A DNA stretch of 64,000 bases from positions 496,001 through 560,000 of the forward strand of contig NZ_JANZNR010000001.1 of NCBI RefSeq assembly GCF_025153525.1. The letters are read 5' to 3'. Both the position numbers and the translations under genes were made by a program. This stretch comes from Psychroserpens sp. SPM9. GTDB taxonomy: Bacteria; Bacteroidota; Bacteroidia; Flavobacteriales; Flavobacteriaceae. A model generated the notes under the pieces. The model had not been told where the DNA came from. It ran no database searches and saw only the letters and a program-made list of their open reading frames with translations. Of the stretch, positions 1-64,000 are shown one piece after another; positions within the stretch are counted from its first letter, which is position 1, and every line of letters begins with the position of its first letter.

Positions 1-1
1 A

Positions 2-1609
2 GGCAATGAAAGTTGGGGCTATAATACCTCCTTCCATATGGCTTTAGATAAGTATTATGGTACTGAAGATAAATTTAGAGAATTTATTGATTTATGCCAT
101 CAAAACGGTATTGCAGTCATTCTCGATTTAGCTATAAATCATGCCTTTGGAAGAAGTCCGATGGTTCGTATGTGGATGCACGATCCTGATAATGATGGTT
201 GGGGAAATCCAAGTAGTGAAAACCCTTATTTTAATCAAACACCTCAACATAGCTATAATGTGGGTTCAGATTTTAGTCATACTGAAGAAGAACCAAACAA
301 TCCTAGTGCAAGTAATAATGACACTACAAATCCTATTACAAATGATTATGTAAAACGTGTTTTAAAACACTGGATTACAAATTTCAAAATTGATGGGATT
401 CGATGGGATTTAACAAAAGGGTTTACTCAAAATTGTGAAAACAATGAAGGGTGTACAAATAGCTACCAGCAAGATCGTGTTGATATCCTTAAATCTTATG
501 CTGATTATTCTTGGTCTTTAGACCCTGATCATTATGTGATTTTTGAACATTTAGGTCCGCAGAATGAAGAAAAAGAATGGGCAAACTATCGTTTAGGCGA
601 AGGAAAAGGTGTGATGATGTGGGGGAAAATGACAGATCCTTACAATGAATTAACTATGGGATTTCCTGCTAATATTGAAGGAGTCGGTCACAAATCACGT
701 ACACAATTTAACGGTCCACGTGTTATGGGATATCCTGAAAGCCATGATGAAGAACGTTTAATGTACAAAAATGTGACTTTTGGAAATCAATCTACACCAT
801 CTCATAATGTTAGAGACTTAAACACCGCATTATCTAGAATGCCTGCTTTAGGTGCTGTGAGTTTAACTGTACCTGGTCCTAAAATGATATGGCATTTTGC
901 TGCCTTAGGAATGGACAACTCCATATTTACCTGTAATGATGGTAGTGTAAATAATCCTATCTGTAAACTAGATACAAAACCACAACCACAATGGACAGAA
1001 AACTGGTTAGGTGATGTTAATAGAAAACAAATTTATGACGATTGGGCAAGATTAATTGAGCTAAAAATTAATGAACCTGTTTTTGAAGGTGATTATACCT
1101 TTAATAACAATACAGGTGCATCCTCTCTTATTCAACGTATTGATATTTTTGACACCTCTATTCCTGTCACTGGTTTGAGAAATGTCATCGTACTTGCTAA
1201 CTTTGATGTTGTATCACAAACTGTAGACACATCGTTCCCAATTGCTGGTAACTGGCATGACCTTATGGATAACACTGGAAATACAACTTATAGTGCAGCA
1301 ACTGTAACCATTCCTGCTGGTCAGTTTAGAATTTTTGGAAATCAACCATCTACTTTAAGTACTGGAGAATTTGATACTCATCAAACATTTAGTATCTATC
1401 CAAATCCTGTCAACACATCATTTAAAACAAATAAGACATTAAACAGTTTACAGATATTTGATATCACAGGAAAACTGGTAAAGTCTTTTAATGGTGATTT
1501 TACTGAAACTGACAGCTATGATATTTCAGATTTAACACAGAGTATTTATCTGGTTAAAATTGAAAATGATAATGGCCAAACATTAACCACGAAGCTTATT
1601 AAACTTTAA
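2..1609 (+). CDS. Secreted GH13 alpha-amylase-family glycosidase, 5'-truncated, with T9SS sorting domain
   Basis: This is the C-terminal 535 residues of a glycoside hydrolase family 13 enzyme that acts on alpha-glucans outside the cell. The reading frame is open to the window edge (GNESWGYNTSFH precedes the first ATG at 38), so the start lies upstream and position 38 is not the real start. The GH13 motifs are visible in order: DLAINH (D codon at 125), GIRWDLTKG with the nucleophile Asp (codon at 407), FEHLG with the acid/base Glu (codon at 545) and SHDEE (from 740). The last 75 residues, beginning SIYPNPV, form a type A T9SS sorting domain, so the protein is exported through the outer membrane and either anchored or released. 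The exact substrate cannot be read from the fragment. Confidence 0.93.
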   Translation, partial: GNESWGYNTSFHMALDKYYGTEDKFREFIDLCHQNGIAVILDLAINHAFGRSPMVRMWMHDPDNDGWGNPSSENPYFNQTPQHSYNVGSDFSHTEEEPNNPSASNNDTTNPITNDYVKRVLKHWITNFKIDGIRWDLTKGFTQNCENNEGCTNSYQQDRVDILKSYADYSWSLDPDHYVIFEHLGPQNEEKEWANYRLGEGKGVMMWGKMTDPYNELTMGFPANIEGVGHKSRTQFNGPRVMGYPESHDEERLMYKNVTFGNQSTPSHNVRDLNTALSRMPALGAVSLTVPGPKMIWHFAALGMDNSIFTCNDGSVNNPICKLDTKPQPQWTENWLGDVNRKQIYDDWARLIELKINEPVFEGDYTFNNNTGASSLIQRIDIFDTSIPVTGLRNVIVLANFDVVSQTVDTSFPIAGNWHDLMDNTGNTTYSAATVTIPAGQFRIFGNQPSTLSTGEFDTHQTFSIYPNPVNTSFKTNKTLNSLQIFDITGKLVKSFNGDFTETDSYDISDLTQSIYLVKIENDNGQTLTTKLIKL

Positions 1610-1645
1610 TATAGATTAATTAGTGATTTGAATTAGCCTGAAAAG

Positions 1646-1673
1646 CCTCCAAGTACTACCTGGAGGTTTTTTT
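1646..1673 (+). terminator. Rho-independent terminator of the GH13 gene
   Basis: The stem CCTCCA (1646-1651) pairs with TGGAGG (1661-1666) and is followed by seven T. It lies 37 nt after the amylase stop codon. Confidence 0.85.
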
Positions 1674-1852
1674 ATCCCACAAAAAAAGCCAACCCGGATG
1701 AGTTAGCTTTCTTACTATGTACAGGCGGAGAGACTTCCCGAATTTCCATATATCGGGATAAACTTCTCGTCTCTAACTAATTTTCAGTTAATCCCACTAA
1801 AAAAGCCAACCCGTATGAGTTAGCTTTCCTACTATGTACAGGCGGAGAGACT
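1674..1852. repeat. 62-nt direct repeat: duplicated tRNA-Leu 3' end plus terminator
   Basis: Positions 1674-1735 and 1791-1852 are the same 62 nt with three mismatches, 117 bp apart. Read on the minus strand, each copy contains the last part of the tRNA-Leu T arm and acceptor strand followed by a terminator hairpin. The copy at 1791-1852 belongs to the intact tRNA; the copy at 1674-1735 has no matching tRNA body. It is a remnant of a tRNA duplication or of a recombination event at the tRNA 3' end. Confidence 0.85.
1799..1827 (-). terminator. Terminator of tRNA-Leu (copy repeated at 1681-1710)
   Basis: On the minus strand AAGCTAAC pairs with GTTGGCTT (one G-U pair) and is followed by a T run, just downstream of the tRNA. 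A second near-identical hairpin lies at 1681-1710 within the duplicated segment. Confidence 0.75.
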
Positions 1853-1918
1853 CGAACTCTCACACCTTGCGGCACTAGATCCTAAGTCTAGCGTGTCTAC
1901 CAATTCCACCACGCCTGC
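1837..1918 (-). tRNA. tRNA-Leu (anticodon TAG)
   Basis: The reverse complement folds as an 82-nt class II tRNA. The acceptor stem is GCAGGCG/CGCCTGT (first pair G-U), the anticodon stem CTAGA/TCTAG encloses CTTAGGA with anticodon TAG, a variable arm follows, and the T loop contains TTCGAGT. CCA is not encoded. A promoter lies 24 nt upstream and a terminator directly downstream. Confidence 0.96.
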
Positions 1919-1941
1919 AACTTCCATTAATTAATGGGATG

Positions 1942-1970
1942 CAAATATAAACAATACTTTCAATATTCAA
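1942..1970 (-). promoter_or_regulatory. Bacteroidota promoter of tRNA-Leu
   Basis: On the minus strand TTG (1970-1968), an 18-nt spacer and TATATTTG (1949-1942) match the TTG/TAnnTTTG consensus of the Bacteroidota primary sigma factor, at a suitable distance from the tRNA 5' end at 1918. Confidence 0.8.
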
Positions 1971-2006
1971 ATAACTTTAATTAGGAAAAAATAAACTTCG
2001 TTTTTG

Positions 2007-2014
2007 TACTTTTG
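2007..2014 (+). promoter_or_regulatory. Probable -7 element of the M20 dipeptidase gene
   Basis: TACTTTTG fits TAnnTTTG and lies 24 nt before the ATG at 2038. No TTG is seen at the expected -33 position. Confidence 0.5.
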
Positions 2015-2037
2015 AAAGAATCAAAAAATAAACACTC

Positions 2038-3423
2038 ATGCAACATATTCAATCTTATATTGAAGACCATAAAGACCGTTTTCTTAACGAACTTATCGAC
2101 CTGCTTAAAATTCCGTCAGTAAGTGCCGATCCAGCCTATAAAGAGCATGTTTTTAAAACAGCTGACGTCATTAAAACAAGTTTACTTAAAGCTGGGTGCG
2201 ATCATGTTGAAATTTGTGAAACCGAAGGATTCCCTATCGTTTATGGTGAAAAAATATTAGATGAAAAACTACCTACTGTACTAGTCTATGGACATTACGA
2301 TGTACAACCAGCAGACCCTTTAGAACTTTGGGATTCGCCACCTTACGAGCCTGTTATTAAAACCACAGAAATTCATCCCAAAGGTGCCATTTTTGCACGA
2401 GGTGCCTGTGATGATAAAGGACAAATGTACATGCATGTCAAAGCCATGGAATTTATGACGGCAACCAACCAGCTTCCTTGTAATGTCAAATTTATGATTG
2501 AAGGTGAAGAAGAAGTTGGCAGTGTGAACTTATCTAAGTTTGTTAAAAATAATCAGGACAAACTTAAAAATGATGTTATTTTAATTTCTGATACTGGCAT
2601 GATTGCTCAAGATGTACCCTCAATAACTACTGGGCTTCGCGGATTGAGTTATGTTGAAGTTGAAGTAACTGGTCCTAATAGAGATTTGCATTCAGGATTA
2701 TATGGTGGTGCTGTTGCAAATCCGATTAACATATTAACTAAAATGATTGCGTCACTCCATGACGACAATAACCATATCACTATTCCGGGATTTTATGATA
2801 AGGTTGAAGAACTTTCCGAATCAGAAAGAGCAGAAATGGCTAAAGCACCATTTTCTCTTGAAGACTATAAAAAAGCCTTAGATATTGATGCCGTTTATGG
2901 CGAAAAAGGGTATACAACTAACGAACGTAATTCTATAAGACCAACACTTGATGTTAACGGAATTTGGGGTGGTTATATTGGCGAAGGTGCCAAAACGGTA
3001 ATTGCCAGCAAAGCCTTTGCTAAAATATCAATGCGATTAGTACCGCATCAAGATTGGGAAGAAATAACTGAATTATTTAAAACTCATTTTGAAAGTATTG
3101 CTCCTGCTGGTGTAAAAGTAAAGGTTAAACCGCATCATGGCGGACAAGGTTATGTGACGCCAATTGACAGTATTGGTTATCAAGCGGCTTCAAAAGCCTA
3201 TCATGATACTTTTGGCAAAAACCCAATTCCGCAACGTAGTGGTGGAAGTATTCCCATTGTATCGCTATTTGAGCAAGAATTAAAAAGTAAAACTATCTTA
3301 ATGGGATTTGGCTTAAACAGTGATGCGATCCACTCGCCTAACGAACATTTTGGGGTTTGGAATTACTTAAAGGGTATTGAAACCATTCCTTTATTTTATA
3401 AGTATTTTACTAAATTGAGTTAA
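2038..3423 (+). CDS. M20 family dipeptidase
   Basis: A 461-residue cytosolic zinc dipeptidase of the M20 family (Xaa-dipeptidase/CNDP-like branch). The metal-binding motifs are in place: GHYDVQP (H86, D88), the RGACDDKG segment (bridging Asp near 125), and EGEEEVGS (155-162) carrying the catalytic base and a metal ligand. DLHSGLYGG in the middle is the start of the dimerisation (lid) domain. Length is full for the family and there is no signal peptide. It releases amino acids from di- and short peptides and stands convergent to a secreted M28 peptidase, with a shared terminator between them. Exact substrate preference is unknown. Confidence 0.93.
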   Translation: MQHIQSYIEDHKDRFLNELIDLLKIPSVSADPAYKEHVFKTADVIKTSLLKAGCDHVEICETEGFPIVYGEKILDEKLPTVLVYGHYDVQPADPLELWDSPPYEPVIKTTEIHPKGAIFARGACDDKGQMYMHVKAMEFMTATNQLPCNVKFMIEGEEEVGSVNLSKFVKNNQDKLKNDVILISDTGMIAQDVPSITTGLRGLSYVEVEVTGPNRDLHSGLYGGAVANPINILTKMIASLHDDNNHITIPGFYDKVEELSESERAEMAKAPFSLEDYKKALDIDAVYGEKGYTTNERNSIRPTLDVNGIWGGYIGEGAKTVIASKAFAKISMRLVPHQDWEEITELFKTHFESIAPAGVKVKVKPHHGGQGYVTPIDSIGYQAASKAYHDTFGKNPIPQRSGGSIPIVSLFEQELKSKTILMGFGLNSDAIHSPNEHFGVWNYLKGIETIPLFYKYFTKLS

Positions 3424-3438
3424 AAACCATCCTTTCAT

Positions 3439-3477
3439 AAAAAAGCCACCAAAACAGTATATTTTGGTGGCTTTTTT
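3439..3477. terminator. Bidirectional terminator between convergent peptidase genes
   Basis: A long perfect stem (AAAAAAGCCACCAAAA pairing with TTTTGGTGGCTTTTTT) has an A run on one side and a T run on the other, so it can end transcription from both the M20 gene and the M28 gene. Confidence 0.9.
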
Positions 3478-3493
3478 ATAGTCATTACGTATA

Positions 3494-4870
3494 TTACTCC
3501 TTGACAATCTTATAAGTTCCTGTTTTTTCCGAAGATTTTATATTTAAAAAATAAATGCCTTCCGGAAAGTCTTTCACATTTAAAGTTGTTAAGCCTTCTG
3601 AAGTAGTTGTATTTAAAAGTAACTTTCCTGAAACATCATACAAATTAATCGCTAATGCTTGATTTCCAAAAGCCGTTTCAATAGAAAGTTTAGCCTTTAC
3701 CGGATTGGGGTAAACCTGTAATTCATCTTCAGAAAAAGCGTCCAAACCAAGCGTATCAAAAACAATACAAGCACTGCGTTCTATACAGGTTCCTGAAGTA
3801 ATTTCAACCGCATAAACACCATTTACTGAAGGTGAAAAAGATTGATTAGTTGCTCCAGAAATAGGACTATTCGTATTACAATCATACCACTGGTATGATG
3901 CCGACGATTGGTTAGACGTGAGTAATGATGGGGTTTGCGTTACTGTATTGTCAACAGCAATCAAACTTGCTTTGGTCGCCATATAAGCAGTAACAAGTTT
4001 TATCATTTCACGGTAATAAGGCAAATCAAGAGTTGCTACACGATCTCCAGACGAATGGTAAAATGGGGTTTCGTCATCAGTTTCCCAAGACTCTCCAACC
4101 AATAATGCTGTAAAACCTTGTGCCCAAAAACGCGCATGGTCACTTGCCGTTGTACCTGGATTGACTTCTATCACACTCAAATCAAAAGTATAAGTATTTA
4201 AAACCGAAATAATATCGTCTTTCATTGCTACAGATCCTGCAATATCTCTGTAATCGATATCAAACTCATTATCGCCAGGCTCACCTGGAGCATCACCATC
4301 ATACCCCACCATATCCATGTTTAAAACGGCTAGAATATTGTCACCATTACTCGCCGCTTGGTTTGCATAAAATTGAGAGCCTAGTAATCCTATTTCTTCC
4401 TCATCCCAAAGCGCATAAACAATAGTATTATCGACGCATTGCTGCGATAAAATTCTGGCAATTTCTAATACGGCAACAGTTCCAGTAGCATTGTCATCTG
4501 CACAATAATCTGCCACAGTATCATAGTGCGCACATACAATATAAATGTTATCTGGGTTTGTTTTTCCTAACTGAGTGGCAATAATATTTCTTCCGTTAGA
4601 ATTAAAAGTTTGCTCTAAAACGGTAATATTATCGAGAGCTTCAAATTGTTCAACCAAATAATCACCTGCCAATTCATTATTGGCTTGCTGCCTGTTTAAA
4701 ATTGTAACCGTATTTCCATCTACAACGGTCGATTGTTCTCCAGAAAATTCGTTAAGAGTAAGTTCTAATCTATTAATATCAACTTGATTAATGAGGTCTT
4801 GAACGGTTTGTCCACCGCAAAACATTGAACAAAATAAGGTGCAGATTAAAATGGGATGAATAGCTTTCAT
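3494..4870 (-). CDS. Secreted M28 aminopeptidase with T9SS sorting domain
   Basis: A 458-residue exported zinc aminopeptidase of family M28. Residues 1-20 form a signal peptide. The dinuclear zinc site is visible: AHYDT (H115, D117), the CADDNATG segment (D125/D126), DEEEIGLLGS (E157/E158), NMDMVGYD (D186) and a late ASDHARFW histidine. After residue 300 comes an immunoglobulin-like stretch, and from LQVYPNPV near residue 385 a type A T9SS sorting domain. The enzyme should trim N-terminal amino acids from peptides at the cell surface or outside it, feeding the M20 dipeptidase next door. It is monocistronic. Confidence 0.93.
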   Translation of the reverse strand: MKAIHPILICTLFCSMFCGGQTVQDLINQVDINRLELTLNEFSGEQSTVVDGNTVTILNRQQANNELAGDYLVEQFEALDNITVLEQTFNSNGRNIIATQLGKTNPDNIYIVCAHYDTVADYCADDNATGTVAVLEIARILSQQCVDNTIVYALWDEEEIGLLGSQFYANQAASNGDNILAVLNMDMVGYDGDAPGEPGDNEFDIDYRDIAGSVAMKDDIISVLNTYTFDLSVIEVNPGTTASDHARFWAQGFTALLVGESWETDDETPFYHSSGDRVATLDLPYYREMIKLVTAYMATKASLIAVDNTVTQTPSLLTSNQSSASYQWYDCNTNSPISGATNQSFSPSVNGVYAVEITSGTCIERSACIVFDTLGLDAFSEDELQVYPNPVKAKLSIETAFGNQALAINLYDVSGKLLLNTTTSEGLTTLNVKDFPEGIYFLNIKSSEKTGTYKIVKE

Positions 4871-4898
4871 TGTGGGCGTTTTATCTGATAATTTTTAT

Positions 4899-4906
4899 CA
4901 AATATA
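4899..4906 (-). promoter_or_regulatory. Probable -7 element of the M28 gene
   Basis: TATATTTG on the minus strand matches TAnnTTTG, 29 nt before the start codon at 4870. A well-spaced -33 TTG is not seen. Confidence 0.45.
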
Positions 4907-4938
4907 GTTGATTTTAAACAAATTCATTTTTATAGAAT

Positions 4939-4972
4939 TTGGAAATTCAATTTTTTATTCTACATTTGTAGA
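4939..4972 (+). promoter_or_regulatory. Promoter with overlapping BlaI-type operator
   Basis: TTG (4939-4941), 19 nt, TACATTTG (4961-4968) forms a consensus Bacteroidota promoter. The -7 box lies inside the perfect palindrome TCTACATTTGTAGA (4959-4972), which contains the TACA-N2-TGTA dyad known for BlaI/MecI operators. Repressor bound here would block the promoter of its own gene, 23 nt downstream. Confidence 0.8.
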
Positions 4973-4995
4973 GTTAATTCTAAAAACGTAGAACA

Positions 4996-5361
4996 ATGCA
5001 ATTATCCAAAACCGAAGAGCAATTAATGCAATACCTCTGGAAACTTGAGAAGGGTTTTATGAAAGATTTATTAGAAGCTTATCCAGAACCAAAACCTGCA
5101 ACCACAACTGTTGCTACCCTTTTAAAACGTATGATTGACAAAGGCTTTGTAGCTTATAAGCTCTACGGAAAATCCCGTGAATACTACCCTTTGGTTAAAA
5201 AGAAAGATTATTTTTCTAAACATGTAAATACGCTTATTAAAACATTTTTTAATGACAGTGCTTCTCAGTTTGCATCATTTTTTACGAAGGAAACTAATTT
5301 GTCTAAAGCCGAATTAGAAGACTTAAAAGCATTAATCGATAACGAAATTAAAAACAAGTAG
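4996..5361 (+). CDS. BlaI/MecI/CopY family repressor
   Basis: A 121-residue winged-helix repressor of the BlaI/MecI family. The N-terminal 75 residues hold the winged helix (KTEEQLMQYLWKLEKG, then KPATTTVATLLKRMIDKGF as recognition region and wing); the C-terminal 40 residues are the dimerisation helices. It lies 2 bp before the M56 receptor gene and behind a palindromic operator, so autoregulation with relief by cleavage through the M56 partner is the expected mode, as in BlaR1/BlaI. No beta-lactamase gene is near, so the regulated process is unknown. Confidence 0.93.
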   Translation: MQLSKTEEQLMQYLWKLEKGFMKDLLEAYPEPKPATTTVATLLKRMIDKGFVAYKLYGKSREYYPLVKKKDYFSKHVNTLIKTFFNDSASQFASFFTKETNLSKAELEDLKALIDNEIKNK

Positions 5362-5363
5362 TC

Positions 5364-8213
5364 ATGCTTATCTACCTCTTAAAATTTAGCGCTTGTTTGG
5401 CTCTTTTTATGGTCTTTTATAAGTTGCTTTTAGAAAAATCCAGCATTCATAATTTCAAGCGTTTTTATTTACTAGGTGCATTAACAACTGCCTTAATTAT
5501 ACCATCGCTTACTTTTATAGAATACATTGAGCCGCTCGTATATGATTCTTTTGAAATGATAGAACCACTGCCAACAATGGTTATTACAGATGCCGTTTCT
5601 AAAGAGGTTTCAATAGATTATGCATCTATTATATTATGGAGTATTTACGGTTTAGGCGTTTTTATTTTTCTTCTGAAATTTTCCCTAAATCTCTATAAAA
5701 TCATTAAGCGAATTAAGAACAATCCAAAATTGAAATCGGCTGCTTTCATCAACGTTTTAGTAACAAACCTTGTAACACCGCACACCTTTTTTAGTTATAT
5801 ATTTTTAAATAAACATAAATTTGAACACGCCGAAATTCCGCAGGAAGTATTACTCCACGAACAAACGCATGCGAAGCAAAAACACAGTTTAGACGTTTTA
5901 ATTTTAGAGTTGACACACATCTTGTTTTGGTTCAATCCACTTATATACCTTCTAAAAAAAGAAGTTAAGCTCAATCATGAATTTTTAGCAGATCGTGCCG
6001 TATTACGCAACGGCATTCAGCCATCAGCATATCAACAATTATTATTAGCATTCTCATCAAATGCCAGCGAACCTCAATTGGCAAATGCCATCAATTATTC
6101 ATCCATCAAAAAACGATTTACAGTTATGAAAACAAACACATCAAAACCATCTATTTGGCTTAGAAGCCTATTAGTCTTTCCGTTACTAGCCCTTATGCTA
6201 TACAGTTTTACTGAGCGTAAACAAATAGTAAAAGCAGCAGAAGTACCTGTTCAAAATTATATATCTGAAGGTGTTTCTGAAGCTCAAATGAAAGAATACA
6301 ACGAATTTATCATTGCATTTAACACCACACATACTATAAACCATGACGCTTATGAAAGAATTGTGTCGATCTACAATTTAATGACTGAAAAACAAAAAGC
6401 TTCTGTAGAACCTTATCCTAAAATTCCGGGAATCGATTTATCAAAAACCAAAGCAAAAACACCTACTAAAGAACAATTTGAGTCTTGGAAAAATGAGAAA
6501 GAATTTGCTATTTGGCTGGATGGTGTTCATATTCCCAACGTAAAATTGAATTCATATGCCTTGGATGATATTGCACATTATGTTGGTAGTTTTGCTCATA
6601 AAAATGCTCGTAGTGAAAGGTTTCCGCAGCCTTATCAATTTAGTCTATACACTAAAAAAGGATTTGAAACGACCTATCAACAGTCTCAGGTCAAAACCTA
6701 CAGATCCTTATCACAAAAATATTCTGATGCGATTCAAATTTATTTAAAAGAACGTCAGACCGATAATTCAGAATTAAAGCTTCTGTATGAACGCGCTTCA
6801 AGGCTTTATAAATCTTTCACTAAAGAAGAACTAAAAAAATACAAACTTTTGCCACCACCTCCGCCACCAGCAGCAGGAAAATCAACCAATAATAGTTCAA
6901 ATGCCAAAGAATGGGATAAGGTTAAACAGCACTTAAACCCTTCAGCATCTTCTAAAAATCAGACACAACCAATGTGGATTTTGCTTAATAACAAAGGCCA
7001 GTTTTTAGTCGATGATGAGTTAGGTTCTTTAGAAACAATTGAAGCCGAGTTTAAAAGTATCGCTAATGATAAGCGTCGGTCTAAAAAAGTAAATTTCAAA
7101 CATGATCCCAAGGCACCAAAAGCTATGGTTACCAATCTTGTAGCATTGATTAAAAAGTATAAGCTAGAAAATATTTCTGGTGATAATTTACTTGTTCCTC
7201 CTCCTCCACCAAGACCCGAAAAAGTTAAAACGGGTAATGGTCCCAATGCTGAAAATTACAACGATTATCCCATTCCACCTGCAATTCCGGAGAACGCAAC
7301 ACCTGAACAACGTGAAAAAATGCAGCGTGCTATTGATGAATTTGAACACAAATACAAGCGAAAAGTACATCAGATAAAATCAGAAAATGGTATGACTTAT
7401 AATATGATTGTAAATGATGAAGAGTATGATCCAAATAATTCTGAAGCTTATAAAACTAAAACAGGGTTTATTAAAATAAACGGACAAGCACATTATTTTG
7501 TAACTATTGATAACAAAACGAAGTATTACAATAGGAACGGCTTTGAAGTTTCAAAAGCTGGTGACGTTATAAGTCCGTCTCAAGTGAATGCCTCTGATGT
7601 CATTCCAAATCAATACATCACGAAAGTATTTAGTGACGGAAAAATTATGACAGAATTTAAAGACAATATCCCAAGTCGTGATAAAAAAATCATGGATATC
7701 CCTTCCCCTCCAAAACCTTTATCTGCATTAGATTTTATAATAGATATGGCAAAGAAAAATGCCAAATTCTACTATGAAAACAAAGCGATTTCTTCAGATG
7801 AAGCCATTTCGCTTTTAAAACAGCATCCAGAATTAAATGTACTAGCAAAGCCAACAACTAATGAACAACCTTTAGTGTACCTCTCTAAAGAACCAATACG
7901 TACACAACAGAAGTATCAAAAAAGTAAAGCACTTGTTAGTATCAATGGAAAAACACCTATCAACGACCAACTCAACTTAACTATTGACGATTTTAAGAGT
8001 ATAAAACTCACATTAGAAACAGCTGAAGTGATAAGCTTTAAGTTCAAAGTGCCTGGTAAACCAACGGAACACAACAAAGGCTATACCTTAAATGATAAGT
8101 CTAAATCCTATCTAAAAGCACTCTCGTCTGAAACAGTTGTTCAGTTTTTTGATATTAAAGATTCTAAAGGTTTTGTGCATCCTCCTGTAGTGGTTTCCAT
8201 TAAAACTAATTAA
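5364..8213 (+). CDS. M56 (BlaR1-like) membrane metallopeptidase with large proline-rich C-terminal region
   Basis: A 949-residue receptor-type protease paired with BlaI. Transmembrane segments are seen near residues 2-24, 36-52, 88-110, 182-198 and 267-283. The zinc motif HEQTH (165-169) and the downstream NHEFLADRAVL (205-213) are the M56 active site on the cytoplasmic side. Beyond residue 285 the protein has a very long, probably periplasmic region with proline tracts (LLPPPPPPAA near 495, VPPPPPRPE near 615) and no recognisable penicillin-binding domain, unlike BlaR1. The ligand is therefore unknown. By family knowledge it should cleave or trigger loss of the adjacent repressor when it senses a signal. 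A hairpin follows the stop codon. Confidence 0.9.
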   Translation: MLIYLLKFSACLALFMVFYKLLLEKSSIHNFKRFYLLGALTTALIIPSLTFIEYIEPLVYDSFEMIEPLPTMVITDAVSKEVSIDYASIILWSIYGLGVFIFLLKFSLNLYKIIKRIKNNPKLKSAAFINVLVTNLVTPHTFFSYIFLNKHKFEHAEIPQEVLLHEQTHAKQKHSLDVLILELTHILFWFNPLIYLLKKEVKLNHEFLADRAVLRNGIQPSAYQQLLLAFSSNASEPQLANAINYSSIKKRFTVMKTNTSKPSIWLRSLLVFPLLALMLYSFTERKQIVKAAEVPVQNYISEGVSEAQMKEYNEFIIAFNTTHTINHDAYERIVSIYNLMTEKQKASVEPYPKIPGIDLSKTKAKTPTKEQFESWKNEKEFAIWLDGVHIPNVKLNSYALDDIAHYVGSFAHKNARSERFPQPYQFSLYTKKGFETTYQQSQVKTYRSLSQKYSDAIQIYLKERQTDNSELKLLYERASRLYKSFTKEELKKYKLLPPPPPPAAGKSTNNSSNAKEWDKVKQHLNPSASSKNQTQPMWILLNNKGQFLVDDELGSLETIEAEFKSIANDKRRSKKVNFKHDPKAPKAMVTNLVALIKKYKLENISGDNLLVPPPPPRPEKVKTGNGPNAENYNDYPIPPAIPENATPEQREKMQRAIDEFEHKYKRKVHQIKSENGMTYNMIVNDEEYDPNNSEAYKTKTGFIKINGQAHYFVTIDNKTKYYNRNGFEVSKAGDVISPSQVNASDVIPNQYITKVFSDGKIMTEFKDNIPSRDKKIMDIPSPPKPLSALDFIIDMAKKNAKFYYENKAISSDEAISLLKQHPELNVLAKPTTNEQPLVYLSKEPIRTQQKYQKSKALVSINGKTPINDQLNLTIDDFKSIKLTLETAEVISFKFKVPGKPTEHNKGYTLNDKSKSYLKALSSETVVQFFDIKDSKGFVHPPVVVSIKTN

Positions 8214-8220
8214 AAATAAA

Positions 8221-8258
8221 TATACCTAAAAGCCTCTTAAATGAGGCTTTCAGGTATA
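8221..8258 (+). terminator. Long hairpin after the M56 gene
   Basis: TATACCT-AAAGCCTC pairs with GAGGCTTT-AGGTATA around a six-base loop, with one unpaired base on each arm. It has no long T run, so it may be a terminator or an mRNA-stabilising end. Confidence 0.65.
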
Positions 8259-8347
8259 TATACGGGTTTTAAATTTCGAGTAAATCGGTTCTAAAATCAT
8301 CTCGTAAACATTGCTATTTTTAAATGATTAACTTTAAATAGCTTGTC

Positions 8348-9181
8348 ATGAGATTATCTTCAAATCCAAAATTATACATAGCGCTGTCTTTATTGTTTTT
8401 TGTTTGCTTAGCTATAGGCTTAGGTCTTAGCAAAAAAGCTGAAAACATTCCAAACAACTTTACTGTACAAGAGAAACCAAAAAACACACCAATGCTGCCT
8501 TTAATAACCGACAGTGTTCCTCATTTAAAAAAACTCTTTAAAGCTGCAATGTTAGATGCTCAAAATCCAGAGCCAAGTGAAATATATAACCACCTTATCA
8601 ATCTGGAAACGGATAAAAATTTGCTAGACACTATAATTAATAGGGAACGTTACATTAAAATGGTGTCTTGGAAATTAAATCCGAAATGGTATCCCAAAAA
8701 AGGAAAATTCAATAATGAAAATCGCGTTATTTGGGTTACAGCCGCACCTATTATTCAAGATAGTTGCAAAAGTTTCCATAAAAAGTATAAAGATCCTAAC
8801 ATGCGTTTGCGTCAATTGTTAGGCTTACAGCCTTTTACTGTTGAAACGTTTTTCCTAGAAGTTTGGGTAAAACCATCAGACCTATTTAGACCTGCGCCTG
8901 ATAATGAAACTAATGATAGTAGTTGCGGACTCAATTTACCAAACGATGTTAGTAGCAGCTATCGAAAATGGTTTAATGACACGCGAGCTAACCAATACAA
9001 AGATTGTACAGATTCTATCTTTGATGAGTATGGATACCCATGGACTCAGTTAGGATACACCTATGATTGGAGTCCCGACAATCCAACAAACGTGGGTTTA
9101 TCAGAATTTGTGATCAAAGAAAATTCAAATATGTACGTTAGTGGAGGATATCCAAATAAAGTGTATTGTACTTCAAAATAA
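8348..9181 (+). CDS. Exported or membrane-anchored protein of unknown function
   Basis: I do not recognise a family for this 277-residue protein. A single hydrophobic segment at residues 8-26 after two basic residues fits a signal anchor or signal peptide without a lipobox. The rest is soluble, with six cysteines after residue 130 (in DSCKSFH, DSSCGLN, KDCTDS and the C-terminal YCTSK among others), which suggests disulphides in the periplasm, and many aromatic residues in the last third. It stands alone between a hairpin and a terminator, downstream of the BlaI/M56 pair on the same strand. Confidence 0.75.
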   Translation: MRLSSNPKLYIALSLLFFVCLAIGLGLSKKAENIPNNFTVQEKPKNTPMLPLITDSVPHLKKLFKAAMLDAQNPEPSEIYNHLINLETDKNLLDTIINRERYIKMVSWKLNPKWYPKKGKFNNENRVIWVTAAPIIQDSCKSFHKKYKDPNMRLRQLLGLQPFTVETFFLEVWVKPSDLFRPAPDNETNDSSCGLNLPNDVSSSYRKWFNDTRANQYKDCTDSIFDEYGYPWTQLGYTYDWSPDNPTNVGLSEFVIKENSNMYVSGGYPNKVYCTSK

Positions 9182-9208
9182 AGGCTAAAAAAACCAAACA
9201 TAAATCAC

Positions 9209-9243
9209 AGACCTTTCATAAATAAGACATGAAAGGTCTTTTT
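9209..9243 (+). terminator. Rho-independent terminator
   Basis: AGACCTTTCAT (9209-9219) pairs with ATGAAAGGTCT (9229-9239), followed by a T run. It ends the gene at 8348-9181. Confidence 0.88.
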
Positions 9244-9311
9244 CTGTTAAAATATGTAACAATACAAGGCTTTTTGCGTTCTAATAGACAATCAATCAAA
9301 AATCAATCATC

Positions 9312-10412
9312 ATGTTAAAACAATTCTTCATCATCTGTTCTGGAGCAGATACAGATATTCTCGATAATTGCGCTATAGGAGAACAAAATAAATATGCTGG
9401 CATTGGAGCTACTGTATTTTTTACTGCTGTTATGGCATTTATTGCATGTAGCTACGCCCTTTACACTGTTTTTGACAATCTATTTTCTGCGCTTACTTTT
9501 GGATTTATTTGGGGGTTGTTGATCTTCAATCTGGACCGTTTTATCGTGTCTACCATAAAAAAACGTAACAATAGTATCGACGAAATCATTCAGGCATCAC
9601 CAAGAATCATCTTAGCGATTATTATTGCTGTTGTTATTTCTAAACCTCTAGAACTTAAAATCTTTGAAAAGGAAATCAATCAAGTGCTGCTTGAACAAAA
9701 AAATGAACTCACTTTAGCCAACCAAAATCAAATTGCTGAACAGTTTACACCAAATGTTGAAGCATTAGAAGCAAACATTGCAACCTTACAATCGCAAATC
9801 ATCACAAAAGAAGCTGAAGTAAATGCGCTTTATGATGTTTATATTTCTGAAGCTGAAGGTACTGCCGGAACACAGTTACTGGGAAAAGGACCTGTATATA
9901 AAGAAAAACGAGAAAAACATGATGCTGCACTTGCCGAATTACAACAACTAAAAACAGATAATAAAGCAAAAATAGAGGCGACCGAAGCTCAAATTGCACA
10001 ACTAAAAAATGATTATGACGCTCAAGTAAGCTCTACACAACCTATAATTGATGGCTTTGATGGATTGATGGCGCGCGTTAATGCTTTAGGGGAATTACCT
10101 TGGCTCCCATCCTTATTCATTTTACTCTTGTTTTTAGCGGTAGAAACATCTCCTATTTTCGCAAAATTACTTTCGCCAAAAGGTGAATATGACTACAAAT
10201 TAGAAGATGCCGAAACAGCTGTTAAAACCTGGGTTGAACAAAAAGTAAGTGAGCGCAAATTAGTACTTCAAACCGATCAAACACTCAATAACAGAATTTA
10301 TAATGATATTGCCGAAGAAGACGAACTCTATACTTACAAACGTAAAAAAGCTCGTGAACTCATGCAACTACAGGCGGATGCATTCTTTAAGCATCAAAAA
10401 AACGCATTGTAA
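9312..10412 (+). CDS. DUF4407 membrane protein
   Basis: A 366-residue inner-membrane protein of the DUF4407 family. The order is: short N-terminal region with the family-like CSGADTDILDNC, three membrane segments (about 32-54, 58-76, 93-110), a long charged coiled-coil region (about 120-235, rich in E, Q, A and K), a fourth membrane segment (about 265-285) and a charged cytoplasmic tail. No enzymatic motif is visible. The family is common in Bacteroidota and its function is not established. It is followed after 33 bp by an NTF2-like lipoprotein gene. Confidence 0.88.
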   Translation: MLKQFFIICSGADTDILDNCAIGEQNKYAGIGATVFFTAVMAFIACSYALYTVFDNLFSALTFGFIWGLLIFNLDRFIVSTIKKRNNSIDEIIQASPRIILAIIIAVVISKPLELKIFEKEINQVLLEQKNELTLANQNQIAEQFTPNVEALEANIATLQSQIITKEAEVNALYDVYISEAEGTAGTQLLGKGPVYKEKREKHDAALAELQQLKTDNKAKIEATEAQIAQLKNDYDAQVSSTQPIIDGFDGLMARVNALGELPWLPSLFILLLFLAVETSPIFAKLLSPKGEYDYKLEDAETAVKTWVEQKVSERKLVLQTDQTLNNRIYNDIAEEDELYTYKRKKARELMQLQADAFFKHQKNAL

Positions 10413-10418
10413 TTTTAA

Positions 10419-10441
10419 GTATATTTAAAATCTAAATATAC
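10419..10441. repeat. Perfect 9-bp inverted repeat between DUF4407 and lipoprotein genes
   Basis: GTATATTTA and TAAATATAC are exact inverted repeats around AAATC, filling most of the 33-bp gap. It could be a weak terminator, a processing site or an operator; it is AT-rich and lacks a T run. Confidence 0.6.
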
Positions 10442-10445
10442 GCTT

Positions 10446-10922
10446 ATGAAATTTGTGTACTATATACTAGTCCTAACGTTACTTGTGTCTTGTCAAACTG
10501 AATCTAAACGTAGTGATAACGATACGATTTCTGAAGTAGTTTCTGAAGACCTTAATCAAGATGCAGTAACAGCTATCAAAGAAGTTATGTCTGCACAAGA
10601 GGTTGCTTGGAACAATCATGACCTAGAAGGTTTTATGAAAGGCTACTGGACGAATGAAAATCTTAAATTTTATGGCAGTAACGGACTCACAAAAGGCTGG
10701 AATAATACTTTAGCCAATTATAAAAAAGGCTATCCTACAAAAGCCGAAAGTGGCACACTACGTTTTGTAATCAATGATATTTCTAAAATTGAAAACGACA
10801 ATTATTGGGTGATGGGCGAATACCATCTTACTCGCGACATTGGTAATGCCAATGGCGTTTTTATGATCATCTTTAAAAAGATTAATGGGCATTGGAAAAT
10901 TGTAGCAGATATGTCCTGCTAA
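10446..10922 (+). CDS. NTF2-like (SnoaL/DUF4440-type) lipoprotein
   Basis: A 158-residue lipoprotein. The signal peptide ends in the lipobox LVSC (Cys16). Residues 40-158 look like a DUF4440/SnoaL NTF2-like alpha+beta barrel: an N-terminal helix with QEVAWNNHDLEGFMKGYW, then LKFYGSNGLTKGW and the C-terminal strand HWKIVADMSC. Such domains bind small ligands or act as ketosteroid-isomerase-type enzymes; the specific role is unknown. Its stop codon abuts the stop codon of the convergent STAS gene with no gap. Confidence 0.82.
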   Translation: MKFVYYILVLTLLVSCQTESKRSDNDTISEVVSEDLNQDAVTAIKEVMSAQEVAWNNHDLEGFMKGYWTNENLKFYGSNGLTKGWNNTLANYKKGYPTKAESGTLRFVINDISKIENDNYWVMGEYHLTRDIGNANGVFMIIFKKINGHWKIVADMSC

Positions 10923-11198
10923 TTATGCAGCTTCTTCAGATTTGAAGTGATTGTATAAACTACCATGACCAAGACCAATAATAGATAAGCGTTTGTTTTT
11001 CACTAAAGCTTCGTTATGTAATTGTGCAATAGCACTCACGCCATAACGATCAATGCTAGTGAGATTTTCAATGCTAACTGTAATCACATTAGCTTTCTCA
11101 AATACATTTCTAAATTGCTTTTTAAACTGGTGAATGTTATGTCTGTCTAACACACCTTTAACTTTAAAAAAGTTGTTTGCTTGAGTAATTTCTAGGTT
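10923..11198 (-). CDS. Stand-alone STAS domain protein
   Basis: A 91-residue protein starting at MNLEITQANNF (ATG at 11198). The frame is open further upstream (to 11258), but those 20 residues do not look like part of a STAS domain. The fold is read from the strand VITVSIENLTSIDRYGVSAI followed by helix AQLHNEALVKNK and strand RLSIIGLG, as in anti-sigma-factor antagonists. The usual phospho-Ser site after the Asp of the DSSG-type loop is here D-R-Y-G, so phosphorylation at that position is doubtful. No anti-sigma kinase or phosphatase gene is adjacent. Role: probably protein-protein switching, unproven. Confidence 0.78.
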   Translation of the reverse strand, partial: NLEITQANNFFKVKGVLDRHNIHQFKKQFRNVFEKANVITVSIENLTSIDRYGVSAIAQLHNEALVKNKRLSIIGLGHGSLYNHFKSEEAA

Positions 11199-11546
11199 CA
11201 TAATAATACGATTTAGGTTAATGTTTAATAACTCTATTTTGCTATTAATCAATATCATTATTCATGCCATTTATTAATGCGGACTTATAATAACTAGCTT
11301 TGTAAATATCAGAATTAAAAAAGCAGAACCATTATATTTTCGATTAAATGTATAATTGGATGGTTTTAGATTACCAACAGACTTCTTTAATCGATAAACA
11401 GCACATTTTGAATTGCTTAGATTGCGATTACTAATATAAATCGTAGTATTTTTCCGTAAGAAAATGATTATAAAACACCAAATCACAGGGTAGCACCTAT
11501 TTTTTATGGACTATAATGCTCCTAATTAAAGAGTTCTTCAGGTACC
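11199..11546. other. 348-bp gap with no recognisable gene
   Basis: The stretch between the STAS gene and the FAD oxidoreductase gene is AT-rich. A 70-codon open frame on the minus strand (11274-11486) has no signal peptide, domain or upstream promoter and is not accepted as a gene. No hairpin with a T run is clear. It holds the 3' end of the hydroxyproline operon and the upstream region of the STAS gene. Confidence 0.5.
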
Positions 11547-12794
11547 TTAAAATCGTCTATCTGGATGAAACATTTGTGTAGCAATAGATGTGCTTTTAGT
11601 ATCTATAATTTCGGAAACTAATTTACCTGTAGCTGTTGCCATACTCCAACCCATCATAGCATGACCTGTTGCAATGGTAAGGTTATTACATTTTGAAGAT
11701 TTCCCAATATAAGGTAATCCATCTGGTGATACCGGACGCAAACCAGCAGCTGCAGCTCTTTTTTCTTCAGAACTCAAGGCGACTTCAGGATAATAACGCG
11801 AGGCAGCATGCGCTATAGCTTCGACACGTATGTGATTGATATTATGATTAATACCTGCTATTTCCATTGTGCCAGCAAACCGGGTAAATCCATTCATAGG
11901 TGTCACGGCAACTTTGGCTTCGGCTAAAATTGCAGGAAGTGTAATTCCGGTATTTTGAGTCGTATTGATTCTATAACCTTTTCCTGCCTGAAGCAAGAGT
12001 TTTAATCCTAATTTTTTACTTAAAATATGAGACCATGAACCAGCTGCTAAGACAAATTCATCGGCTTTTAAAACTTGTTTATCTGTAGTAATCGATTGTA
12101 TAGTTGCTTTTGAAACTTCTATATCTTCAACCTTTTCATTTTTAAAAAACTGAACACCTGCAACTTTTAAATGTGCTTTCATTTCATCCATAAACTCATG
12201 CGGTGTTGTATGAGAATCACACTGGTAAAATGTAGCGCCTTTTGCATGAATTTTGACATTGGGTTCTAGAGCCTTTAATTCTTCAAGATTCATCATTTTT
12301 GCTGCTAAACCTTCTTGATTAGCAAGCTGAACGGTTTTAAACTCTTCTTCAAGCATCTGTTCAGTTTGACATAACATCAACAACCCTTTTTTCTCATACT
12401 GAAATGTGAATCCTTCTTCATTTTTTATAGCATCGTATAAGTCCTGACTTAGTAAAGCAATTGACTTAATGGCAGGAATAGCCTTAGTCACATGATTTGA
12501 ATTACATGATTTATTAAATGCTAAAACCCATCTTAAAAAATCGGATTCTAATCGTGGTTTTATGTACAACGGACTCGAAGCATTAAACATCCATTTCAAG
12601 CCTTTTTTCATAACTCCAGGAGCAGATAACGGAATAATATGACTTGGTGATAAATATCCTGCATTCACATAAGAAGCGCCCGCATCTAAATTAGACTGAT
12701 CCACTATGGTTACCTGATGTCCTTCTTTTTGCAGGTAATACGCAGAACACAATCCTATAATTCCACCGCCTATAACTATTATTTTTTTACTCAT
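11547..12794 (-). CDS. FAD-dependent D-amino acid (D-hydroxyproline) dehydrogenase
   Basis: A 415-residue DadA-like flavoprotein. The N-terminal Rossmann motif GGGIIGLCSAYYL (about 8-20) binds FAD, and the C-terminal GLRPVSPDGLPYIG and GHAMMGWSMATATGKL segments complete the flavin site. In this cluster the expected reaction is oxidation of cis-4-hydroxy-D-proline to 1-pyrroline-4-hydroxy-2-carboxylate, with electrons passed to the respiratory chain. It lies 30 bp behind the epimerase gene and is the last gene of the operon. Function by context is strong; activity on other D-amino acids is possible. Confidence 0.9.
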   Translation of the reverse strand: MSKKIIVIGGGIIGLCSAYYLQKEGHQVTIVDQSNLDAGASYVNAGYLSPSHIIPLSAPGVMKKGLKWMFNASSPLYIKPRLESDFLRWVLAFNKSCNSNHVTKAIPAIKSIALLSQDLYDAIKNEEGFTFQYEKKGLLMLCQTEQMLEEEFKTVQLANQEGLAAKMMNLEELKALEPNVKIHAKGATFYQCDSHTTPHEFMDEMKAHLKVAGVQFFKNEKVEDIEVSKATIQSITTDKQVLKADEFVLAAGSWSHILSKKLGLKLLLQAGKGYRINTTQNTGITLPAILAEAKVAVTPMNGFTRFAGTMEIAGINHNINHIRVEAIAHAASRYYPEVALSSEEKRAAAAGLRPVSPDGLPYIGKSSKCNNLTIATGHAMMGWSMATATGKLVSEIIDTKSTSIATQMFHPDRRF

Positions 12795-12824
12795 TGCTTA
12801 TATTACTTGCACTAATCGTTTGAA

Positions 12825-13835
12825 CTAAATCACCTGAAACCCATAGGCATAAGGATCATCTTCGGGATCTATAGTGATGGTATTATGACCATAAACTTTT
12901 GCCCAACCTTGAATGCTCGGAATTATAGCTTGCAACCCATTTAAAGTGGCCTCCTCTTCTACACGACCAATAAATTTGGAACCAATAAAACTCTCGTGAA
13001 TAAATGGTTCACCTAATTTTAAGTTCCCTTTGGCATATAATTGAGCTAGTCGTGCTGATGTTCCTGTGCCACACGGACTCCTATCGATAGCTTTATCACC
13101 ATAAAATACGGCATTTCTTCCAGAAGATGTAGTGTCTATTGGAGAACCTGTCCATAATAGATGGGTTACATCCCGTATAGTTTCATTCTCGGGATGCACA
13201 AATGCATTGGGATATTTGGTATTAATTAATGTTCTTAGTGTTTGTGAATACTGAATAATTTGACCTGCTGAAACTTGATGTACTCCTGAAAAATTCTCTT
13301 GCGGATCGATAATTGCGTAAAAATTTCCACCGTAAGCTACATCAAAAGTTAGTGGTCCTAATTGCGGGCATTCAATAGTTAAGCCTTCGGCTGCCAAATA
13401 ACTTTTAACATTCGTTAGTTTGACCCAATCCACTTTACCTTCAGTTTGCTGATAGTCGATTTCAACCAATCCCGCAGGTGCTTCCATTCTAATTTTTCCA
13501 GGAGTTTTAGGTGTAATCAAACCTTCTTCAATAGCAATGGTAACAGTGCCAATAGTACCATGACCACACATGGGCAAACAGCCAGAAGTTTCAATAAATA
13601 AAATGGCAAAATCATTGTCGGGGTGATGTGGCGGATACAAAATACTGCCACTCATCATATCATGTCCGCGAGGTTCAAACATCAAGCCTTTTCGAATCCA
13701 ATCATAATGCTTTAAAAAGTGTTGACGCTTCTCGCTCATGGTTGTTCCGAGTAATTGTGGACCACCTTCTTTGATGACTCTCACAGGATTACCGCAGGTA
13801 TGCGCATCAATACAAACAAAGGTTGATTTACTCAT
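12825..13835 (-). CDS. 4-hydroxyproline 2-epimerase (proline racemase family)
   Basis: A 336-residue enzyme that interconverts trans-4-hydroxy-L-proline and cis-4-hydroxy-D-proline without cofactor. I start it at MSKSTFVCIDAHTCGNP (ATG 13835); an upstream in-frame ATG at 13874 adds 13 residues inside the DUF885 gene. Both catalytic Cys of the two-base mechanism are present: C90 in MCGHGTIG and C255 in SPCGTGTSA. The start overlaps the DUF885 stop by 8 nt (ATGAGTAA), which suggests translational coupling. It is the first pathway step; trans-3-hydroxyproline dehydratases of the same superfamily have Thr at the second position, so the Cys pair supports epimerase. Confidence 0.93.
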   Translation of the reverse strand: MSKSTFVCIDAHTCGNPVRVIKEGGPQLLGTTMSEKRQHFLKHYDWIRKGLMFEPRGHDMMSGSILYPPHHPDNDFAILFIETSGCLPMCGHGTIGTVTIAIEEGLITPKTPGKIRMEAPAGLVEIDYQQTEGKVDWVKLTNVKSYLAAEGLTIECPQLGPLTFDVAYGGNFYAIIDPQENFSGVHQVSAGQIIQYSQTLRTLINTKYPNAFVHPENETIRDVTHLLWTGSPIDTTSSGRNAVFYGDKAIDRSPCGTGTSARLAQLYAKGNLKLGEPFIHESFIGSKFIGRVEEEATLNGLQAIIPSIQGWAKVYGHNTITIDPEDDPYAYGFQVI

Positions 13836-15555
13836 TTTTAAGCTGTTCAATATATTTAGTAATACGTCTTTCAAGAATGGATAAAGTGACCGTACCTTGC
13901 TCTAAAATAATCTCATGAAATTCTCGGATATCGAACTTCTCACCTAACTCGGTTTCAGCTTTTTGCCTTAATTCTCTAATTTTAAGCTCTCCAATTTTAT
14001 AAGATATAGCTTGTCCAGGCCACGAAATATAACGGTCTGTTTCTGTAGTAACCTCATGGATGGATAAAGCTGTATTTTCCGATAGGTAATCAATCATTTG
14101 CTGTCGTGTCCATCCTTTAGCATGCACACCTGTGTCAACCACCAAACGGCAAGCACGCCACATTTCGTAGGTTAACTGCCCGAATTTTTCATAAGGTGTT
14201 GTGTAAATATTCATTTCATCAACTAAATATTCTGCATATAATCCCCAACCTTCGCCATAAGCCGACAAATACAAGTTTCTTCTAAAACTCGGAATTGTTT
14301 TTGGCAGTTCATTATTTAATGAGATTTGCAAATGATGCCCAGGAACCGCTTCATGAGCTGTCAAAGCAGGAATGGTGTACAACGTTCTGCTCGATAAATT
14401 ATAGGTATTCACCCAGTAATATCCTGCAGTCGTTTCGCTATAAGAAGGCGAATATCGGCCGCCAGTATAATTGGGTGCAATCGCCTTAGGAACTGGAACT
14501 ACACCATAAGGTTTTCTTGGTAACGTCTTAAAGAATTTTGGTAATTCGCCATCAATTCTTTTCGCTATATCTCTAGCAAACATCAATAACTCTTCTGCTG
14601 TCTTAGGATAAAATTGTTCGTCAGTTCTAAGAAAAGCAATAAAATCGGCAAAGCTCCCTTCAAACCCTAAACCATCGATAATGTGTTGCATTTCTGCTCT
14701 GATTCTCGCGACTTCTTTTAAACCGATTTGGTGAATATCTTCAGCCGTATATTGCTGACTTGTTGTAAAGTAATTGATTCTATTTTGATAAAATGCTTCG
14801 CCATTAGGAATGCTTGAAATGCCTAATTTTTTTCTGGTATTCGGAAAATATTCATCCTCAAAAAAGCGCTTAATTTTTTTATATTGATGGATAGCATTTT
14901 CTTGAACACTTGCTTTAGCCGCCTTAATAATGGAGTCTTTTAATGTTACTGAAAAATCTTCAGGCAGATTAAGAAATGGTTTATAAAACTCACTCTTAGT
15001 CACATCGGAAACGATATGCTTATTATAAGTATCTTCATAATTATTAAACACAACTCTAGGCTGAGCCATGCCTTCTTTTATCGCTTCTCGCAAGAGATTT
15101 AAATTATAATCGACGCGTTTAGGCAAATCCTTGAGGCGTTGTAAATAGGCATTGACTTGTGCTTTGGTTTTAAGTGTTCTTTGTCCCATTCTGCTTAAAT
15201 TTAAATGAAAAGCAGATTCGTTGGTAATGGTATTTAAATAGGTTTTAAAGGAATTTGTATCGATAACATCTTGCAAAACAAAAGCCAGCAATTCTTTAGA
15301 AATTTTTTCACTTTCAGATAAATTGTCTTCTGAAACGTGTTCTAAATCGGTCATTAATTGCTTTGCTAAATCTGCTTCAGCCTGGTAATATTTAATCGTA
15401 TGGGCAACAGATTCATTCCATTTAAAATCATAATCTCTTTCCGCTTCATAGCTTACTATAATGGCGTTTAACTTATCTGAATCCGATTGTGATTGAGATT
15501 GAAAGGATATTAACCCAAAACATAGGAGGACAAAAAAGCATCTAAAGCATTTCAT
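13828..15555 (-). CDS. DUF885 family exported peptidase-like protein
   Basis: A 575-residue protein with a signal peptide (residues 1-22, ending QSQSQS). It belongs to the DUF885 family, seen from HEAVPGHHLQISL (a zinc-peptidase-like HExxxxHH arrangement near residue 400), GRYSPSYSE and the EGWGLYAEYLVDEM segment. Family members act as metallo-carboxypeptidases or dipeptidases or are uncharacterised. Lying inside the hydroxyproline operon, it may release hydroxyproline or small Hyp-containing peptides in the periplasm; that is inference from position. It sits 16 bp downstream of the aldehyde dehydrogenase gene and overlaps the epimerase gene. Confidence 0.87.
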   Translation of the reverse strand: MKCFRCFFVLLCFGLISFQSQSQSDSDKLNAIIVSYEAERDYDFKWNESVAHTIKYYQAEADLAKQLMTDLEHVSEDNLSESEKISKELLAFVLQDVIDTNSFKTYLNTITNESAFHLNLSRMGQRTLKTKAQVNAYLQRLKDLPKRVDYNLNLLREAIKEGMAQPRVVFNNYEDTYNKHIVSDVTKSEFYKPFLNLPEDFSVTLKDSIIKAAKASVQENAIHQYKKIKRFFEDEYFPNTRKKLGISSIPNGEAFYQNRINYFTTSQQYTAEDIHQIGLKEVARIRAEMQHIIDGLGFEGSFADFIAFLRTDEQFYPKTAEELLMFARDIAKRIDGELPKFFKTLPRKPYGVVPVPKAIAPNYTGGRYSPSYSETTAGYYWVNTYNLSSRTLYTIPALTAHEAVPGHHLQISLNNELPKTIPSFRRNLYLSAYGEGWGLYAEYLVDEMNIYTTPYEKFGQLTYEMWRACRLVVDTGVHAKGWTRQQMIDYLSENTALSIHEVTTETDRYISWPGQAISYKIGELKIRELRQKAETELGEKFDIREFHEIILEQGTVTLSILERRITKYIEQLKNE

Positions 15556-15571
15556 AGTAACCGTATTAAAA

Positions 15572-17161
15572 TTAAATTTTTTGGCGACTCATCGTTCCAT
15601 TTAAACATCTTGAAATTTTTAAAGGATTTTCATCTTTAAGTTCGTCAGGCAATAAATCATTAGGCCAATCCTGGTAACTAAATGGTCGCACCCAACGTTT
15701 AATGGAATGAATCCCAACTGCTGTAAAACGACTGTCTGTAGAAGCTGGATAAGGTCCACCATGCACCATAGACGGACAAACCTCAACACCTGTTGGAACA
15801 CCATTATAGATGATGCGGCCAACACGATTTTGCAAGGCTGAAATGACTTTAGGATACTTTGAAACCTCGTTAGTTTCGGCAATCACTGTTCCTGTAAGTT
15901 GTCCTTCTAACTGAGAAATAACAGCCTCCAGTTCTTTAGCATCTTTACATTGAACCACCATTGAAAATGGACCAAACACTTCTTCATGTAAGGTTGAATT
16001 TTTGATAAATGATGTCCCTTTTACTGTTGTTAAAGCTTGTTTAGCATAATTGGCTTGTACCTCTGAATTGTAATCGGCTGATATCTCAAGTTCAGAGTGC
16101 GCCAAAGCTTTAGCCTTTTTAGAGTTATACGCACCCATAATATTAGGATGCAACATACAAGCAGGTTCTATGTTTATAATTTCTGCGGAAAGTTGCGTGA
16201 TAAAGTGAGACAGAGCTTCACTTTCAACACCTAAGATCAAACCTGGATTAGTACAAAACTGACCTGTTCCTAAAGTAATAGAACTCGCATAAGTTTTTGC
16301 CAAAGCTTCACCTCTATTTTTTAAGGCTTCCGGAAGCATCACTACGGGATTGATACTGCCCATTTCTGCAAACACAGGAATGGGTTCTTCGCGTTGGGAA
16401 GCCAAATCATAAAGCGCACGACCGCCTTTTATACTTCCAGTAAAACCGACGGCTTTAACTCGATAATCTTTAACTAATTGCGTTCCTACCTCAATGCCGC
16501 TACTATTTAAATTAGAAAATACACCCTTGGGCATACCCGTTTTTTTTGCAGCTTTTACAATAGCAGAGGCTACCAATTCGCCTGTTCCTGCATGCATGGG
16601 ATGTGATTTTACAATCACTGGACAACCCGCAGCCAGAGAGGCAGCAGTATCGCCTCCAGCTGTAGAATAAGCTAAGGGGAAATTACTCGCACCAAATACC
16701 ACAACAGGTCCCAAAGGCACCATCATTTTACGAATATCAGATTTTGGCATCGGTTCTCTATCAGGTTGCGCTGTATCAATTGTGGCTTCAACCCAGGATC
16801 CTTCTACAACTAATTCGGCAAAGGATCGTAATTGACCGATAGTTCGTCCACGTTCCCCTTTGGCGCGACCTTCAGGTAATCCGGTTTCAGAACAATAAGT
16901 CTTAATCAGTTCGTCGTCTAAAGCTAAAATTTCATCAGCAATAGCATTCAAAAATGCGGCTTTCGCTTTTCCTGAATAGTTTTTATAATCATGAAAAGCG
17001 CTTTCAGCTAAGAGACACGCTGTTTCAATTTCGGTAGGTGTCGCTTCAATAAACGTTGTTTGGTTTTCAATATTTAATTGCGGATTGAAGGTTTTGTAGC
17101 TCAAATTTCCTTTCGCTGACAATTCAAATCCGATGTAGTTTTTTCCTGTAATCATAATCAA
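15572..17161 (-). CDS. 2-oxoglutarate semialdehyde (2,5-dioxovalerate) dehydrogenase
   Basis: A 529-residue NAD(P)-dependent aldehyde dehydrogenase. Catalytic residues are C303 in GQFCTNPGL and E266 in FAEMGSINP; VFGASNFPLAYSTAGGD (155-171) and VGFTGSIKGG (about 238-247) form the cofactor site. Length and the N-terminal GKNYIGFE match the ketoglutarate semialdehyde dehydrogenase group. It would carry out the last step, 2-oxoglutarate semialdehyde to 2-oxoglutarate. The start is ambiguous by two residues (MIMITG). It follows the DUF1272 gene by 13 bp. Confidence 0.93.
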   Translation of the reverse strand: MIMITGKNYIGFELSAKGNLSYKTFNPQLNIENQTTFIEATPTEIETACLLAESAFHDYKNYSGKAKAAFLNAIADEILALDDELIKTYCSETGLPEGRAKGERGRTIGQLRSFAELVVEGSWVEATIDTAQPDREPMPKSDIRKMMVPLGPVVVFGASNFPLAYSTAGGDTAASLAAGCPVIVKSHPMHAGTGELVASAIVKAAKKTGMPKGVFSNLNSSGIEVGTQLVKDYRVKAVGFTGSIKGGRALYDLASQREEPIPVFAEMGSINPVVMLPEALKNRGEALAKTYASSITLGTGQFCTNPGLILGVESEALSHFITQLSAEIINIEPACMLHPNIMGAYNSKKAKALAHSELEISADYNSEVQANYAKQALTTVKGTSFIKNSTLHEEVFGPFSMVVQCKDAKELEAVISQLEGQLTGTVIAETNEVSKYPKVISALQNRVGRIIYNGVPTGVEVCPSMVHGGPYPASTDSRFTAVGIHSIKRWVRPFSYQDWPNDLLPDELKDENPLKISRCLNGTMSRQKI

Positions 17162-17174
17162 TCTTCCCTATGTG

Positions 17175-17441
17175 TTATGTTTTATTGATGCGCTCTAAAT
17201 GCGCTTTTAAATCTACTGGTTTATGTATCACTTTTGTCGATACGGGATATTTTTTTAATACGTTTTCTGGTCGGATGGGCCGTTTTTCAAATCCGCCACC
17301 ACAATTAGGACACACTTGTTGTAATATGTTTTCGACACAATCTATACAATACGTGCATTCGAAAGTGCAAATCATAGCCTCTTGTGAATCGAAAGCCAAT
17401 TTCTTATTGCAATGCTCGCATGTTGGTCTTATTTCTAACAT
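17175..17441 (-). CDS. DUF1272 small zinc-ribbon-like protein
   Basis: An 88-residue protein of the DUF1272 family. Cysteine pairs CEHC, CTFECTYCIDC and CPNCGGGF predict bound zinc in a RING or ribbon-like fold within the first 55 residues; the C-terminal 30 residues are basic (KVIHKPVDLKAHLERINK). No function is established. It lies between the deaminase and dehydrogenase genes of the hydroxyproline cluster, so a role there is possible, but DUF1272 genes are found in many contexts. A dispersed repeat separates it from the upstream gene. Confidence 0.85.
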   Translation of the reverse strand: MLEIRPTCEHCNKKLAFDSQEAMICTFECTYCIDCVENILQQVCPNCGGGFEKRPIRPENVLKKYPVSTKVIHKPVDLKAHLERINKT

Positions 17442-17480
17442 TGTATCATTTGTTTATCTAATTGCTAGTTATCGAAAATT

Positions 17481-17565
17481 CGTGTTAAGGATTGCAGCGA
17501 CATCCTTTTGTTTTTCAAAAGATATAGCGGAAAGCCTGACCTCGCCAAAGCGAGGTAACACCCAA
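17481..17565 (-). repeat. Dispersed intergenic repeat, copy A
   Basis: Read on the minus strand it runs from TTGGGTGTTACC through hairpin CCTCGC/GCGAGG, the core TCAGGCTTTC, a second hairpin (CTTTTG/CAAAAG) and ends at CAATCCTTAACACG. It shares blocks and order with copies at 41939-42024 and 54672-54752. It starts 6 nt after the stop codon of the deaminase gene, inside the hydroxyproline operon. Confidence 0.75.
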
Positions 17566-17571
17566 ATTATA

Positions 17572-18486
17572 TTATAAATTTTTATAATCTGGTAGCGTCG
17601 GTCGTGTTTTCAAACCATTTTTAATAACGTTTAGTACAAGTTTGCGTTCTTCTCCATGTAAAGGCAAACGTGGCTCACGAACGGTTTCTGTTCCTAAACC
17701 AGTTGCGACTTCAGCTAACTTTATGTTTTGTACTAATTTAGGGTTTATATCTAACTCTAGCAATGGTAAAAACCAGCGATAGATTTCAATAGCTTCTTGA
17801 ATACGTCCTGCTTTTTGAAGTTCGTAAATGGCAACCGTTTCGGCTGGAAAGGCACAGACTAAACCTGCAATCCATCCCTCTGCTCCCATAAGTAAACTCT
17901 CTAAGGCGACTGTATCAACACCAGTCATAATTTTGAGTCGGTCACCAAAACGATTTTTAATCCTTGTGACATTAGACACATCTCTGGTAGATTCTTTAAC
18001 CGCTTCGATAGTATCACATTTGAGTAGCTCCTCAAACATATCTAGCGTTACTTCGATGTTATAATCAACTGGATTATTATACACCATTATTGGAAGTGAA
18101 GTGTTATTTGCCACGGTTTTAAAATAGGTCACAGTTTCCCGATCGCCAGATTTATAGCGCATTGGTGGCAACATCATTAAGGCAGAAGCACCATCAGCTT
18201 CGGCATGTTGAGCCGCTTGAATGGCCGCTTTTGTAGATTGCTCGGCAATATTGATAAGCACAGGTACTTTATTATCTACATGACTGACCGTTGCTCGTGT
18301 TAGAATGCGCTTTTCATCATGACTTAAAGTACTCGCTTCTCCTAATGTTCCACCGAGAACAATGCCATGAACACCAGCTTCTAATTGCGCTGTAATATTA
18401 TGTTCAAACATCTGTAAATCTAAGGTGTCAGAATCTGTAAATTTTGTCGTGACTGCAGGCATAACGCCTTTCCATTGGATACTCAT
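17572..18486 (-). CDS. DHDPS-family lyase, probable 1-pyrroline-4-hydroxy-2-carboxylate deaminase
   Basis: A 304-residue class I aldolase-type enzyme of the DapA superfamily. The Schiff-base Lys is K164 (IEAVKESTRD) and the partner Tyr is Y136 (MVYNNPVDYN); GGTLGEASTL (45-54) matches the substrate-binding loop. DapA itself is not expected here: the neighbours are the other three enzymes of trans-4-hydroxyproline breakdown, so deamination of 1-pyrroline-4-hydroxy-2-carboxylate to 2-oxoglutarate semialdehyde is the likely reaction. It is the first gene of the operon, with an AraC regulator gene divergent from it. Confidence 0.88.
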   Translation of the reverse strand: MSIQWKGVMPAVTTKFTDSDTLDLQMFEHNITAQLEAGVHGIVLGGTLGEASTLSHDEKRILTRATVSHVDNKVPVLINIAEQSTKAAIQAAQHAEADGASALMMLPPMRYKSGDRETVTYFKTVANNTSLPIMVYNNPVDYNIEVTLDMFEELLKCDTIEAVKESTRDVSNVTRIKNRFGDRLKIMTGVDTVALESLLMGAEGWIAGLVCAFPAETVAIYELQKAGRIQEAIEIYRWFLPLLELDINPKLVQNIKLAEVATGLGTETVREPRLPLHGEERKLVLNVIKNGLKTRPTLPDYKNL

Positions 18487-18510
18487 ATGTTTACTTTTTT
18501 ACGATGTAAA

Positions 18511-18521
18511 ACTACTGTAGT
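18511..18521. promoter_or_regulatory. Short palindrome in the divergent promoter region
   Basis: ACTACTGTAGT is a perfect odd palindrome 25 nt upstream of the deaminase start, in the 156-bp region between the operon and the AraC gene (start 18643). It could be a regulator site; no second copy is seen nearby and no consensus -7 box is clear for the operon. Confidence 0.35.
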
Positions 18522-18642
18522 CTTGCAGAATTAAATAATGGCTATTTATCCAATATTGATATTATATTATCCAATAAATGTTTTAAAATTAATAATAAGA
18601 ATAGTATTTGCGTATATTAGTACATCAAATGCATTTTATTTC

Positions 18643-19500
18643 GTGAAAGTTTTACCCTTTAAAATACCAAAACCCGACTTTGAAGCTTTAGTTTTTCAAG
18701 AAGATAAAGGCTCCTTATTTTTTGATAAGCTACATCAGCATGAGGAGATTCAGGTGAGTTTAATTGTAGAAGGTGAAGGGACATTAATTGTAGGAGATAC
18801 TATAAACTATTACAGTTCTGGTGATATTTTGGTGATAGGAAGTAAGCTTCCGCATGTATTTAAAAGTGATGTTTCCGTAGAAAAAGAGGCTTACATGATA
18901 AGTTTGTTTTTTACGGAATCTTCGTTTGGATCACAATTTTTTAATCTTGAAGAGTTAAAAGAATTACAACCTTTTTTTAAACGTGCAAAACATGGGTTTA
19001 AAGCGACATCTCATAAAACATTAATGCTAGATTATTTCAAACAATTAGAATCAGCATCAAAACTAAAACGGTTTATCGTGCTACTTGAACTACTTCAGTT
19101 ATTATCGAAATCTGCATATACGAGTTTATCAGCTTTCATTTATAATAAAACCTTTACAACGGTTGAAGGCAATCGTATGCGTGATGTGTTTGAATATACG
19201 ATGAACAATTATGACCAACCCATTTCATTAGAACACATCTCAAGTGTCGCCAATATGACAAAAACAGCGTTTTGTAAGTACTTTAAAAAGCGTACAAACA
19301 AAACCTATATAACCTTTTTAAATGAATTGCGTGTGGAGCATGCCTGTCGATTATTGCTATCGTCACAAGATTTGTCAATAGCAGCCATTGCTGAACTTTC
19401 AGGCTTTCAGAATATTTCAAATTTCAATCGACAATTTAAAGCTGTGAAGCTGATAAACCCATCAGAATTTAAAGCTTCAAAAACTGCTACGATTTTTTAA
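18643..19500 (+). CDS. AraC family transcriptional regulator of the hydroxyproline cluster
   Basis: A 285-residue regulator starting with GTG at 18643 (VKVLPFKIPKPDFEAL, the usual start of this flavobacterial group). The frame is open to an ATG at 18538, but those 35 residues are hydrophobic and unlike the family. The N-terminal cupin (HQHEEIQVSLIVEGEGTLIVGD, SGDILVIGSKLPH) should bind the effector, and two helix-turn-helix motifs occupy the C-terminal 100 residues (LEHISSVANMTKTAFCKYFKKRT; IAELSGFQNISNFNRQFK). It is divergent from the hydroxyproline operon and most likely controls it in response to hydroxyproline or an intermediate. The last 14 bp overlap the convergent PhnA-like gene. Confidence 0.88.
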   Translation: MKVLPFKIPKPDFEALVFQEDKGSLFFDKLHQHEEIQVSLIVEGEGTLIVGDTINYYSSGDILVIGSKLPHVFKSDVSVEKEAYMISLFFTESSFGSQFFNLEELKELQPFFKRAKHGFKATSHKTLMLDYFKQLESASKLKRFIVLLELLQLLSKSAYTSLSAFIYNKTFTTVEGNRMRDVFEYTMNNYDQPISLEHISSVANMTKTAFCKYFKKRTNKTYITFLNELRVEHACRLLLSSQDLSIAAIAELSGFQNISNFNRQFKAVKLINPSEFKASKTATIF

Positions 19501-20065
19501 CGTATTGTGTAATGATGACAATCTGCTGACCATCGACTTTACCTTCAATATACTCGGCATTTTCGTGATCTAATCGAATGTTTCTAACCGCTGTACCTTG
19601 TTTGGCAACCATACTTGAACCTTTCACCTTTAAATCTTTAATGAGCACCACAGAGTCTCCGGATTCCAGAATTACACCATTGGCGTCACGATGTATAATT
19701 TTATTTGCTTCATCTTCATGCTCTCCAGTTGCTCTTGCTAAAGCTAAAGCATCATCGTCAAGGTACATCATGTCTAATAAATCTTGCGGCCAACCTTCAT
19801 TACGAAGTCGTTGCAACATTCGCCAGGCCATAATCTGCACTGCAACGTGCTCACTCCACATACTGTCGTTAAGACTTCTCCAATGGTTAGGATCCATGTC
19901 GGTTTTACTCTCAATCTGATCTAAACAGGTATTACAAACTAAGACATCATTAGCGACATTTTCATTTAGAGAAGGCGGAATTGTATATTGCTTTAAACCA
20001 TTAGTAGATGCGCATAATTCACAGGTATTGTTGCTGCGTTCTTGTAGAGTTTGTAGTACGCTCAT
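19487..20065 (-). CDS. PhnA-like zinc-ribbon protein
   Basis: A 192-residue protein starting at MSVLQTLQERSNNTCELC (ATG 20065); a longer frame to 20176 overlaps the YjbR gene and is rejected. The N-terminal CELC...CNTC pairs form a zinc ribbon; the C-terminal 70 residues (GVILESGDSVVLIKDLKVKGSSMVAKQGTAV) are the SH3-like PhnA domain. Despite the name, PhnA proteins are not needed for phosphonate use in general and their role is unclear. It follows the YjbR gene by 29 bp, probably as last gene of a three-gene unit. Confidence 0.87.
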   Translation of the reverse strand: MSVLQTLQERSNNTCELCASTNGLKQYTIPPSLNENVANDVLVCNTCLDQIESKTDMDPNHWRSLNDSMWSEHVAVQIMAWRMLQRLRNEGWPQDLLDMMYLDDDALALARATGEHEDEANKIIHRDANGVILESGDSVVLIKDLKVKGSSMVAKQGTAVRNIRLDHENAEYIEGKVDGQQIVIITQYVKKS

Positions 20066-20094
20066 GAGGATTTTTTTGCAATGATAAGAAAATT

Positions 20095-20463
20095 CTACAG
20101 ATTGGCTAATGCCTCTCTCATTTTCTTGGTCATTCCTTTGACGACCATATCGTAAGAATGATCGATAAGCTCGCAAACCAGTTGAGGCGACAAATCGCCA
20201 TTATGGAGATAAACGCTGTTCCATAGCTTTTTATGCATGTGATAACCTGGTTGAATGCTATCATAAGTTTCTCTGAGTTCAATGGCATATTCTGGATCAC
20301 ATTTTAAGTTGATAAAAGCATTGCCTTCCTCCCACTTTTTTAAAGAGACCAAAGCGAACATTTTATCCATTACCTTAAACACAAGTGTATCTTCATCGAA
20401 CGGAAAGTGCTCGGTTACAGCTTTTTTATCTAAGCAATAAGCTCTTAGTTGTTCTATATTCAC
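20095..20463 (-). CDS. MmcQ/YjbR family protein
   Basis: A 122-residue protein of the MmcQ/YjbR family (CyaY-like fold, described as DNA-binding in some members). Family signatures are AVTEHFPFDEDTLVFKV, the FALVSL strand, INLKCDPEYAIELRE and GYHMHKKLWNSV. The start codon is GTG (20463-20461) and overlaps the stop of the DUF4230 gene by 4 nt (GTGA), which points to coupled translation. Cellular role is unknown. Confidence 0.88.
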   Translation of the reverse strand: MNIEQLRAYCLDKKAVTEHFPFDEDTLVFKVMDKMFALVSLKKWEEGNAFINLKCDPEYAIELRETYDSIQPGYHMHKKLWNSVYLHNGDLSPQLVCELIDHSYDMVVKGMTKKMREALANL

Positions 20464-21071
20464 TCTTGAAGTTTTTTAGGCGTTTTATCTTCTATTTTTA
20501 ATGCTGAATAATCGAGTTTCCAACCAATGGTTTCTACGATACTTTCGATAAGTAGAACCGAATCTAAAGCTTCTCGTTTTGCAATATCGTAGAGTCCGCT
20601 TTCTGGAACCTTATTCATAATATGCAGTTTGGCTTCATTATGAAGCTCTGTTAAATCGGAAGCTTCAAATTTGTTAAACATGCCATCAGACTTATCATAG
20701 TAATTTAAATCGGTTTCTATGCTTAGCACTTCAGGTTGCGGAAAATGAAATAACCTGACCGTTTTCGTTTTGACATCTGAATCCATTTTTATTTTAGACA
20801 AATCAAAACCTACATGCGCTTTGGCATTAATCACAACTAAAGCTTTTTTCCGACTAGAAATAAGTTTTAAGAACCGTTCTTTAACATCTTCGTAATGATA
20901 AATCTCAGCAAAATCACCTTCCACAGAGATTAATTTACAAACTCTTTTAATTTTATCCAGCAAGATTAATGATTGTGAATTGGTTTGTTTTTTTAATCTG
21001 AATTGTTTTACAAGAGTCACAATTCCGAGTGTCACAAGGATGCTTAAGATGATTATAAAAAATGTGTCCAT
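20460..21071 (-). CDS. DUF4230 membrane-anchored protein
   Basis: A 203-residue protein of the DUF4230 family. Residues 3-22 form one membrane anchor, followed by a long soluble domain with the family-like LISVEGDFAEIYHYEDV, KKALVVINAKAHVGFDLSKI and IETDLNYYDKSDGMFNKF segments. No catalytic motif is known. It is the first gene of the unit DUF4230-YjbR-PhnA. Topology suggests the domain is outside the cytoplasm, but this is inferred only. Confidence 0.86.
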   Translation of the reverse strand: MDTFFIIILSILVTLGIVTLVKQFRLKKQTNSQSLILLDKIKRVCKLISVEGDFAEIYHYEDVKERFLKLISSRKKALVVINAKAHVGFDLSKIKMDSDVKTKTVRLFHFPQPEVLSIETDLNYYDKSDGMFNKFEASDLTELHNEAKLHIMNKVPESGLYDIAKREALDSVLLIESIVETIGWKLDYSALKIEDKTPKKLQE

Positions 21072-21169
21072 AGGTGGTTTTTCTATACAATGTTATCGTT
21101 CAGAACTTTACTTTCAAATTTTAAGCCATAATTTGAATCGGATGTATTTCCGAATAAAAATAACATCTG

Positions 21170-21919
21170 TTACTCTAATACTTTATACAAAATAGGTTTA
21201 CTTGGTGAGGCATCATTTTCAAAAGGCGCAATTTGTAAGTTTAAAAAATACTCGCCATCTTCGACCTGATTAGGCACATATATAAGTTCTGTAATTGTGG
21301 CGTCTTTACGCAATTTTCCGTGATAATTCCAGAAGGCTTTATGAGCTTTTAATTCGCCACCATCTTCTTCGCGATCTACGCTAGGCAAATCGATAAGTAG
21401 ATGTTTGATGCCTTTTTTTACTAAAAATTTAACGGCATCTTCTTCCAAATAGGTCCAATTGGTATGCGAATACTGTTGTGATAATTTTTCGTTGGTATTA
21501 GGCATTGTTCGTATAACAATCGCATCTCTTTTTTTATTTCCCAAGGCAAACTGCAACTGCGCTTTAGAAATAACTGTGTCTTTTTTTATATGTTCTGGCG
21601 CTACTGTAATGACTTCAGCTAAAAAGAAAAACTGCTTTAAATGCTGATTTATAGAATGCACTTTTTTGGTGATATGCCCAACACATTCGGTATGCGTACC
21701 ATGTGCATGCGGATTGAACTGAATCGAATTAAAATTAACAACAGCACCTTCGGCAACGCTAATGATATCCTCATCAAATTTAACCGGTTCGATTTTGGGT
21801 TCATCAATATACCAGGCATTGACATTGGATGTCGAAGCACGCAATGGCATAGATATATCTAAAGGTTGTGATAAATCGATTTGAAGTTTTCGGGAGTTGT
21901 ATTGAATTGTGGCTAACAT
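21170..21919 (-). CDS. Cyclase family protein (kynurenine formamidase-like)
   Basis: A 249-residue metal-dependent hydrolase of the cyclase family. The motif HAHGTHTECVGH (71-82) is the HxGTHxDxPxH-type metal site, with Glu-Cys-Val in place of the common Asp-x-Pro. Later segments DAVVIRTMPN-like and HLLIDLPSVDREEDGG fit the family. Kynurenine formamidase is the best known member, but no tryptophan-catabolic gene is near, so the substrate is open. The start overlaps the hemW stop by 1 nt (TAATG), as last gene of the ruvC operon. Confidence 0.86.
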   Translation of the reverse strand: MLATIQYNSRKLQIDLSQPLDISMPLRASTSNVNAWYIDEPKIEPVKFDEDIISVAEGAVVNFNSIQFNPHAHGTHTECVGHITKKVHSINQHLKQFFFLAEVITVAPEHIKKDTVISKAQLQFALGNKKRDAIVIRTMPNTNEKLSQQYSHTNWTYLEEDAVKFLVKKGIKHLLIDLPSVDREEDGGELKAHKAFWNYHGKLRKDATITELIYVPNQVEDGEYFLNLQIAPFENDASPSKPILYKVLE

Positions 21920-23049
21920 TATAAATTAATTTTAAACAAATCTGAAGCTATACCATCACTCAAAAATTTTCCTTTTTTGGTCACTAATAGCTTTTCATTA
22001 TCAATATACAATAATTGTTGATTTATAAAAGATTCGGCTTGAAGTAAAAGATAATCTTTGTAGTTTTTTCCAAAATCCTGAGCAACTTTATCTAACGAAA
22101 CGCCCCAAATGGTTCGCAAACCTGTCATGATATACTCGTTGTATTTATCGGTTGTTGTTAAAGTTTCTGTTTCCTTCGGAAGTATATCATTCTCAATATT
22201 TTGAATATATATTGAATTGTTTCGAACATTCCAACTACGCTCGTTTCCGTTAAACGAATGTGCTGAAGGCCCAATTCCTAAATAAGGTTTGCCTTGCCAG
22301 TACGCCGAATTATTCCTGCTGAAGTAATTGGCTTTTCCAAAATTAGACAGTTCATAATGTACAAAATCATGCGCCTCTAAAGTATCGATTAATATATGAA
22401 ACTGTTCTTGTGCAGCATCATCGTCAACGTTTTCAATGATTCCTTTTTTTATAAATCGTTCCAGAGCCGTTTTGGGCTCGACAGTTAATGCATAACTTGA
22501 AATATGCGGAATATTATAACTTAAGGCTTTCTCAATATTCTCTTGCCATTTCGCATTAGTCAAACCTGGAATTCCGTAGATTAAATCGATTGAAATATTA
22601 TCAAAATGCTTCGTCGCTTCCTCCAAACATTCGATAGCTTCTGTACTGTTATGGGCACGATTCATGAGTTTTAAATCGGCTTCAAAAAAAGATTGAATTC
22701 CAATGCTCAAACGATTGACTGGGCTTTGCGCCAGCATTTCAATTTTAGAGACTGACAAGTCATCAGGATTGGCTTCAAGCGTAATTTCTGGAGCTTCGGA
22801 AACTGTAAAATGTTGATGAATCGTATCTATTAAAAACTGAATTTCGCTAATACTTAACAAACTTGGTGTGCCTCCTCCAAAATAAATGGTATCAACCGTT
22901 GTATGTTCAAATTCCGTTTTACGCATTAGCAATTCTTTAGCTAAGGCATGTATAAGCTCGTCTTTCTTTTTTAATGAGGTCGAAAAATGAAAGTCACAGT
23001 AATGGCAAGCCAGTTTGCAAAATGGGATATGGATGTAGATGCCAGACAT
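21919..23049 (-). CDS. hemW: HemW, radical SAM heme chaperone
   Basis: A 376-residue radical SAM protein of the oxygen-independent coproporphyrinogen oxidase-like group. The cluster motif CKLACHYC (C11, C15, C18) and the SAM segment YFGGGTPSLL are present, with the C-terminal HemW domain (YLGIGPSAHSFNG and an alpha-helical end). HemN proper has an additional Cys after the motif (CxxxCxxCxC); here the residue pair after C18 is D-F, as in HemW. It is thought to insert heme into respiratory proteins. It overlaps the LRR gene stop by 1 nt. Confidence 0.9.
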   Translation of the reverse strand: MSGIYIHIPFCKLACHYCDFHFSTSLKKKDELIHALAKELLMRKTEFEHTTVDTIYFGGGTPSLLSISEIQFLIDTIHQHFTVSEAPEITLEANPDDLSVSKIEMLAQSPVNRLSIGIQSFFEADLKLMNRAHNSTEAIECLEEATKHFDNISIDLIYGIPGLTNAKWQENIEKALSYNIPHISSYALTVEPKTALERFIKKGIIENVDDDAAQEQFHILIDTLEAHDFVHYELSNFGKANYFSRNNSAYWQGKPYLGIGPSAHSFNGNERSWNVRNNSIYIQNIENDILPKETETLTTTDKYNEYIMTGLRTIWGVSLDKVAQDFGKNYKDYLLLQAESFINQQLLYIDNEKLLVTKKGKFLSDGIASDLFKINL

Positions 23050-24176
23050 TAGCTTTTTCTTCTTGGTCCCTTGACAAGCCTTAAAGCATCATGCTTTTTC
23101 ACCTCTAAATTAGAGTTCTCTTTTCTCAGTTCTTCAATATTATCATCAGTAATGATTTCATGATCAAGATAAAGTATTTTTAGTTTTGGCAATCTGGCTA
23201 TCTCGATAGGGACTTCAGGAATATAGTTGTTATGTACTCCCAACATTCTTAATGTTTTCAGTCCTTCTAAGTTTTTCGGAAATTTTTTAAATCTATTATA
23301 TTCAATACTTAATGTTTCTAAATTTTTTAAATCTCCAATCTCAATTGGTAAATTTCTTAATTCATTTGAACCAAGAGATAAGTCTTCAAGTAGAGATAAT
23401 TCACCAATAGAAGAGGGTATTTTTTCAATCTTATTCGATCCTAAATTTAAATTCCTCAATTGTTTAAGCTTACCTATACTATCTGGTATAGTGATAATCT
23501 GAGAAGCATTTGCTATTATGGATTTCAAATTAGAACAATTTAGGACCTCATCTCTAATGCGTGTAAAACCTGCACCTGAAATCACCAATTGTTCTAAGCA
23601 TTTTAAATCACCTATTGACTTTGGTAAATCTTTGAGGGATTTATTTCTTCTAAAATTTAATAGTCTTAAATTAGTGAGTTCACCAATATTTTCATTAACA
23701 GTCTTAAGCTTATTTTGGTCTAGAGCCAACCCTTCTAAATTTTTTAACAAAGAAATATTATCGGGTAATTCTACAATTCCACAGTGACTTAATGCTAGAA
23801 GTTTAAGCTTTTTAAACTTACTTAAATCAATCATTAATTGCTCTAAATTTTCAAATGGATTGTCTGAAATATCTAGAGCTTCTAAATTTTCGAATAGGAA
23901 CAATTCCTCTGGCAATGCTTTTAGATTATTAGAATTAATCTTTAGTATTTTGATTTCGGATTTACTTTCAACAAAGTTTTGCAAGTTAACTGTTCGTTTG
24001 AGACTATTAAGTTCATAAAATAATCCCGAAATATACATTTGCGGCCACCATTCCATATTTACTTCATAGCAAGCCATTTCCTCTTGAACGATTTCAGAAT
24101 TGCCAACTAGATTTTTATATTCTATAATAGAATTATGACATAAAAAAATGGTAATAAATAAAAAAATGTTTTTCAT
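23049..24176 (-). CDS. Exported leucine-rich repeat protein
   Basis: A 375-residue protein with a hydrophobic N-terminus (about 3-16, likely a signal peptide) and about eleven leucine-rich repeats of about 23 residues between residues 70 and 345, of the bacterial LxxLxLxxNxLxxLPxxI type. The repeats should form one solenoid, a protein- or glycan-binding surface. The C-terminal tail is basic. It sits between ruvC (6 bp) and hemW (1-nt overlap), where I would expect those two to be adjacent, so it may be an insertion in this lineage. Its coding sequence is more AT-rich than its neighbours. Binding partner unknown. Confidence 0.88.
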   Translation of the reverse strand: MKNIFLFITIFLCHNSIIEYKNLVGNSEIVQEEMACYEVNMEWWPQMYISGLFYELNSLKRTVNLQNFVESKSEIKILKINSNNLKALPEELFLFENLEALDISDNPFENLEQLMIDLSKFKKLKLLALSHCGIVELPDNISLLKNLEGLALDQNKLKTVNENIGELTNLRLLNFRRNKSLKDLPKSIGDLKCLEQLVISGAGFTRIRDEVLNCSNLKSIIANASQIITIPDSIGKLKQLRNLNLGSNKIEKIPSSIGELSLLEDLSLGSNELRNLPIEIGDLKNLETLSIEYNRFKKFPKNLEGLKTLRMLGVHNNYIPEVPIEIARLPKLKILYLDHEIITDDNIEELRKENSNLEVKKHDALRLVKGPRRKS

Positions 24177-24182
24177 TTTAAA

Positions 24183-24737
24183 CTACTTCTTAACGCGATC
24201 CTCATTTTGCTTTACAAAAGCACTCCAACCCGAATAACTTTTGCCAATCTCTACGCGACCTTGATTATAAAAATGACACACTGCTGCTGCAAGTCCATCG
24301 GTAGCATCTAAATTTTTTGGTAAGGTTTTAAGGTCTAATAAACTCTGTAACATTTTAGCCACTTGCTCTTTACTTGCGTTACCACTTCCTGTGATAGCCA
24401 TTTTAATTTTTTTTGGAGAATATTCAGTAATAGGCACTTCGCGAGACAAACCTGCAGCCATAGCAACACCTTGAGCTCGACCAAGTTTAAGCATACTTTG
24501 TACATTTTTTCCAAAGAAAGGCGCTTCGATGGCAATTTCATCTGGATGATGCGTATCGATGAGTTCAATAGTGCGCTCAAAAATGAGTTTTAGTTTGAGA
24601 TAATGGTCGGAGTATTTTTTTAAATCCAACTCATTCAATTGCAAAAAAGACATCTTTTTACCGACTACTTTTATGAGTCCGAAACCCATTATTGTCGTTC
24701 CTGGGTCAATGCCTAATATAATTTTTTCATTACTCAT
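24183..24737 (-). CDS. ruvC: Holliday junction resolvase RuvC
   Basis: A 184-residue endonuclease that resolves Holliday junctions with RuvAB. It has the RNase H-like acidic residues: D11 in GIDPGTT, E71 in IAIEAPFFGKN, and a late DATDGLAAAVCH segment. Length is normal. The start overlaps the upstream beta-barrel gene stop by 1 nt. Confidence 0.96.
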   Translation of the reverse strand: MSNEKIILGIDPGTTIMGFGLIKVVGKKMSFLQLNELDLKKYSDHYLKLKLIFERTIELIDTHHPDEIAIEAPFFGKNVQSMLKLGRAQGVAMAAGLSREVPITEYSPKKIKMAITGSGNASKEQVAKMLQSLLDLKTLPKNLDATDGLAAAVCHFYNQGRVEIGKSYSGWSAFVKQNEDRVKK

Positions 24738-25372
24738 TAATCGCAGTATTGACAGCCACTTATAGAGAATGTGACTCCAAAGCTTACCGTTAAAAGGTTT
24801 CCGTTAAACGAACCAAACCCTTCTGTTTCTGGGTCAAAATCTTTTCCGAAGCCTATAATATAAGACGTATCGGCAAAAACAGAAATTTCCTGAGTCAAGC
24901 CATAATGAAGTTCAAAACCACCCATCACATTAAAAAACGAAATTTTGTTGCCCCCAAAATTCCCTAGTGGCTTCACAAAACTATAACCAGGTCCAGCATG
25001 AAGTACAAATCCCATACGTTGTGGCAAAAAAGAAATAGACTCGGTTGGATCATACACCAATTGTGCGTTGAGTCTCGTGTAATTGGTTTTAAATTCTACC
25101 GAGTTATCATCACTAGAAAAACGATTAAAGCCAAAATCTAACTTGGCACCTAACTGCGATTTAAACATGTGCTGTAACCCCAAGTTTACCGTTGGGAAAT
25201 TAACAGATTTTGCTTGAAAACCCTCAACAAAACCGGATTGTGACGGACTATTAACTCCTAAAGAGATTTGGGCTTTCCATTTATTCGTATCCTTTTGCGC
25301 ATAGGTGTTTACAAAACATACCAGCGCTATTACTAAAATACTCCATTTTTGAAGTCTATAATTTGAGGTCAT
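24737..25372 (-). CDS. Outer membrane beta-barrel protein, hypothetical
   Basis: A 211-residue protein starting at MTSNYRLQKW (ATG 25372); a longer frame to 25453 overlaps the divergent gene and lacks support. A signal peptide (about 1-26, ending NTYAQ) precedes alternating strands with aromatic ends (LGLQHMFKSQLGAKLDFGFNRF, LNAQLVYDP, GFVLHAGPGYSFV), typical of an 8-stranded barrel. The end CQYCD is unusual for an outer membrane protein. First gene of the ruvC-LRR-hemW-cyclase operon. Confidence 0.8.
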   Translation of the reverse strand: MTSNYRLQKWSILVIALVCFVNTYAQKDTNKWKAQISLGVNSPSQSGFVEGFQAKSVNFPTVNLGLQHMFKSQLGAKLDFGFNRFSSDDNSVEFKTNYTRLNAQLVYDPTESISFLPQRMGFVLHAGPGYSFVKPLGNFGGNKISFFNVMGGFELHYGLTQEISVFADTSYIIGFGKDFDPETEGFGSFNGNLLTVSFGVTFSISGCQYCD

Positions 25373-25417
25373 ATCATTATAAAGGTTTATTTTGTGCCAA
25401 GAACTCATTTTGGTATT

Positions 25418-26392
25418 ATGTTTTTTGGCAGCCTTCCTTACAAAACTAAACAATTCTTTTTTGTACTTATTAAATTAAGTATCGTAGTTGGTGCTTTTTA
25501 TTTTATCTACAAGAAATTAGCCACTAATGAAAATTTAGATTTTTACGAATTTTGGTCGTTTTTAAAAGAAAATGACTCGTTTTCGGCTAAAAACATTCTT
25601 TTTTTGTTCATTTTAACCCTTTTTAATTGGTTTTTCGAAATTTTAAAATGGAAAACTTTAGTCGGTTATATCAAAGTCATTTCATTCAAAAATGCTTTAG
25701 AACAAAGTTTAGGTGCCTTAACTGCTTCCTTATTTACACCTAATCGCATTGGAGAATATGGCGCAAAAGCAGTGTATTATCAAGCTTCAAAACGGAAACA
25801 AGTGATGCTACTCAACCTATTGAGCAATATGATGCAAATGAGTGCTACTGTTATATTTGGCTGTTTGGGTTTTATAATTATGTATTCTAAATACAATATT
25901 GAAATTAATTCTTTTAAAGTCTTACGAATTCTAATAATCATCACACTTATTGGTGTTTTCACCTTATTTGGAATCAGGCAAAAAAGGTTTAAAATCAAAG
26001 GCTTTTCAATGGAAAAGTTAAGTGCCTTTTTTAAAAACTTACCACTTAAAATTCATCTTCTTACTTTTGGGTTTTCGATATTAAGGTATTTTATTTTCTC
26101 ATTCCAATTTTACTTTTTATTACAGTTATTCGGCGTCAATGTTAGTTACTACAATGCCATGATCGTTATAACGTCTATGTATTTACTCTCGTCAATTATT
26201 CCGTCGATTTTTATTTTTGATGTCGTAATAAAAGGTAGTGTTGCAGTGTATTTATTTTCATTAGTTGGCGTGAATGAGTTTACCACGCTAAGCATTATTA
26301 CTCTGATGTGGCTTCTAAATTTTGTTATTCCCAGTGTGTTTGGAAGTTATTATGTACTTAATTTTAACCTCTATAAAACCGAAGACCACTAA
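25418..26392 (+). CDS. Multi-pass membrane protein of the lysylphosphatidylglycerol synthase TM (UPF0104-like) group
   Basis: A 324-residue integral membrane protein with about eight hydrophobic segments. I start it at MFFGSLPYKTKQ (ATG 25418) rather than the ATG at 25394. The segment TASLFTPNRIGEYGAKAVYY (about 105-124) is the typical loop of the flippase-like/LPG synthase membrane domain. No aminoacyl-transferase domain is attached. It overlaps the following family 2 glycosyltransferase gene by 1 nt; such pairs often serve in lipid or glycan export, here unproven. Confidence 0.8.
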   Translation: MFFGSLPYKTKQFFFVLIKLSIVVGAFYFIYKKLATNENLDFYEFWSFLKENDSFSAKNILFLFILTLFNWFFEILKWKTLVGYIKVISFKNALEQSLGALTASLFTPNRIGEYGAKAVYYQASKRKQVMLLNLLSNMMQMSATVIFGCLGFIIMYSKYNIEINSFKVLRILIIITLIGVFTLFGIRQKRFKIKGFSMEKLSAFFKNLPLKIHLLTFGFSILRYFIFSFQFYFLLQLFGVNVSYYNAMIVITSMYLLSSIIPSIFIFDVVIKGSVAVYLFSLVGVNEFTTLSIITLMWLLNFVIPSVFGSYYVLNFNLYKTEDH

Positions 26393-27519
26393 TGCTCCTA
26401 ATTATTTTTATTATTACTGTATTGTATCTCCTTTTAATTGCAAGTCTCATCTATGGGTTTGACAAGGTTTCGTCTTTTAAAATTGACGATGTTGTACCAC
26501 AAACTAAGTTTTCGATAGTGATTCCGTTTAGAAATGAAGCTGAAAATATTCCAGCGCTTTTAGATGCTATTTCACAATTACAGTATCCTAAATCTATGTA
26601 TGAGATTTTATTTGTAGATGATGCGTCCACTGATGATTCCGTAGAACAAATCAACTCTAAAATGAAAGCGTTTAAATCGGTTCAATTTTCAATGCTAAAA
26701 AACAACCGAACAAGCCCTTCACCAAAAAAAGATGCAGTAACAACTGCCATTAAGCAGGCAAAGCACCAATGGATTGTAACAACTGATGCCGATTGTAGCG
26801 TGCCAAAATATTGGCTGGACGGATTTGATAATTACATTCAAAAAAACAACCCAAACATGATTGTTGCGCCTGTAAGTTTTGAAGCGGTTGGTTCCTTTTT
26901 TGAACGCTTTCAGCTCTTAGATATATTGAGTTTACAAGGGGCAACTATTGGCGGATTTGGGATTAAAAAGCCCTTTTTATGCAATGGCGCTAATTTAGCT
27001 TATCGAAAAGATTTTTTTGAGCACAATAAAGGTTTTGAAGGAAATACTCATATTGCTAGTGGTGATGATGTTTTTTTATTAGAAAAAGCCTTAAAAGCAG
27101 ACAAAAAAAGTGTTCAGTATATTAAAAATGAACAGGTAATAGTTCATACCAAAGCTCAAATCAGTTTTGCAAATTTAAAATCTCAACGCGTGCGTTGGGC
27201 AGCAAAAACATCACATTACAAAAATGCTTTTGGCAAACTCACCGGACTTTTAGTACTAGCTATGAACGGACTTTTAGTCTGTTTACCGTTGTTATTTGTA
27301 TTAAAAATGATCTCCTTAAAAGTGCTTATTTATGTCATTTTTATAAAATTTTTAATTGACTTTTTACTCCTTTTTAAAACGGCTCGTTTTTTTAATCAGG
27401 AGCCCTATTTATCTTCATTTATATTTTCGAGTTTGTTCTACCCCTTTTTTAGTGTTTATATCGCTTTAATTTCAATGTTTACAAGTTATAAATGGAAAGG
27501 TAGAACGCATCGCAGGTAA
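26392..27519 (+). CDS. Family 2 glycosyltransferase, membrane-bound
   Basis: A 375-residue GT2 enzyme with an N-terminal membrane segment (2-20) and two or three more after residue 285. The GT-A core shows SIVIPFRNEAENI (about 42-54), FVDDASTDDS, the DxD motif in TTDADCS, NGANLAYRKDFF and the late QRVRW motif of processive enzymes. It transfers a sugar at the cytoplasmic face of the membrane; donor and acceptor are unknown. Translationally coupled to the preceding membrane protein (TAATG overlap). Confidence 0.9.
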   Translation: MLLIIFIITVLYLLLIASLIYGFDKVSSFKIDDVVPQTKFSIVIPFRNEAENIPALLDAISQLQYPKSMYEILFVDDASTDDSVEQINSKMKAFKSVQFSMLKNNRTSPSPKKDAVTTAIKQAKHQWIVTTDADCSVPKYWLDGFDNYIQKNNPNMIVAPVSFEAVGSFFERFQLLDILSLQGATIGGFGIKKPFLCNGANLAYRKDFFEHNKGFEGNTHIASGDDVFLLEKALKADKKSVQYIKNEQVIVHTKAQISFANLKSQRVRWAAKTSHYKNAFGKLTGLLVLAMNGLLVCLPLLFVLKMISLKVLIYVIFIKFLIDFLLLFKTARFFNQEPYLSSFIFSSLFYPFFSVYIALISMFTSYKWKGRTHRR

Positions 27520-27529
27520 TACTATCATT

Positions 27530-27537
27530 TATTTTTG
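27530..27537 (+). promoter_or_regulatory. Possible -7 element before the beta-barrel gene
   Basis: TATTTTTG fits TAnnTTTG and lies 33 nt before the ATG at 27570. No -33 TTG is seen. Confidence 0.35.
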
Positions 27538-27569
27538 TTAGATTTACATAACTAGAAACCCATATCGTA

Positions 27570-28445
27570 ATGCGAAACATTATCTGTTTATGTTGTCTTT
27601 TATTTTGCATGTCTTTGACAGAAGCTCAAGAAGACAACTACATGATTGAAGGAGAACAACTTGTTCTTAAAAGTGAAGTAAATGGTAAGTTAGACTTACT
27701 ATGGAATATCATCGACGGTAAATATCGGTATTTTGTTAGAACGGAAACCAATACTATTATTGAATTAAAAAACACTAAAAAGGATGGTAAATTTCAGCAA
27801 GAATATAAGTCATTGCTCAACGAATTAACCAATGCAACCATGTCTACCAAGCGTTTAAATTTGACGCTTTTTAGCCTTAAAGAATTTATAGATAGTTATA
27901 ATGGTACGGTTGATTCTTCCTACCAATCGACAGCCAAAAGAAACAAAATCATGTTTAGACTTGGTGTTTTTGGTGGTCTCACTAACAGTCCGTTTATTAC
28001 CAATCCCGACAATCTCTCCACGCCCTATTTTGGAGGCGAATTAGAAGTGCTTGATGTTGATCAAATATCAAGACACGCTGTGTTTTTACAGGCCAAACAT
28101 GTTACTGAACACGACGAATTACAATATTCGACAACAGAGCTGGCTTTAGGTTACCGTTTTAGATTTGTCAACAAAGCTACTTTTAGTCTCTACGGAAATG
28201 TAAAATTCGCTACACTCAATTTTTCTAATGCGGTCGTCGTCACTGAAAATGAAGGCGTTTTAACTTCCGAAGAATTTAATGAAACAGCTTTTGATGTGCC
28301 TTTTATTTTTGGTGTTGGAGCAGATATTAGAGTAAGCCAAAACAGCTACATTACCTTAGCTTACAATGAATTGTTTGCTTTATTATTAGACAATCAAGGC
28401 AATTTTTCAACCGATTTCTCAATAGGTTACAAGTTTAACTTATAA
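27570..28445 (+). CDS. Exported beta-barrel-like protein, hypothetical
   Basis: A 291-residue protein with a signal peptide (about 1-19, ending TEAQ). Residues 25-110 are a small soluble part; from about 125 on the sequence shows alternating strands with aromatic girdle residues (IMFRLGVFGGLTN, TTELALGYRFRF, TFSLYGNVKFATL, SYITLAYNELFALL) and ends in DFSIGYKFNL, like an outer membrane barrel. I do not recognise a named family. Its stop overlaps the next start by 1 nt. Confidence 0.78.
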   Translation: MRNIICLCCLLFCMSLTEAQEDNYMIEGEQLVLKSEVNGKLDLLWNIIDGKYRYFVRTETNTIIELKNTKKDGKFQQEYKSLLNELTNATMSTKRLNLTLFSLKEFIDSYNGTVDSSYQSTAKRNKIMFRLGVFGGLTNSPFITNPDNLSTPYFGGELEVLDVDQISRHAVFLQAKHVTEHDELQYSTTELALGYRFRFVNKATFSLYGNVKFATLNFSNAVVVTENEGVLTSEEFNETAFDVPFIFGVGADIRVSQNSYITLAYNELFALLLDNQGNFSTDFSIGYKFNL

Positions 28446-29182
28446 TGCGATTATCAAGTTACAAAACCAACAACCCCGTTTTCTCCAATTATTTCTGGGA
28501 TCACAAAAAGTCAGCCTCAAAACGAATGACTGTGACGGGTATTTTCATCAAATCATTGGTTTGCATTTTAGTTATTGCTGCCATTACTGGCTACATATGG
28601 AAGCTAAACGAAGCAGGCATGACTGTTAAATGGTTGACACTTGGTGGCATGCTTGGAGCTATTATAATTAGTGTTATTATTTCTGTGAGACAGCATTGGG
28701 CACCTTTTTTAGTGCCATTATATACCATTGCGAAAGGTTTATTTCTTGGCGGATTTTCGGCTTATGCTCATCGGCATTTTCCAGATCTTCCCTACCAAGC
28801 TATAGGCGTCACTATTATTACATTTTTTGTCATGCTTTTACTGTATCAAACACGTATTATTGTAGTTACTAAAAAGCTAAAAAGTGTGATTATCACTTCG
28901 GCAGCAAGTATATTTGTGGTTTATTTGATATCCTGGATTTTAGGCTTCTTCGGAATTGAAACTTACATCTGGGGAACCTCTTGGTTTGCCATTGTCTTTA
29001 ATTGTATTGCTGCCATTGTTGCCTCTTTTTCATTGCTTTTAGATTTTGACTATATCGAACGCTATAAAAACAGAGCACCAAAATGGAAAGAATGGCTGGC
29101 AACCTGGGGACTTCTGGCCACGCTTATTTGGTTGTATGTGGAAACCTTAAGGTTGATGCAAAAATTTGCTATTCGATTTTAA
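28445..29182 (+). CDS. Bax inhibitor-1/YccA-like family membrane protein
   Basis: A 245-residue protein with seven membrane segments. The pattern GGFSAYAHRHFPDLPYQAIGVTIITFFVMLLLYQTR and the final LLLDFDYIERY with its paired acidic residues match the bacterial Bax1-I group; some members are proton-sensitive calcium channels. It is coupled to the preceding gene (1-nt overlap) and its last 14 bp overlap the convergent lipoprotein gene. Confidence 0.9.
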   Translation: MRLSSYKTNNPVFSNYFWDHKKSASKRMTVTGIFIKSLVCILVIAAITGYIWKLNEAGMTVKWLTLGGMLGAIIISVIISVRQHWAPFLVPLYTIAKGLFLGGFSAYAHRHFPDLPYQAIGVTIITFFVMLLLYQTRIIVVTKKLKSVIITSAASIFVVYLISWILGFFGIETYIWGTSWFAIVFNCIAAIVASFSLLLDFDYIERYKNRAPKWKEWLATWGLLATLIWLYVETLRLMQKFAIRF

Positions 29183-29645
29183 TAATTACAGGTAAAACGA
29201 ATTTTGTTTTAACATGCTGACTGCGTTTTATGGCTGGTGAAATTTTAGGTAAGCCCTCTAAACTTTTCCGAAGTAAACTATCTAATTGCGGAATTTGGGC
29301 TTTTGTCATTTCGTTACTAATTATATCATCCACAAAAAACTGACCTTGATTATCTATTGTAATTTGAAGTTGAACCGTATCGTTAATTTCTTCAGAAACT
29401 ACGATTTGGTATTCGGAAAGGTTCTTATTTAATATTGTTCGGAGTGTATTTTCAAAACACGCTTTTCTAAGTGCTTTATCGTTAGCCGATTCGCAAGATT
29501 CAAAGGAAGGATATTCATCTACGTCTTTCCAGTTAAAGCCTTGCAGTTCTTCTTTAAGGATGTCTTCGGTATACACCTTCTTCTTATCGAAATAATCGCA
29601 AGAACACCATGTCAAAACTAGAATTAAAAGAAAAAAGCGGTTCAT
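29169..29645 (-). CDS. TonB C-terminal-like lipoprotein
   Basis: A 158-residue protein starting at MNRFFLLILVLTW (ATG 29645). The signal sequence ends in CSC, probably lipidated. The body resembles one of the two repeat units at the end of the M56 protein of the same operon: SFESCESANDKALRKACFENTL corresponds to the S-x-C...R-x-x-C start there, then a TonB-like beta-alpha-beta end (VQLQITIDNQGQFFVDDI ... LPVIIKIE). It is the last gene of the five-gene M56 operon, 52 bp behind the TPR gene. Confidence 0.75.
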   Translation of the reverse strand: MNRFFLLILVLTWCSCDYFDKKKVYTEDILKEELQGFNWKDVDEYPSFESCESANDKALRKACFENTLRTILNKNLSEYQIVVSEEINDTVQLQITIDNQGQFFVDDIISNEMTKAQIPQLDSLLRKSLEGLPKISPAIKRSQHVKTKFVLPVIIKIE

Positions 29646-29697
29646 GATTTTTAATACTGAAACCGAAAAGTACAATTTTTTTGAATATCAGGCACTT

Positions 29698-30834
29698 TTA
29701 GTCGTTAGCCTTTAAAAATTTCTCTTCTTTCAGTTCAGAAATACGTCGTGAAGCAAAGCTGGAATAAAAACTTTTAGGATACTTTTTCTGAAACTCCTCA
29801 TAGAGTTTAATCTTTGTATCAATATCGCCATAATATTTATCCTTAGTCGTTATAATAAAAAACACAGTTTGCATGTTTTCGGGATTCTCTTGAAGTGAAA
29901 TCTCCAAAACCTCAATAGCTTCTTTATGCTTATTTTGCCAATTTAAAACCACACCTAGTTTTTGATATTCGTAATCTAATGGCTGATCTTTTAGCACCAA
30001 CGCCTGACGTATGTATTTTTCGGCTTCTGAATAATTTTGAAGGCGTTCGTAATAAGTACCAATAACGAAAAGAGCATTCGCATTTATCGGATTGTATTTT
30101 AAGGCCAGTTTACGCTGTTCTATTGCCAATTCATAATCTGAATTTTGAGCATGACACAAACTTAATTTCTCATGAATAAATTCTGAAGACTCTCCCAAAT
30201 CAATTAATTTTTGAAACCAATCTCTCGCTTTGGTGTAATAGTCTTGTAAATAAAAACTCTGAGCTTTTAAGCTGATTAATTCTACATTGTTCTGGTAGCT
30301 TTCTAAGCCTTTGTCAATATATTTTTCAGCAAGTGTATGAGATCGTTTTTGAAGGTAATGCTTTGCTATTTTATAAATCGCTTTTTGATGCGTTGGATCT
30401 AAATCATAAGCCGACCGAAATCTGTTAATCGCTGTTGAATCGTTCATTCGTTCCATTGCTAATCCCATTTCATAATGATAATTAGGATTGCGGTAATCGA
30501 TATTCATTAATGCATTAAACGCTTCAATAGACGCTTCAAATTTTTTAGTTTTTGAAAGTAGTTTGGCGTATTCATAGCGTATTAATGCTTCCTTTGGGTT
30601 GGCATCAACACTTAACTTATAATGTTTTAAAGCTTCGTCATAATTGCCAATAGCAACATAAGCCCTTGCTATTTTAGCATCGACTTCTGTTTGATTTTCG
30701 ACTGCTTTATAGCTTTCAATCGCTTTGCTATAGTTGCCATTAATATATAAACTATCGGCTTGATTTACCAAAGAAGATTGCCCTTCAGCATTTAAAAAAA
30801 CCGCAATAAAAAGTAGGAATAAGGATTGTCGCAT
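29698..30834 (-). CDS. Exported TPR repeat protein
   Basis: A 378-residue periplasmic protein with a signal peptide (about 1-18) and about nine tetratricopeptide repeats covering residues 20-365 (for example NGNYSKAIESYKAV, IGNYDEALKHYKLSVDANP, LQNYSEAEKYIRQAL). TPR solenoids bind proteins. It lies 18 bp behind the M56-TonB receptor gene and should be co-transcribed, so it may bind the receptor or its signal. No enzymatic part. Confidence 0.9.
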   Translation of the reverse strand: MRQSLFLLFIAVFLNAEGQSSLVNQADSLYINGNYSKAIESYKAVENQTEVDAKIARAYVAIGNYDEALKHYKLSVDANPKEALIRYEYAKLLSKTKKFEASIEAFNALMNIDYRNPNYHYEMGLAMERMNDSTAINRFRSAYDLDPTHQKAIYKIAKHYLQKRSHTLAEKYIDKGLESYQNNVELISLKAQSFYLQDYYTKARDWFQKLIDLGESSEFIHEKLSLCHAQNSDYELAIEQRKLALKYNPINANALFVIGTYYERLQNYSEAEKYIRQALVLKDQPLDYEYQKLGVVLNWQNKHKEAIEVLEISLQENPENMQTVFFIITTKDKYYGDIDTKIKLYEEFQKKYPKSFYSSFASRRISELKEEKFLKAND

Positions 30835-30852
30835 AAAAACTATTGTGATGGT

Positions 30853-33153
30853 TTAGTTTGCAATTTGAAATACAATTGGTAATCTATAAGACACCTCAAC
30901 CGGCTGGCCATCATGTTGTCCTGGATGATCAAACTTAGGCAAGCTTTTGACAACTCTAATAGCTTCTTCTTCTAATTTTGGGTGTGATGCTCTTGCTTTC
31001 ACATTAACAATATCGCCTTGTGTATTGATGTTGAAAACAACTTCAACACGTTGGCGTCCTTTGAGTCCGATTTTTGAAGCCTCATTCAAGTTGAAATTTT
31101 TGTTCACATAGCTATTAATCGTTTTACTAACGCATGCTTTACGATCGTCTCTATTGGATAAAGCCTGGCATGATTGGTAAACAGGAATTTCATCTACACT
31201 ACTAAAAGGCATTCCGCTTAACTTTTGTTGGTTTTGCATCGCATCAAGCTGCTTTAATTTTTGAGTCATTACTTTGACTTCTTTTGCCACAAGAGCAGAA
31301 TCGGTTTCTATTTTATTTTCAGCAGCTACCTGAAATAAAATCGGCAAACTATAAGGTACAATCACTGGCTTTCCTTTTTGCTTTCCAGGAACAAATTGAG
31401 GCAGTTCATAAATCACACGTTTAGCTTCTTCTTCTAATTTAGGATGTGGCGCTCTAGCTTTGACACCAGTTACGTGTCCTTCCTTATCAATTTTAAACAT
31501 AACATTAATACGTTGTCTTCCAACAAGACCTAATTGGCTCGCTAAATTGGTATTAAATTTTTTATTTACATGTCTTGCAATACCTTCACTCATGCATTTT
31601 TTTCGTTCGGCTTCCGAAGTCAAGGCGTCACAAAATGAAAATGTAGGCGCTTCTTCTATTATAGAAAAAGGAACCTCTATAGATTCTTCAATCTGAGTGA
31701 CTTTCACTTCATCTACAGCATCAATAACGGTTTCTGCAACATTTGAATGAGCAGATTGATAATCGCTAACCATCATTTTAGTTCGTCCATCTTCAGTAAC
31801 TACAAGTAAGCCTTTATAAAATTCATCTTTTTCAATCAAGTCTAATTTTTGATCAAACTTTTTCTTTTCTTCATCTGTCATTTTTCCAGCACTGATAACC
31901 AATCGTAATATGCCATCTTGAATATCACTTTCCCATAATTGTTTAGCTTCATCCGTTTTTTTACTTTCTAAATAATCGTTATAAGGTTTAAATTTTGAAA
32001 AGCGCTCAAGGAACTTACTGTCTTTTTCCAATTCTTTTGCGCCTTTTTGTGCAAAGAATTTAAAGAAAGCCATTTGTTTGTAATACTGATCTCTACTTAA
32101 TACATACTTTTCACGATTAGGCTTATAGGCTTCATAAATGTCACTAAAATCTACATTTTTTTCATGCAAAGCGACGATGTCGTTGTAGTATTTATCGAAT
32201 AATTCTTTATCTGTTAGCTCTTGTAAATCGGTAACTGTGATTGTTTCTGTAATCGATTCTACTTTCTCCTGTGCATACGACGAGGTATAAATTAACATCG
32301 CAAATACCAATGGTAATAATAACGCATATTTAATGCTATGGATTTGTTTTGATTTTGATTTGCTTAACATAAGAATTCGTTTTTTGATTAATGATTGTTT
32401 AAAAAATGGATTGACAAAAGAAAACTGTTCGGTCTCAAAAACCTGAGCTAATAAATTGTCATAATAATCGGCTTTATTGTGATTTTTCACAGCTTTAGCA
32501 TCTGCGATATATTCGTGTAAGGTTGCTATTCTATTTTGATAGAGGTAGACTAATGGATTGAACCAGAATGCAATTCGGAAGAGTTCAAAAAACAATAAAT
32601 CTAAGGTGTGTTTTTGTTTAACGTGAACGATTTCGTGCTCCAGAATCGTTGATTTTTCTTGGAGATTTAATTGTCCGCCCAAAAAAATGTAATGGAAAAA
32701 CGAAAACGCTTTTGTACTATTTATCAAGTTAATAATTAAGATATTTCCTTTCCAGCGCTTAGGATGTTTTGATGCTAACCAAAACAGCTTTGTAATTTTT
32801 ATAAGCAATAGTAGTGTGGCGACGCACATGCCTGAAATTAAAATAATGCGCCATATTGAAACAGGTTCTGGATCTAAATTGATACCGACTTGCATGGCGA
32901 TTTGCGGATCTATAGTACTTATGTTTTCAGCAGGATTGCCTATAATTACTTCGGGTAAACGGATTGCAAAATCTTTAGCCACAACCTCTTTTATTTGCTC
33001 TATTTTTATAAATGGAATCACCACGGAAAGTACTGCAGTTCCCAACAAGTAAACCCTGTTTAAATTAAAAAAAGTTTCCTTCCGAAGCGCTATATCATAA
33101 ATGATTAAAAACAAGGCCTGAAATGTAACGACTTGTAAAATATAATGTAACAT
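30853..33153 (-). CDS. M56 metallopeptidase receptor with two C-terminal TonB-like domains
   Basis: A 766-residue BlaR1-like protein. Membrane segments are near 2-21, 32-50, 98-122 and 185-203, with a fifth near 275-292. The zinc motif is HEIVH (173-177) with LHEYIADAKA (about 212-221). The long periplasmic region carries two homologous TonB C-terminal-like units, about 512-617 and 656-766, each beginning with a Cys-x10-12-Cys stretch and containing GRQR(I/V)xVxFxI and a KARA.HPKLEEEA stretch of about 14 residues. There is no penicillin-binding domain. By family logic it should inactivate the adjacent BlaI-type repressor upon signal; the TonB-like units may contact outer membrane receptors or cell wall. 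Start is 2 bp after the repressor stop. Confidence 0.9.
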   Translation of the reverse strand: MLHYILQVVTFQALFLIIYDIALRKETFFNLNRVYLLGTAVLSVVIPFIKIEQIKEVVAKDFAIRLPEVIIGNPAENISTIDPQIAMQVGINLDPEPVSIWRIILISGMCVATLLLLIKITKLFWLASKHPKRWKGNILIINLINSTKAFSFFHYIFLGGQLNLQEKSTILEHEIVHVKQKHTLDLLFFELFRIAFWFNPLVYLYQNRIATLHEYIADAKAVKNHNKADYYDNLLAQVFETEQFSFVNPFFKQSLIKKRILMLSKSKSKQIHSIKYALLLPLVFAMLIYTSSYAQEKVESITETITVTDLQELTDKELFDKYYNDIVALHEKNVDFSDIYEAYKPNREKYVLSRDQYYKQMAFFKFFAQKGAKELEKDSKFLERFSKFKPYNDYLESKKTDEAKQLWESDIQDGILRLVISAGKMTDEEKKKFDQKLDLIEKDEFYKGLLVVTEDGRTKMMVSDYQSAHSNVAETVIDAVDEVKVTQIEESIEVPFSIIEEAPTFSFCDALTSEAERKKCMSEGIARHVNKKFNTNLASQLGLVGRQRINVMFKIDKEGHVTGVKARAPHPKLEEEAKRVIYELPQFVPGKQKGKPVIVPYSLPILFQVAAENKIETDSALVAKEVKVMTQKLKQLDAMQNQQKLSGMPFSSVDEIPVYQSCQALSNRDDRKACVSKTINSYVNKNFNLNEASKIGLKGRQRVEVVFNINTQGDIVNVKARASHPKLEEEAIRVVKSLPKFDHPGQHDGQPVEVSYRLPIVFQIAN

Positions 33154-33155
33154 AA

Positions 33156-33518
33156 CTAGTGCTTTGGCGTATTAATATCTTTTAAAATAGCTTCCATATC
33201 TTTTAAATCGATGTCATTTTTTTTAACAAAAAAGGAGACCATACTCTTAAACGATCCTTGAAAGTAATTGTCTACCAAATTATTGATAGACTGATTGCTG
33301 TAATCTTGTTTTTTAACTATAGGGAAATAAATATGGCCTTTCCCCTGTTTTTCATAATCTACAAATCCTTTATTTTCTAAAATTCTCACAATGGTAGATA
33401 CGGTGTTATACGCTGGTTTTGGCTGTGGAAGCTGCGCAATAATATCTTTAACATTAGCTCTATCTAATTGCCAGAGGATATGCATGATTTCTTCTTCGGC
33501 TTTTGTAAGTTGTTTCAT
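33156..33518 (-). CDS. BlaI/MecI/CopY family repressor (second)
   Basis: A 120-residue winged-helix repressor, paralogous to the one at 4996-5361: KAEEEIMHILWQLDRANVKDI, KPAYNTVSTIVRILENKGFVDYEK and the dimerisation tail after about residue 75. It lies 12 bp behind the DUF4350-like gene and 2 bp before the M56-TonB gene, so its product and its protease are made together. Likely targets are the palindromes over the operon promoter at 34487-34518. Confidence 0.93.
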   Translation of the reverse strand: MKQLTKAEEEIMHILWQLDRANVKDIIAQLPQPKPAYNTVSTIVRILENKGFVDYEKQGKGHIYFPIVKKQDYSNQSINNLVDNYFQGSFKSMVSFFVKKNDIDLKDMEAILKDINTPKH

Positions 33519-33530
33519 TTGATATGATTA

Positions 33531-34457
33531 TTATTTTGTGTCTTTGGCGCTTAACCAAAGCATGATGTTTCTTAAAAAATCTATATTATGAGGTGCGTGT
33601 TCAGAATTAAATCCGAATCGGAATGTCCCATTATTATTGGTAACCACCTGAGCCGTAAACTGAGCTGCTTCACCAAAAACGGCTAATTTTCCTTTTCCAA
33701 AATTCATAATAGCGCCTTGATAACTGCCTTCTAAATCTTTGACCTTAGTCTCCTCATCAAATTGCCAGGCGATTTCAGGTTGTAAACATTCATCCCCTTT
33801 GAGGAATTTTAAAACACCTGTGGCTTCGGGCGGAATTTGAAATGACGAACCTGTAAATGTGGTGACACTCTTTAGAGCTGTTCCAAAAGTACCATCGGTA
33901 AGCGGTGAGCTAAGGAGTCGCTTATTTTCTTCGGAAAACACATCTGGCTGACGTCTGGGTTGTGACAGTTGAGCAAATCCGTCGCAAAACTCAAATCCGA
34001 AACTCTGAGCCAACGCATTGGCTGCTCCAGAAAACGGCATATGATCTGCAATGATGAGCAATCGACCTCCATTATTAACCCACTTTTTTATGGCCTTTAT
34101 ATCTTCAACACTAAACGCACTAAGGATGGGTTGCCTCCAGTTTCCAACATTTTTAGAATGTATCGCATTTGAAATTACCAGAATATCTGTCGCGCCCAAA
34201 TCCTCAAAATTGAGCATGGATTTCACCTGATATCCATCCTGAGTTAAAAGTTCACTAAAAGGTTTAAAACGGCCATCTTTAGTATGAAAATTATGATGTG
34301 TTTCATCTATAAACACCCTGGGACCTTTGTCTAATTTGTGATAGGGATTGCTTAGTTTAGCCACTAAAGATGCATCGGCCATTTGTTGCGCTATTACAAA
34401 ACTCGAACAGCACATGACGAAGCTCATTATGATGGATTTGATACCTCTTAAAAACAT
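33531..34457 (-). CDS. Exported DUF4350-like protein
   Basis: A 308-residue protein with a signal peptide (about 1-23). The motifs VFIDETHHNFHTKDGRF, GATDILVISNAIH, IKKWVNNGGRLLIIADHMPF and FGEAAQFTAQ resemble DUF4350/GATase1-like domains, which often act as binding modules without activity. It is the first gene of the operon DUF4350-BlaI-M56/TonB-TPR-lipoprotein. Its role there is unknown; as an exported protein it might be the effector or a sensor partner. Confidence 0.8.
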   Translation of the reverse strand: MFLRGIKSIIMSFVMCCSSFVIAQQMADASLVAKLSNPYHKLDKGPRVFIDETHHNFHTKDGRFKPFSELLTQDGYQVKSMLNFEDLGATDILVISNAIHSKNVGNWRQPILSAFSVEDIKAIKKWVNNGGRLLIIADHMPFSGAANALAQSFGFEFCDGFAQLSQPRRQPDVFSEENKRLLSSPLTDGTFGTALKSVTTFTGSSFQIPPEATGVLKFLKGDECLQPEIAWQFDEETKVKDLEGSYQGAIMNFGKGKLAVFGEAAQFTAQVVTNNNGTFRFGFNSEHAPHNIDFLRNIMLWLSAKDTK

Positions 34458-34478
34458 AATATATGATTATTGATACTT

Positions 34479-34562
34479 CAAATATAACTAAAAACTTAGT
34501 TCAAACTAAATATTTAGTTTAAAAATGTAACAAAATTCACTTTTTAGCGTCTACTTAGTAGA
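34479..34562. promoter_or_regulatory. Palindrome cluster over the M56-TonB operon promoter
   Basis: On the minus strand TATATTTG (34486-34479) is a -7 box for the operon starting at 34457. Directly upstream lie ACTAAAAACTTAGT (34487-34500) and the perfect palindrome AAACTAAATATTTAGTTT (34503-34520), centres 18 bp apart, sharing ACTA-N6-TAGT. A third dyad, TCTACTTAGTAGA (34550-34562), lies 16 nt before the divergent DUF456 gene. They fit repressor sites of the second BlaI protein and could also affect DUF456. Confidence 0.65.
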
Positions 34563-34578
34563 TATTTAAACACTTTTA

Positions 34579-35076
34579 ATGGATATATTTTTAGTTATTG
34601 TAGCTGCCTTTTTTATGATTTTGGGAATTATAGGTAGTTTTCTTCCCATATTACCCGGTCCATTAACCGGTTGGGTTGGCTTGCTCATATTTCATTTAAC
34701 AGATGCGGTTCCAATGAATTGGACCTTTTTAATTATTACTCTAATCATTGCCATTGCAATCTGGATATTAGATTACATCATTCCTGCTATGGGAACCAAA
34801 CGTTTTGGTGGTACAAAAGCGGGTATGATTGGAACTTCGGTAGGATTATTAGTAGGTTTATTGGCGCCTATACCTGGCGGTATTATTATTGGTCCGTTTT
34901 TTGGTGCGTTAATTGGTGAGTTGATCAACAAAAGTGAATTTGATAAAGCGCTCAAAGCCGCATTTGGATCTTTTTTAGGATTTATTGCTTCAACCTTTAT
35001 CAAGTTTATAATCGCCATTATTTTCTTAGGATTCTTTATCGTAAAGGTGATCGATTACAAAGCTGTGTTATTTTAA
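34579..35076 (+). CDS. DUF456 membrane protein
   Basis: A 165-residue membrane protein of the DUF456 family, with hydrophobic segments near 2-24, 35-62, 85-125 (Gly-rich GLLAPIPGGIIIGPFFGALIGEL) and 132-160. Signature: PGPLTGWVGLLI and KRFGGTKAGMIGTSVG. Function unknown. Divergent from the M56-TonB operon with a dyad just before the start. Confidence 0.9.
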   Translation: MDIFLVIVAAFFMILGIIGSFLPILPGPLTGWVGLLIFHLTDAVPMNWTFLIITLIIAIAIWILDYIIPAMGTKRFGGTKAGMIGTSVGLLVGLLAPIPGGIIIGPFFGALIGELINKSEFDKALKAAFGSFLGFIASTFIKFIIAIIFLGFFIVKVIDYKAVLF

Positions 35077-35081
35077 AAAGA

Positions 35082-35115
35082 AAAACCTAACACCTGTTGA
35101 GGAGTGCTAGGTTTT
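35082..35115. terminator. Terminator after DUF456
   Basis: AAAACCTA pairs with TAGGTTTT around a partly paired loop (CAC/GTG). The T run is short, A-rich on the other side, so it may work in both directions. Confidence 0.7.
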
Positions 35116-35205
35116 AATTCTTTGCTATTAATTCAACAAATTACTTAGAGGGATTAATTAATTTTGTTGACATGTCAAATATATCTATTGTTAATAACTT
35201 TTTGT

Positions 35206-35242
35206 TACGGAAAAACCGTAGACTTGATGCGGAAAAACCGTA
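35206..35242. repeat. Two palindromes TACGGAAAAACCGTA spaced 22 bp
   Basis: TACGGAAAAACCGTA (35206-35220) is a perfect 5-bp dyad around AAAAA; the second copy TGCGGAAAAACCGTA (35228-35242) differs in one base. Centre spacing of 22 bp is about two helical turns. They lie between convergent gene ends, 70 nt beyond the response regulator stop codon. Either a protein-binding site or tandem small hairpins at the mRNA end. Confidence 0.7.
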
Positions 35243-35311
35243 ATTATGAGCAATAGCAATGGTTTCAAGAGGTTTTAAAAAGTCGAAAAACTGTGTTTTT
35301 TACAATATTTT

Positions 35312-35980
35312 TTACAAAAACCCTTTTTTCCTAGCCTCATTAATTAAGGATTCGTCTTTTCCGTCAGTAATAGAGAACAAAATTTTGAGTTGTTTTTTTC
35401 GTTTTTCAATAGCGCTCATAGACAGATCGATATACTCTGTTAAGCTTCTGGTTTTAATCCCATTTGACAGTAAGTGTAAAATTTTTCGGTTAATTTCATC
35501 GACATAAATTTCGTTGATAACCGATTTATTTAAATAGTTACTTACGGTACTGCTGTAATAAGGAGGATCTAATAAAATATGCTGAAAAGCTTCGGCTAAT
35601 TCACTAGAGGTTAAATCACTTTTGATTAAAAACCCATCAGGATTAATTTCTTTTACTATACTATGAATACGATACGATTCATTAAACATGGTAAGAATAA
35701 TCACTTTGGCATTAGGAAGAATATCACGTGATATTTTTGCTAAATCTTCACCAGATGTAATTTTTCCATCGGAAGAAGCTGGCAAACTGATATCAAAAAA
35801 ACACACATCGTAAGGCTTTTCTTTGGCGGCCTTTTGCATTAACAAGTTAGCAGCATCGCAGGTATTTGCAGTATCTATAACTAAGGTTTGGTTGTCTTTT
35901 TTAGTTGCCATCAATGTATTTTGATAGCCTTCAATAATGATTGGATGATCATCAACCATTAAAATGTGAATTTGTTGCAT
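35312..35980 (-). CDS. Response regulator with LuxR-like output domain
   Basis: A 222-residue two-component regulator. The receiver domain (1-130) has D10/D11, phospho-acceptor D63 (CFFDISLP), the Thr in ILTMFNE and Lys in FLIKSD. The C-terminal part (about 155-222) is a helix-turn-helix of LuxR/NarL type (INRKILHLLSNGIKTRSLTEYIDLSMSAIEKRKKQL), more divergent than usual. It lies 4 bp behind the TPR histidine kinase gene and is its partner. Targets are unknown; the paired palindromes at 35206-35242 are candidates. Confidence 0.9.
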   Translation of the reverse strand: MQQIHILMVDDHPIIIEGYQNTLMATKKDNQTLVIDTANTCDAANLLMQKAAKEKPYDVCFFDISLPASSDGKITSGEDLAKISRDILPNAKVIILTMFNESYRIHSIVKEINPDGFLIKSDLTSSELAEAFQHILLDPPYYSSTVSNYLNKSVINEIYVDEINRKILHLLSNGIKTRSLTEYIDLSMSAIEKRKKQLKILFSITDGKDESLINEARKKGFL

Positions 35981-35984
35981 GCCT

Positions 35985-38018
35985 CTAATTTTTGTATGGG
36001 ATCATAATATTAACTTCTGTCCCTTTATTAATAGCAGAATTAAACTTAGCTGTTCCCTCAACTTCGTTAACTCTAGAATTTATATTTTTGATACCAATCC
36101 CCTTCTTACTTTTATTAACATCAAACCCATGGCCATCATCAATAATGGATAACCAAATTACATTAATTTTTAATTGAATGCTAATTTTTACAGTCTTAGC
36201 CTTAGCGTGTTTATAAATATTTTGAAGTGATTCTTGTATAATCCTGTAAATGTTGATTTTAGTTTTATTGGGCACGTTTTCCCAATTAATATCATCGGTA
36301 TAATCAAAACTTGATTCTAATTGATAGGCCATGGTTTGCTTTTCTATCAATTCGGAAACAATATCCATAAACCCAGAACCTGAAACAAAATCGGTATTTA
36401 AATCGTGTGAAATTTTACGAATATCATTTTCAATTGTCATTAATTCTTTGATGTAAGCTGACCGACTTTGAATAGCCTCTTTTCCTTCAGAAAAATTTAA
36501 GCTATCTAAACTTAATCGCGTTCCAAAAAGTCGTCCGAGAACACCGTCATGAAGTTCTTCTGAAATACGTTTTTTCTCATTGGCTCTAGCTTCGTCAACC
36601 TTGTCTTGTTGTGACAGCATAAGGTTATAAATCTCTTCATTTGCTTTTTGCTGATCTTGCTCAAATTTTAACTCTTTGTTTTTAGCACGTTGTGTAATAA
36701 TGATATAAACTAAGATTATTGTTAGTACTAAGCCACCAGATACTGCGAGCAACCAGATGAGCTGCTGTGACATTTTTTGGTTGGCTTCTTCTAATTGTTC
36801 GGTTTCTAATTCTATACGCGCGAACTTGTTTCTTACGTTGCGTTCTACAGTAAGCAAGCTATCGCTTAGTTTTATGTGATGTTCTAAATAAGACCTACTT
36901 TCTTCTCCCTCAGTGAGTTGGGATAAGATCCGCATAGACTCTAAATAGAGATCATTAATAGGAATGTCTCTTGAGATGTTATAACTAATTTCTGCATATT
37001 TTTTTGCTAACTCTTTTTTATCATTTGCTTTATAAAATTTTGCTAAGTCTATTGATGCTGCCAACTCCGAATACTGGTCATCTACACTGTCGGATATTTT
37101 TAGCGCTCTTTTAAATTCACTTTCTAAATTATTAAACTCATAATCTCCTATCAAAAATTCAGTAAAAGTACGGTTAACAATAATTAAGGAATAAAATGAA
37201 AGGTCTTCAGACAAAACATCGTGCTCTTCTAAAATTTCTTCATAGATTTCGAGTGCTTTTTCTAGATTGCCTTTTGATCTATAGGCAATGGCAAGGTTGT
37301 TTTTAGATTGCAACTGTAAATAATCTCCATTTTGTAATTTGTCAGTTATACTAAATGCCTGATTATTGTATTCTATAGATTTGTCGTAATTTTTAAGCTT
37401 TAGAGAAATTATTCCTAATAAATTTAAACAAATGTATTTATCCTCATATAGTGTTATTCCTTCATTTTCTTCAACACTATTAATAATCTTTAAGACCTCA
37501 ATTGCATTTTGTTCACTTCCTAAATAATCCTTCTCATCATCTTGAATTGTGGCAATACCAGTTAATACCTCAACTTTTTCTTTCAAATCTCCTAATGCAT
37601 CATAATATTTTAGTGCTCTTAAGTAATAATCATAGGATCTGATATTGTCTCCTTCAATTTGATAATAATACCATCCTAAATTGCTATTAGTAGTTGCTAT
37701 TGCTATTGAATCTCTTAACTTTAAAGCTAACTCAAGATTACTGTGACTTGTAGAACCAAAAGCCTCATAATCTCCAGATATTAGATAGGTATAAGACAGA
37801 TTTCGATTGCTATTTAATAGCGTAGAATCAACACCTAAATCATGAGATAATTGACTTGCATTAGTAGCATAAGTAAGCCTATCTTTTATTGGTAAAGTTT
37901 TATTTTTAGATAGTTTTCTTAACTCAAGAATACTATCAAGAGTAGAATTTTGCCCAAAAACATTAATACCTAATGTTACAAATAGTAAAATTAAAAAAAG
38001 GCGTATAGTGTACTTCAA
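35985..38018 (-). CDS. Sensor histidine kinase with periplasmic TPR repeats
   Basis: A 677-residue kinase. After a signal peptide (1-22) come about seven TPR repeats (about 60-370), a membrane helix (about 422-444, WLLAVSGGLVLTIILVYIII), a short coiled coil, the HisKA_3 dimerisation helix with KKRISEELHDG (phospho-His near 489) and a HATPase domain ending in DDGHGFDVNKSKKGIGIKN. TPR sensors of this build are frequent in Flavobacteriia and sense protein or peptide ligands by inference. First gene of the two-component operon. Confidence 0.92.
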   Translation of the reverse strand: MKYTIRLFLILLFVTLGINVFGQNSTLDSILELRKLSKNKTLPIKDRLTYATNASQLSHDLGVDSTLLNSNRNLSYTYLISGDYEAFGSTSHSNLELALKLRDSIAIATTNSNLGWYYYQIEGDNIRSYDYYLRALKYYDALGDLKEKVEVLTGIATIQDDEKDYLGSEQNAIEVLKIINSVEENEGITLYEDKYICLNLLGIISLKLKNYDKSIEYNNQAFSITDKLQNGDYLQLQSKNNLAIAYRSKGNLEKALEIYEEILEEHDVLSEDLSFYSLIIVNRTFTEFLIGDYEFNNLESEFKRALKISDSVDDQYSELAASIDLAKFYKANDKKELAKKYAEISYNISRDIPINDLYLESMRILSQLTEGEESRSYLEHHIKLSDSLLTVERNVRNKFARIELETEQLEEANQKMSQQLIWLLAVSGGLVLTIILVYIIITQRAKNKELKFEQDQQKANEEIYNLMLSQQDKVDEARANEKKRISEELHDGVLGRLFGTRLSLDSLNFSEGKEAIQSRSAYIKELMTIENDIRKISHDLNTDFVSGSGFMDIVSELIEKQTMAYQLESSFDYTDDINWENVPNKTKINIYRIIQESLQNIYKHAKAKTVKISIQLKINVIWLSIIDDGHGFDVNKSKKGIGIKNINSRVNEVEGTAKFNSAINKGTEVNIMIPYKN

Positions 38019-38085
38019 TGGATTATTAGTTATAATCTCAAAGTTAAAATTTTTATCTCTATAATACTAGTGATGTCTTAGCAAT

Positions 38086-38123
38086 AAAAAAACCCATAAC
38101 TACAACTAGAGTTATGGGTTTTT
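38086..38123. terminator. Bidirectional hairpin between small peptide gene and kinase gene
   Basis: AAAAACCCATAACT pairs with AGTTATGGGTTTTT around a short loop. On the minus strand it ends the small peptide gene 21 nt after its stop codon and isolates it from the kinase gene. Confidence 0.85.
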
Positions 38124-38143
38124 ATTAAATAGATTTTATTCGT

Positions 38144-38317
38144 TTATCCGTTATTAGGAAGCTTAAGCCCTTTTTTAGTATGGGCTAATAAATCTGTCTT
38201 ATTGTGTTGTTTAAACTCAATAGTATCTGTCGAATCTACAATAGAGTCACTCGTTTGTCCTGAAACAGTTAATAATAATACTGCAAGTAGTAGTAAAGTA
38301 ATTTTTAGGGTCTTCAT
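38144..38317 (-). CDS. Small exported peptide (57 aa)
   Basis: Reading the minus strand from ATG at 38317 gives 57 residues: a basic start and strongly hydrophobic signal sequence (MKTLKITLLLLAVLLLTVSG), a Q at the likely cleavage point, a Ser/Asp/Thr-rich stretch (SDSIVDSTDT) and a basic end (TKKGLKLPNNG). A strong terminator follows the stop codon, supporting a real transcript. No family is recognised. It sits directly upstream of the TPR sensor kinase gene on the same strand but as a separate unit, so the mature peptide of about 37 residues could be a ligand or target of that system; this is inference. Confidence 0.65.
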   Translation of the reverse strand: MKTLKITLLLLAVLLLTVSGQTSDSIVDSTDTIEFKQHNKTDLLAHTKKGLKLPNNG

Positions 38318-38646
38318 GTTTGTTAATTTTAGGGATTACATTCAATTTTAATTATGTTAATAATAAAACAGCATCAAAAATGCCAATTCGAGGGAAGAAT
38401 GGATTATTAACTTTTGGACATAAAAAAGCCCAATTAAATTGAGGGAAAATTTAAATACCTAATGGCATCTAAACATGAATGGATTAATAAGATTTCCTTG
38501 ATAAGTGATTTTAGGGGCTTAAGAAGGACTCCAAACATACTACTTTTTAGGAGATAAACAAAAATATATCCGATGAAATGTGTTTTTATGTCGACAAAAC
38601 GCAAAATGACACTTTAAAATTGTTAATTACATGTTGATAACTTAGC
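38318..38646. other. 329-bp AT-rich gap
   Basis: The stretch between the small peptide gene and the lipoprotein gene has no open frame with family features and no TAnnTTTG box in good position. It must hold the promoter of the small peptide and the 3' end of the lipoprotein transcript, but I cannot point to either. Confidence 0.4.
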
Positions 38647-39408
38647 TTATTGAATATTGGGATTAAAAGGCGCTGCATCTTGATTATCTGGTGTACCGTC
38701 CAAATCAGAATCTCTAACATCATCAGAAATAACTAACAACTGCCAATGCAATGGCAAAAAAGTTTCCATCACTAAGTTATCATATTCGGCTGTTGGACCA
38801 GTAGCCAAGGTGACCGATATAAATGTATTCCCTAAGCTTGGCATAAAATGAGTTTGAACTATAAGTGAAGCTGTAAAATCCCCAAAACGTATTAAGCGCG
38901 CACCAAAGGTTGTTGGAAAGCCAAACTCATTGGTTTGTTGCGTTGTCGTACAAATCACATCGGGTGTCCCATTAAAACCATGAAATTGCATGATTTGATT
39001 CAACTCAAAAGCAATGACGTCATTAATTTGAATTTGCCCTACAAACGGACTCGATGGGATATATCGCCAAACCACATTATTGTCGTTTCTAAACACATTA
39101 ACACCTATGGTTCCTGTTTGTTGGTCTGTAATTTCTTGAGCAACATAACCTTGAGGCATTATAAAACCTAAAGCCGGATACTGCGGATGAATAAATTGCT
39201 GACCAGGATTTGCAATAGTTGGTATTTGAGCCAAAGGCGTAGGTAAACTATGACCACTATCCCAATAGACTGCTGTAGGTCCCGAAATACCATTACAAAT
39301 TTGAGAATTAAATTGATTTAGCTGTTGATTTCCGCCATCTTCATTAGTGCTGCAAGCACATAAAAAAGAGATGATGGCTAATAAAATAATATATCTAAAG
39401 GCTTTCAT
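38647..39408 (-). CDS. Lipoprotein of unknown function
   Basis: A 253-residue lipoprotein starting at MKAFRYIILLAIISF (ATG 39408) with lipobox LCAC (Cys19); the longer frame to 39492 adds 28 unsupported residues before the signal sequence. The body has no recognised domain. It ends in DSDLDGTPDNQDAAPFNP, a thrombospondin type 3-like calcium-binding repeat common in Bacteroidota surface proteins. Monocistronic. Confidence 0.8.
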   Translation of the reverse strand: MKAFRYIILLAIISFLCACSTNEDGGNQQLNQFNSQICNGISGPTAVYWDSGHSLPTPLAQIPTIANPGQQFIHPQYPALGFIMPQGYVAQEITDQQTGTIGVNVFRNDNNVVWRYIPSSPFVGQIQINDVIAFELNQIMQFHGFNGTPDVICTTTQQTNEFGFPTTFGARLIRFGDFTASLIVQTHFMPSLGNTFISVTLATGPTAEYDNLVMETFLPLHWQLLVISDDVRDSDLDGTPDNQDAAPFNPNIQ

Positions 39409-39593
39409 GATGTCATTGTTTTTTATCACATCGAAAGGCTTTAGAAATGTCATCATGATGGTCATAAAACAAAAAAGCATCCCGATTTTCAATTAAGAAA
39501 AAAGGAAAGCTTCTCATCGGTAAGAACTCAACAACATTGAGTGTCTCACAACTCTAGGATTGCTCCTAGAACAACACAACTATTTTTATTGCT

Positions 39594-39621
39594 AAAAAAA
39601 GCTCCAATTTCTTAGAGCTTT
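39594..39621 (-). terminator. Terminator of tRNA-Asp
   Basis: On the minus strand AAAGCTC pairs with GAGCTTT and runs into seven T, 18 nt after the tRNA 3' end. Confidence 0.88.
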
Positions 39622-39638
39622 AGTTTTGCAATTTTTAG

Positions 39639-39712
39639 CGGTCTGGACGGGACTCGAACCCGCGACCTTCGCCGTGACAGGGCGACATTCTAACCAGCTG
39701 AACTACCAGACC
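39639..39712 (-). tRNA. tRNA-Asp (anticodon GTC)
   Basis: The reverse complement gives a 74-nt tRNA with acceptor stem GGTCTGG/CCAGACC and discriminator G, D arm GTTCAGCTGGTTAGAAT, anticodon stem TCGCC/GGCGA around CTGTCAC (anticodon GTC) and T loop TTCGAGT. CCA is not encoded. Confidence 0.97.
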
Positions 39713-39730
39713 GTTGCTTTATTGCGAGGG

Positions 39731-39760
39731 CAAATATACATTCGATTTTTAATATCACAA
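39731..39760 (-). promoter_or_regulatory. Bacteroidota promoter of tRNA-Asp
   Basis: On the minus strand TTG (39760-39758), 19 nt, TATATTTG (39738-39731), 19 nt before the tRNA 5' end. Same layout as the tRNA-Leu promoter. Confidence 0.82.
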
Positions 39761-39789
39761 ACATTTTGCAAAGAATTTTGACAAAAAAT

Positions 39790-40719
39790 TTAAATAAACT
39801 TTTGTCGCTCTACCATGTAAGTGGTTAAGATTTTATCAAAGGGTTTATTGATATCTGCCTCAACATATTTAATTTGATATTGACCGCATTTTAATCGGAT
39901 GCTCTTAAAGTAATCATCTACAGCACTTTCGTAACCTTCTTTTACCGTATCTGGATATAAATTTATAAACTCATTAGTCTCGACATCTATAAATCGCTTT
40001 GGTGTATTATCAAAGTCAAACTTGAGTTCTTTTTCTTTGTCTATCACATGAAATAAGATCACTTCGTGCTTATTGTATTTTAAATGTCGTAGCGCTTCAA
40101 ATAGTTTCACGTCATCACTAGAGGTCTGAAACATATCCGTAAAAAAGAAAATTAACGAACGTCTATGAATATTTTCAGCAATTTGATGTAAATAAGTATA
40201 CGTTTCTGTTTGCTTATTCACTTGCTTTGAAAGCACCATATTGCTCAACTCAGCTAATAACATCTGATGGTGACGTTCACTCCCTTTTTCTGGTGCGTAA
40301 TAATCATAAGCATCACTATAAATACTTAAACCAACAGCATCCCGTTGTTTCTTTAAAATATGCATCAATGAGGCAGACGCCAAGGCCGAAAATCCAATTT
40401 TATTCAACTTGGAAATACTAAATTCTTTAAGCTCTGGATAATGCATCGAACTACTGTTGTCTACAATTAAATGACAGCGTAAGTTGGTTTCATCATCGTA
40501 GCGTTTGGTATAGAGTTTATCGGTTTTAGCGTATAACTTCCAGTCAATATGTCGCGTGCTTTCGCCTTGATTATAAATTTTGTGTTCGGCAAACTCTGCA
40601 GAGAATCCGTGAAACGGACTCTTATGCATTCCAGCAATAAAACCTTCCACGACTTGCTTGGCAAGTAGCTCTAAGTTTTTAAAGCCGCCTGCTTTATTAA
40701 GTTCTGCCTGTAAATTCAT
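39790..40719 (-). CDS. DUF58 domain protein
   Basis: A 309-residue soluble DUF58 protein with a vWA-like core. N-terminal KSPFHGFSAEFAEHKIYNQGEST-type stretch and RHIDWKLYAKTDKLYTKRYDDE are the DUF58 signature; DNSSSMHYPE (about 108-117) is a MIDAS-like DxSxS site. DUF58 proteins usually accompany MoxR ATPases and batABD-type vWA proteins, none of which is present here, so it is orphaned from that operon type in this window. It lies 143 bp behind clpP. Confidence 0.92.
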   Translation of the reverse strand: MNLQAELNKAGGFKNLELLAKQVVEGFIAGMHKSPFHGFSAEFAEHKIYNQGESTRHIDWKLYAKTDKLYTKRYDDETNLRCHLIVDNSSSMHYPELKEFSISKLNKIGFSALASASLMHILKKQRDAVGLSIYSDAYDYYAPEKGSERHHQMLLAELSNMVLSKQVNKQTETYTYLHQIAENIHRRSLIFFFTDMFQTSSDDVKLFEALRHLKYNKHEVILFHVIDKEKELKFDFDNTPKRFIDVETNEFINLYPDTVKEGYESAVDDYFKSIRLKCGQYQIKYVEADINKPFDKILTTYMVERQKFI

Positions 40720-40862
40720 TTATTTTAGATATAAGACCGCTTCGCTTTAAGAGTCTAGAACCAAGACTTATTAGTTACAACTTATTTTAAACTGTTAAAA
40801 CGAATAGAATCTGCTTTAGTTTTTAATATGGCGTCTATTCTCTTTTCTCTTTATTCTAACTT

Positions 40863-41405
40863 CTATATTATTTTGTCTACGATGCCATAGGCTTTAGATT
40901 CTTCAGCGCCCATCCAATGGTCACGATTAAAATCTTTCATTACTTTCTCAACATCTTGACCACAGTTGTCGGCTAAAATTTGAGCGCTCAATTCTTTTGT
41001 TTTTAAAATTTCCTGAGCTGTAATTTCTATATCACTTGCTTGTCCGCGAGCACCACCACTTGGTTGATGAATCATCACTCTGGCATGTGGCTGAATAAAT
41101 CGTTTGCCTTTGGTTCCAACAGATAACAAAATAGAACCCATAGAAGCTGCCAAACCTGTACAAATGGTCGACACATCGCTATTTAACGACTTGATGCAAT
41201 CATACATCGCAAATCCTGAAGTAACATAACCACCCGGACTATTAATATACAAATGAATGTCTTTCGTTTCTAACGCGTCTAAATACAACAAACGATCAAT
41301 CACATGTTTAGCCGATTTATCGTCTACCATACCCCAAAGAAACACCTTTCGGTCTTCTAATAATTTACTATCTATTAAGTCTTGTGCTTTTGCTTGCTTA
41401 CTCAT
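40863..41405 (-). CDS. ATP-dependent Clp protease proteolytic subunit (ClpP family)
   Basis: A 180-residue serine peptidase of the ClpP family with the full triad S88 (GLAASMGS), H113 (MIHQPSGG) and D162 (NRDHWMGAEE). It is slightly short at the N-terminus compared with E. coli ClpP and no clpX or tig gene is adjacent, so it may be a second ClpP of the cell rather than the main one. Works as tetradecamer with a Clp ATPase. Confidence 0.9.
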   Translation of the reverse strand: MSKQAKAQDLIDSKLLEDRKVFLWGMVDDKSAKHVIDRLLYLDALETKDIHLYINSPGGYVTSGFAMYDCIKSLNSDVSTICTGLAASMGSILLSVGTKGKRFIQPHARVMIHQPSGGARGQASDIEITAQEILKTKELSAQILADNCGQDVEKVMKDFNRDHWMGAEESKAYGIVDKII

Positions 41406-41428
41406 ACATTATAATTTTAGTTAAAAAT

Positions 41429-41460
41429 AAAAAAAGGTTCACCATAATGGCAAACCTTTT
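41429..41460 (-). terminator. Terminator between trxA and clpP
   Basis: On the minus strand AAAAGGTT pairs with AACCTTTT, with further pairing inside (GCCATTATGGTG), followed by a T run. It separates thioredoxin from the ClpP gene. Confidence 0.85.
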
Positions 41461-41491
41461 ATCATTTCTTTTAGATTATATCTAATAATTC

Positions 41492-41809
41492 TTATAATAA
41501 AGAATCAATCGCGTCTGTATATGCATTTTTAGGAGCAACACCAACCTGACGACCAACAACCTCTCCGTTTTGGAATACCAAAACCGTCGGAATATTACGT
41601 ACGCCATACTTAGCAGCAAATTCTTGATTCGCATCAACATCTACTTTACCTACAACAGCTTTACCGTCGTATTCTGTGCTAATTTCATCAATGATTGGTC
41701 CAACCATTCTACATGGTCCACACCAAGCAGCCCAAAAATCAACCATTACAGGTTTATCACTCTTTAATACTGTTTCTTCAAACGTTGCATCTGTTATTTC
41801 TAATGCCAT
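41492..41809 (-). CDS. trxA: Thioredoxin
   Basis: A 105-residue cytosolic thioredoxin with the active site WCGPC (C30, C33), the cis-Pro in NIPTVLVF and the buried Asp in VMVDFWA. Normal length. It reduces protein disulphides using thioredoxin reductase. Single-gene unit with its own -7 box and terminator. Confidence 0.97.
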   Translation of the reverse strand: MALEITDATFEETVLKSDKPVMVDFWAAWCGPCRMVGPIIDEISTEYDGKAVVGKVDVDANQEFAAKYGVRNIPTVLVFQNGEVVGRQVGVAPKNAYTDAIDSLL

Positions 41810-41852
41810 AATTATAATATCTATATGTTTAACTTCGTTTTTATTTAATACA

Positions 41853-41860
41853 CAAAATTA
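41853..41860 (-). promoter_or_regulatory. Probable -7 element of trxA
   Basis: TAATTTTG on the minus strand, 43 nt before the start codon; a TTG at 41877-41875 is only 14 nt upstream, shorter than ideal. Confidence 0.4.
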
Positions 41861-41938
41861 GTCAAAAATTTTGCCAAACCTTACATTGTCAGTATTTGTT
41901 TTGATTATGAGCATATTGAACAATTGTATCATAACTTT

Positions 41939-42024
41939 TTGGGCGCATAAACCAGGCTCTCACTACTCGCTTCCCAGCTAAATAAAGCTGGGAGAGCTCA
42001 AACATACCGTTCCATCCTTTGCGC
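41939..42024 (+). repeat. Dispersed intergenic repeat, copy C
   Basis: On the plus strand it runs from TTGGGCGC through the core GGCTCTCACTACTCGCT, hairpin TCCCAGCT/AGCTGGGA, GAGCTCAAACA, CCGTTCCATCCTTTGCGC. Block order equals copies A (17481-17565) and B (54672-54752), with different hairpin stems. It lies between divergent genes trxA and the SRPBCC gene. Confidence 0.78.
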
Positions 42025-42038
42025 TAAACAATATAAAT

Positions 42039-42104
42039 GCAACCCAAAAGTTGCGTATTAATAATTTTCTTTATAATTTAGCAACCATAAAGTTGCATAT
42101 TAAT
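42039..42104 (+). promoter_or_regulatory. Two 24-nt operator-like repeats before the SRPBCC-ArsR operon
   Basis: GCAACCCAAAAGTTGC then GTATTAAT (42039-42062), and GCAACCATAAAGTTGC then ATATTAAT (42081-42104), are direct repeats of each other, each holding the dyad GCAAC-N6-GTTGC. Centre spacing is 42 bp, about four helical turns. Their place 17 nt before the SRPBCC start fits binding sites of the ArsR-type repressor of the same operon. Confidence 0.72.
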
Positions 42105-42120
42105 CAAAAAACAAACAGTC

Positions 42121-42552
42121 ATGAACGATGTCATTACAAAAGAAAAAGTATTTAATCATCCTATAGATAAGGTATGGGATGCCATTTCTAAAGCTGAAGA
42201 AATCTCAACCTGGTTTATTCAGGCCGATTTTAAAGCGCAAAAAGATTACCAGTACACCTTCACTTCAGAACCAAACGAAAAAGGCTGCACAACCATTAGC
42301 GGAACCGTTAAAGAAGCGCATCCTTATGTATTAGTTTACACCTGGATTGTCGCCGATACAAACGTAGAAACAATCGTAACCTGGAAACTAGAATCTGTCG
42401 CCGAAGGCACAAAACTATATTTAGAACATTCAGGGATTTCCAATTATGAAGGCGATACTGCAATTGCTATGTTTGAAAGTTTTAATGGCGGATGGGAGAA
42501 CTGTATTAACGGACTTACAGCTTACTTAAAACAAGAAGTGAATGCAGGATAG
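42121..42552 (+). CDS. SRPBCC (AHSA1-like) protein
   Basis: A 143-residue START-like protein of the AHSA1/CalC group: KEKVFNHPIDKVWDAISKAEEISTWF at the start, then FTSEPNEKGCTTISGTVKEAHPYVLVYTW and the C-terminal helix FESFNGGWENCINGLTAYL. It binds hydrophobic small molecules; ligand unknown. First gene of a two-gene operon with an ArsR-type regulator, overlapping it by 11 nt. Confidence 0.92.
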   Translation: MNDVITKEKVFNHPIDKVWDAISKAEEISTWFIQADFKAQKDYQYTFTSEPNEKGCTTISGTVKEAHPYVLVYTWIVADTNVETIVTWKLESVAEGTKLYLEHSGISNYEGDTAIAMFESFNGGWENCINGLTAYLKQEVNAG

Positions 42553-42868
42553 AATCACACAAGTATTTAAAGCTATTGCCGACCCGACAAGGCGTGAGAT
42601 TTTCCACGCCTTGGTCATAGCAAGTTCAGCCTTATCAATTACACAAATTGCGAGTCAGTTTGATATGAGCCGACAAGGTGTTACCAAACATATCAAAACC
42701 TTAGAAAATGCAGGATTGGTTGTATTAGACAGTCAAGGACGTGAGCGCTTTTGTAACGCCAATGCAAAACCGCTTAAAGAAGTTAATAAATGGATGACGT
42801 TCTATGAGCAATTCTGGGATGACTCATTAGAAAACCTAGGCAGTTATTTAGATCAAAAAGCAACCTAA
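42542..42868 (+). CDS. ArsR-type winged-helix repressor
   Basis: A 108-residue helix-turn-helix protein of the ArsR family: IADPTRREIFHAL, then SITQIASQFDMSRQGVTKHIKTLENAGLVVLDSQGRERF as recognition helix and wing. The metal-binding CxC of ArsR/SmtB is absent, as in the subgroup paired with SRPBCC proteins, so it probably senses an organic compound or acts with the SRPBCC partner. The start lies inside the preceding gene. Candidate operators are at 42039-42104. Confidence 0.92.
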   Translation: MQDRITQVFKAIADPTRREIFHALVIASSALSITQIASQFDMSRQGVTKHIKTLENAGLVVLDSQGRERFCNANAKPLKEVNKWMTFYEQFWDDSLENLGSYLDQKAT

Positions 42869-42880
42869 AACATCTATTGC

Positions 42881-45800
42881 TTAATTCAACTTATACATGA
42901 CATGATTGCGATCTAATTCATGTAAAAGTTCTTGAGAGATCTTAACTTTTTGCTTGCGACTAGGCATGTTCAATTTGATTTTTTCAATATTATCATAAAT
43001 GACAAAATTGAGTGCTTTTTCGCCTTGATGAATTCTAAATAAGTCTTGAAGAACTGCAATTCGTTCCTTTTCTAAATCGCTAATATTTAATTGAATGGAT
43101 AACTTTCTGGCATAAGTATCCATAACATCATGTAATAACTGAAAACTATTAAACTGCAATCTTGGATCGCTCTTTTTTCCAGTATCTCTGTTAACCCAAC
43201 CTTCTCTAATAAAGGCTTTTACGTACACGAAACTATTTTTTACCAAAAAGTGACGGTATTTTAAATACTCTTCTCCAAAAATTCTAAACTCAAAACTATC
43301 GGTATAATCTTCAACCATAAATATAGCCCAGCCTTTACCCTGTTTACTCACCCGATGCTGAATATCGGTCACAACACCTCCAAAAGTCATCTCACGATTC
43401 ACATAGGTTTCTAAGTCATTAAACATTGCTAAATTGGCATTGCAAAATGTTTTCATTTCTACTTTAAAATCATCTAAAGGATGTCCAGAAATATAAACTC
43501 CAACAACTTCCTTCTCTTGGGCTAATTTTTCCATAGTTCCCCATTCTTCACATGGTGGTACAATAGGTTCAGCGATTTGAACATCACTGGCTTCACCAAA
43601 CAAACTCACTTGAGCCGAATTTTCATTATCCTGATGTTTAGCTCCGTATTTTATAGCCTTCTCTAAAAAGGTAATCCCATCGCCATCATCATGAAAATAT
43701 TGAGCACGATGTGTATCACCAAACCCATCAAAGCCTCCAGCTAAAGCTAAATTTTCAAAAGCTTTTTTATTGGCCGCTCTAAGGTCAATACGTTTAGCCA
43801 AATCAAAAATGGATTTGTAATGTCCGTTCTCTTTACGATTAGCAACAATAGTTTTAACAGCACCATGACCTACCCCTTTTATGGCACCCATTCCAAAACG
43901 AACAGCACCATCTTGGTTAACCGAAAATTTATAATACGATTCATTAACATCAGGTCCTAATACATCTAAACGCATACGTTTACATTCTTCCATAAAGAAG
44001 GTGACCTGCTTAATATCGTTCATGTTATTTGATAATACTGCAGCCATATATTCGGCTGGATAATGGGCTTTTAGATAAGCCGTCTGGTAAGCAATCCAGG
44101 CGTAACAGGTAGAGTGCGATTTATTAAAGGCATAACTTGCAAAGGCTTCCCAATCTTTCCATATTTTTTCAAGTTTTTTTGCATCATGACCATTAGCAAC
44201 AGCTTGTTCGATAAACTTAGGCTTCATTTTATCGAGAACCGCAATTTGCTTTTTACCCATGGCCTTTCTCAAAACATCGGCTTCACCTTTGGTAAAATCG
44301 GCAAGCTTTTGTGAGAGCAACATCACCTGCTCCTGATAGACAGTAATTCCGTAAGTTTCTTTGAGATACTCTTCCATTGCTGGCAAATCGTACTCAATCT
44401 CTTCATCACCATGCTTACGACGAACAAAACTCGGAATATATTCCATTGGTCCTGGTCGGTATAAAGCATTCATCGCAATTAAATCTTCAAAAACAGTTGG
44501 CTTTAAATCTCTAAGGTGCTTTTGCATGCCTGGAGATTCATATTGAAAGACTCCTACAGTTTCTCCGCGTTGGAATAGTTCGTAAGTTTTCTGGTCATCT
44601 AAAGGAAAGGTTTCAGGATCTAATAAAATGTCATGCTTGGCTTTAACAATTTTAACCGTATCCTTAATTAAGGTCAACGTTTTTAATCCTAAGAAATCCA
44701 TTTTAAGCAAGCCTGCATCTTCAACCACCGAGTTATCGAACTGAGTGACATATAAATCCGAATCCTTAGCGGTTGCAACTGGAACAAACTTGGTAATATC
44801 ATCTGGTGTTATGATAACACCACAGGCGTGAATACCTGTATTTCGAACAGAGCCTTCAAGTGTTCTTGCTAAGTTTACGGTTTCAGATTCGAGATCATCT
44901 CCATCAGCAATATTGAGTAGTTCGTTTACTTTTTCTAAATCTTCAGCTCTAAACTTCTTCCCTAATTCCTTTTCATCGAGACCAAAAATTTTATTCAACT
45001 TAGACATGGTCGGAATCAACTTTGCAATTCTATCCGCATCAAATAAAGGTAGATCTAAAACCCTCGCCGTATCCCGAATTGAAGATTTTGCAGCCATAGT
45101 TCCGTAGGTAATAATCTGAGCTACTTGATTGGCGCCGTACTTTTCGATAACATAGTCCATGACACGACTTCGTCCTTCATCATCAAAATCGATATCAATA
45201 TCTGGCATACTAATACGATCTGGATTTAAGAAACGCTCAAAAAGTAGATCGTATTTTAAGGGGTCTATGTTGGTAATCCAAAGGCAGTAAGCAACTACTG
45301 AACCAGCTGCCGAACCACGACCAGGGCCAACCGATACATCCATGTTTCGGGCTTCTCTGATAAAATCTTCAACAATTAAGAAATAACCAGGATATCCTGT
45401 ATTTTCAATAACACTTAATTCAAAATCAAGACGCTCTGTAATCTCTTCGGTGAGTTCTCCATAGCGTTTTTTGGCACCTTCGTAAGTTAAATGTCTTAAA
45501 AATGCATTTTCACCACGCTTTCCACCATCGGCTAAATCGGCATCATCTTTAAATTCATCAGGAATATCAAAAGCTGGTAATAAAACATCACGTGCCAGTT
45601 GATAAGCTTCCACTTTATCAACGACCTCCTGAATATTGGTAATCGCTTCAGGAATATCTCTAAAGAGCGCTTTCATCTCTTCCGAAGATTTAAAATAATA
45701 CTCCTGATTTGGCAAGCCATAGCGATAGCCACGACCTCTTCCAATTGGGGTCGCTTGTTTTTCGCCATCTTTTACACAAAGTAAAATATCATGAGCATTG

Positions 45801-47266
45801 GCATCTTCTTGTTTGCAATAATAGGTATTGTTGGTCGCTACAATTTTAACATCGTGTTGTTGGGCGAGTTTTATCAATACTGGATTCACACGATTTTCGT
45901 CCTCTTGATTATGGCGCATCAACTCTACATATAAATCGTCACCGAACTCTTGTTTCCACCAGATGAGAGCTTCTTCGGCTTGATTTTCACCTACATTCAA
46001 TACTTTGCTCGGAACTTCTCCATAAAGGTTTCCTGTTAAGCAGATTAAATCGTCTTTATATTGCTGAATGAGTTGTTTATCAATTCGTGGCAAATAGTAG
46101 AATCCATCCACAAAGGCATGAGATGAGAGCTTGGCCAAATTATGATATCCTTGCTTGTTTTTGGCGATTAATACGATTTGATATCCATTATCTTTTCGTG
46201 TTTTATCGGTGTGGTCTTCACAAACAAAAAATTCGCAACCAATGATGGGCTTGATTTCTTTTAAATCTGAAGTTTCCCCTTTGGCCTTGGCTTCTTCAAT
46301 TTTGGCTTTTACAGATTTATTATGAGTACTAACAGCCTTTACAAAATGAAAAGCACCCATCATATTCGCGTGATCGGTTAAGGCTACTGCTGGCATTTGA
46401 TGTTCTGCAGCAACAGCAACAAGATTGGAAATACTGATGGTTGACTGTAATACTGAAAACTGAGAATGGTTGTGAAGGTGCACAAAATCAACATCAGCTA
46501 AACCAGAAATATTCTGCTTTATTTCGGCTTCAGAAATACCATCACTTTGTAACTTTTGGAGCCGCTCATTAATTTTTGCGCTTTCCCTCTTTAAATTGAT
46601 ATGTTTTAAACCAATCAGTTGAATCGGTTGCGGATTCGCTTTATTGAAATTTTCAAAATAGTCTGGCTGAACATCCAATTGCTCTTTGGTATATTCTCCA
46701 AGACGAATCAATTCTAAAAAGCAACGAGTGGTCGCTTCAACATCGGCTGTTGCGTTATGCGCTTCTGCGAATGGCGTATGAAACAAATGCTGATGCAACT
46801 CTGTTAAGGTTGGAAGTTTAAACTTTCCGCCTCGCCCACCAGGAATCTGGCAAAGCGTTGCTGTATGTTCAGTACAGGTATCTAAAACTGGGAGTTCTTG
46901 AAGTTGATTCGCGACACCTTCTCTAACAAATTCGGCTCCCATAATGTTGAGATCGAATGTTACATTTTGACCTACGACGAATTTCGTTTTCGATAATGCA
47001 GCATTAAATTTCTCTAATACCTCTTGAAGTGAAACGCCTTGTTCTTGTGCTAATTCGGTAGAAATCCCATGAATTTTTTCCGCATCATAAGGAATATTAA
47101 AACCTTCGGGTTTAACTAAGTAATCCTGATGATCGATACAGTTTCCCATAGCATCGTGGAGTTGCCAAGCAATTTGAATACATCGTGGCCAATTATCAAC
47201 ATCTGTAATTGGTGCATCCCATCGTTTTGGTAATCCTGTGGTTTCGGTATCGAAGATTAAATACAT
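42881..47266 (-). CDS. dnaE: DNA polymerase III alpha subunit with fused N-terminal exonuclease
   Basis: A 1461-residue replicative polymerase. Residues 1-190 are a DnaQ-like 3'-5' exonuclease with intact DEDDh residues (D6, E8 in DTETTG; D105 in FDLN; H170 and D175 in HNATADVEA). From about 258 follows the PHP domain (HLHNHSQFSV), then the polymerase core with GPGRGSAAGS and the catalytic PDIDIDFDD (about 685-693), the helix-hairpin-helix region and an OB fold (about 1290-1370). The fusion means proofreading may be built into the polymerase rather than in a separate epsilon subunit. Monocistronic. Confidence 0.95.
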   Translation of the reverse strand: MYLIFDTETTGLPKRWDAPITDVDNWPRCIQIAWQLHDAMGNCIDHQDYLVKPEGFNIPYDAEKIHGISTELAQEQGVSLQEVLEKFNAALSKTKFVVGQNVTFDLNIMGAEFVREGVANQLQELPVLDTCTEHTATLCQIPGGRGGKFKLPTLTELHQHLFHTPFAEAHNATADVEATTRCFLELIRLGEYTKEQLDVQPDYFENFNKANPQPIQLIGLKHINLKRESAKINERLQKLQSDGISEAEIKQNISGLADVDFVHLHNHSQFSVLQSTISISNLVAVAAEHQMPAVALTDHANMMGAFHFVKAVSTHNKSVKAKIEEAKAKGETSDLKEIKPIIGCEFFVCEDHTDKTRKDNGYQIVLIAKNKQGYHNLAKLSSHAFVDGFYYLPRIDKQLIQQYKDDLICLTGNLYGEVPSKVLNVGENQAEEALIWWKQEFGDDLYVELMRHNQEDENRVNPVLIKLAQQHDVKIVATNNTYYCKQEDANAHDILLCVKDGEKQATPIGRGRGYRYGLPNQEYYFKSSEEMKALFRDIPEAITNIQEVVDKVEAYQLARDVLLPAFDIPDEFKDDADLADGGKRGENAFLRHLTYEGAKKRYGELTEEITERLDFELSVIENTGYPGYFLIVEDFIREARNMDVSVGPGRGSAAGSVVAYCLWITNIDPLKYDLLFERFLNPDRISMPDIDIDFDDEGRSRVMDYVIEKYGANQVAQIITYGTMAAKSSIRDTARVLDLPLFDADRIAKLIPTMSKLNKIFGLDEKELGKKFRAEDLEKVNELLNIADGDDLESETVNLARTLEGSVRNTGIHACGVIITPDDITKFVPVATAKDSDLYVTQFDNSVVEDAGLLKMDFLGLKTLTLIKDTVKIVKAKHDILLDPETFPLDDQKTYELFQRGETVGVFQYESPGMQKHLRDLKPTVFEDLIAMNALYRPGPMEYIPSFVRRKHGDEEIEYDLPAMEEYLKETYGITVYQEQVMLLSQKLADFTKGEADVLRKAMGKKQIAVLDKMKPKFIEQAVANGHDAKKLEKIWKDWEAFASYAFNKSHSTCYAWIAYQTAYLKAHYPAEYMAAVLSNNMNDIKQVTFFMEECKRMRLDVLGPDVNESYYKFSVNQDGAVRFGMGAIKGVGHGAVKTIVANRKENGHYKSIFDLAKRIDLRAANKKAFENLALAGGFDGFGDTHRAQYFHDDGDGITFLEKAIKYGAKHQDNENSAQVSLFGEASDVQIAEPIVPPCEEWGTMEKLAQEKEVVGVYISGHPLDDFKVEMKTFCNANLAMFNDLETYVNREMTFGGVVTDIQHRVSKQGKGWAIFMVEDYTDSFEFRIFGEEYLKYRHFLVKNSFVYVKAFIREGWVNRDTGKKSDPRLQFNSFQLLHDVMDTYARKLSIQLNISDLEKERIAVLQDLFRIHQGEKALNFVIYDNIEKIKLNMPSRKQKVKISQELLHELDRNHVMYKLN

Positions 47267-47380
47267 GTAATTTTATCAGTTTTTAGTCATAACCCTTTAT
47301 AAAAAAGGCTCAAAAAGTAAGTTTATAAAATTACAAAGAAACTCGACTTTTTACGATGAAAGTTATAAACAGTTTTAAAC

Positions 47381-47412
47381 AAAAAAAGCCAGCTTTATTA
47401 AGCTGACTTTTA
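47381..47412 (-). terminator. Terminator of the DUF2383 gene
   Basis: On the minus strand AAAAGTCAGCTT pairs with AAGCTGGCTTTT (one G-U) and continues into T. It lies 19 nt after the DUF2383 stop codon and 115 bp upstream of dnaE. Confidence 0.88.
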
Positions 47413-47430
47413 ACTATTATGTTACAGGGA

Positions 47431-47880
47431 TTAGGACACGAGTTCCTCATGAACTTTTTCTGTATTTATGGCCGATTGAATCGAATTTCTATGTTTCAAC
47501 AATAAGGCATCGATTGTTGGTGGCAAATTAGGTGTTGTTATAAGCTCGTTGTACTCCTCTAAGCTTGACTCTTCACCTTTAATTGCTTCTTCAAGAACGG
47601 CCTCTTCGTTGTTTGAACTAAAGGTAGATTTTAAGGTCATCCAATTGCGATGCATTGCTCCTTTAAAACTACCTGAATCTTCTGGAATTTCTCCATATTG
47701 TAAGATTTCAGTTCTAAGTTCTTTAGCAAATTCACTGCGTTCTGTTGCTCTTCTTTTAAAGAACATTTTTAATCGGTCACTATCAACATTCTTGATGGCA
47801 TTTAAATACCCTTTCTCTGCGTCGTAGTTTTTTACTAACAATTCATTTAATTTATTTGAAATTTCTTCAGAATACTTCAT
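47431..47880 (-). CDS. DUF2383 (PA2169 family) four-helix protein
   Basis: A 149-residue protein starting at MKYSEEISNKLNELL (ATG 47880); the longer frame to 47937 adds a basic stretch not seen in the family. It is predicted all-helical with NYDAEKGYLNAIKNV, FFKRRATERSEFAKEL and EEAIKGEESSLEEYNELI, carrying the Glu/His-type pattern of a ferritin-like bundle. The family is often stress-induced; function is not established. Confidence 0.87.
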   Translation of the reverse strand: MKYSEEISNKLNELLVKNYDAEKGYLNAIKNVDSDRLKMFFKRRATERSEFAKELRTEILQYGEIPEDSGSFKGAMHRNWMTLKSTFSSNNEEAVLEEAIKGEESSLEEYNELITTPNLPPTIDALLLKHRNSIQSAINTEKVHEELVS

Positions 47881-48020
47881 TTTCTCTATACATTTTTTAA
47901 ATTTCAATACTTTTTTTTGTGATGCGTATTGTTTCACATCGAACTATATATAGTATACTAAAAATTGTAGGAAAAATCTAACAAATTAACATTTTTAACA
48001 AAGCTTTATCTCTCTTTAAC

Positions 48021-48046
48021 AAAAAACGCAACCTTTAAGGCTGCGT
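48021..48046 (-). terminator. Terminator of the DUF6252-like lipoprotein gene
   Basis: On the minus strand AACGCA and TGCGTT pair with inner CCTT/AAGG, then a T run. It lies 57 nt beyond the stop codon at 48104. Confidence 0.8.
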
Positions 48047-48103
48047 TCTGTATATTAGATGTTGTAAAAGATGTTCAAGACACCTTTTGAATTTAAAGTT
48101 GTA

Positions 48104-48598
48104 TTAATCACTTATAACAACCAAACCTCCAACTATAGGCACATTATAAAAAACACCTTCATTAAAATTAACGGTTTGCTGGCCATCTTCTGTATAGGCA
48201 TAAAACCAGAATCTACCTGTCATTGTTTTAGGAGACGTATTAAGAATACGTTCTACGATTATCTGACCTTCAGCTGGGTAAATTGAAAGGCTTTCATCTG
48301 GATCATTAGCAGTAGAATATACCACACCGTTTGCATCCTTAAATATAGCGACGTTTGGACCATCACCACCCAATTCATAAGTACCAACAAGGTCTTCATC
48401 AGTAACAAGTTGTATAGTTTCTACATTATTACTCCCTTCCACTAAAAATCCGCCAAAATCTATATCAGCTGCAAAAGATGAAGCTCTCCATTGATTTCCG
48501 TCATAATTTCCTTGAATTGCTGGGGTATTAAATTCAACCTCATCACCACAACTAAATACTAGCAATACAGTAACAAGGACTAAGGTTAATTTTTTCAT
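48104..48598 (-). CDS. DUF6252-like lipoprotein
   Basis: A 164-residue lipoprotein with signal ending in VFSC (Cys17). The body has the pattern of small Bacteroidota lipoproteins with IQGNYDGNQWRASSFAA at the start and repeated beta strands (TIQLVTDEDLVGTYELG, MTGRFWFYAYTEDG, VNFNEGVFYNVPI). This resembles DUF6252 but I am only moderately sure of the name. Function unknown; monocistronic. Confidence 0.75.
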   Translation of the reverse strand: MKKLTLVLVTVLLVFSCGDEVEFNTPAIQGNYDGNQWRASSFAADIDFGGFLVEGSNNVETIQLVTDEDLVGTYELGGDGPNVAIFKDANGVVYSTANDPDESLSIYPAEGQIIVERILNTSPKTMTGRFWFYAYTEDGQQTVNFNEGVFYNVPIVGGLVVISD

Positions 48599-48652
48599 TT
48601 TAATTTGGTTTCAATATTGCTTTCGCAAAATTTAATAACGTTTAAAGAACTC

Positions 48653-48660
48653 CAAAAGTA
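48653..48660 (-). promoter_or_regulatory. Probable -7 element of the DUF6252-like gene
   Basis: TACTTTTG on the minus strand, 54 nt before the start codon. A TTG lies 22 nt upstream (48685-48683). Confidence 0.45.
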
Positions 48661-48837
48661 TAATAAAATTTCAATATGTACTCAACTTGAGTTTTTTTAT
48701 TAACTGAAATATCTTGTTTTTACTTTGAAATCAAGCAATAACAAGTTATGTTCATTAAGCTTTTGAAAGCCAGAGCACATTTTTAAGTCTTAGTCTTTAA
48801 AGTCTGAAAAAATTAAATACTTAACTAAAATAAAATA

Positions 48838-48866
48838 TTGAGAATTAAATAATTGTATTATCTTTG
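48838..48866 (+). promoter_or_regulatory. Bacteroidota promoter of rpsP
   Basis: TTG (48838-48840), 18 nt, TATCTTTG (48859-48866): full consensus, 48 nt before the rpsP start. It also shows that the in-frame codon at 48864 is not the translation start. Confidence 0.85.
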
Positions 48867-48914
48867 CGCCTCATTAATAATAGAGGTCGCGAACCTCACA
48901 AATTAATTAAATTT

Positions 48915-49439
48915 ATGCCTGTAAAAATTAGATTACAAAGACACGGTAAAAAAGGGAAACCTTATTATTGGATCGTTGCAGCAGATGCACGAGCAAAAAG
49001 AGATGGTAAATACTTAGAAAAATTAGGTGCTTACAATCCAAACACGAATCCAGCAACTGTAGAATTAGATGTTGATGGTGCCGTAAAATGGCTTCAGAAT
49101 GGTGCACAACCAACTGATACAGCCAGAGCAATTTTATCTTATAAAGGTGCATTGCTTAAAAACCACTTAGCTGGAGGTATTACTAAAGGCGCTTTAACTG
49201 AAGAGCAAGCAGAAGCTAAATTCAATGCTTGGTTAGAAGAAAAAGCTGCTAAAGTACAAGCTAAAGCAGATGGTTTAACTGAAGCGCAAGCAAAAGCTAA
49301 AGCAGAAGCCTTAGCTGCTGAAAAAGCAGTAAATGACGCCAGAATAGCTGCAGCTGCTCCTGTTGTTGAAGAAGAAGCAACTGAAGAAGCTCAAGCTGAA
49401 GGTGATACTGAAGTTACAGCTTCAAACGAAGAAGAATAG
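48915..49439 (+). CDS. rpsP: 30S ribosomal protein S16
   Basis: A 174-residue S16 protein starting at [21 protein letters not shown] (ATG 48915). The first 80 residues are the conserved S16 domain ([30 protein letters not shown]). The other 95 residues are an Ala/Lys/Glu-rich extension with repeated AKA/EA stretches ending in acidic residues, a feature of Bacteroidota S16. Strong promoter upstream and terminator before rimM. Confidence 0.97.
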
Positions 49440-49461
49440 AAATTTATTTTTTTATACTTTT

Positions 49462-49492
49462 AAACTCCGATACCTTGTGTCGGAGTTTTTTA
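49462..49492 (+). terminator. Terminator after rpsP
   Basis: AAACTCCGA pairs with TCGGAGTTT around ACCTTGTG, followed by a T run. Some read-through into rimM is likely since no other promoter is obvious. Confidence 0.88.
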
Positions 49493-49543
49493 GTTTTATT
49501 ACTTATATTTTCCAATACTTAGGAAAAGAAAATTACACGCTAC

Positions 49544-50077
49544 ATGCAAAAAAAAGACTGCTTCTTTCTTGGTAAAATTGTAAAAAAATACAGTTTTAAA
49601 GGTGAGTTACTCGTTAAGTTAGATACTGATGAACCTGAACTTTACGAACACATGGACTCTGTTTTTGTGGAAGTCCGCAACAACCTTGTGCCATTTTTTA
49701 TAGAATCCTCTCAGTTACATAAATCTGAATTATTACGTATCAAATTTGAAGATGTTGATACTGAAGCCGATGCCGACGCACTCATTAAAAGCGGATTGTA
49801 TTTACCTTTAGAATTTCTACCAAAACTGGATGATGATAAATTTTATTTTCATGAAATTATCGGATTTAAAGTGGAGGATAAAAATTTTGGTCATGTAGGC
49901 ATCATTACGTCTGTTAATGATTCTACAGCGCAATCTCTTTTTGAAATTGACAGAGATGGGATCGAAATTTTAATTCCGATGAATGATGAGTTTATTTCAA
50001 AAGTTGACAAAACAAATAAGACTATTTTTGTTGATACGCCTGAAGGTTTGATAGATTTGTACTTGGAGCAAAACTAG
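49544..50077 (+). CDS. rimM: Ribosome maturation factor RimM
   Basis: A 177-residue RimM needed for 30S maturation near S19. N-terminal barrel: FLGKIVKKYSFKGELLVKLDTDEP; linker; PRC-barrel domain: KFYFHEIIGFKVEDKNFGHVGIITSV ... ILIPMNDEFISKVD. Normal length and the usual neighbour of rpsP. Confidence 0.95.
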   Translation: MQKKDCFFLGKIVKKYSFKGELLVKLDTDEPELYEHMDSVFVEVRNNLVPFFIESSQLHKSELLRIKFEDVDTEADADALIKSGLYLPLEFLPKLDDDKFYFHEIIGFKVEDKNFGHVGIITSVNDSTAQSLFEIDRDGIEILIPMNDEFISKVDKTNKTIFVDTPEGLIDLYLEQN

Positions 50078-50082
50078 TTTTT

Positions 50083-50156
50083 CGTCATGCTGAATTTATT
50101 TCAGCATCACATCACACATAAAAATAATGAGATCCTGAATCAAGTTCAGGATAACC
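50083..50156. repeat. Double-hairpin intergenic repeat
   Basis: Two palindromes, ATGCTGAATTTATTTCAGCAT (50087-50107 with arms ATGCTGAA/TTCAGCAT) and arms ATCCTGAA/TTCAGGAT (50132-50152), lie in head-to-head order, starting 5 nt after the rimM stop. This looks like a known type of dispersed double palindrome of Bacteroidota genomes. Translated in frame it extends the next gene by 24 false residues. Confidence 0.78.
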
Positions 50157-50158
50157 AT

Positions 50159-50872
50159 ATGAATAAACCGTTTCAATTCAAACAATTTACGGTCAACCAA
50201 GATCAATGTGCTATGAAAATTGGGACCGATGGAGTTTTGTTAGGCGCATGGACTTCTATAGAAAACCATCCTTTTTCAATTTTAGACATTGGTGCTGGAA
50301 CTGGTATTTTATCCTTAATGTTAGCACAACGAAGTCATGCTGAAGTTATAGAAGCCTTAGAAATTGACGATCAAGCCTATGAACAATGTGTTGAAAATTT
50401 TGAGCAATCGCCGTGGAATGATCGCCTGTTTTGCTATCATGCCTCATTAGAAGAATTTGCTGAAGAAATTGAAGATCAATACGATGTCATTATTTGCAAT
50501 CCGCCTTTTTATTCTGAAAGCTATAAAACCGAAAACAAGCAACGTGACTTAGCGCGATTTCAAGACGCTATGCCTTTTGAACACCTCGTAGAAAGTGTTG
50601 CTGTATTACTTTCAGAAAATGGATTATTTTCAATCGTGATTCCTTTTTCAGAAGAACAAAATTTTATAACACTAGCATCTAACACCGGACTTTTTCCGAA
50701 GCGAATTACACGAGTAAAGGGCAGCCCGACTTCAGAAGTTAAACGCAGTCTTTTAGAATTTACAAGGTTAAAAACTGAATTAAAAACTTCAGAATTAATT
50801 ATTGAGACTGAACGCCATCGCTATACGAATGACTACATTAAACTTACCAAAGATTTTTATCTGAAAATGTAA
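50159..50872 (+). CDS. tRNA1(Val) (adenine(37)-N6)-methyltransferase-like
   Basis: A 237-residue SAM-dependent methyltransferase starting at MNKPFQFKQFTVNQDQC (ATG 50159). The frame runs back to 50087, but that part is a repeat element and not protein. The SAM motif is ILDIGAGTGILSLMLAQ and the N6-adenine motif is NPPF (about 120), matching the TrmN6/YfiC family that makes m6A37 in tRNA1(Val). It follows rimM. Confidence 0.9.
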   Translation: MNKPFQFKQFTVNQDQCAMKIGTDGVLLGAWTSIENHPFSILDIGAGTGILSLMLAQRSHAEVIEALEIDDQAYEQCVENFEQSPWNDRLFCYHASLEEFAEEIEDQYDVIICNPPFYSESYKTENKQRDLARFQDAMPFEHLVESVAVLLSENGLFSIVIPFSEEQNFITLASNTGLFPKRITRVKGSPTSEVKRSLLEFTRLKTELKTSELIIETERHRYTNDYIKLTKDFYLKM

Positions 50873-50880
50873 GTTAGCTT

Positions 50881-50911
50881 TTGTTCTATGAAAACGTTTT
50901 CGTTACTTTTG
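50881..50911 (+). promoter_or_regulatory. Promoter of the acyl-CoA dehydrogenase gene
   Basis: TTG (50881-50883), 20 nt, TACTTTTG (50904-50911), 24 nt before the ATG at 50935. The TTG here was open to reading as a start codon; its role as -33 element is more likely. Confidence 0.68.
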
Positions 50912-50934
50912 CTTTAAACTTTGCAAACAACAAT

Positions 50935-52113
50935 ATGAAGCCAGATTTATTCGAAGCACCAGATTATTACAACTTAGATGAATTACTAACTGAAGAGCAC
51001 AAATTAGTACGTGATGCAGCCAGAGATTGGGTAAAACGCGATGTGTCTCCTATCATTGAAGAAGCTGCTCAAAATGCTGAATTCCCGAAATCAATTATTG
51101 GAGGACTAGCAGAAATTGGTGCCTTCGGACCTTATATTCCTGTAGAATATGGAGGTGCTGGTTTGGATCAAATTTCTTATGGATTAATCATGCAGGAAAT
51201 TGAACGTGGTGATTCTGGAGTTCGAAGTACCGCCTCAGTGCAATCCTCTTTAGTGATGTACCCAATATGGAAATATGGTAACGAAGCGCAACGTCAAAAG
51301 TATTTGCCAAAATTAGCCTCAGGAGAATGGATAGGCTCGTTTGGACTAACCGAACCAGACCATGGAAGTAATCCTGGCGGAATGGTAACCAACTTTAAAG
51401 ATATGGGCGACCATTATCTTTTAAATGGTGCGAAAATGTGGATTTCTAATGCGCCTTTTTGTCAAATTGCTGTGGTTTGGGCAAAGGATGAAAACGGACG
51501 AATTCACGGCTTAATTGTAGAACGTGGTATGGAGGGTTTTACAACACCTGAAACACATAATAAATGGTCACTGCGTGCTAGTGCTACTGGAGAATTGATT
51601 TTTGACAATGTAAAAGTTCCTAAAGACAACTTATTACCTAATAAATCGGGGTTAGGCGCACCACTCGGCTGTTTGGATTCTGCGCGTTTTGGTATTGCTT
51701 GGGGCGCCATTGGTGCTGCAATGGATTGTTACGATACCGCACTTCGTTATAGTAAAGAACGTATTCAATTTGGAAAACCTATTGGTCAATTCCAGTTACA
51801 ACAAAAGAAATTAGCCGAAATGATTACCGAAATAACCAAAGCGCAATTATTAGCTTGGCGACTTGGGGTGATGCGTGAAAACGGAACAGCAACTTCTGCT
51901 CAAATTTCTATGGCAAAACGTAATAATGTGGATATGGCAATTAATATCGCTCGTGAAGCAAGACAAATGCTAGGTGGTATGGGGATTACTGGAGAATACA
52001 GTATTATGCGCCACTCTATGAACCTTGAAAGTGTGATCACTTACGAAGGGACACATGATATTCATTTATTGATTACTGGTTTAGATATTACAGGCCTTAA
52101 TGCCTTTAAATAG
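50935..52113 (+). CDS. Acyl-CoA dehydrogenase, glutaryl-CoA dehydrogenase-like
   Basis: A 392-residue flavoprotein starting at MKPDLFEAPDYYNLDELL. FAD and substrate motifs: FGLTEPDHGSNPGGM, WISNAPFCQIAVVWAK, RIQFGKPIGQFQ, and the catalytic Glu in VITYEGTHDIH. The early RSTASVQSSLVMYPIW stretch is typical of glutaryl-CoA dehydrogenases, which form crotonyl-CoA with CO2 release in lysine/tryptophan breakdown. Single gene with own promoter; electron acceptor is ETF. Confidence 0.9.
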   Translation: MKPDLFEAPDYYNLDELLTEEHKLVRDAARDWVKRDVSPIIEEAAQNAEFPKSIIGGLAEIGAFGPYIPVEYGGAGLDQISYGLIMQEIERGDSGVRSTASVQSSLVMYPIWKYGNEAQRQKYLPKLASGEWIGSFGLTEPDHGSNPGGMVTNFKDMGDHYLLNGAKMWISNAPFCQIAVVWAKDENGRIHGLIVERGMEGFTTPETHNKWSLRASATGELIFDNVKVPKDNLLPNKSGLGAPLGCLDSARFGIAWGAIGAAMDCYDTALRYSKERIQFGKPIGQFQLQQKKLAEMITEITKAQLLAWRLGVMRENGTATSAQISMAKRNNVDMAINIAREARQMLGGMGITGEYSIMRHSMNLESVITYEGTHDIHLLITGLDITGLNAFK

Positions 52114-52281
52114 TCACTAAATGACATTAAATTATTTTACTCGACACTATCGGTATGAAAATAGAATTTATAAAAATGCTTTTCAATAGAGAAGCATTTT
52201 TTTTGCAGTCTATCCAACAAAAAATTAATACTGTTGTAAAAGGTTGATTAATTTCTGCTTATTTTAGTTGAAAGTTTATTC

Positions 52282-53178
52282 ATGTCATCAAAATCCAGAC
52301 TCGATCGCGCTTATAAAAATGCTAAAGTTGTCAACTTTGACGACTCTAGTAAAATTATTCTGTTTAGTGATTGTCATAGAGGGGACAATAGTTTTGCTGA
52401 TGATTTTGCTAATAATCGTAACATTTATTTTCATGCACTAAAGCATTATTATGCTGAAGGTTTTAGTTACTGCGAATTAGGCGATGGTGATGAACTCTGG
52501 GAAAACCTTTCTTTTGAATCTATATTAAATGCCCATAAAAATGTATACCTGCTTATGAAGTTATTTCATGAGCAAAATCGTCTCCATATGATTTGGGGAA
52601 ATCATGATATGGTATATCGGGATCCCAAATATGTAGAAAAAAACTTATCGACCTATTTTGACCCAAAAATAGGAGAAGACGTCGAACTCTTTTGTGATAT
52701 TAAATATCACGAAGGTGTGGTGTTAAAACATTCGGAAACAGGGCAAGAATTATTTTTAACCCATGGTCATCAAGCCGATTGGTGGAATTACCTCTTTTGG
52801 AAATGGAGTCGTTTTATGGTTCGTATTCTTTGGAAACCTTTAAATGTTATGGGTATTGCCGATCCTACAAGTCCGGCTAAAAACTACAAAGAGTTAATTA
52901 AAGTTGAGCGTCGCACAAAAAAATGGATTGCCGAAAACAACAATTTAATTACCATTGTTGGGCATACACATAGACCGCGATTTCCGGAGCCAGGAGATAT
53001 TGCATTTTTTAACGACGGAAGTTGTGTACACCCACGTAGTATCACAGGTATTGAAATTGAACAAGGGGAGATTTCTCTCATCAAATGGCAAATTGCCACG
53101 ACCGATGATGGGACACTAAAGATTGTTAGAGTGTTATTAGAAGGTCCGCGAAAATTGATAGATTATAAAACAGATTAG
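52282..53178 (+). CDS. Calcineurin-like metallophosphoesterase
   Basis: A 298-residue two-metal phosphoesterase: FSDCHRGDN, ELGDGDELWEN, WGNHDMVY, LTHGHQADWW and VGHTHRPRF carry the metal ligands in the family order. The best known relatives are UDP-2,3-diacylglucosamine hydrolases (LpxH), but the length and the DGDELWE in place of the usual GDxxD make another substrate possible. It overlaps the convergent ferredoxin gene by 4 bp. Confidence 0.9.
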   Translation: MSSKSRLDRAYKNAKVVNFDDSSKIILFSDCHRGDNSFADDFANNRNIYFHALKHYYAEGFSYCELGDGDELWENLSFESILNAHKNVYLLMKLFHEQNRLHMIWGNHDMVYRDPKYVEKNLSTYFDPKIGEDVELFCDIKYHEGVVLKHSETGQELFLTHGHQADWWNYLFWKWSRFMVRILWKPLNVMGIADPTSPAKNYKELIKVERRTKKWIAENNNLITIVGHTHRPRFPEPGDIAFFNDGSCVHPRSITGIEIEQGEISLIKWQIATTDDGTLKIVRVLLEGPRKLIDYKTD

Positions 53179-53507
53179 CTTTCTGGAGCTAGTTCTACTT
53201 CTAAACCATCCATATCTGGAGTCATTTGAATTTGACAGCCCAATCTTGAATTATCTTTTACATAAAAGGCTTCGCTTAGCATCGCTTCTTCATCATCTTG
53301 CATTTCGGGCAATTGGGTATCGCTCAACACGTAACACTGACAAGACGCACACATGGCCATTCCGCCACAAACACCGATGGTACCTTCGGGAGCTAGCTCG
53401 TAAGAACGTACGACTTCCATAAGGTTCATAGCCATATCTGTAGGCGCCTGAATCTCATGAGTCACACCTTCTCTATCGGTTATTTTTATGTTGATATCTT
53501 GTTCCAT
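53175..53507 (-). CDS. Adrenodoxin-type 2Fe-2S ferredoxin
   Basis: A 110-residue ferredoxin with cluster ligands C47, C53, C56 (CGGMAMCASC) and C91 (GCQIQMTP), the adrenodoxin/Isc Fdx spacing. It lies 3 bp behind the ferredoxin reductase gene, so the two form a redox pair delivering electrons, perhaps to Fe-S assembly or P450-type enzymes; the nearby NifU and Mrp genes favour the former. Confidence 0.93.
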   Translation of the reverse strand: MEQDINIKITDREGVTHEIQAPTDMAMNLMEVVRSYELAPEGTIGVCGGMAMCASCQCYVLSDTQLPEMQDDEEAMLSEAFYVKDNSRLGCQIQMTPDMDGLEVELAPES

Positions 53508-53510
53508 GAG

Positions 53511-54578
53511 TTATTTTATCGCTTTTACAACTGCTTTTGGTGCTTCTTTTCGCGTGCCATCAAACCCGTCTACTCCAGCAACCGTTGTATACTTCATCAC
53601 ATAACGTTTTCCCGGATTGATAATTTGATACGCCGCTTGACACATTAAAGTCGCTTCGTGAAAACCACATAAAATTAGTTTTAATTTTCCAGGATAGGTA
53701 TTTACATCACCAATAGCAAAAATGCCTGGAATATTGGTTTGGTAATCTAATGCATTGTTAACAACAATAGCATTTTTTTCAATCTCTAATCCCCAATTTG
53801 CAATAGGGCCGAGTTTTGGTGATAAGCCAAATAGCGGAATAAAATGATCGCATTCAAGTTCGTATTCTTTATCGATATAAATGTTATCAGATTCTTTAAC
53901 AACTACTGCTTTCACTTCGTAATCTCCTACGATACCAATCACCTCAGCAGGCGTAATCAGGTTTATTTTCTTTTTATTCTTTAAGTCTTGTACTTTTTCT
54001 ACAGAATCCAAGTGCCCACGGAATTCATTTCGTCTATGAATTAAGGTGACTTCTTTTGCCACATCACTCAAAAAGATACTCCAGTCTAAAGCCGAATCAC
54101 CACCTCCAGCAATAACGACTCTCTTATTTCTGTACATTTCGGGATCTTTAATAATGTACTCCACCCCTTTATCTTCGAAACTGGCAATATTATGAATTAA
54201 AGGTTTGCGTGGCTCAAAACTACCCAATCCTCCTGCTATAGCAACCACTGGCGCATGGTGTTGTGTCCCTTTGTTGGTCGTTACAATAAAGGTGCCATCC
54301 TCTTGCTTTTCTATGGTCTCGGCACGTTCACCTAAGGTAAATCCAGGCTCAAATTGTTTGCATTGCTCTAATAGCTTATCGGTTAAATCACCAGCAAGAA
54401 TCTCTGGATAGGCTGGAATATCATAGATAGGTTTTTTAGGATATATTTCTGAACATTGTCCGCCAGGTTGCGGTAAGGCATCAATTAAGTGGCATTTTAA
54501 TTTGAGAAGTCCTGCTTCAAACACAGTAAATAATCCTGTGGGTCCTGCTCCTATGATAAGTATATCGGTTTTAATCAT
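53511..54578 (-). CDS. Ferredoxin-NADP reductase (thioredoxin reductase-like type)
   Basis: A 355-residue FAD protein with GAGPTGLFTVFEAGLL (about 8-23) for FAD, VIAGGGDSALDWSIFL for NAD(P) and GIFAIGDVNTYPGK near the end. It lacks the CxxC of thioredoxin reductase and is longer at the C-terminus, which marks the TrxR-like FNR group. Partner is the ferredoxin encoded 3 bp downstream. Confidence 0.92.
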   Translation of the reverse strand: MIKTDILIIGAGPTGLFTVFEAGLLKLKCHLIDALPQPGGQCSEIYPKKPIYDIPAYPEILAGDLTDKLLEQCKQFEPGFTLGERAETIEKQEDGTFIVTTNKGTQHHAPVVAIAGGLGSFEPRKPLIHNIASFEDKGVEYIIKDPEMYRNKRVVIAGGGDSALDWSIFLSDVAKEVTLIHRRNEFRGHLDSVEKVQDLKNKKKINLITPAEVIGIVGDYEVKAVVVKESDNIYIDKEYELECDHFIPLFGLSPKLGPIANWGLEIEKNAIVVNNALDYQTNIPGIFAIGDVNTYPGKLKLILCGFHEATLMCQAAYQIINPGKRYVMKYTTVAGVDGFDGTRKEAPKAVVKAIK

Positions 54579-54671
54579 AATTTAACCCACAAAAGTGGGT
54601 GTCTCTTTAATTTAACTTTGCGTTTTCAAAGTTCGTATATTCAACATGTATTTTTTATGATATTTGTCAGT

Positions 54672-54752
54672 TTGCGTGAAGGATTGAGCGGCTTGTTTGA
54701 GCTCCTCGAAGAGAGCGAGTAGTGAAAGCCTGACCCTTGTGGTCACGCCCAA
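54672..54752 (-). repeat. Dispersed intergenic repeat, copy B
   Basis: Read on the minus strand it starts TTGGGCGTGACC at the base next to the NifU stop codon, then hairpin GACC/GGTC, the core CAGGCTTTCACTACTCGCT, a second hairpin, AGCTCAAACA and ends at CAATCCTTCACGC. It aligns closely to copy C (41939-42024) and in block order to copy A. Confidence 0.8.
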
Positions 54753-54995
54753 CTAAATTTCAATATTAATAACTTGTTCTATTTGAGGCGCGTATTTTTT
54801 GATGGTCATTTCGACGCCAGATTTGAGTGTCATCTGGTTGACACTACAACCAACACAAGCGCCTTGAAGCTGCACTTTAACCAGCTTGTCATCCTCAATA
54901 GATAACAGCGAAATATCACCACCATCACTTTGTAAGAATGGACGAATTTCGTCTAACGCTTTTTCGACATTTAGTCTAAGTTCTTCTGTACTCAT
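54753..54995 (-). CDS. NifU C-terminal domain (Nfu-type) iron-sulfur carrier
   Basis: An 80-residue Nfu-type protein with the cluster-binding CVGC (C47, C50), and FLQSDGGDISLLSIED as the family start. It carries Fe-S clusters to target proteins. It follows the Mrp/ApbC gene without a gap, so both act in cluster delivery. Confidence 0.95.
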   Translation of the reverse strand: MSTEELRLNVEKALDEIRPFLQSDGGDISLLSIEDDKLVKVQLQGACVGCSVNQMTLKSGVEMTIKKYAPQIEQVINIEI

Positions 54996-56135
54996 TTATT
55001 TTTTATTTACTGCTGAGCATCCAGCCATAGTCGTTATTTTAATAGCTTCGGTTGGCGGCAAATCGTCATTACGTCTCACCACTTCTTCAACCACATTTTG
55101 AGTTATTTTCTCAAAATCTTGTTCCAGAGTTGTAGCTGTTTGTAGTGCTGCTGGGCGACCAACATCACCAGCTTCTCTGATGCTTTGTACTAAAGGTAAC
55201 TGTCCTAAAAAAGGAACATCTAAATCATCGGCAAGGTTTTTGGCACCTTCTTTTCCGAAGATATAGTATTTATTTTCAGGAAGTTCTGCGGGTGTAAAAT
55301 AAGCCATATTTTCAATAATACCTAACACAGGCACATTGATACTCTCTTGTTGAAACATGGCGACCCCTTTTTTGGCATCTGCTAAGGCTACATTTTGAGG
55401 AGTACTAACAACAACAGCTCCAGTTATAGGAAGAGATTGCATGATACTCAAATGGATATCTCCTGTTCCCGGAGGCAAATCGATAAGCATAAAATCGAGA
55501 TCTCCCCAAGCGGCATCAAAAATCATCTGATTTAATGCTTTAGCTGCCATAGGTCCTCTCCAAACAACAGCTTGATCTGGTTTGGTAAAAAAGCCAATCG
55601 ATAATAGTTTAACACCGTAGTTTTCTACAGGTCGCATTTTAGATTTTCCGTCTACAGTAACGGCTAATGGTCGCTCTAATTCTACATCAAACATGATAGG
55701 CATGGAAGGTCCATAAATATCGGCATCCAAAACACCAACTTTAAAGCCCATTTTTGCCAATGTAACAGCCAGATTAGCGGTAACAGTAGATTTCCCTACG
55801 CCACCTTTTCCTGAAGCTACTGCAATAATATTTTGAATACCGGGAATTTGTTTTCCTTTGATGACATTGGCTTCTGATTTTGCTGGAGCATCAACTTTTA
55901 CATTCACCTTTACTTTGGCTTTTTCATACACTTTCTCATGAATGGTTTTCATGATCTCGACTTCGGTTTTCTTTTTTGCCTGTAAGCTAGGATTTGTGAT
56001 GGTGATATCGACAATTACTTCATCGGCAAATGTTACCACGTTAGTTACTGCGCCACTTTCAACCATGTTTTGCCCGTCACCTGGAGCAGAAATGGTTTCA
56101 AGTGCTTTAAGTATATCTTGTTTATTTAGTTTCAT
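54996..56135 (-). CDS. mrp: Mrp/ApbC family P-loop ATPase, Fe-S carrier
   Basis: A 379-residue protein with an N-terminal MIP18/DUF59 domain (1-85) and a P-loop ATPase with the deviant Walker A SGKGGVGKST (108-117). The CxxC that binds the Fe-S cluster in many ApbC/Nbp35 proteins is missing: the matching place reads ENMAYFTPAELPENKYY. Only single Cys near the end (AGCSAV) remains. Role in cluster transfer is therefore likely but by a different binding site. Operon with the Nfu gene. Confidence 0.93.
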   Translation of the reverse strand: MKLNKQDILKALETISAPGDGQNMVESGAVTNVVTFADEVIVDITITNPSLQAKKKTEVEIMKTIHEKVYEKAKVKVNVKVDAPAKSEANVIKGKQIPGIQNIIAVASGKGGVGKSTVTANLAVTLAKMGFKVGVLDADIYGPSMPIMFDVELERPLAVTVDGKSKMRPVENYGVKLLSIGFFTKPDQAVVWRGPMAAKALNQMIFDAAWGDLDFMLIDLPPGTGDIHLSIMQSLPITGAVVVSTPQNVALADAKKGVAMFQQESINVPVLGIIENMAYFTPAELPENKYYIFGKEGAKNLADDLDVPFLGQLPLVQSIREAGDVGRPAALQTATTLEQDFEKITQNVVEEVVRRNDDLPPTEAIKITTMAGCSAVNKK

Positions 56136-56188
56136 AGCGTTTTTTACGTTGTTTTTAGAACTCTTCTTATTCAGACTAATTCTAAATG

Positions 56189-56196
56189 CAAAGATA
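56189..56196 (-). promoter_or_regulatory. Probable -7 element of the mrp-nfu operon
   Basis: TATCTTTG on the minus strand, 53 nt before the start codon; no TTG at the ideal distance. Confidence 0.5.
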
Positions 56197-56277
56197 CTTA
56201 ATAAACCTTGAAGTTTAAAGCCCAGGTATAGCTATTTCTTATGCTGTGATTTTTCTTAAATTATGAACGGATTCGAT

Positions 56278-56622
56278 TTAACTTATGAAAGCTTTAAGTT
56301 CTTTTGCAGGATCCCAAAACACAGTCTCCAAATCTTGTATCTGATTATCGACGACTCTTATGCCTTCACTTTCTAAAAGCTGTTGCATCAGGTTGGTGCC
56401 ATCAAAATGATGCTTACCAGTGAGTAATCCTTTTCTATTGACCACGCGATGCGCTGGCACGTCTTTTCCAACCGAACCATTCATGGCATAACCTACCATT
56501 CTGGCACTTCGCTTTGCACCTAAATAATTTGCAATAGCACCATAGCTGGTTACTTTTCCGTAGGGAATACGTTTAGCAACCTCATAAACTTTGTCAAAGA
56601 AATTTAACGTTTCAGGTTTCAT
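56278..56622 (-). CDS. Alkyltransferase-like (ATL) DNA base-flipping protein
   Basis: A 114-residue protein of the MGMT family. The motif PCHRV of active O6-alkylguanine transferases is PAHRVV here (A57 in place of the Cys), as in ATL proteins, which bind O6-alkylguanine and direct nucleotide excision repair without transferring the alkyl group. Rest of the fold is present: IPYGKVTSYGAIANYLG (helix-turn-helix), RMVGYAMNGS and GLLTGKHHFDG. It overlaps the LysE gene by 1 nt. Confidence 0.93.
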   Translation of the reverse strand: MKPETLNFFDKVYEVAKRIPYGKVTSYGAIANYLGAKRSARMVGYAMNGSVGKDVPAHRVVNRKGLLTGKHHFDGTNLMQQLLESEGIRVVDNQIQDLETVFWDPAKELKAFIS

Positions 56623-57251
56623 TATAAATCCATTAGAATATTGATCAAAGTAATTCCGGCAACAATTCCTGTGATTGTTCCAATAATGTAATTCATATTC
56701 TTTTGAGTAGTCAATTTTTTATCCTTGATTTTATCAAAAAAGAACATGTATACATATAGCATTACAAAAGTGCCTGTTGCAGCTCCAGTAACATAACTAA
56801 GAATACTTGTTTTTTCAAAGTTAAACCAGCCAAATCCAGCAATAGTAATCGTCATATAAGCTTGATAAGGAATGGGAAAAACATTAATTGCAGATAAAAA
56901 CATCCCTTGAAAAAATCGGCTATGCCCACTCTTGGCATGAGCTTCAACATCTGGCTTGGTGGTAACTTTTGCAAGTAACAAAAAGTAAATGGTAATTAAT
57001 ACAAAAATCACAAAGGCTACACGCTGCAAAATTTCTACGACATCTTGATGATTGTTTAAATAGCGCGCAAGCATGGCTGCAATATAAGTTTGTAAAAAAA
57101 CAATAAGGCAAACACCAATTGAGAAGATAATACCTCTATTTGCGCCTTCTTTTAAACTTACTTTAGCCGCTGTCATATTTAGTAAACCAGGAGGAATTAC
57201 ACCAACCAGTGCAATGATTAAACCTAGAAAAAAAATGACAGTAATATTCAA
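56622..57251 (-). CDS. LysE family translocator
   Basis: A 209-residue membrane protein with six hydrophobic segments, of the LysE/RhtB amino acid exporter type: GVIPPGLLNMTAAKVSLKEG at the start corresponds to the family PGP motif. The start codon is TTG (57251). It lies 2 bp behind trmB and is coupled to the ATL gene. Exported substrate unknown. Confidence 0.88.
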   Translation of the reverse strand: MNITVIFFLGLIIALVGVIPPGLLNMTAAKVSLKEGANRGIIFSIGVCLIVFLQTYIAAMLARYLNNHQDVVEILQRVAFVIFVLITIYFLLLAKVTTKPDVEAHAKSGHSRFFQGMFLSAINVFPIPYQAYMTITIAGFGWFNFEKTSILSYVTGAATGTFVMLYVYMFFFDKIKDKKLTTQKNMNYIIGTITGIVAGITLINILMDL

Positions 57252-57253
57252 TG

Positions 57254-57928
57254 CTACTTAATTTTAAACCTAATATACGTAATTGGTTTGTTTTGTTCTA
57301 AGTATTGCGACTCATAATAGGTTTGAATACTCGTAACTTCTTCAGGGCTGCCTTCTTGTTTATAAACATTATGGTTGGCATACAAGACCTCATGACCTTC
57401 GCCATGTAAGAGCCCTAGCGTATAGCCATGCATAAATTCGCTATCGGTTTTTAAATTCACAACACCTTCAGGTTTTAGAATGGTTTTATAGCGTTTTAAA
57501 AATTCGGAATTGGTCATTCTATGCTTGGTGCGTTTATATTTTATTTGAGGATCGGGAAATGTAATCCAAATTTCATCGACTTCGTTTTTAGCAAAGGCAT
57601 AGTCGACCAGTTCGATTTGCGTTCGTAGGAAAGCGACATTTTGAATTTGTTCTTCAATGGCTGTTTTTGCGCCTCTCCAAAATCTCGCGCCTTTGATATC
57701 AATTCCTACAAAATTTTTATTTGGAAATTTTTTTGCCAACTCCACAGAATATTCTCCACGTCCACAGCCTAACTCTAAAACTAATGGATGGTCATTTTTA
57801 AATACTGAAGTTCTCCAATTTCCTTTTAATTCATATATTGAATTAACCAATTGATCTCGTTTAGGCTGAAACACATTAGCAAAGGTTTCATTTTCTTTAA
57901 ATCGTTTGAGTTTATTTTTGCTTCCCAC
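57254..57928 (-). CDS. trmB: tRNA (guanosine(46)-N7)-methyltransferase TrmB
   Basis: A 224-residue SAM-dependent enzyme that makes m7G46 in tRNA. LELGCGRGEYSVELA is the SAM motif; IWITFPDPQIKYKRTKHRMT and VNLKTDSEFMHGYT are TrmB signatures. The start codon is GTG (57928), no ATG fits. First gene of trmB-lysE-ATL. Confidence 0.95.
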   Translation of the reverse strand: MGSKNKLKRFKENETFANVFQPKRDQLVNSIYELKGNWRTSVFKNDHPLVLELGCGRGEYSVELAKKFPNKNFVGIDIKGARFWRGAKTAIEEQIQNVAFLRTQIELVDYAFAKNEVDEIWITFPDPQIKYKRTKHRMTNSEFLKRYKTILKPEGVVNLKTDSEFMHGYTLGLLHGEGHEVLYANHNVYKQEGSPEEVTSIQTYYESQYLEQNKPITYIRFKIK

Positions 57929-57994
57929 TGTAAAAATTTAACAATTTGTTAGTTTTAAAACTTCGGCGGTAAAATTAAGGAAACATTTTAACCT

Positions 57995-58002
57995 TATCTT
58001 TG
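57995..58002 (+). promoter_or_regulatory. Probable -7 element of the glycosyltransferase gene
   Basis: TATCTTTG, 43 nt before the TTG start codon at 58046. No clear -33 TTG. Confidence 0.5.
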
Positions 58003-58045
58003 TTTTTAGGCATAGACTCATAAATTATATAACCAAAAACCAATT

Positions 58046-59104
58046 TTGCAGAAAAAACGAATCCTTATTGCACCTTTAAACTGGGGATTAGGTCATGCAA
58101 CAAGATGTATTCCCATTATAAATGCCTTACTCTTGCATAATTTTGAACCTATCATCGCTAGTGATGGTGAGGCGCTCGAATTACTGAGAAAGGAATTTCC
58201 AGAGTTAGAATCTGTTGAATTACCTTCCTATAAGATCTCCTATCCCAAAAAAGGACGTCATTTTAAATTAAAGATGCTTCAGAATTCTCCAAAAATGGCT
58301 AAAGCGATTACAAATGAAAAGAAAAATGTCGCCTCTATTATAGTAGATTATCATATAGACGGTATTATTTCCGATAACCGATTAGGAGTTCATAACAAAG
58401 CCTTGCCTTGTGTATTTATTACACATCAACTGCAAGTTTTGAGTGGAAACACAACCTGGTTAAGTACAAAATTGCACCAAAAAATCATCAAGCGTTTTCA
58501 TGAATGTTGGGTACCTGATAATCTCGGCGAATTGAATCTTAGCGGCAAACTAGGTCATACGCTTATGTATGAAATGCCTGTAAAATTTATTGGACCTTTA
58601 AGTCGGTTTACTAAAAAAGACATCCCCATAGTAAATGATGTCCTCGTGCTCATCTCTGGTCCAGAGCCGCAACGCACCCTTTTGGAAGAGCATCTTTTAA
58701 AGACCTTTAAAAACTACAATGGTAAAGTGGTTTTTGTTAAGGGTCGTATTGAAAACGAGCAACAAGTTTCGAAAGAAAATCATATGACGATATATAATTT
58801 TATGACTTCCGAAGAATTAGAACACACCATTAACGAAAGCAAATACATTGTGGCACGTTCGGGGTACACTACTATCATGGATTTGACTAAACTGAGTAAA
58901 TCTGCTTTTTTTATTCCAACTCCAGGTCAATTTGAACAAGAGTATCTTGCAAAGCGTTTGACTAAACTTGGGTATACACCGAGTTGTCGTCAAAAGGATT
59001 TTACGATTGATAAGCTAAATGAAATATCGGAATTTAAAGGTTTGAGCGCTATGGATTATGAGGTGAATTACAAAAAATTATTTCGCCTTTTCGAGGGTAA
59101 ATGA
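58046..59104 (+). CDS. GT-B type glycosyltransferase (MurG/UGT-like)
   Basis: A 352-residue protein with the GT-B N-terminal motif ILIAPLNWGLGHATRCIPI and a C-terminal donor domain (RSGYTTIMDLTKL, FIPTPGQFEQEYLAKRL). The start is TTG at 58046: a stop codon lies upstream in frame at 58013 and no ATG precedes the conserved start. Substrate unknown. The 3' 27 bp overlap the convergent kinase gene. Confidence 0.87.
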   Translation: MQKKRILIAPLNWGLGHATRCIPIINALLLHNFEPIIASDGEALELLRKEFPELESVELPSYKISYPKKGRHFKLKMLQNSPKMAKAITNEKKNVASIIVDYHIDGIISDNRLGVHNKALPCVFITHQLQVLSGNTTWLSTKLHQKIIKRFHECWVPDNLGELNLSGKLGHTLMYEMPVKFIGPLSRFTKKDIPIVNDVLVLISGPEPQRTLLEEHLLKTFKNYNGKVVFVKGRIENEQQVSKENHMTIYNFMTSEELEHTINESKYIVARSGYTTIMDLTKLSKSAFFIPTPGQFEQEYLAKRLTKLGYTPSCRQKDFTIDKLNEISEFKGLSAMDYEVNYKKLFRLFEGK

Positions 59105-60121
59105 AAACTCACTACCAACATCGATTTCGCTTTCTACATAAATTTTTTCCTCATGTGCTTCGATAATATGCTTCACAATTGAGAGTCCAAGCCCAGAACC
59201 ACCTTCCTTACGAGAGCCACTTTTATCAACTCTAAAAAAACGTTCAAACAAACGCGGGAGATTAGATTTAGAAATGCCTTCTCCATTATCGGTAACCCTT
59301 ACGATAACTTTGTTTTTAATAAGGTTTTCTATACTGACTTCGGTAGTTCCTTTTTCTTCACCATATTTTATAGAGTTGACGATAAGGTTGGTTAATACCT
59401 GTTGAATACGTTCCTTATCGGCCGAAACCAAAATAGGTTCGTTATAATCCATATCAAAAATGAGTGATATTTTCTTCTTAGAGGCTTTCATTTCTAGAAG
59501 ATCAAAAACACTTTCTACCAATTCTACAATGTCAAATGTTTCAATATTTAGGCGTAAATCACCAACTTCTAATTTGGTAATCATATCCAAATCCTTAACG
59601 ATATATATAAGACGCTCCAGACCTTTACTAGCTCTATTGAGGTATTTTTGGCTAACTTTTTCATCGTCTATGGCGCCATCTAAAAGTGTTAACAAATAAC
59701 CTTGAACGGTAAAAAGAGGTGTTTTTAATTCGTGTGACACATTACCTAAGAACTCTTTACGATACTCTTCTCGAACTTTTAGAGTTTCAATTTCTAGTTT
59801 TTTATCTTTCGCATATTTGTCTATTTCTTCAGTAAGTGTAGCCATATCTGTGGTAATGGGCTGTTTACGCAAAGAACTTGATTCAAGTAATGTTAAATCA
59901 TCATATATCTTTTTAACACGTCTGTATATAAATCGTTCAACTCTGTACTGAATAATGATAAAAGACAACAAATAAGTAATAAGAGCAAACGACATCAAAT
60001 AGATAAAATCTACAGAATGTAGCACATACAAAAAAACACTCGATAAGAGCGTTAAAAAAATAGTGATATACAGGGATGTTTTTAAAGCAAACCTGTATGT
60101 TTTTTTTATTTTATTATGCAT
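59078..60121 (-). CDS. PhoR-like sensor histidine kinase
   Basis: A 347-residue kinase starting at MHNKIKKTYR (ATG 60121, overlapping the regulator stop as TGATG). Two membrane helices (about 14-34 and 38-58) with almost no periplasmic loop, then HisKA with H130 (NVSHELKTPLF) and HATPase with NSIKYGEE, DNGEGISKSNLPRLFERFFR and GGSGLGLSIVKHI. The small outside part suggests sensing through the membrane or through a partner protein. Confidence 0.93.
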   Translation of the reverse strand: MHNKIKKTYRFALKTSLYITIFLTLLSSVFLYVLHSVDFIYLMSFALITYLLSFIIIQYRVERFIYRRVKKIYDDLTLLESSSLRKQPITTDMATLTEEIDKYAKDKKLEIETLKVREEYRKEFLGNVSHELKTPLFTVQGYLLTLLDGAIDDEKVSQKYLNRASKGLERLIYIVKDLDMITKLEVGDLRLNIETFDIVELVESVFDLLEMKASKKKISLIFDMDYNEPILVSADKERIQQVLTNLIVNSIKYGEEKGTTEVSIENLIKNKVIVRVTDNGEGISKSNLPRLFERFFRVDKSGSRKEGGSGLGLSIVKHIIEAHEEKIYVESEIDVGSEFSFTLEKAK

Positions 60122-60804
60122 CAATCTACAAACTTATACCCAACGCCTTTTATAGTTTTAAACTTTTTGTCGCCTATTTTTTCTCTAAGTTTTCGAATAT
60201 GAACATCGATAGTACGTCCACCAACAACAACTTCATTTCCCCATACTTTGTCAAGTATTTCTTCACGCTTAAAAACTTTATTGGGTTTGGTTGCTAACAA
60301 ATATAATAATTCAAACTCTTTTCGAGGTAATACTAATTCGTCCCCTTTAATTGTAATTTTATATTCTTCTCTGTTGATTGTTAAATTTCCAATTTTGATA
60401 ACATCTTCAACATGTTCTTCATCTTTAAGACGTCTTAATAACGCCTTTACTTTGCTAACTAAAACTTTAGGTTTGATAGGCTTAGTGATGTAATCATCTG
60501 CTCCAGCATCAAATCCAGCCATTTGAGAATAATCTTCACCTCTTGCGGTTAAAAATGTAATAATAGTATCACTTAAATCTGGATCTTTTCTAATAAGTTC
60601 ACAGGCTTCAATACCATCCATTTCTGGCATCATCACATCTAAAATAATCAGTTGTGGTTTCTCTTTTTTTGCTTTTTTGACAGCTTCAATACCATTTTCA
60701 GCTGTAACGATTTGATAGCCTTGTGATGATAGATTATAACCAACAATCTCTAAAATATCTGGTTCATCATCAACCAATAAAATCTTAATATCTCTTTTTT
60801 TCAT
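60121..60804 (-). CDS. PhoB/OmpR-type response regulator
   Basis: A 227-residue regulator starting at MKKRDIKILLVDDEPD (ATG 60804). Receiver: D12/D13, phospho-acceptor D56 (IILDVMMPEMDG), T in FLTARGED, K in ITKPIKP. The winged-helix output domain (about 130-227) ends in VHIRKLREKIGDKKFKTIKGVGYKF. Operon with the downstream kinase; target regulon unknown, phosphate control is possible but no pst or phoU gene is near. Confidence 0.94.
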   Translation of the reverse strand: MKKRDIKILLVDDEPDILEIVGYNLSSQGYQIVTAENGIEAVKKAKKEKPQLIILDVMMPEMDGIEACELIRKDPDLSDTIITFLTARGEDYSQMAGFDAGADDYITKPIKPKVLVSKVKALLRRLKDEEHVEDVIKIGNLTINREEYKITIKGDELVLPRKEFELLYLLATKPNKVFKREEILDKVWGNEVVVGGRTIDVHIRKLREKIGDKKFKTIKGVGYKFVD

Positions 60805-61001
60805 TATTATAGTTTGAAAAACTTCCTTTTGTAAAGATAGAATTAATAACAAAAAATTTAACCAACAAGTTGATTAATAACATTAAGTTAACCTAAACAA
60901 GCGGCTTTGAATCTAATTTAAGTCATTAAGCAATTAATGTTATTATATTGTAAATTACCTAATTATTGGTTAAAATATGCCCGATTACTACAAAAACTAA
61001 G

Positions 61002-61009
61002 TATATTTG
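61002..61009 (+). promoter_or_regulatory. Probable -7 element of the lamin-tail protein gene
   Basis: TATATTTG, 36 nt before the ATG at 61045. The expected -33 TTG is not seen at proper distance. Confidence 0.5.
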
Positions 61010-61044
61010 TTTGCTATTTTTTAATATAACTTAAATAAATAATT

Positions 61045-62769
61045 ATGAAAAAACTTTACTTTTTATGTTTAACATTTTTAATGGCTTCTGTTTCTTTTGG
61101 ACAAGTTGTTATAAATGAAATTGATGCAGATACACCTGGATCTGATACTGCAGAGTTTGTAGAATTAAAAGCAGCTCCTAATGCGTCATTAGACGGATTC
61201 ATTGTTGTATTCTTTAACGGAGGAACAGATGTAAGTTACGGGACTTGGGATTTAACAGGTCAAACTGCTGATGCCGATGGCTTTTTCATTTTAGGAAATG
61301 ATGCTGTAACAAGTGATATTGAATTGCCTGCGGGTGGTTCTGGATATGTTCAAAATGGCGCAGATGCTATTGCTATTTATCAAGATTCTGCTGCTAACTT
61401 TCCTGATGGTACAGCACCAACAACTACCAACCTTATCGATGCTATTGTTTATGGAACTGGTGATGCTGATGACATGGATTTATTAACAGCTCTTGGTGAA
61501 TCAACACAATGGGACGAAAGTCTTAATGGTGCCAATGCTACTGAGTCTTTACAATTAAACGCTGCTGGTGATGCTTACGAAACTAAGGCGCCAACGTTTA
61601 GAGCTGAAAATGATAGTGCCGTTTGTGATTTAAGCTTAACATCTTCTGATGCAACTTGTGATGCTTTCACAGCTGGAACTGACACCTATACTGCAACTGT
61701 TGATTTCTCTGGAGGTAATTCGGGTTCTTATACCGTTACTGCAGATTCTGGAACAGTAGATTTATCAATGGGTGACCCATCTACAGACGAAACAGGAACA
61801 ATTACTGTAACTGGTGTTGCTGAAGGAACTGATGTTATCATTTCTGTTACCGATGGAGGTTTATGTGATCTTTCTATGACTGTAACGACACCTGCTTGTA
61901 ACGATACTTTAACTTTACCAATTTCTGAAACATTTTCTTATGCTGATGGTAGTTTATTAGGTAATAGTTCTTGGACTAATCACAGTGGAACTGAAGGTGA
62001 TTTAATGGTTGTTTCTGGTCAAGCAGTTGTACAACACGGTGCGCCAAGTGAAGATATCAACTTACCTTTTCAACCTGTTACTGGTAGCTTATTCTTTGCA
62101 TTTGATATGACAGTGCAAAACCCAGGAGCTCCTATTGCTGGAACAGATAATGAGTACTTTGCACATTTTAAAGATGATGGATTTGGTTTCTTTGGTCGTT
62201 TAGATATTGTCGCTCCTTCAGGTGGTGGTGATTATACTGTTGGTATTGCAACAGCTAATAGTACTGCAGAAGCTACTTGGGCAACAGATTTAACTTACGG
62301 ATCAACTTACCGTATCACTGTAAAGTATGATCAAGATGCGAATATCGCTCAATTATGGGTCGATGCTGCTTTAGAAACAGATACATCTATTTCTGGTACT
62401 GATGGAGATGATCCAGGAAACTCAATTGAATCATTCGCTTTAAGACAATCAGATTCTGCTGATAATGAAGGTATTCTTGTTGACAACTTAAGAATTACGC
62501 AAACTTTTGCTGAAACTTTATCAACTCAGGAAGTTACTGCAGATACTTTCAAAGTATATCCTAACCCAACAGCAACAGGGTTTGTAAATATTGTTAGCGC
62601 TAATAACGAAAATGTTGCCGTTACCGTTTATGATATTCTTGGAAAACAAGTTATCAATGAAACTTTAACTAATAACCGTGTGAATGTTTCTGCATTAAAC
62701 ACTGGTGTTTACATCTTAAAGATTTCTCAAAATAATGCTTCAGTTACTAAAAAATTAGTGATCAAGTAA
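61045..62769 (+). CDS. Secreted lamin-tail domain protein with T9SS sorting domain
   Basis: A 574-residue exported protein. Signal peptide 1-19 (ends SFGQ); lamin-tail domain (about 20-185, VVINEIDADTPGSDTAEFVEL, GFFILGNDAV, NGADAIAIYQ); a beta-rich Cys-containing module (about 193-290); a lectin/laminin G-like region (about 295-490); T9SS type A sorting domain from VYPNPTATG near 503 to the end. Codon choice is more uniform than neighbours, fitting high expression. Function: probably surface adhesion or scaffold, not enzymatic. Confidence 0.92.
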   Translation: MKKLYFLCLTFLMASVSFGQVVINEIDADTPGSDTAEFVELKAAPNASLDGFIVVFFNGGTDVSYGTWDLTGQTADADGFFILGNDAVTSDIELPAGGSGYVQNGADAIAIYQDSAANFPDGTAPTTTNLIDAIVYGTGDADDMDLLTALGESTQWDESLNGANATESLQLNAAGDAYETKAPTFRAENDSAVCDLSLTSSDATCDAFTAGTDTYTATVDFSGGNSGSYTVTADSGTVDLSMGDPSTDETGTITVTGVAEGTDVIISVTDGGLCDLSMTVTTPACNDTLTLPISETFSYADGSLLGNSSWTNHSGTEGDLMVVSGQAVVQHGAPSEDINLPFQPVTGSLFFAFDMTVQNPGAPIAGTDNEYFAHFKDDGFGFFGRLDIVAPSGGGDYTVGIATANSTAEATWATDLTYGSTYRITVKYDQDANIAQLWVDAALETDTSISGTDGDDPGNSIESFALRQSDSADNEGILVDNLRITQTFAETLSTQEVTADTFKVYPNPTATGFVNIVSANNENVAVTVYDILGKQVINETLTNNRVNVSALNTGVYILKISQNNASVTKKLVIK

Positions 62770-62788
62770 GCTTTATATAACCGACTTT

Positions 62789-62828
62789 AAAAAAGCGTCC
62801 TGATACTCATTATCGGGACGCTTTTTTT
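62789..62828 (+). terminator. Terminator after the lamin-tail gene
   Basis: AAAAAAGCGTCC(T)GATA pairs with TATCGGGACGCTTTTTT and ends in a T run, just before the LuxE-like gene. Confidence 0.9.
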
Positions 62829-62840
62829 ATTTTTGCAGTC

Positions 62841-63821
62841 ATGATAAACACAGATTCTATATTTTCAATCGCATCAGAAGCAGACTTTAAAGCCTTGGCT
62901 TTAGACATCTTTAAGTTTCAATTTGAAAATAACCCTGTTTATCGCTCGTTTTGTGATTTGCTTTACATTCATCCCAGTGATGTTAAGTGTATTGAAGCTA
63001 TTCCGTTTTTACCCATTCAGTTTTTTAAAAGCCATCAAATCCTGAGTTCTACAGATGAGATTAAAACCACCTTTTCCAGTAGTGGCACAACGGGTTCAGT
63101 AACGAGTAAACATCATGTTACCGATGTATCTATCTACGAGCAAAGTTTTCGAAAAGGATTCAATACTTTCTACGGAAACGTAAGTGATTATGTGATTCTG
63201 GCCTTACTACCTAATTACTTAGAACGTAAAGATTCTTCGCTTATTTATATGGTTAATGACCTGATTAAACAATCTAATCATGCTGAAAGCGGTTTTTACC
63301 TTGATACGATTCAGGAATTAAAAGAGCGACTTATCCAATTGGATGCGGAAGGAAAAAAAGTACTGCTCCTAGGGGTCTCATTTGCCTTATTAGATCTGGT
63401 TGAATTACATCAGTTTCATCTTAAAAACACAATCATAATGGAAACTGGCGGCATGAAAGGTCGCCGAAAAGAATTGGTTAGAGAGGAATTACATGCGATT
63501 TTAAAATCAGGGTTTGGGGTCTCTAAAATTCATAGTGAATACGGCATGACCGAACTATTAAGTCAGGCTTACTCACTAGGCAACGGAAGATTTAACTGCC
63601 CAAAATGGATGCGTATTCTCACGCGCGACCCTGAGGATGCTTTGAGCCTTCAAAAACCAACTAAAACCGGAGGCATTAATGTGATCGATTTAGCGAACAT
63701 CAATTCATGTGCTTTTATCGCTACTCAAGATTTAGGTCGTGTTTATGAGGACCACAGTTTTGAAATTATTGGCCGCTTCGACTCTAGTGATATTAGAGGT
63801 TGTAATTTAATGGTGTTGTAA
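62841..63821 (+). CDS. LuxE-like acyl-protein synthetase/acyltransferase
   Basis: A 326-residue protein of the LuxE/acyl-adenylating group. SSSGTTGSVTSKHHV (about 78-92) is the nucleotide-binding loop, and HSEYGMTELLSQAYS (about 232-246) corresponds to the YG-TE motif of adenylate-forming enzymes; IGRFDSSDIRGCN ends the core. LuxE activates fatty acids in bioluminescence, but no lux genes are here; related flavobacterial proteins probably activate acyl groups for surface lipids or pigments. Substrate unknown. Complete in the window. Confidence 0.85.
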   Translation: MINTDSIFSIASEADFKALALDIFKFQFENNPVYRSFCDLLYIHPSDVKCIEAIPFLPIQFFKSHQILSSTDEIKTTFSSSGTTGSVTSKHHVTDVSIYEQSFRKGFNTFYGNVSDYVILALLPNYLERKDSSLIYMVNDLIKQSNHAESGFYLDTIQELKERLIQLDAEGKKVLLLGVSFALLDLVELHQFHLKNTIIMETGGMKGRRKELVREELHAILKSGFGVSKIHSEYGMTELLSQAYSLGNGRFNCPKWMRILTRDPEDALSLQKPTKTGGINVIDLANINSCAFIATQDLGRVYEDHSFEIIGRFDSSDIRGCNLMVL

Positions 63822-64000
63822 ACTTTGTCGTTTAAAGCTTGATTAAAACACTATAAAAACTAAAATATCTTGTTTACATTTAGACTTAAACGATTACCAT
63901 ACATACTAAGTGTCTAGGTATCAATCCCAAAAAACCTTCGAAATTAAAGACTAAAAAGTTGTATTGATTCTACAATTCTGGGTTTAACAATACATTAACG

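Follow-up and report, generated by a model that had tools for sequence, protein, structure and literature searches.

The 14-bp site at positions 4959-4972 of a 64,000-nucleotide stretch of Psychroserpens sp. SPM9 DNA (hereafter the window) stands in front of a BlaI/MecI-family repressor gene and is very probably that repressor's own off-switch. We consider it, with high confidence, to be one of two operator dyads through which the BlaI-like protein encoded at 4996-5361 controls its own transcription unit, with repression relieved by an M56 peptidase; binding, repression, cleavage and induction are predicted steps, and the sites, their spacing, their co-occurrence with the repressor gene and the match between recognition helix and operator emerge from comparison of genomes. 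Judged by the same comparison, the paired sites are woven into the promoter, and sister repressors have recognisably different site codes. The genome from which the window comes totals 3.8 Mb in 41 contigs; the relevant features of the window are listed below.

4938-4941, + strand: TTTG with a -33-type TTG at 4939-4941 (sequence; a separate TTG stands 18-20 nt from the box in 54 of the 57 orthologues without the upstream dyad O1)
4959-4972, + strand: O2, the dyad TCTACATTTGTAGA over the -7 box (sequence and orthologue conservation)
4961-4968, + strand: -7 box TAcaTTTG within O2 (130 of 133 O2 sites in orthologues match TAnnTTTG exactly)
4979-4992, + strand: O3, the dyad TCTAAAAACGTAGA in the predicted leader (O2-O3 spacing of 20 bp in 105/105 orthologues with both called)
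4996-5361, + strand: gene for a BlaI/MecI-family repressor of 121 aa (PF03965, E 1.9e-26; MecI chains, E about 1e-7)
5364-8213, + strand: gene for a predicted M56 (BlaR1-type) membrane metalloprotease of 949 aa, HEQTH at residues 165-169 (PF05569, E 8.9e-14; AlphaFold2 model and structure comparison)
6954-7202, + strand: ExbD/TolR-like domain, residues 531-613 of the M56 protein (Z 9.4, rmsd 2.6 over 74 residues; Pfam ExbD E 5.6e-4, below cut-off)
7914-8210, + strand: domain like the C-terminal domain of GldM/PorM, residues 851-949 (6ey4, Z 13.7, rmsd 1.7 over 92 residues; Pfam GldM_4th E 0.0071, below cut-off)
8220-8259, no strand assigned: 17-pair hairpin after the M56 stop codon, stem AGGTATAT/ATATACCT (terminator-like on the minus strand only)

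The first-pass annotation had described a single, perfect 14-bp dyad with the TACA/TGTA half-sites of BlaI/MecI operators, overlapping a TTG-N19-TAnnTTTG promoter, and gave its sequence and coordinates exactly. The 6-bp arms of O2, TCTACA and TGTAGA, are indeed perfect, but the central TT is not self-complementary, leaving symmetry at 12 of 14 positions. The promoter overlap was borne out: O2, which lies 24 bp 5' of the repressor gene, contains TAcaTTTG 19 nt after the TTG, and TACATTTG is an exact -7 box. For Flavobacterium psychrophilum, a study that mapped transcription start sites (PMC9723704) gives TAnnTTTG as the -7 consensus of sigma-A promoters. Transcription in the window is predicted to start a few bases after 4968. 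The site is real but is one of two, as a second dyad, O3, had been missed exactly 20 bp 3' of O2; the window thus has O2 and O3 without O1. The TACA-N2-TGTA core is exact in O2 and proved to be a special case of TCTA-N6-TAGA, the form seen in O3, which describes the sites better since position 5 is A, not C, in 104 of 105 O3 sites.

Taken singly, the 14-mer is not enriched in the window, with nine matches at up to three mismatches against 10.7 expected from shuffles. Genome-wide, the motif occurs exactly once, and the seven further copies that differ by one letter all fall within ORFs; the 30 TCTACANNTGTAGA loci fetched from the family comprised 19 beside a BlaI gene and 11 elsewhere. We therefore rejected the lone 14-mer as a motif for finding the regulon, the use suggested for it previously: its near matches in its own genome are all in coding DNA, the outcome that had been named in advance as counting against it. 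What lifts O2 above chance is the second dyad, O3, together with conservation in orthologues. When the genome was searched for TCTA-N6-TAGA occurring twice within 3-17 bp, the pair pattern was found in one place only, even with nothing more than TCTA-N6-TAGA required of each dyad, and this looser search gave no further targets beyond this operon. The two-dyad pattern can serve as the regulon motif, and in its own genome it names this operon only.

For the comparison with relatives, we collected 236 BlaI-bearing loci and retained 199 after dropping 37 that were duplicates or had too little upstream DNA; 123 of the 199, whose BlaI proteins share at least 64% identity (range 64-100%) with that of the window, form the orthologue set. 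Counting dyads with at least 9 of 12 arm bases within 130 bp of the start codon, at least two are present in all 123 distinct orthologue upstreams. The layout in these relatives comprises O1 over the -33 TTG, O2 over the -7 box and O3 in the leader. Among the 122 upstreams in which the middle site was called (it was not called in L220), 55 have O2 and O3, 50 have all three and 17 have O1 and O2, shares that are conditional because O2 calls depended on the presence of a partner dyad. The spacing between O1 and O2 is 28 bp in 61 of 67 cases and 27 bp in the other six. In a slightly larger set of 135 loci, the 20,250 upstream bases contain 317 copies of TCTA-N6-TAGA versus 22 copies in 753,692 bases elsewhere in these loci, and two or more such sites are found in 133 of the 135 real upstreams versus none of 2,700 dinucleotide shuffles.

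The variable positions differ between the three sites and fall where the promoter boxes leave room for change. O2 keeps TA and TTTG (the latter in 120/122) and varies at the nn of TAnnTTTG, with 97 C/25 T at one position and 93 A/29 G at the other. O1 retains its TTG in 67/67 and varies at positions 5-7, and in O3, free of any promoter box, the variation spans positions 5-9 with TCTA and TAGA nearly invariant. The TTG of O1 stands 20 nt from the -7 box in 67 of 76 instances and 19 nt in the remaining nine. Because O1 contains the -33 TTG, operator and promoter appear to be written in the same letters, and the 28-bp step from O1 to O2 is what promoter geometry would impose. An Escherichia coli-type promoter scan of 4860-9400 was uninformative here (17 matches versus 20.1 in shuffles).

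The repressor belongs to the Penicillinase_R family (PF03965; 93.1 bits versus a cut-off of 22.6, residues 3-115) and shares the family traits of more than one dyad per target in its own operon and an adjoining M56 peptidase gene. Its closest named relatives are found in an Algicola sp. MAG (96% identity) and in Psychroserpens-type Flavobacteriaceae (93-95%), and it scores below the NCBIfam equivalog cut-offs for BlaI_of_BCL (33.7 vs 180) and MecI_of_mecA (33.6 vs 250). Paralogous BlaI/M56 pairs are a recurrent feature of these genomes, and the window's own genome encodes four BlaI proteins. We tallied recognition helices (residues 35-46, ATTTVATLLKRM in the window's repressor) against operators within 150 bp at 223 distinct BlaI loci (266 matches, 43 duplicates dropped). 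Genes with an A-type helix (residue 36 not Tyr, Thr37, Ala40) have TCTA-N6-TAGA in 143 of 144 cases, 139 of them with at least two sites. All 12 genes with a B-type helix (AYTTIS..KRM; residues 35-46 AYTTISTLLKRM) have ACTA-N6-TAGT, and AACTA-N6-TAGTT accompanies 47 of the 58 C/D-type genes (YNTxS), the 11 genes without a site within 150 bp including some inside operons. Within this last group, AYNT (C) genes have AACTAA-N4-TTAGTT in 22/30 with dyads mostly 18 bp apart (21 pairs), and HYNT (D) genes have AACTAT-N4-ATAGTT in 20/28 with dyads 20 bp apart (22 pairs), a mixed form also being present in 21/28. TCTA-N6-TAGA lies within 1,500 bp of 10 of the 28 D genes and within 150 bp of none.

Because operator type tracks the recognition helix across paralogues, O2 and O3 are very likely bound by the repressor encoded next to them, with the reservation that the helix-operator matches are not independent events since the compared genes are related. 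Two loci from another family of the order (L038, L039) combine an A helix with an A operator at 55% identity; they are no closer to the window's repressor than is the B group (52-59%). Correlation among these related genes hints at position 36 as a specificity determinant. Position 40 alone does not determine specificity, because Ser40 genes without Tyr36 (L276, L278, L304, L305) retain TCTA sites. Together with their helices, the four half-site codes (TCTA, ACTA, AACTAA and AACTAT) provide a test set for specificity change in a small winged-helix repressor.

A second BlaI/M56 pair lies in the window on the minus strand (genes 33531-34457, 33156-33518 and 30853-33153). Its operator at 34486-34519 (-) consists of AACTAAATATTTAGTT and AACTAAGTTTTTAGTT, 18 bp apart and adjoining a TATATTTG box, and precedes the 308-aa gene that leads the operon; the repressor of this pair has an AYNT helix.

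The presence of an exact -7 box within O2, of the form that is the F. psychrophilum sigma-A consensus in the available part of PMC9723704, raises the question of whether the conserved letters reflect a sigma-A promoter alone, with accidental symmetry. A promoter accounts for 6 of the 14 conserved letters, however, and O3 keeps TCTA and TAGA almost unchanged without any promoter box. Other dyads stand at like places before paralogous genes, and just one of the 11 TTG-N17-21-TAnnTTTG sites in the window is a dyad: the O2 site is symmetric at 6/6 arm positions and the rest at 0-4. We therefore regard this explanation as extremely unlikely. An equally slim chance attaches to O3 being no protein-bound operator but an element of the mRNA leader, either a small hairpin or a signal for translation initiation. 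O3 would be transcribed, and in most orthologues no more than 16-20 nt separate it from the start codon, but the stem it could form has 4 bp only, 17 of 122 orthologues have O1 without O3, and the unvarying 20-bp step from O2, together with the matching half-sites, points to DNA.

The operator could also be real and yet bound chiefly by another regulator, for example a BlaI paralogue, of which the genome has three besides this one, given that the B-type sequence ACTACA-N2-TGTAGT matches O2 at 10 of 12 arm letters. In the tally of A, B, C and D genes, however, no cross-match of TCTA with ACTA or AACTA occurred within 150 bp, and the site and the A-type gene are found together from genome to genome, which makes a different principal binder very improbable. 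The reading that we favour remains an operator over the -7 box, with the neighbouring BlaI-like protein as its predicted binder and autorepression as its predicted effect; this much of the first-pass annotation is supported by the 123/123 orthologue upstreams and by site type following the recognition helix.

Across 149 genomes of the family, a close relative of the repressor (E up to 1e-36) was found in 78, the strict pair pattern in 77 and both in 76. The two BlaI-positive genomes without the strict pair (G085 and G118) have versions one base off, and in G098, the one pattern-positive member of the 71 genomes without a protein match, a BlaI gene partly masked by N lies beside the site. Of 397 family genomes, 192 have the two-dyad pattern and none has its reversed control. 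In an order sample of 196 genomes it was present in 16, all within the window's own family, and in a phylum sample in 38 of 296, made up of 16 from its own family, two from a second family of the same class and 20 from family f37, which belongs to another class of the same phylum and was pattern-positive in 20 of 35 sampled genomes. Among the 20 f37 genomes fetched, 19 have the 20-bp pair 36-40 bp 5' of a BlaI gene whose product shares 59-77% identity with the window's repressor; in the remaining genome (L324) the site before its own BlaI gene is degenerate, and an exact pair precedes a gene for a 367-aa lipoprotein-like protein. The two-dyad pattern led to the repressor gene in nearly every case checked, and its specificity suffices for regulons to be read from genomes.

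Further targets were sought in 31 regions of the family set, chosen mostly as odd matches or as genomes with more than one match, and in five genomes among them the pair precedes genes other than blaI. Two such targets away from blaI encode PF00144 (beta-lactamase/DD-peptidase-type) proteins, in L263 (E 1.6e-63; double operator at 5349-5389) and L265 (E 1.6e-49; 5620-5653). In two different genera, the pair (L261, 5346-5387; L279, 4657-4698) stands before genes for homologous 301-aa lipoprotein-like proteins with a GEMHG motif, and in L275 before a 559-aa lipoprotein-like gene. Pfam gave no match for the 301-aa protein (that of L261 was tested), and both the 301-aa and the 559-aa proteins have sub-threshold NCBIfam matches only; judging by their motifs, the former may be esterase-like and the latter SGNH-like. 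L262 has a further pair before the gene that follows the M56 gene, and in genus g146 (L295, L297, L299, L301) the pair precedes a 140-149-aa lipoprotein-like gene heading the blaI-M56 operon. Neither extra targets nor such arrangements were seen in the window's own genome. A PF00144 gene lies directly 3' of blaI-M56 in L272. By appearance, a look-alike of this gene also follows blaI-M56 in L286.

We propose that dimers of the BlaI-like protein would bind O2, covering the -7 box, and O3, covering the start region, and that the two dimers, 20 bp or two helical turns apart, would lie on one face of the DNA. Their occupancy would shut off the blaI-M56 transcription unit, and a third dimer would cover the -33 TTG where O1 is present, as in about half of the orthologues. 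Triggering of the periplasmic tail of the M56 protein would then lead the protease to cut the repressor and free the promoter.

The adjacent PF03965 repressor and M56 metalloprotease genes, the TACA-N2-TGTA core and the HEXXH protease fold (8ext, 8exs; Z 11.8) are shared with the BlaI/MecI-BlaR1/MecR1 systems of Staphylococcus aureus. In the available part of the source, S. aureus BlaI is cut between Asn101 and Phe102 (PMC9834060); this bond aligns with Phe95-Phe96 of the window's repressor, in which the P1' Phe corresponds to Phe96 and P1 aligns as Phe, not Asn. S94, F95 and F96 are kept in 123/123 orthologues. Unlike in S. aureus, the half-site here is TCTA-N6-TAGA, the promoter is of the Bacteroidota type, the repressor gene comes first, and no class D/penicillin-binding sensor domain was detected by Pfam in the 44 M56 partners scanned (the window's and 43 from orthologues).

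A precedent for the paired sites comes from Clostridium thermocellum, for which the accessible text of PMC8457756 describes two-dyad, four-protomer autoregulatory sites with half-sites GTCTAT and GACTAT. BlaI_0696 and BlaI_1845 are alike in having two dyads per target and a very small autoregulatory regulon, and the paralogues likewise divide into TCTA-kind and ACTA-kind half-sites (same part of PMC8457756). The GTCTAT inverted repeats are, as printed there, five nucleotides apart, unlike those of the window, and the portion of that description available to us does not include promoter fusion or a third site. CopY/CopR copper repressors, as far as the available part of PMC7253601 goes, have a TACANNTGTA core in a 16-base operator and often two operators in 21-base repeats, proposed to lie over the -35 and -10 boxes. 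Unlike them, the window's repressor has no cysteine and thus no CXC metal motif, and it scores below the NCBIfam CopY_TcrY cut-off (46.2 bits vs 121.95). The occupancy proposed for O2 and O3 resembles both the C. thermocellum four-protomer rule (PMC8457756) and the two-operator cop promoters (PMC7253601), as set out in the parts of these papers available. Our searches of the open PMC literature yielded neither a Bacteroidota BlaI operator or signal for BlaI/M56 pairs nor an M56-GldM fusion.

The M56 domain of the partner scores 51.8 bits against a cut-off of 31, and residues 1-247 superpose on BlaR1 (8ext, 8exs) with rmsd 4.4-4.9; the whole protein scores below the NCBIfam blaR1_generic cut-off (45.8 bits vs 400). 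An M56 ORF lies downstream in 134 of 135 orthologues, with HExxH in 133. Because the AlphaFold2 model (38 sequences, mean pLDDT 73.0) has a pTM of 0.40, the spatial order of domains was not used and only single-domain matches are quoted. The GldM-like domain is 21% identical to 6ey4 (Foldseek E 4.4e-7). Sequence support for both domains is weak in the window's protein and stronger in orthologues: among the 44 partners scanned ExbD was matched in eight (best 6.4e-12) and GldM_4th in three (best 4.4e-4). The tails are mosaic: complete proteins (n=71) range from 407 to 1,184 aa, and GldM-like and ExbD-like domains occur in 19/72 and 10/72 proteins (window included), in varying places and number. 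A small module at residues 784-846, for which Pfam gave no match, is present in 48 of the 72 proteins compared (window included).

As modelled, the tail suggests a signal other than beta-lactams. We offer as a tentative and rather doubtful idea that a BlaR1-type receptor with ExbD/TolR-like and GldM-like modules in place of an antibiotic sensor monitors the condition of proton-powered envelope machinery (gliding, type IX secretion or Ton energisation) and cleaves a BlaI whose operators, of two to three dyads, are fused to the promoter, with parallel circuits kept apart by half-site code. If the tail domains are as modelled, the circuit's readout would concern envelope machinery rather than an antibiotic. 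A single cell could house several such circuits at once, since the helix of each paralogue appears to read its own half-site code.

No clean terminator was obtained 3' of the M56 gene, the hairpin at 8220-8259 scoring as a terminator for the minus strand alone. A DUF4407 gene (E 1.4e-104) is located at 9312-10412, distant from the pair and after a 277-aa ORF, and a DUF4407-type protein is encoded directly behind the M56 gene in several relatives (e.g. L266, L267, L268 and L274).
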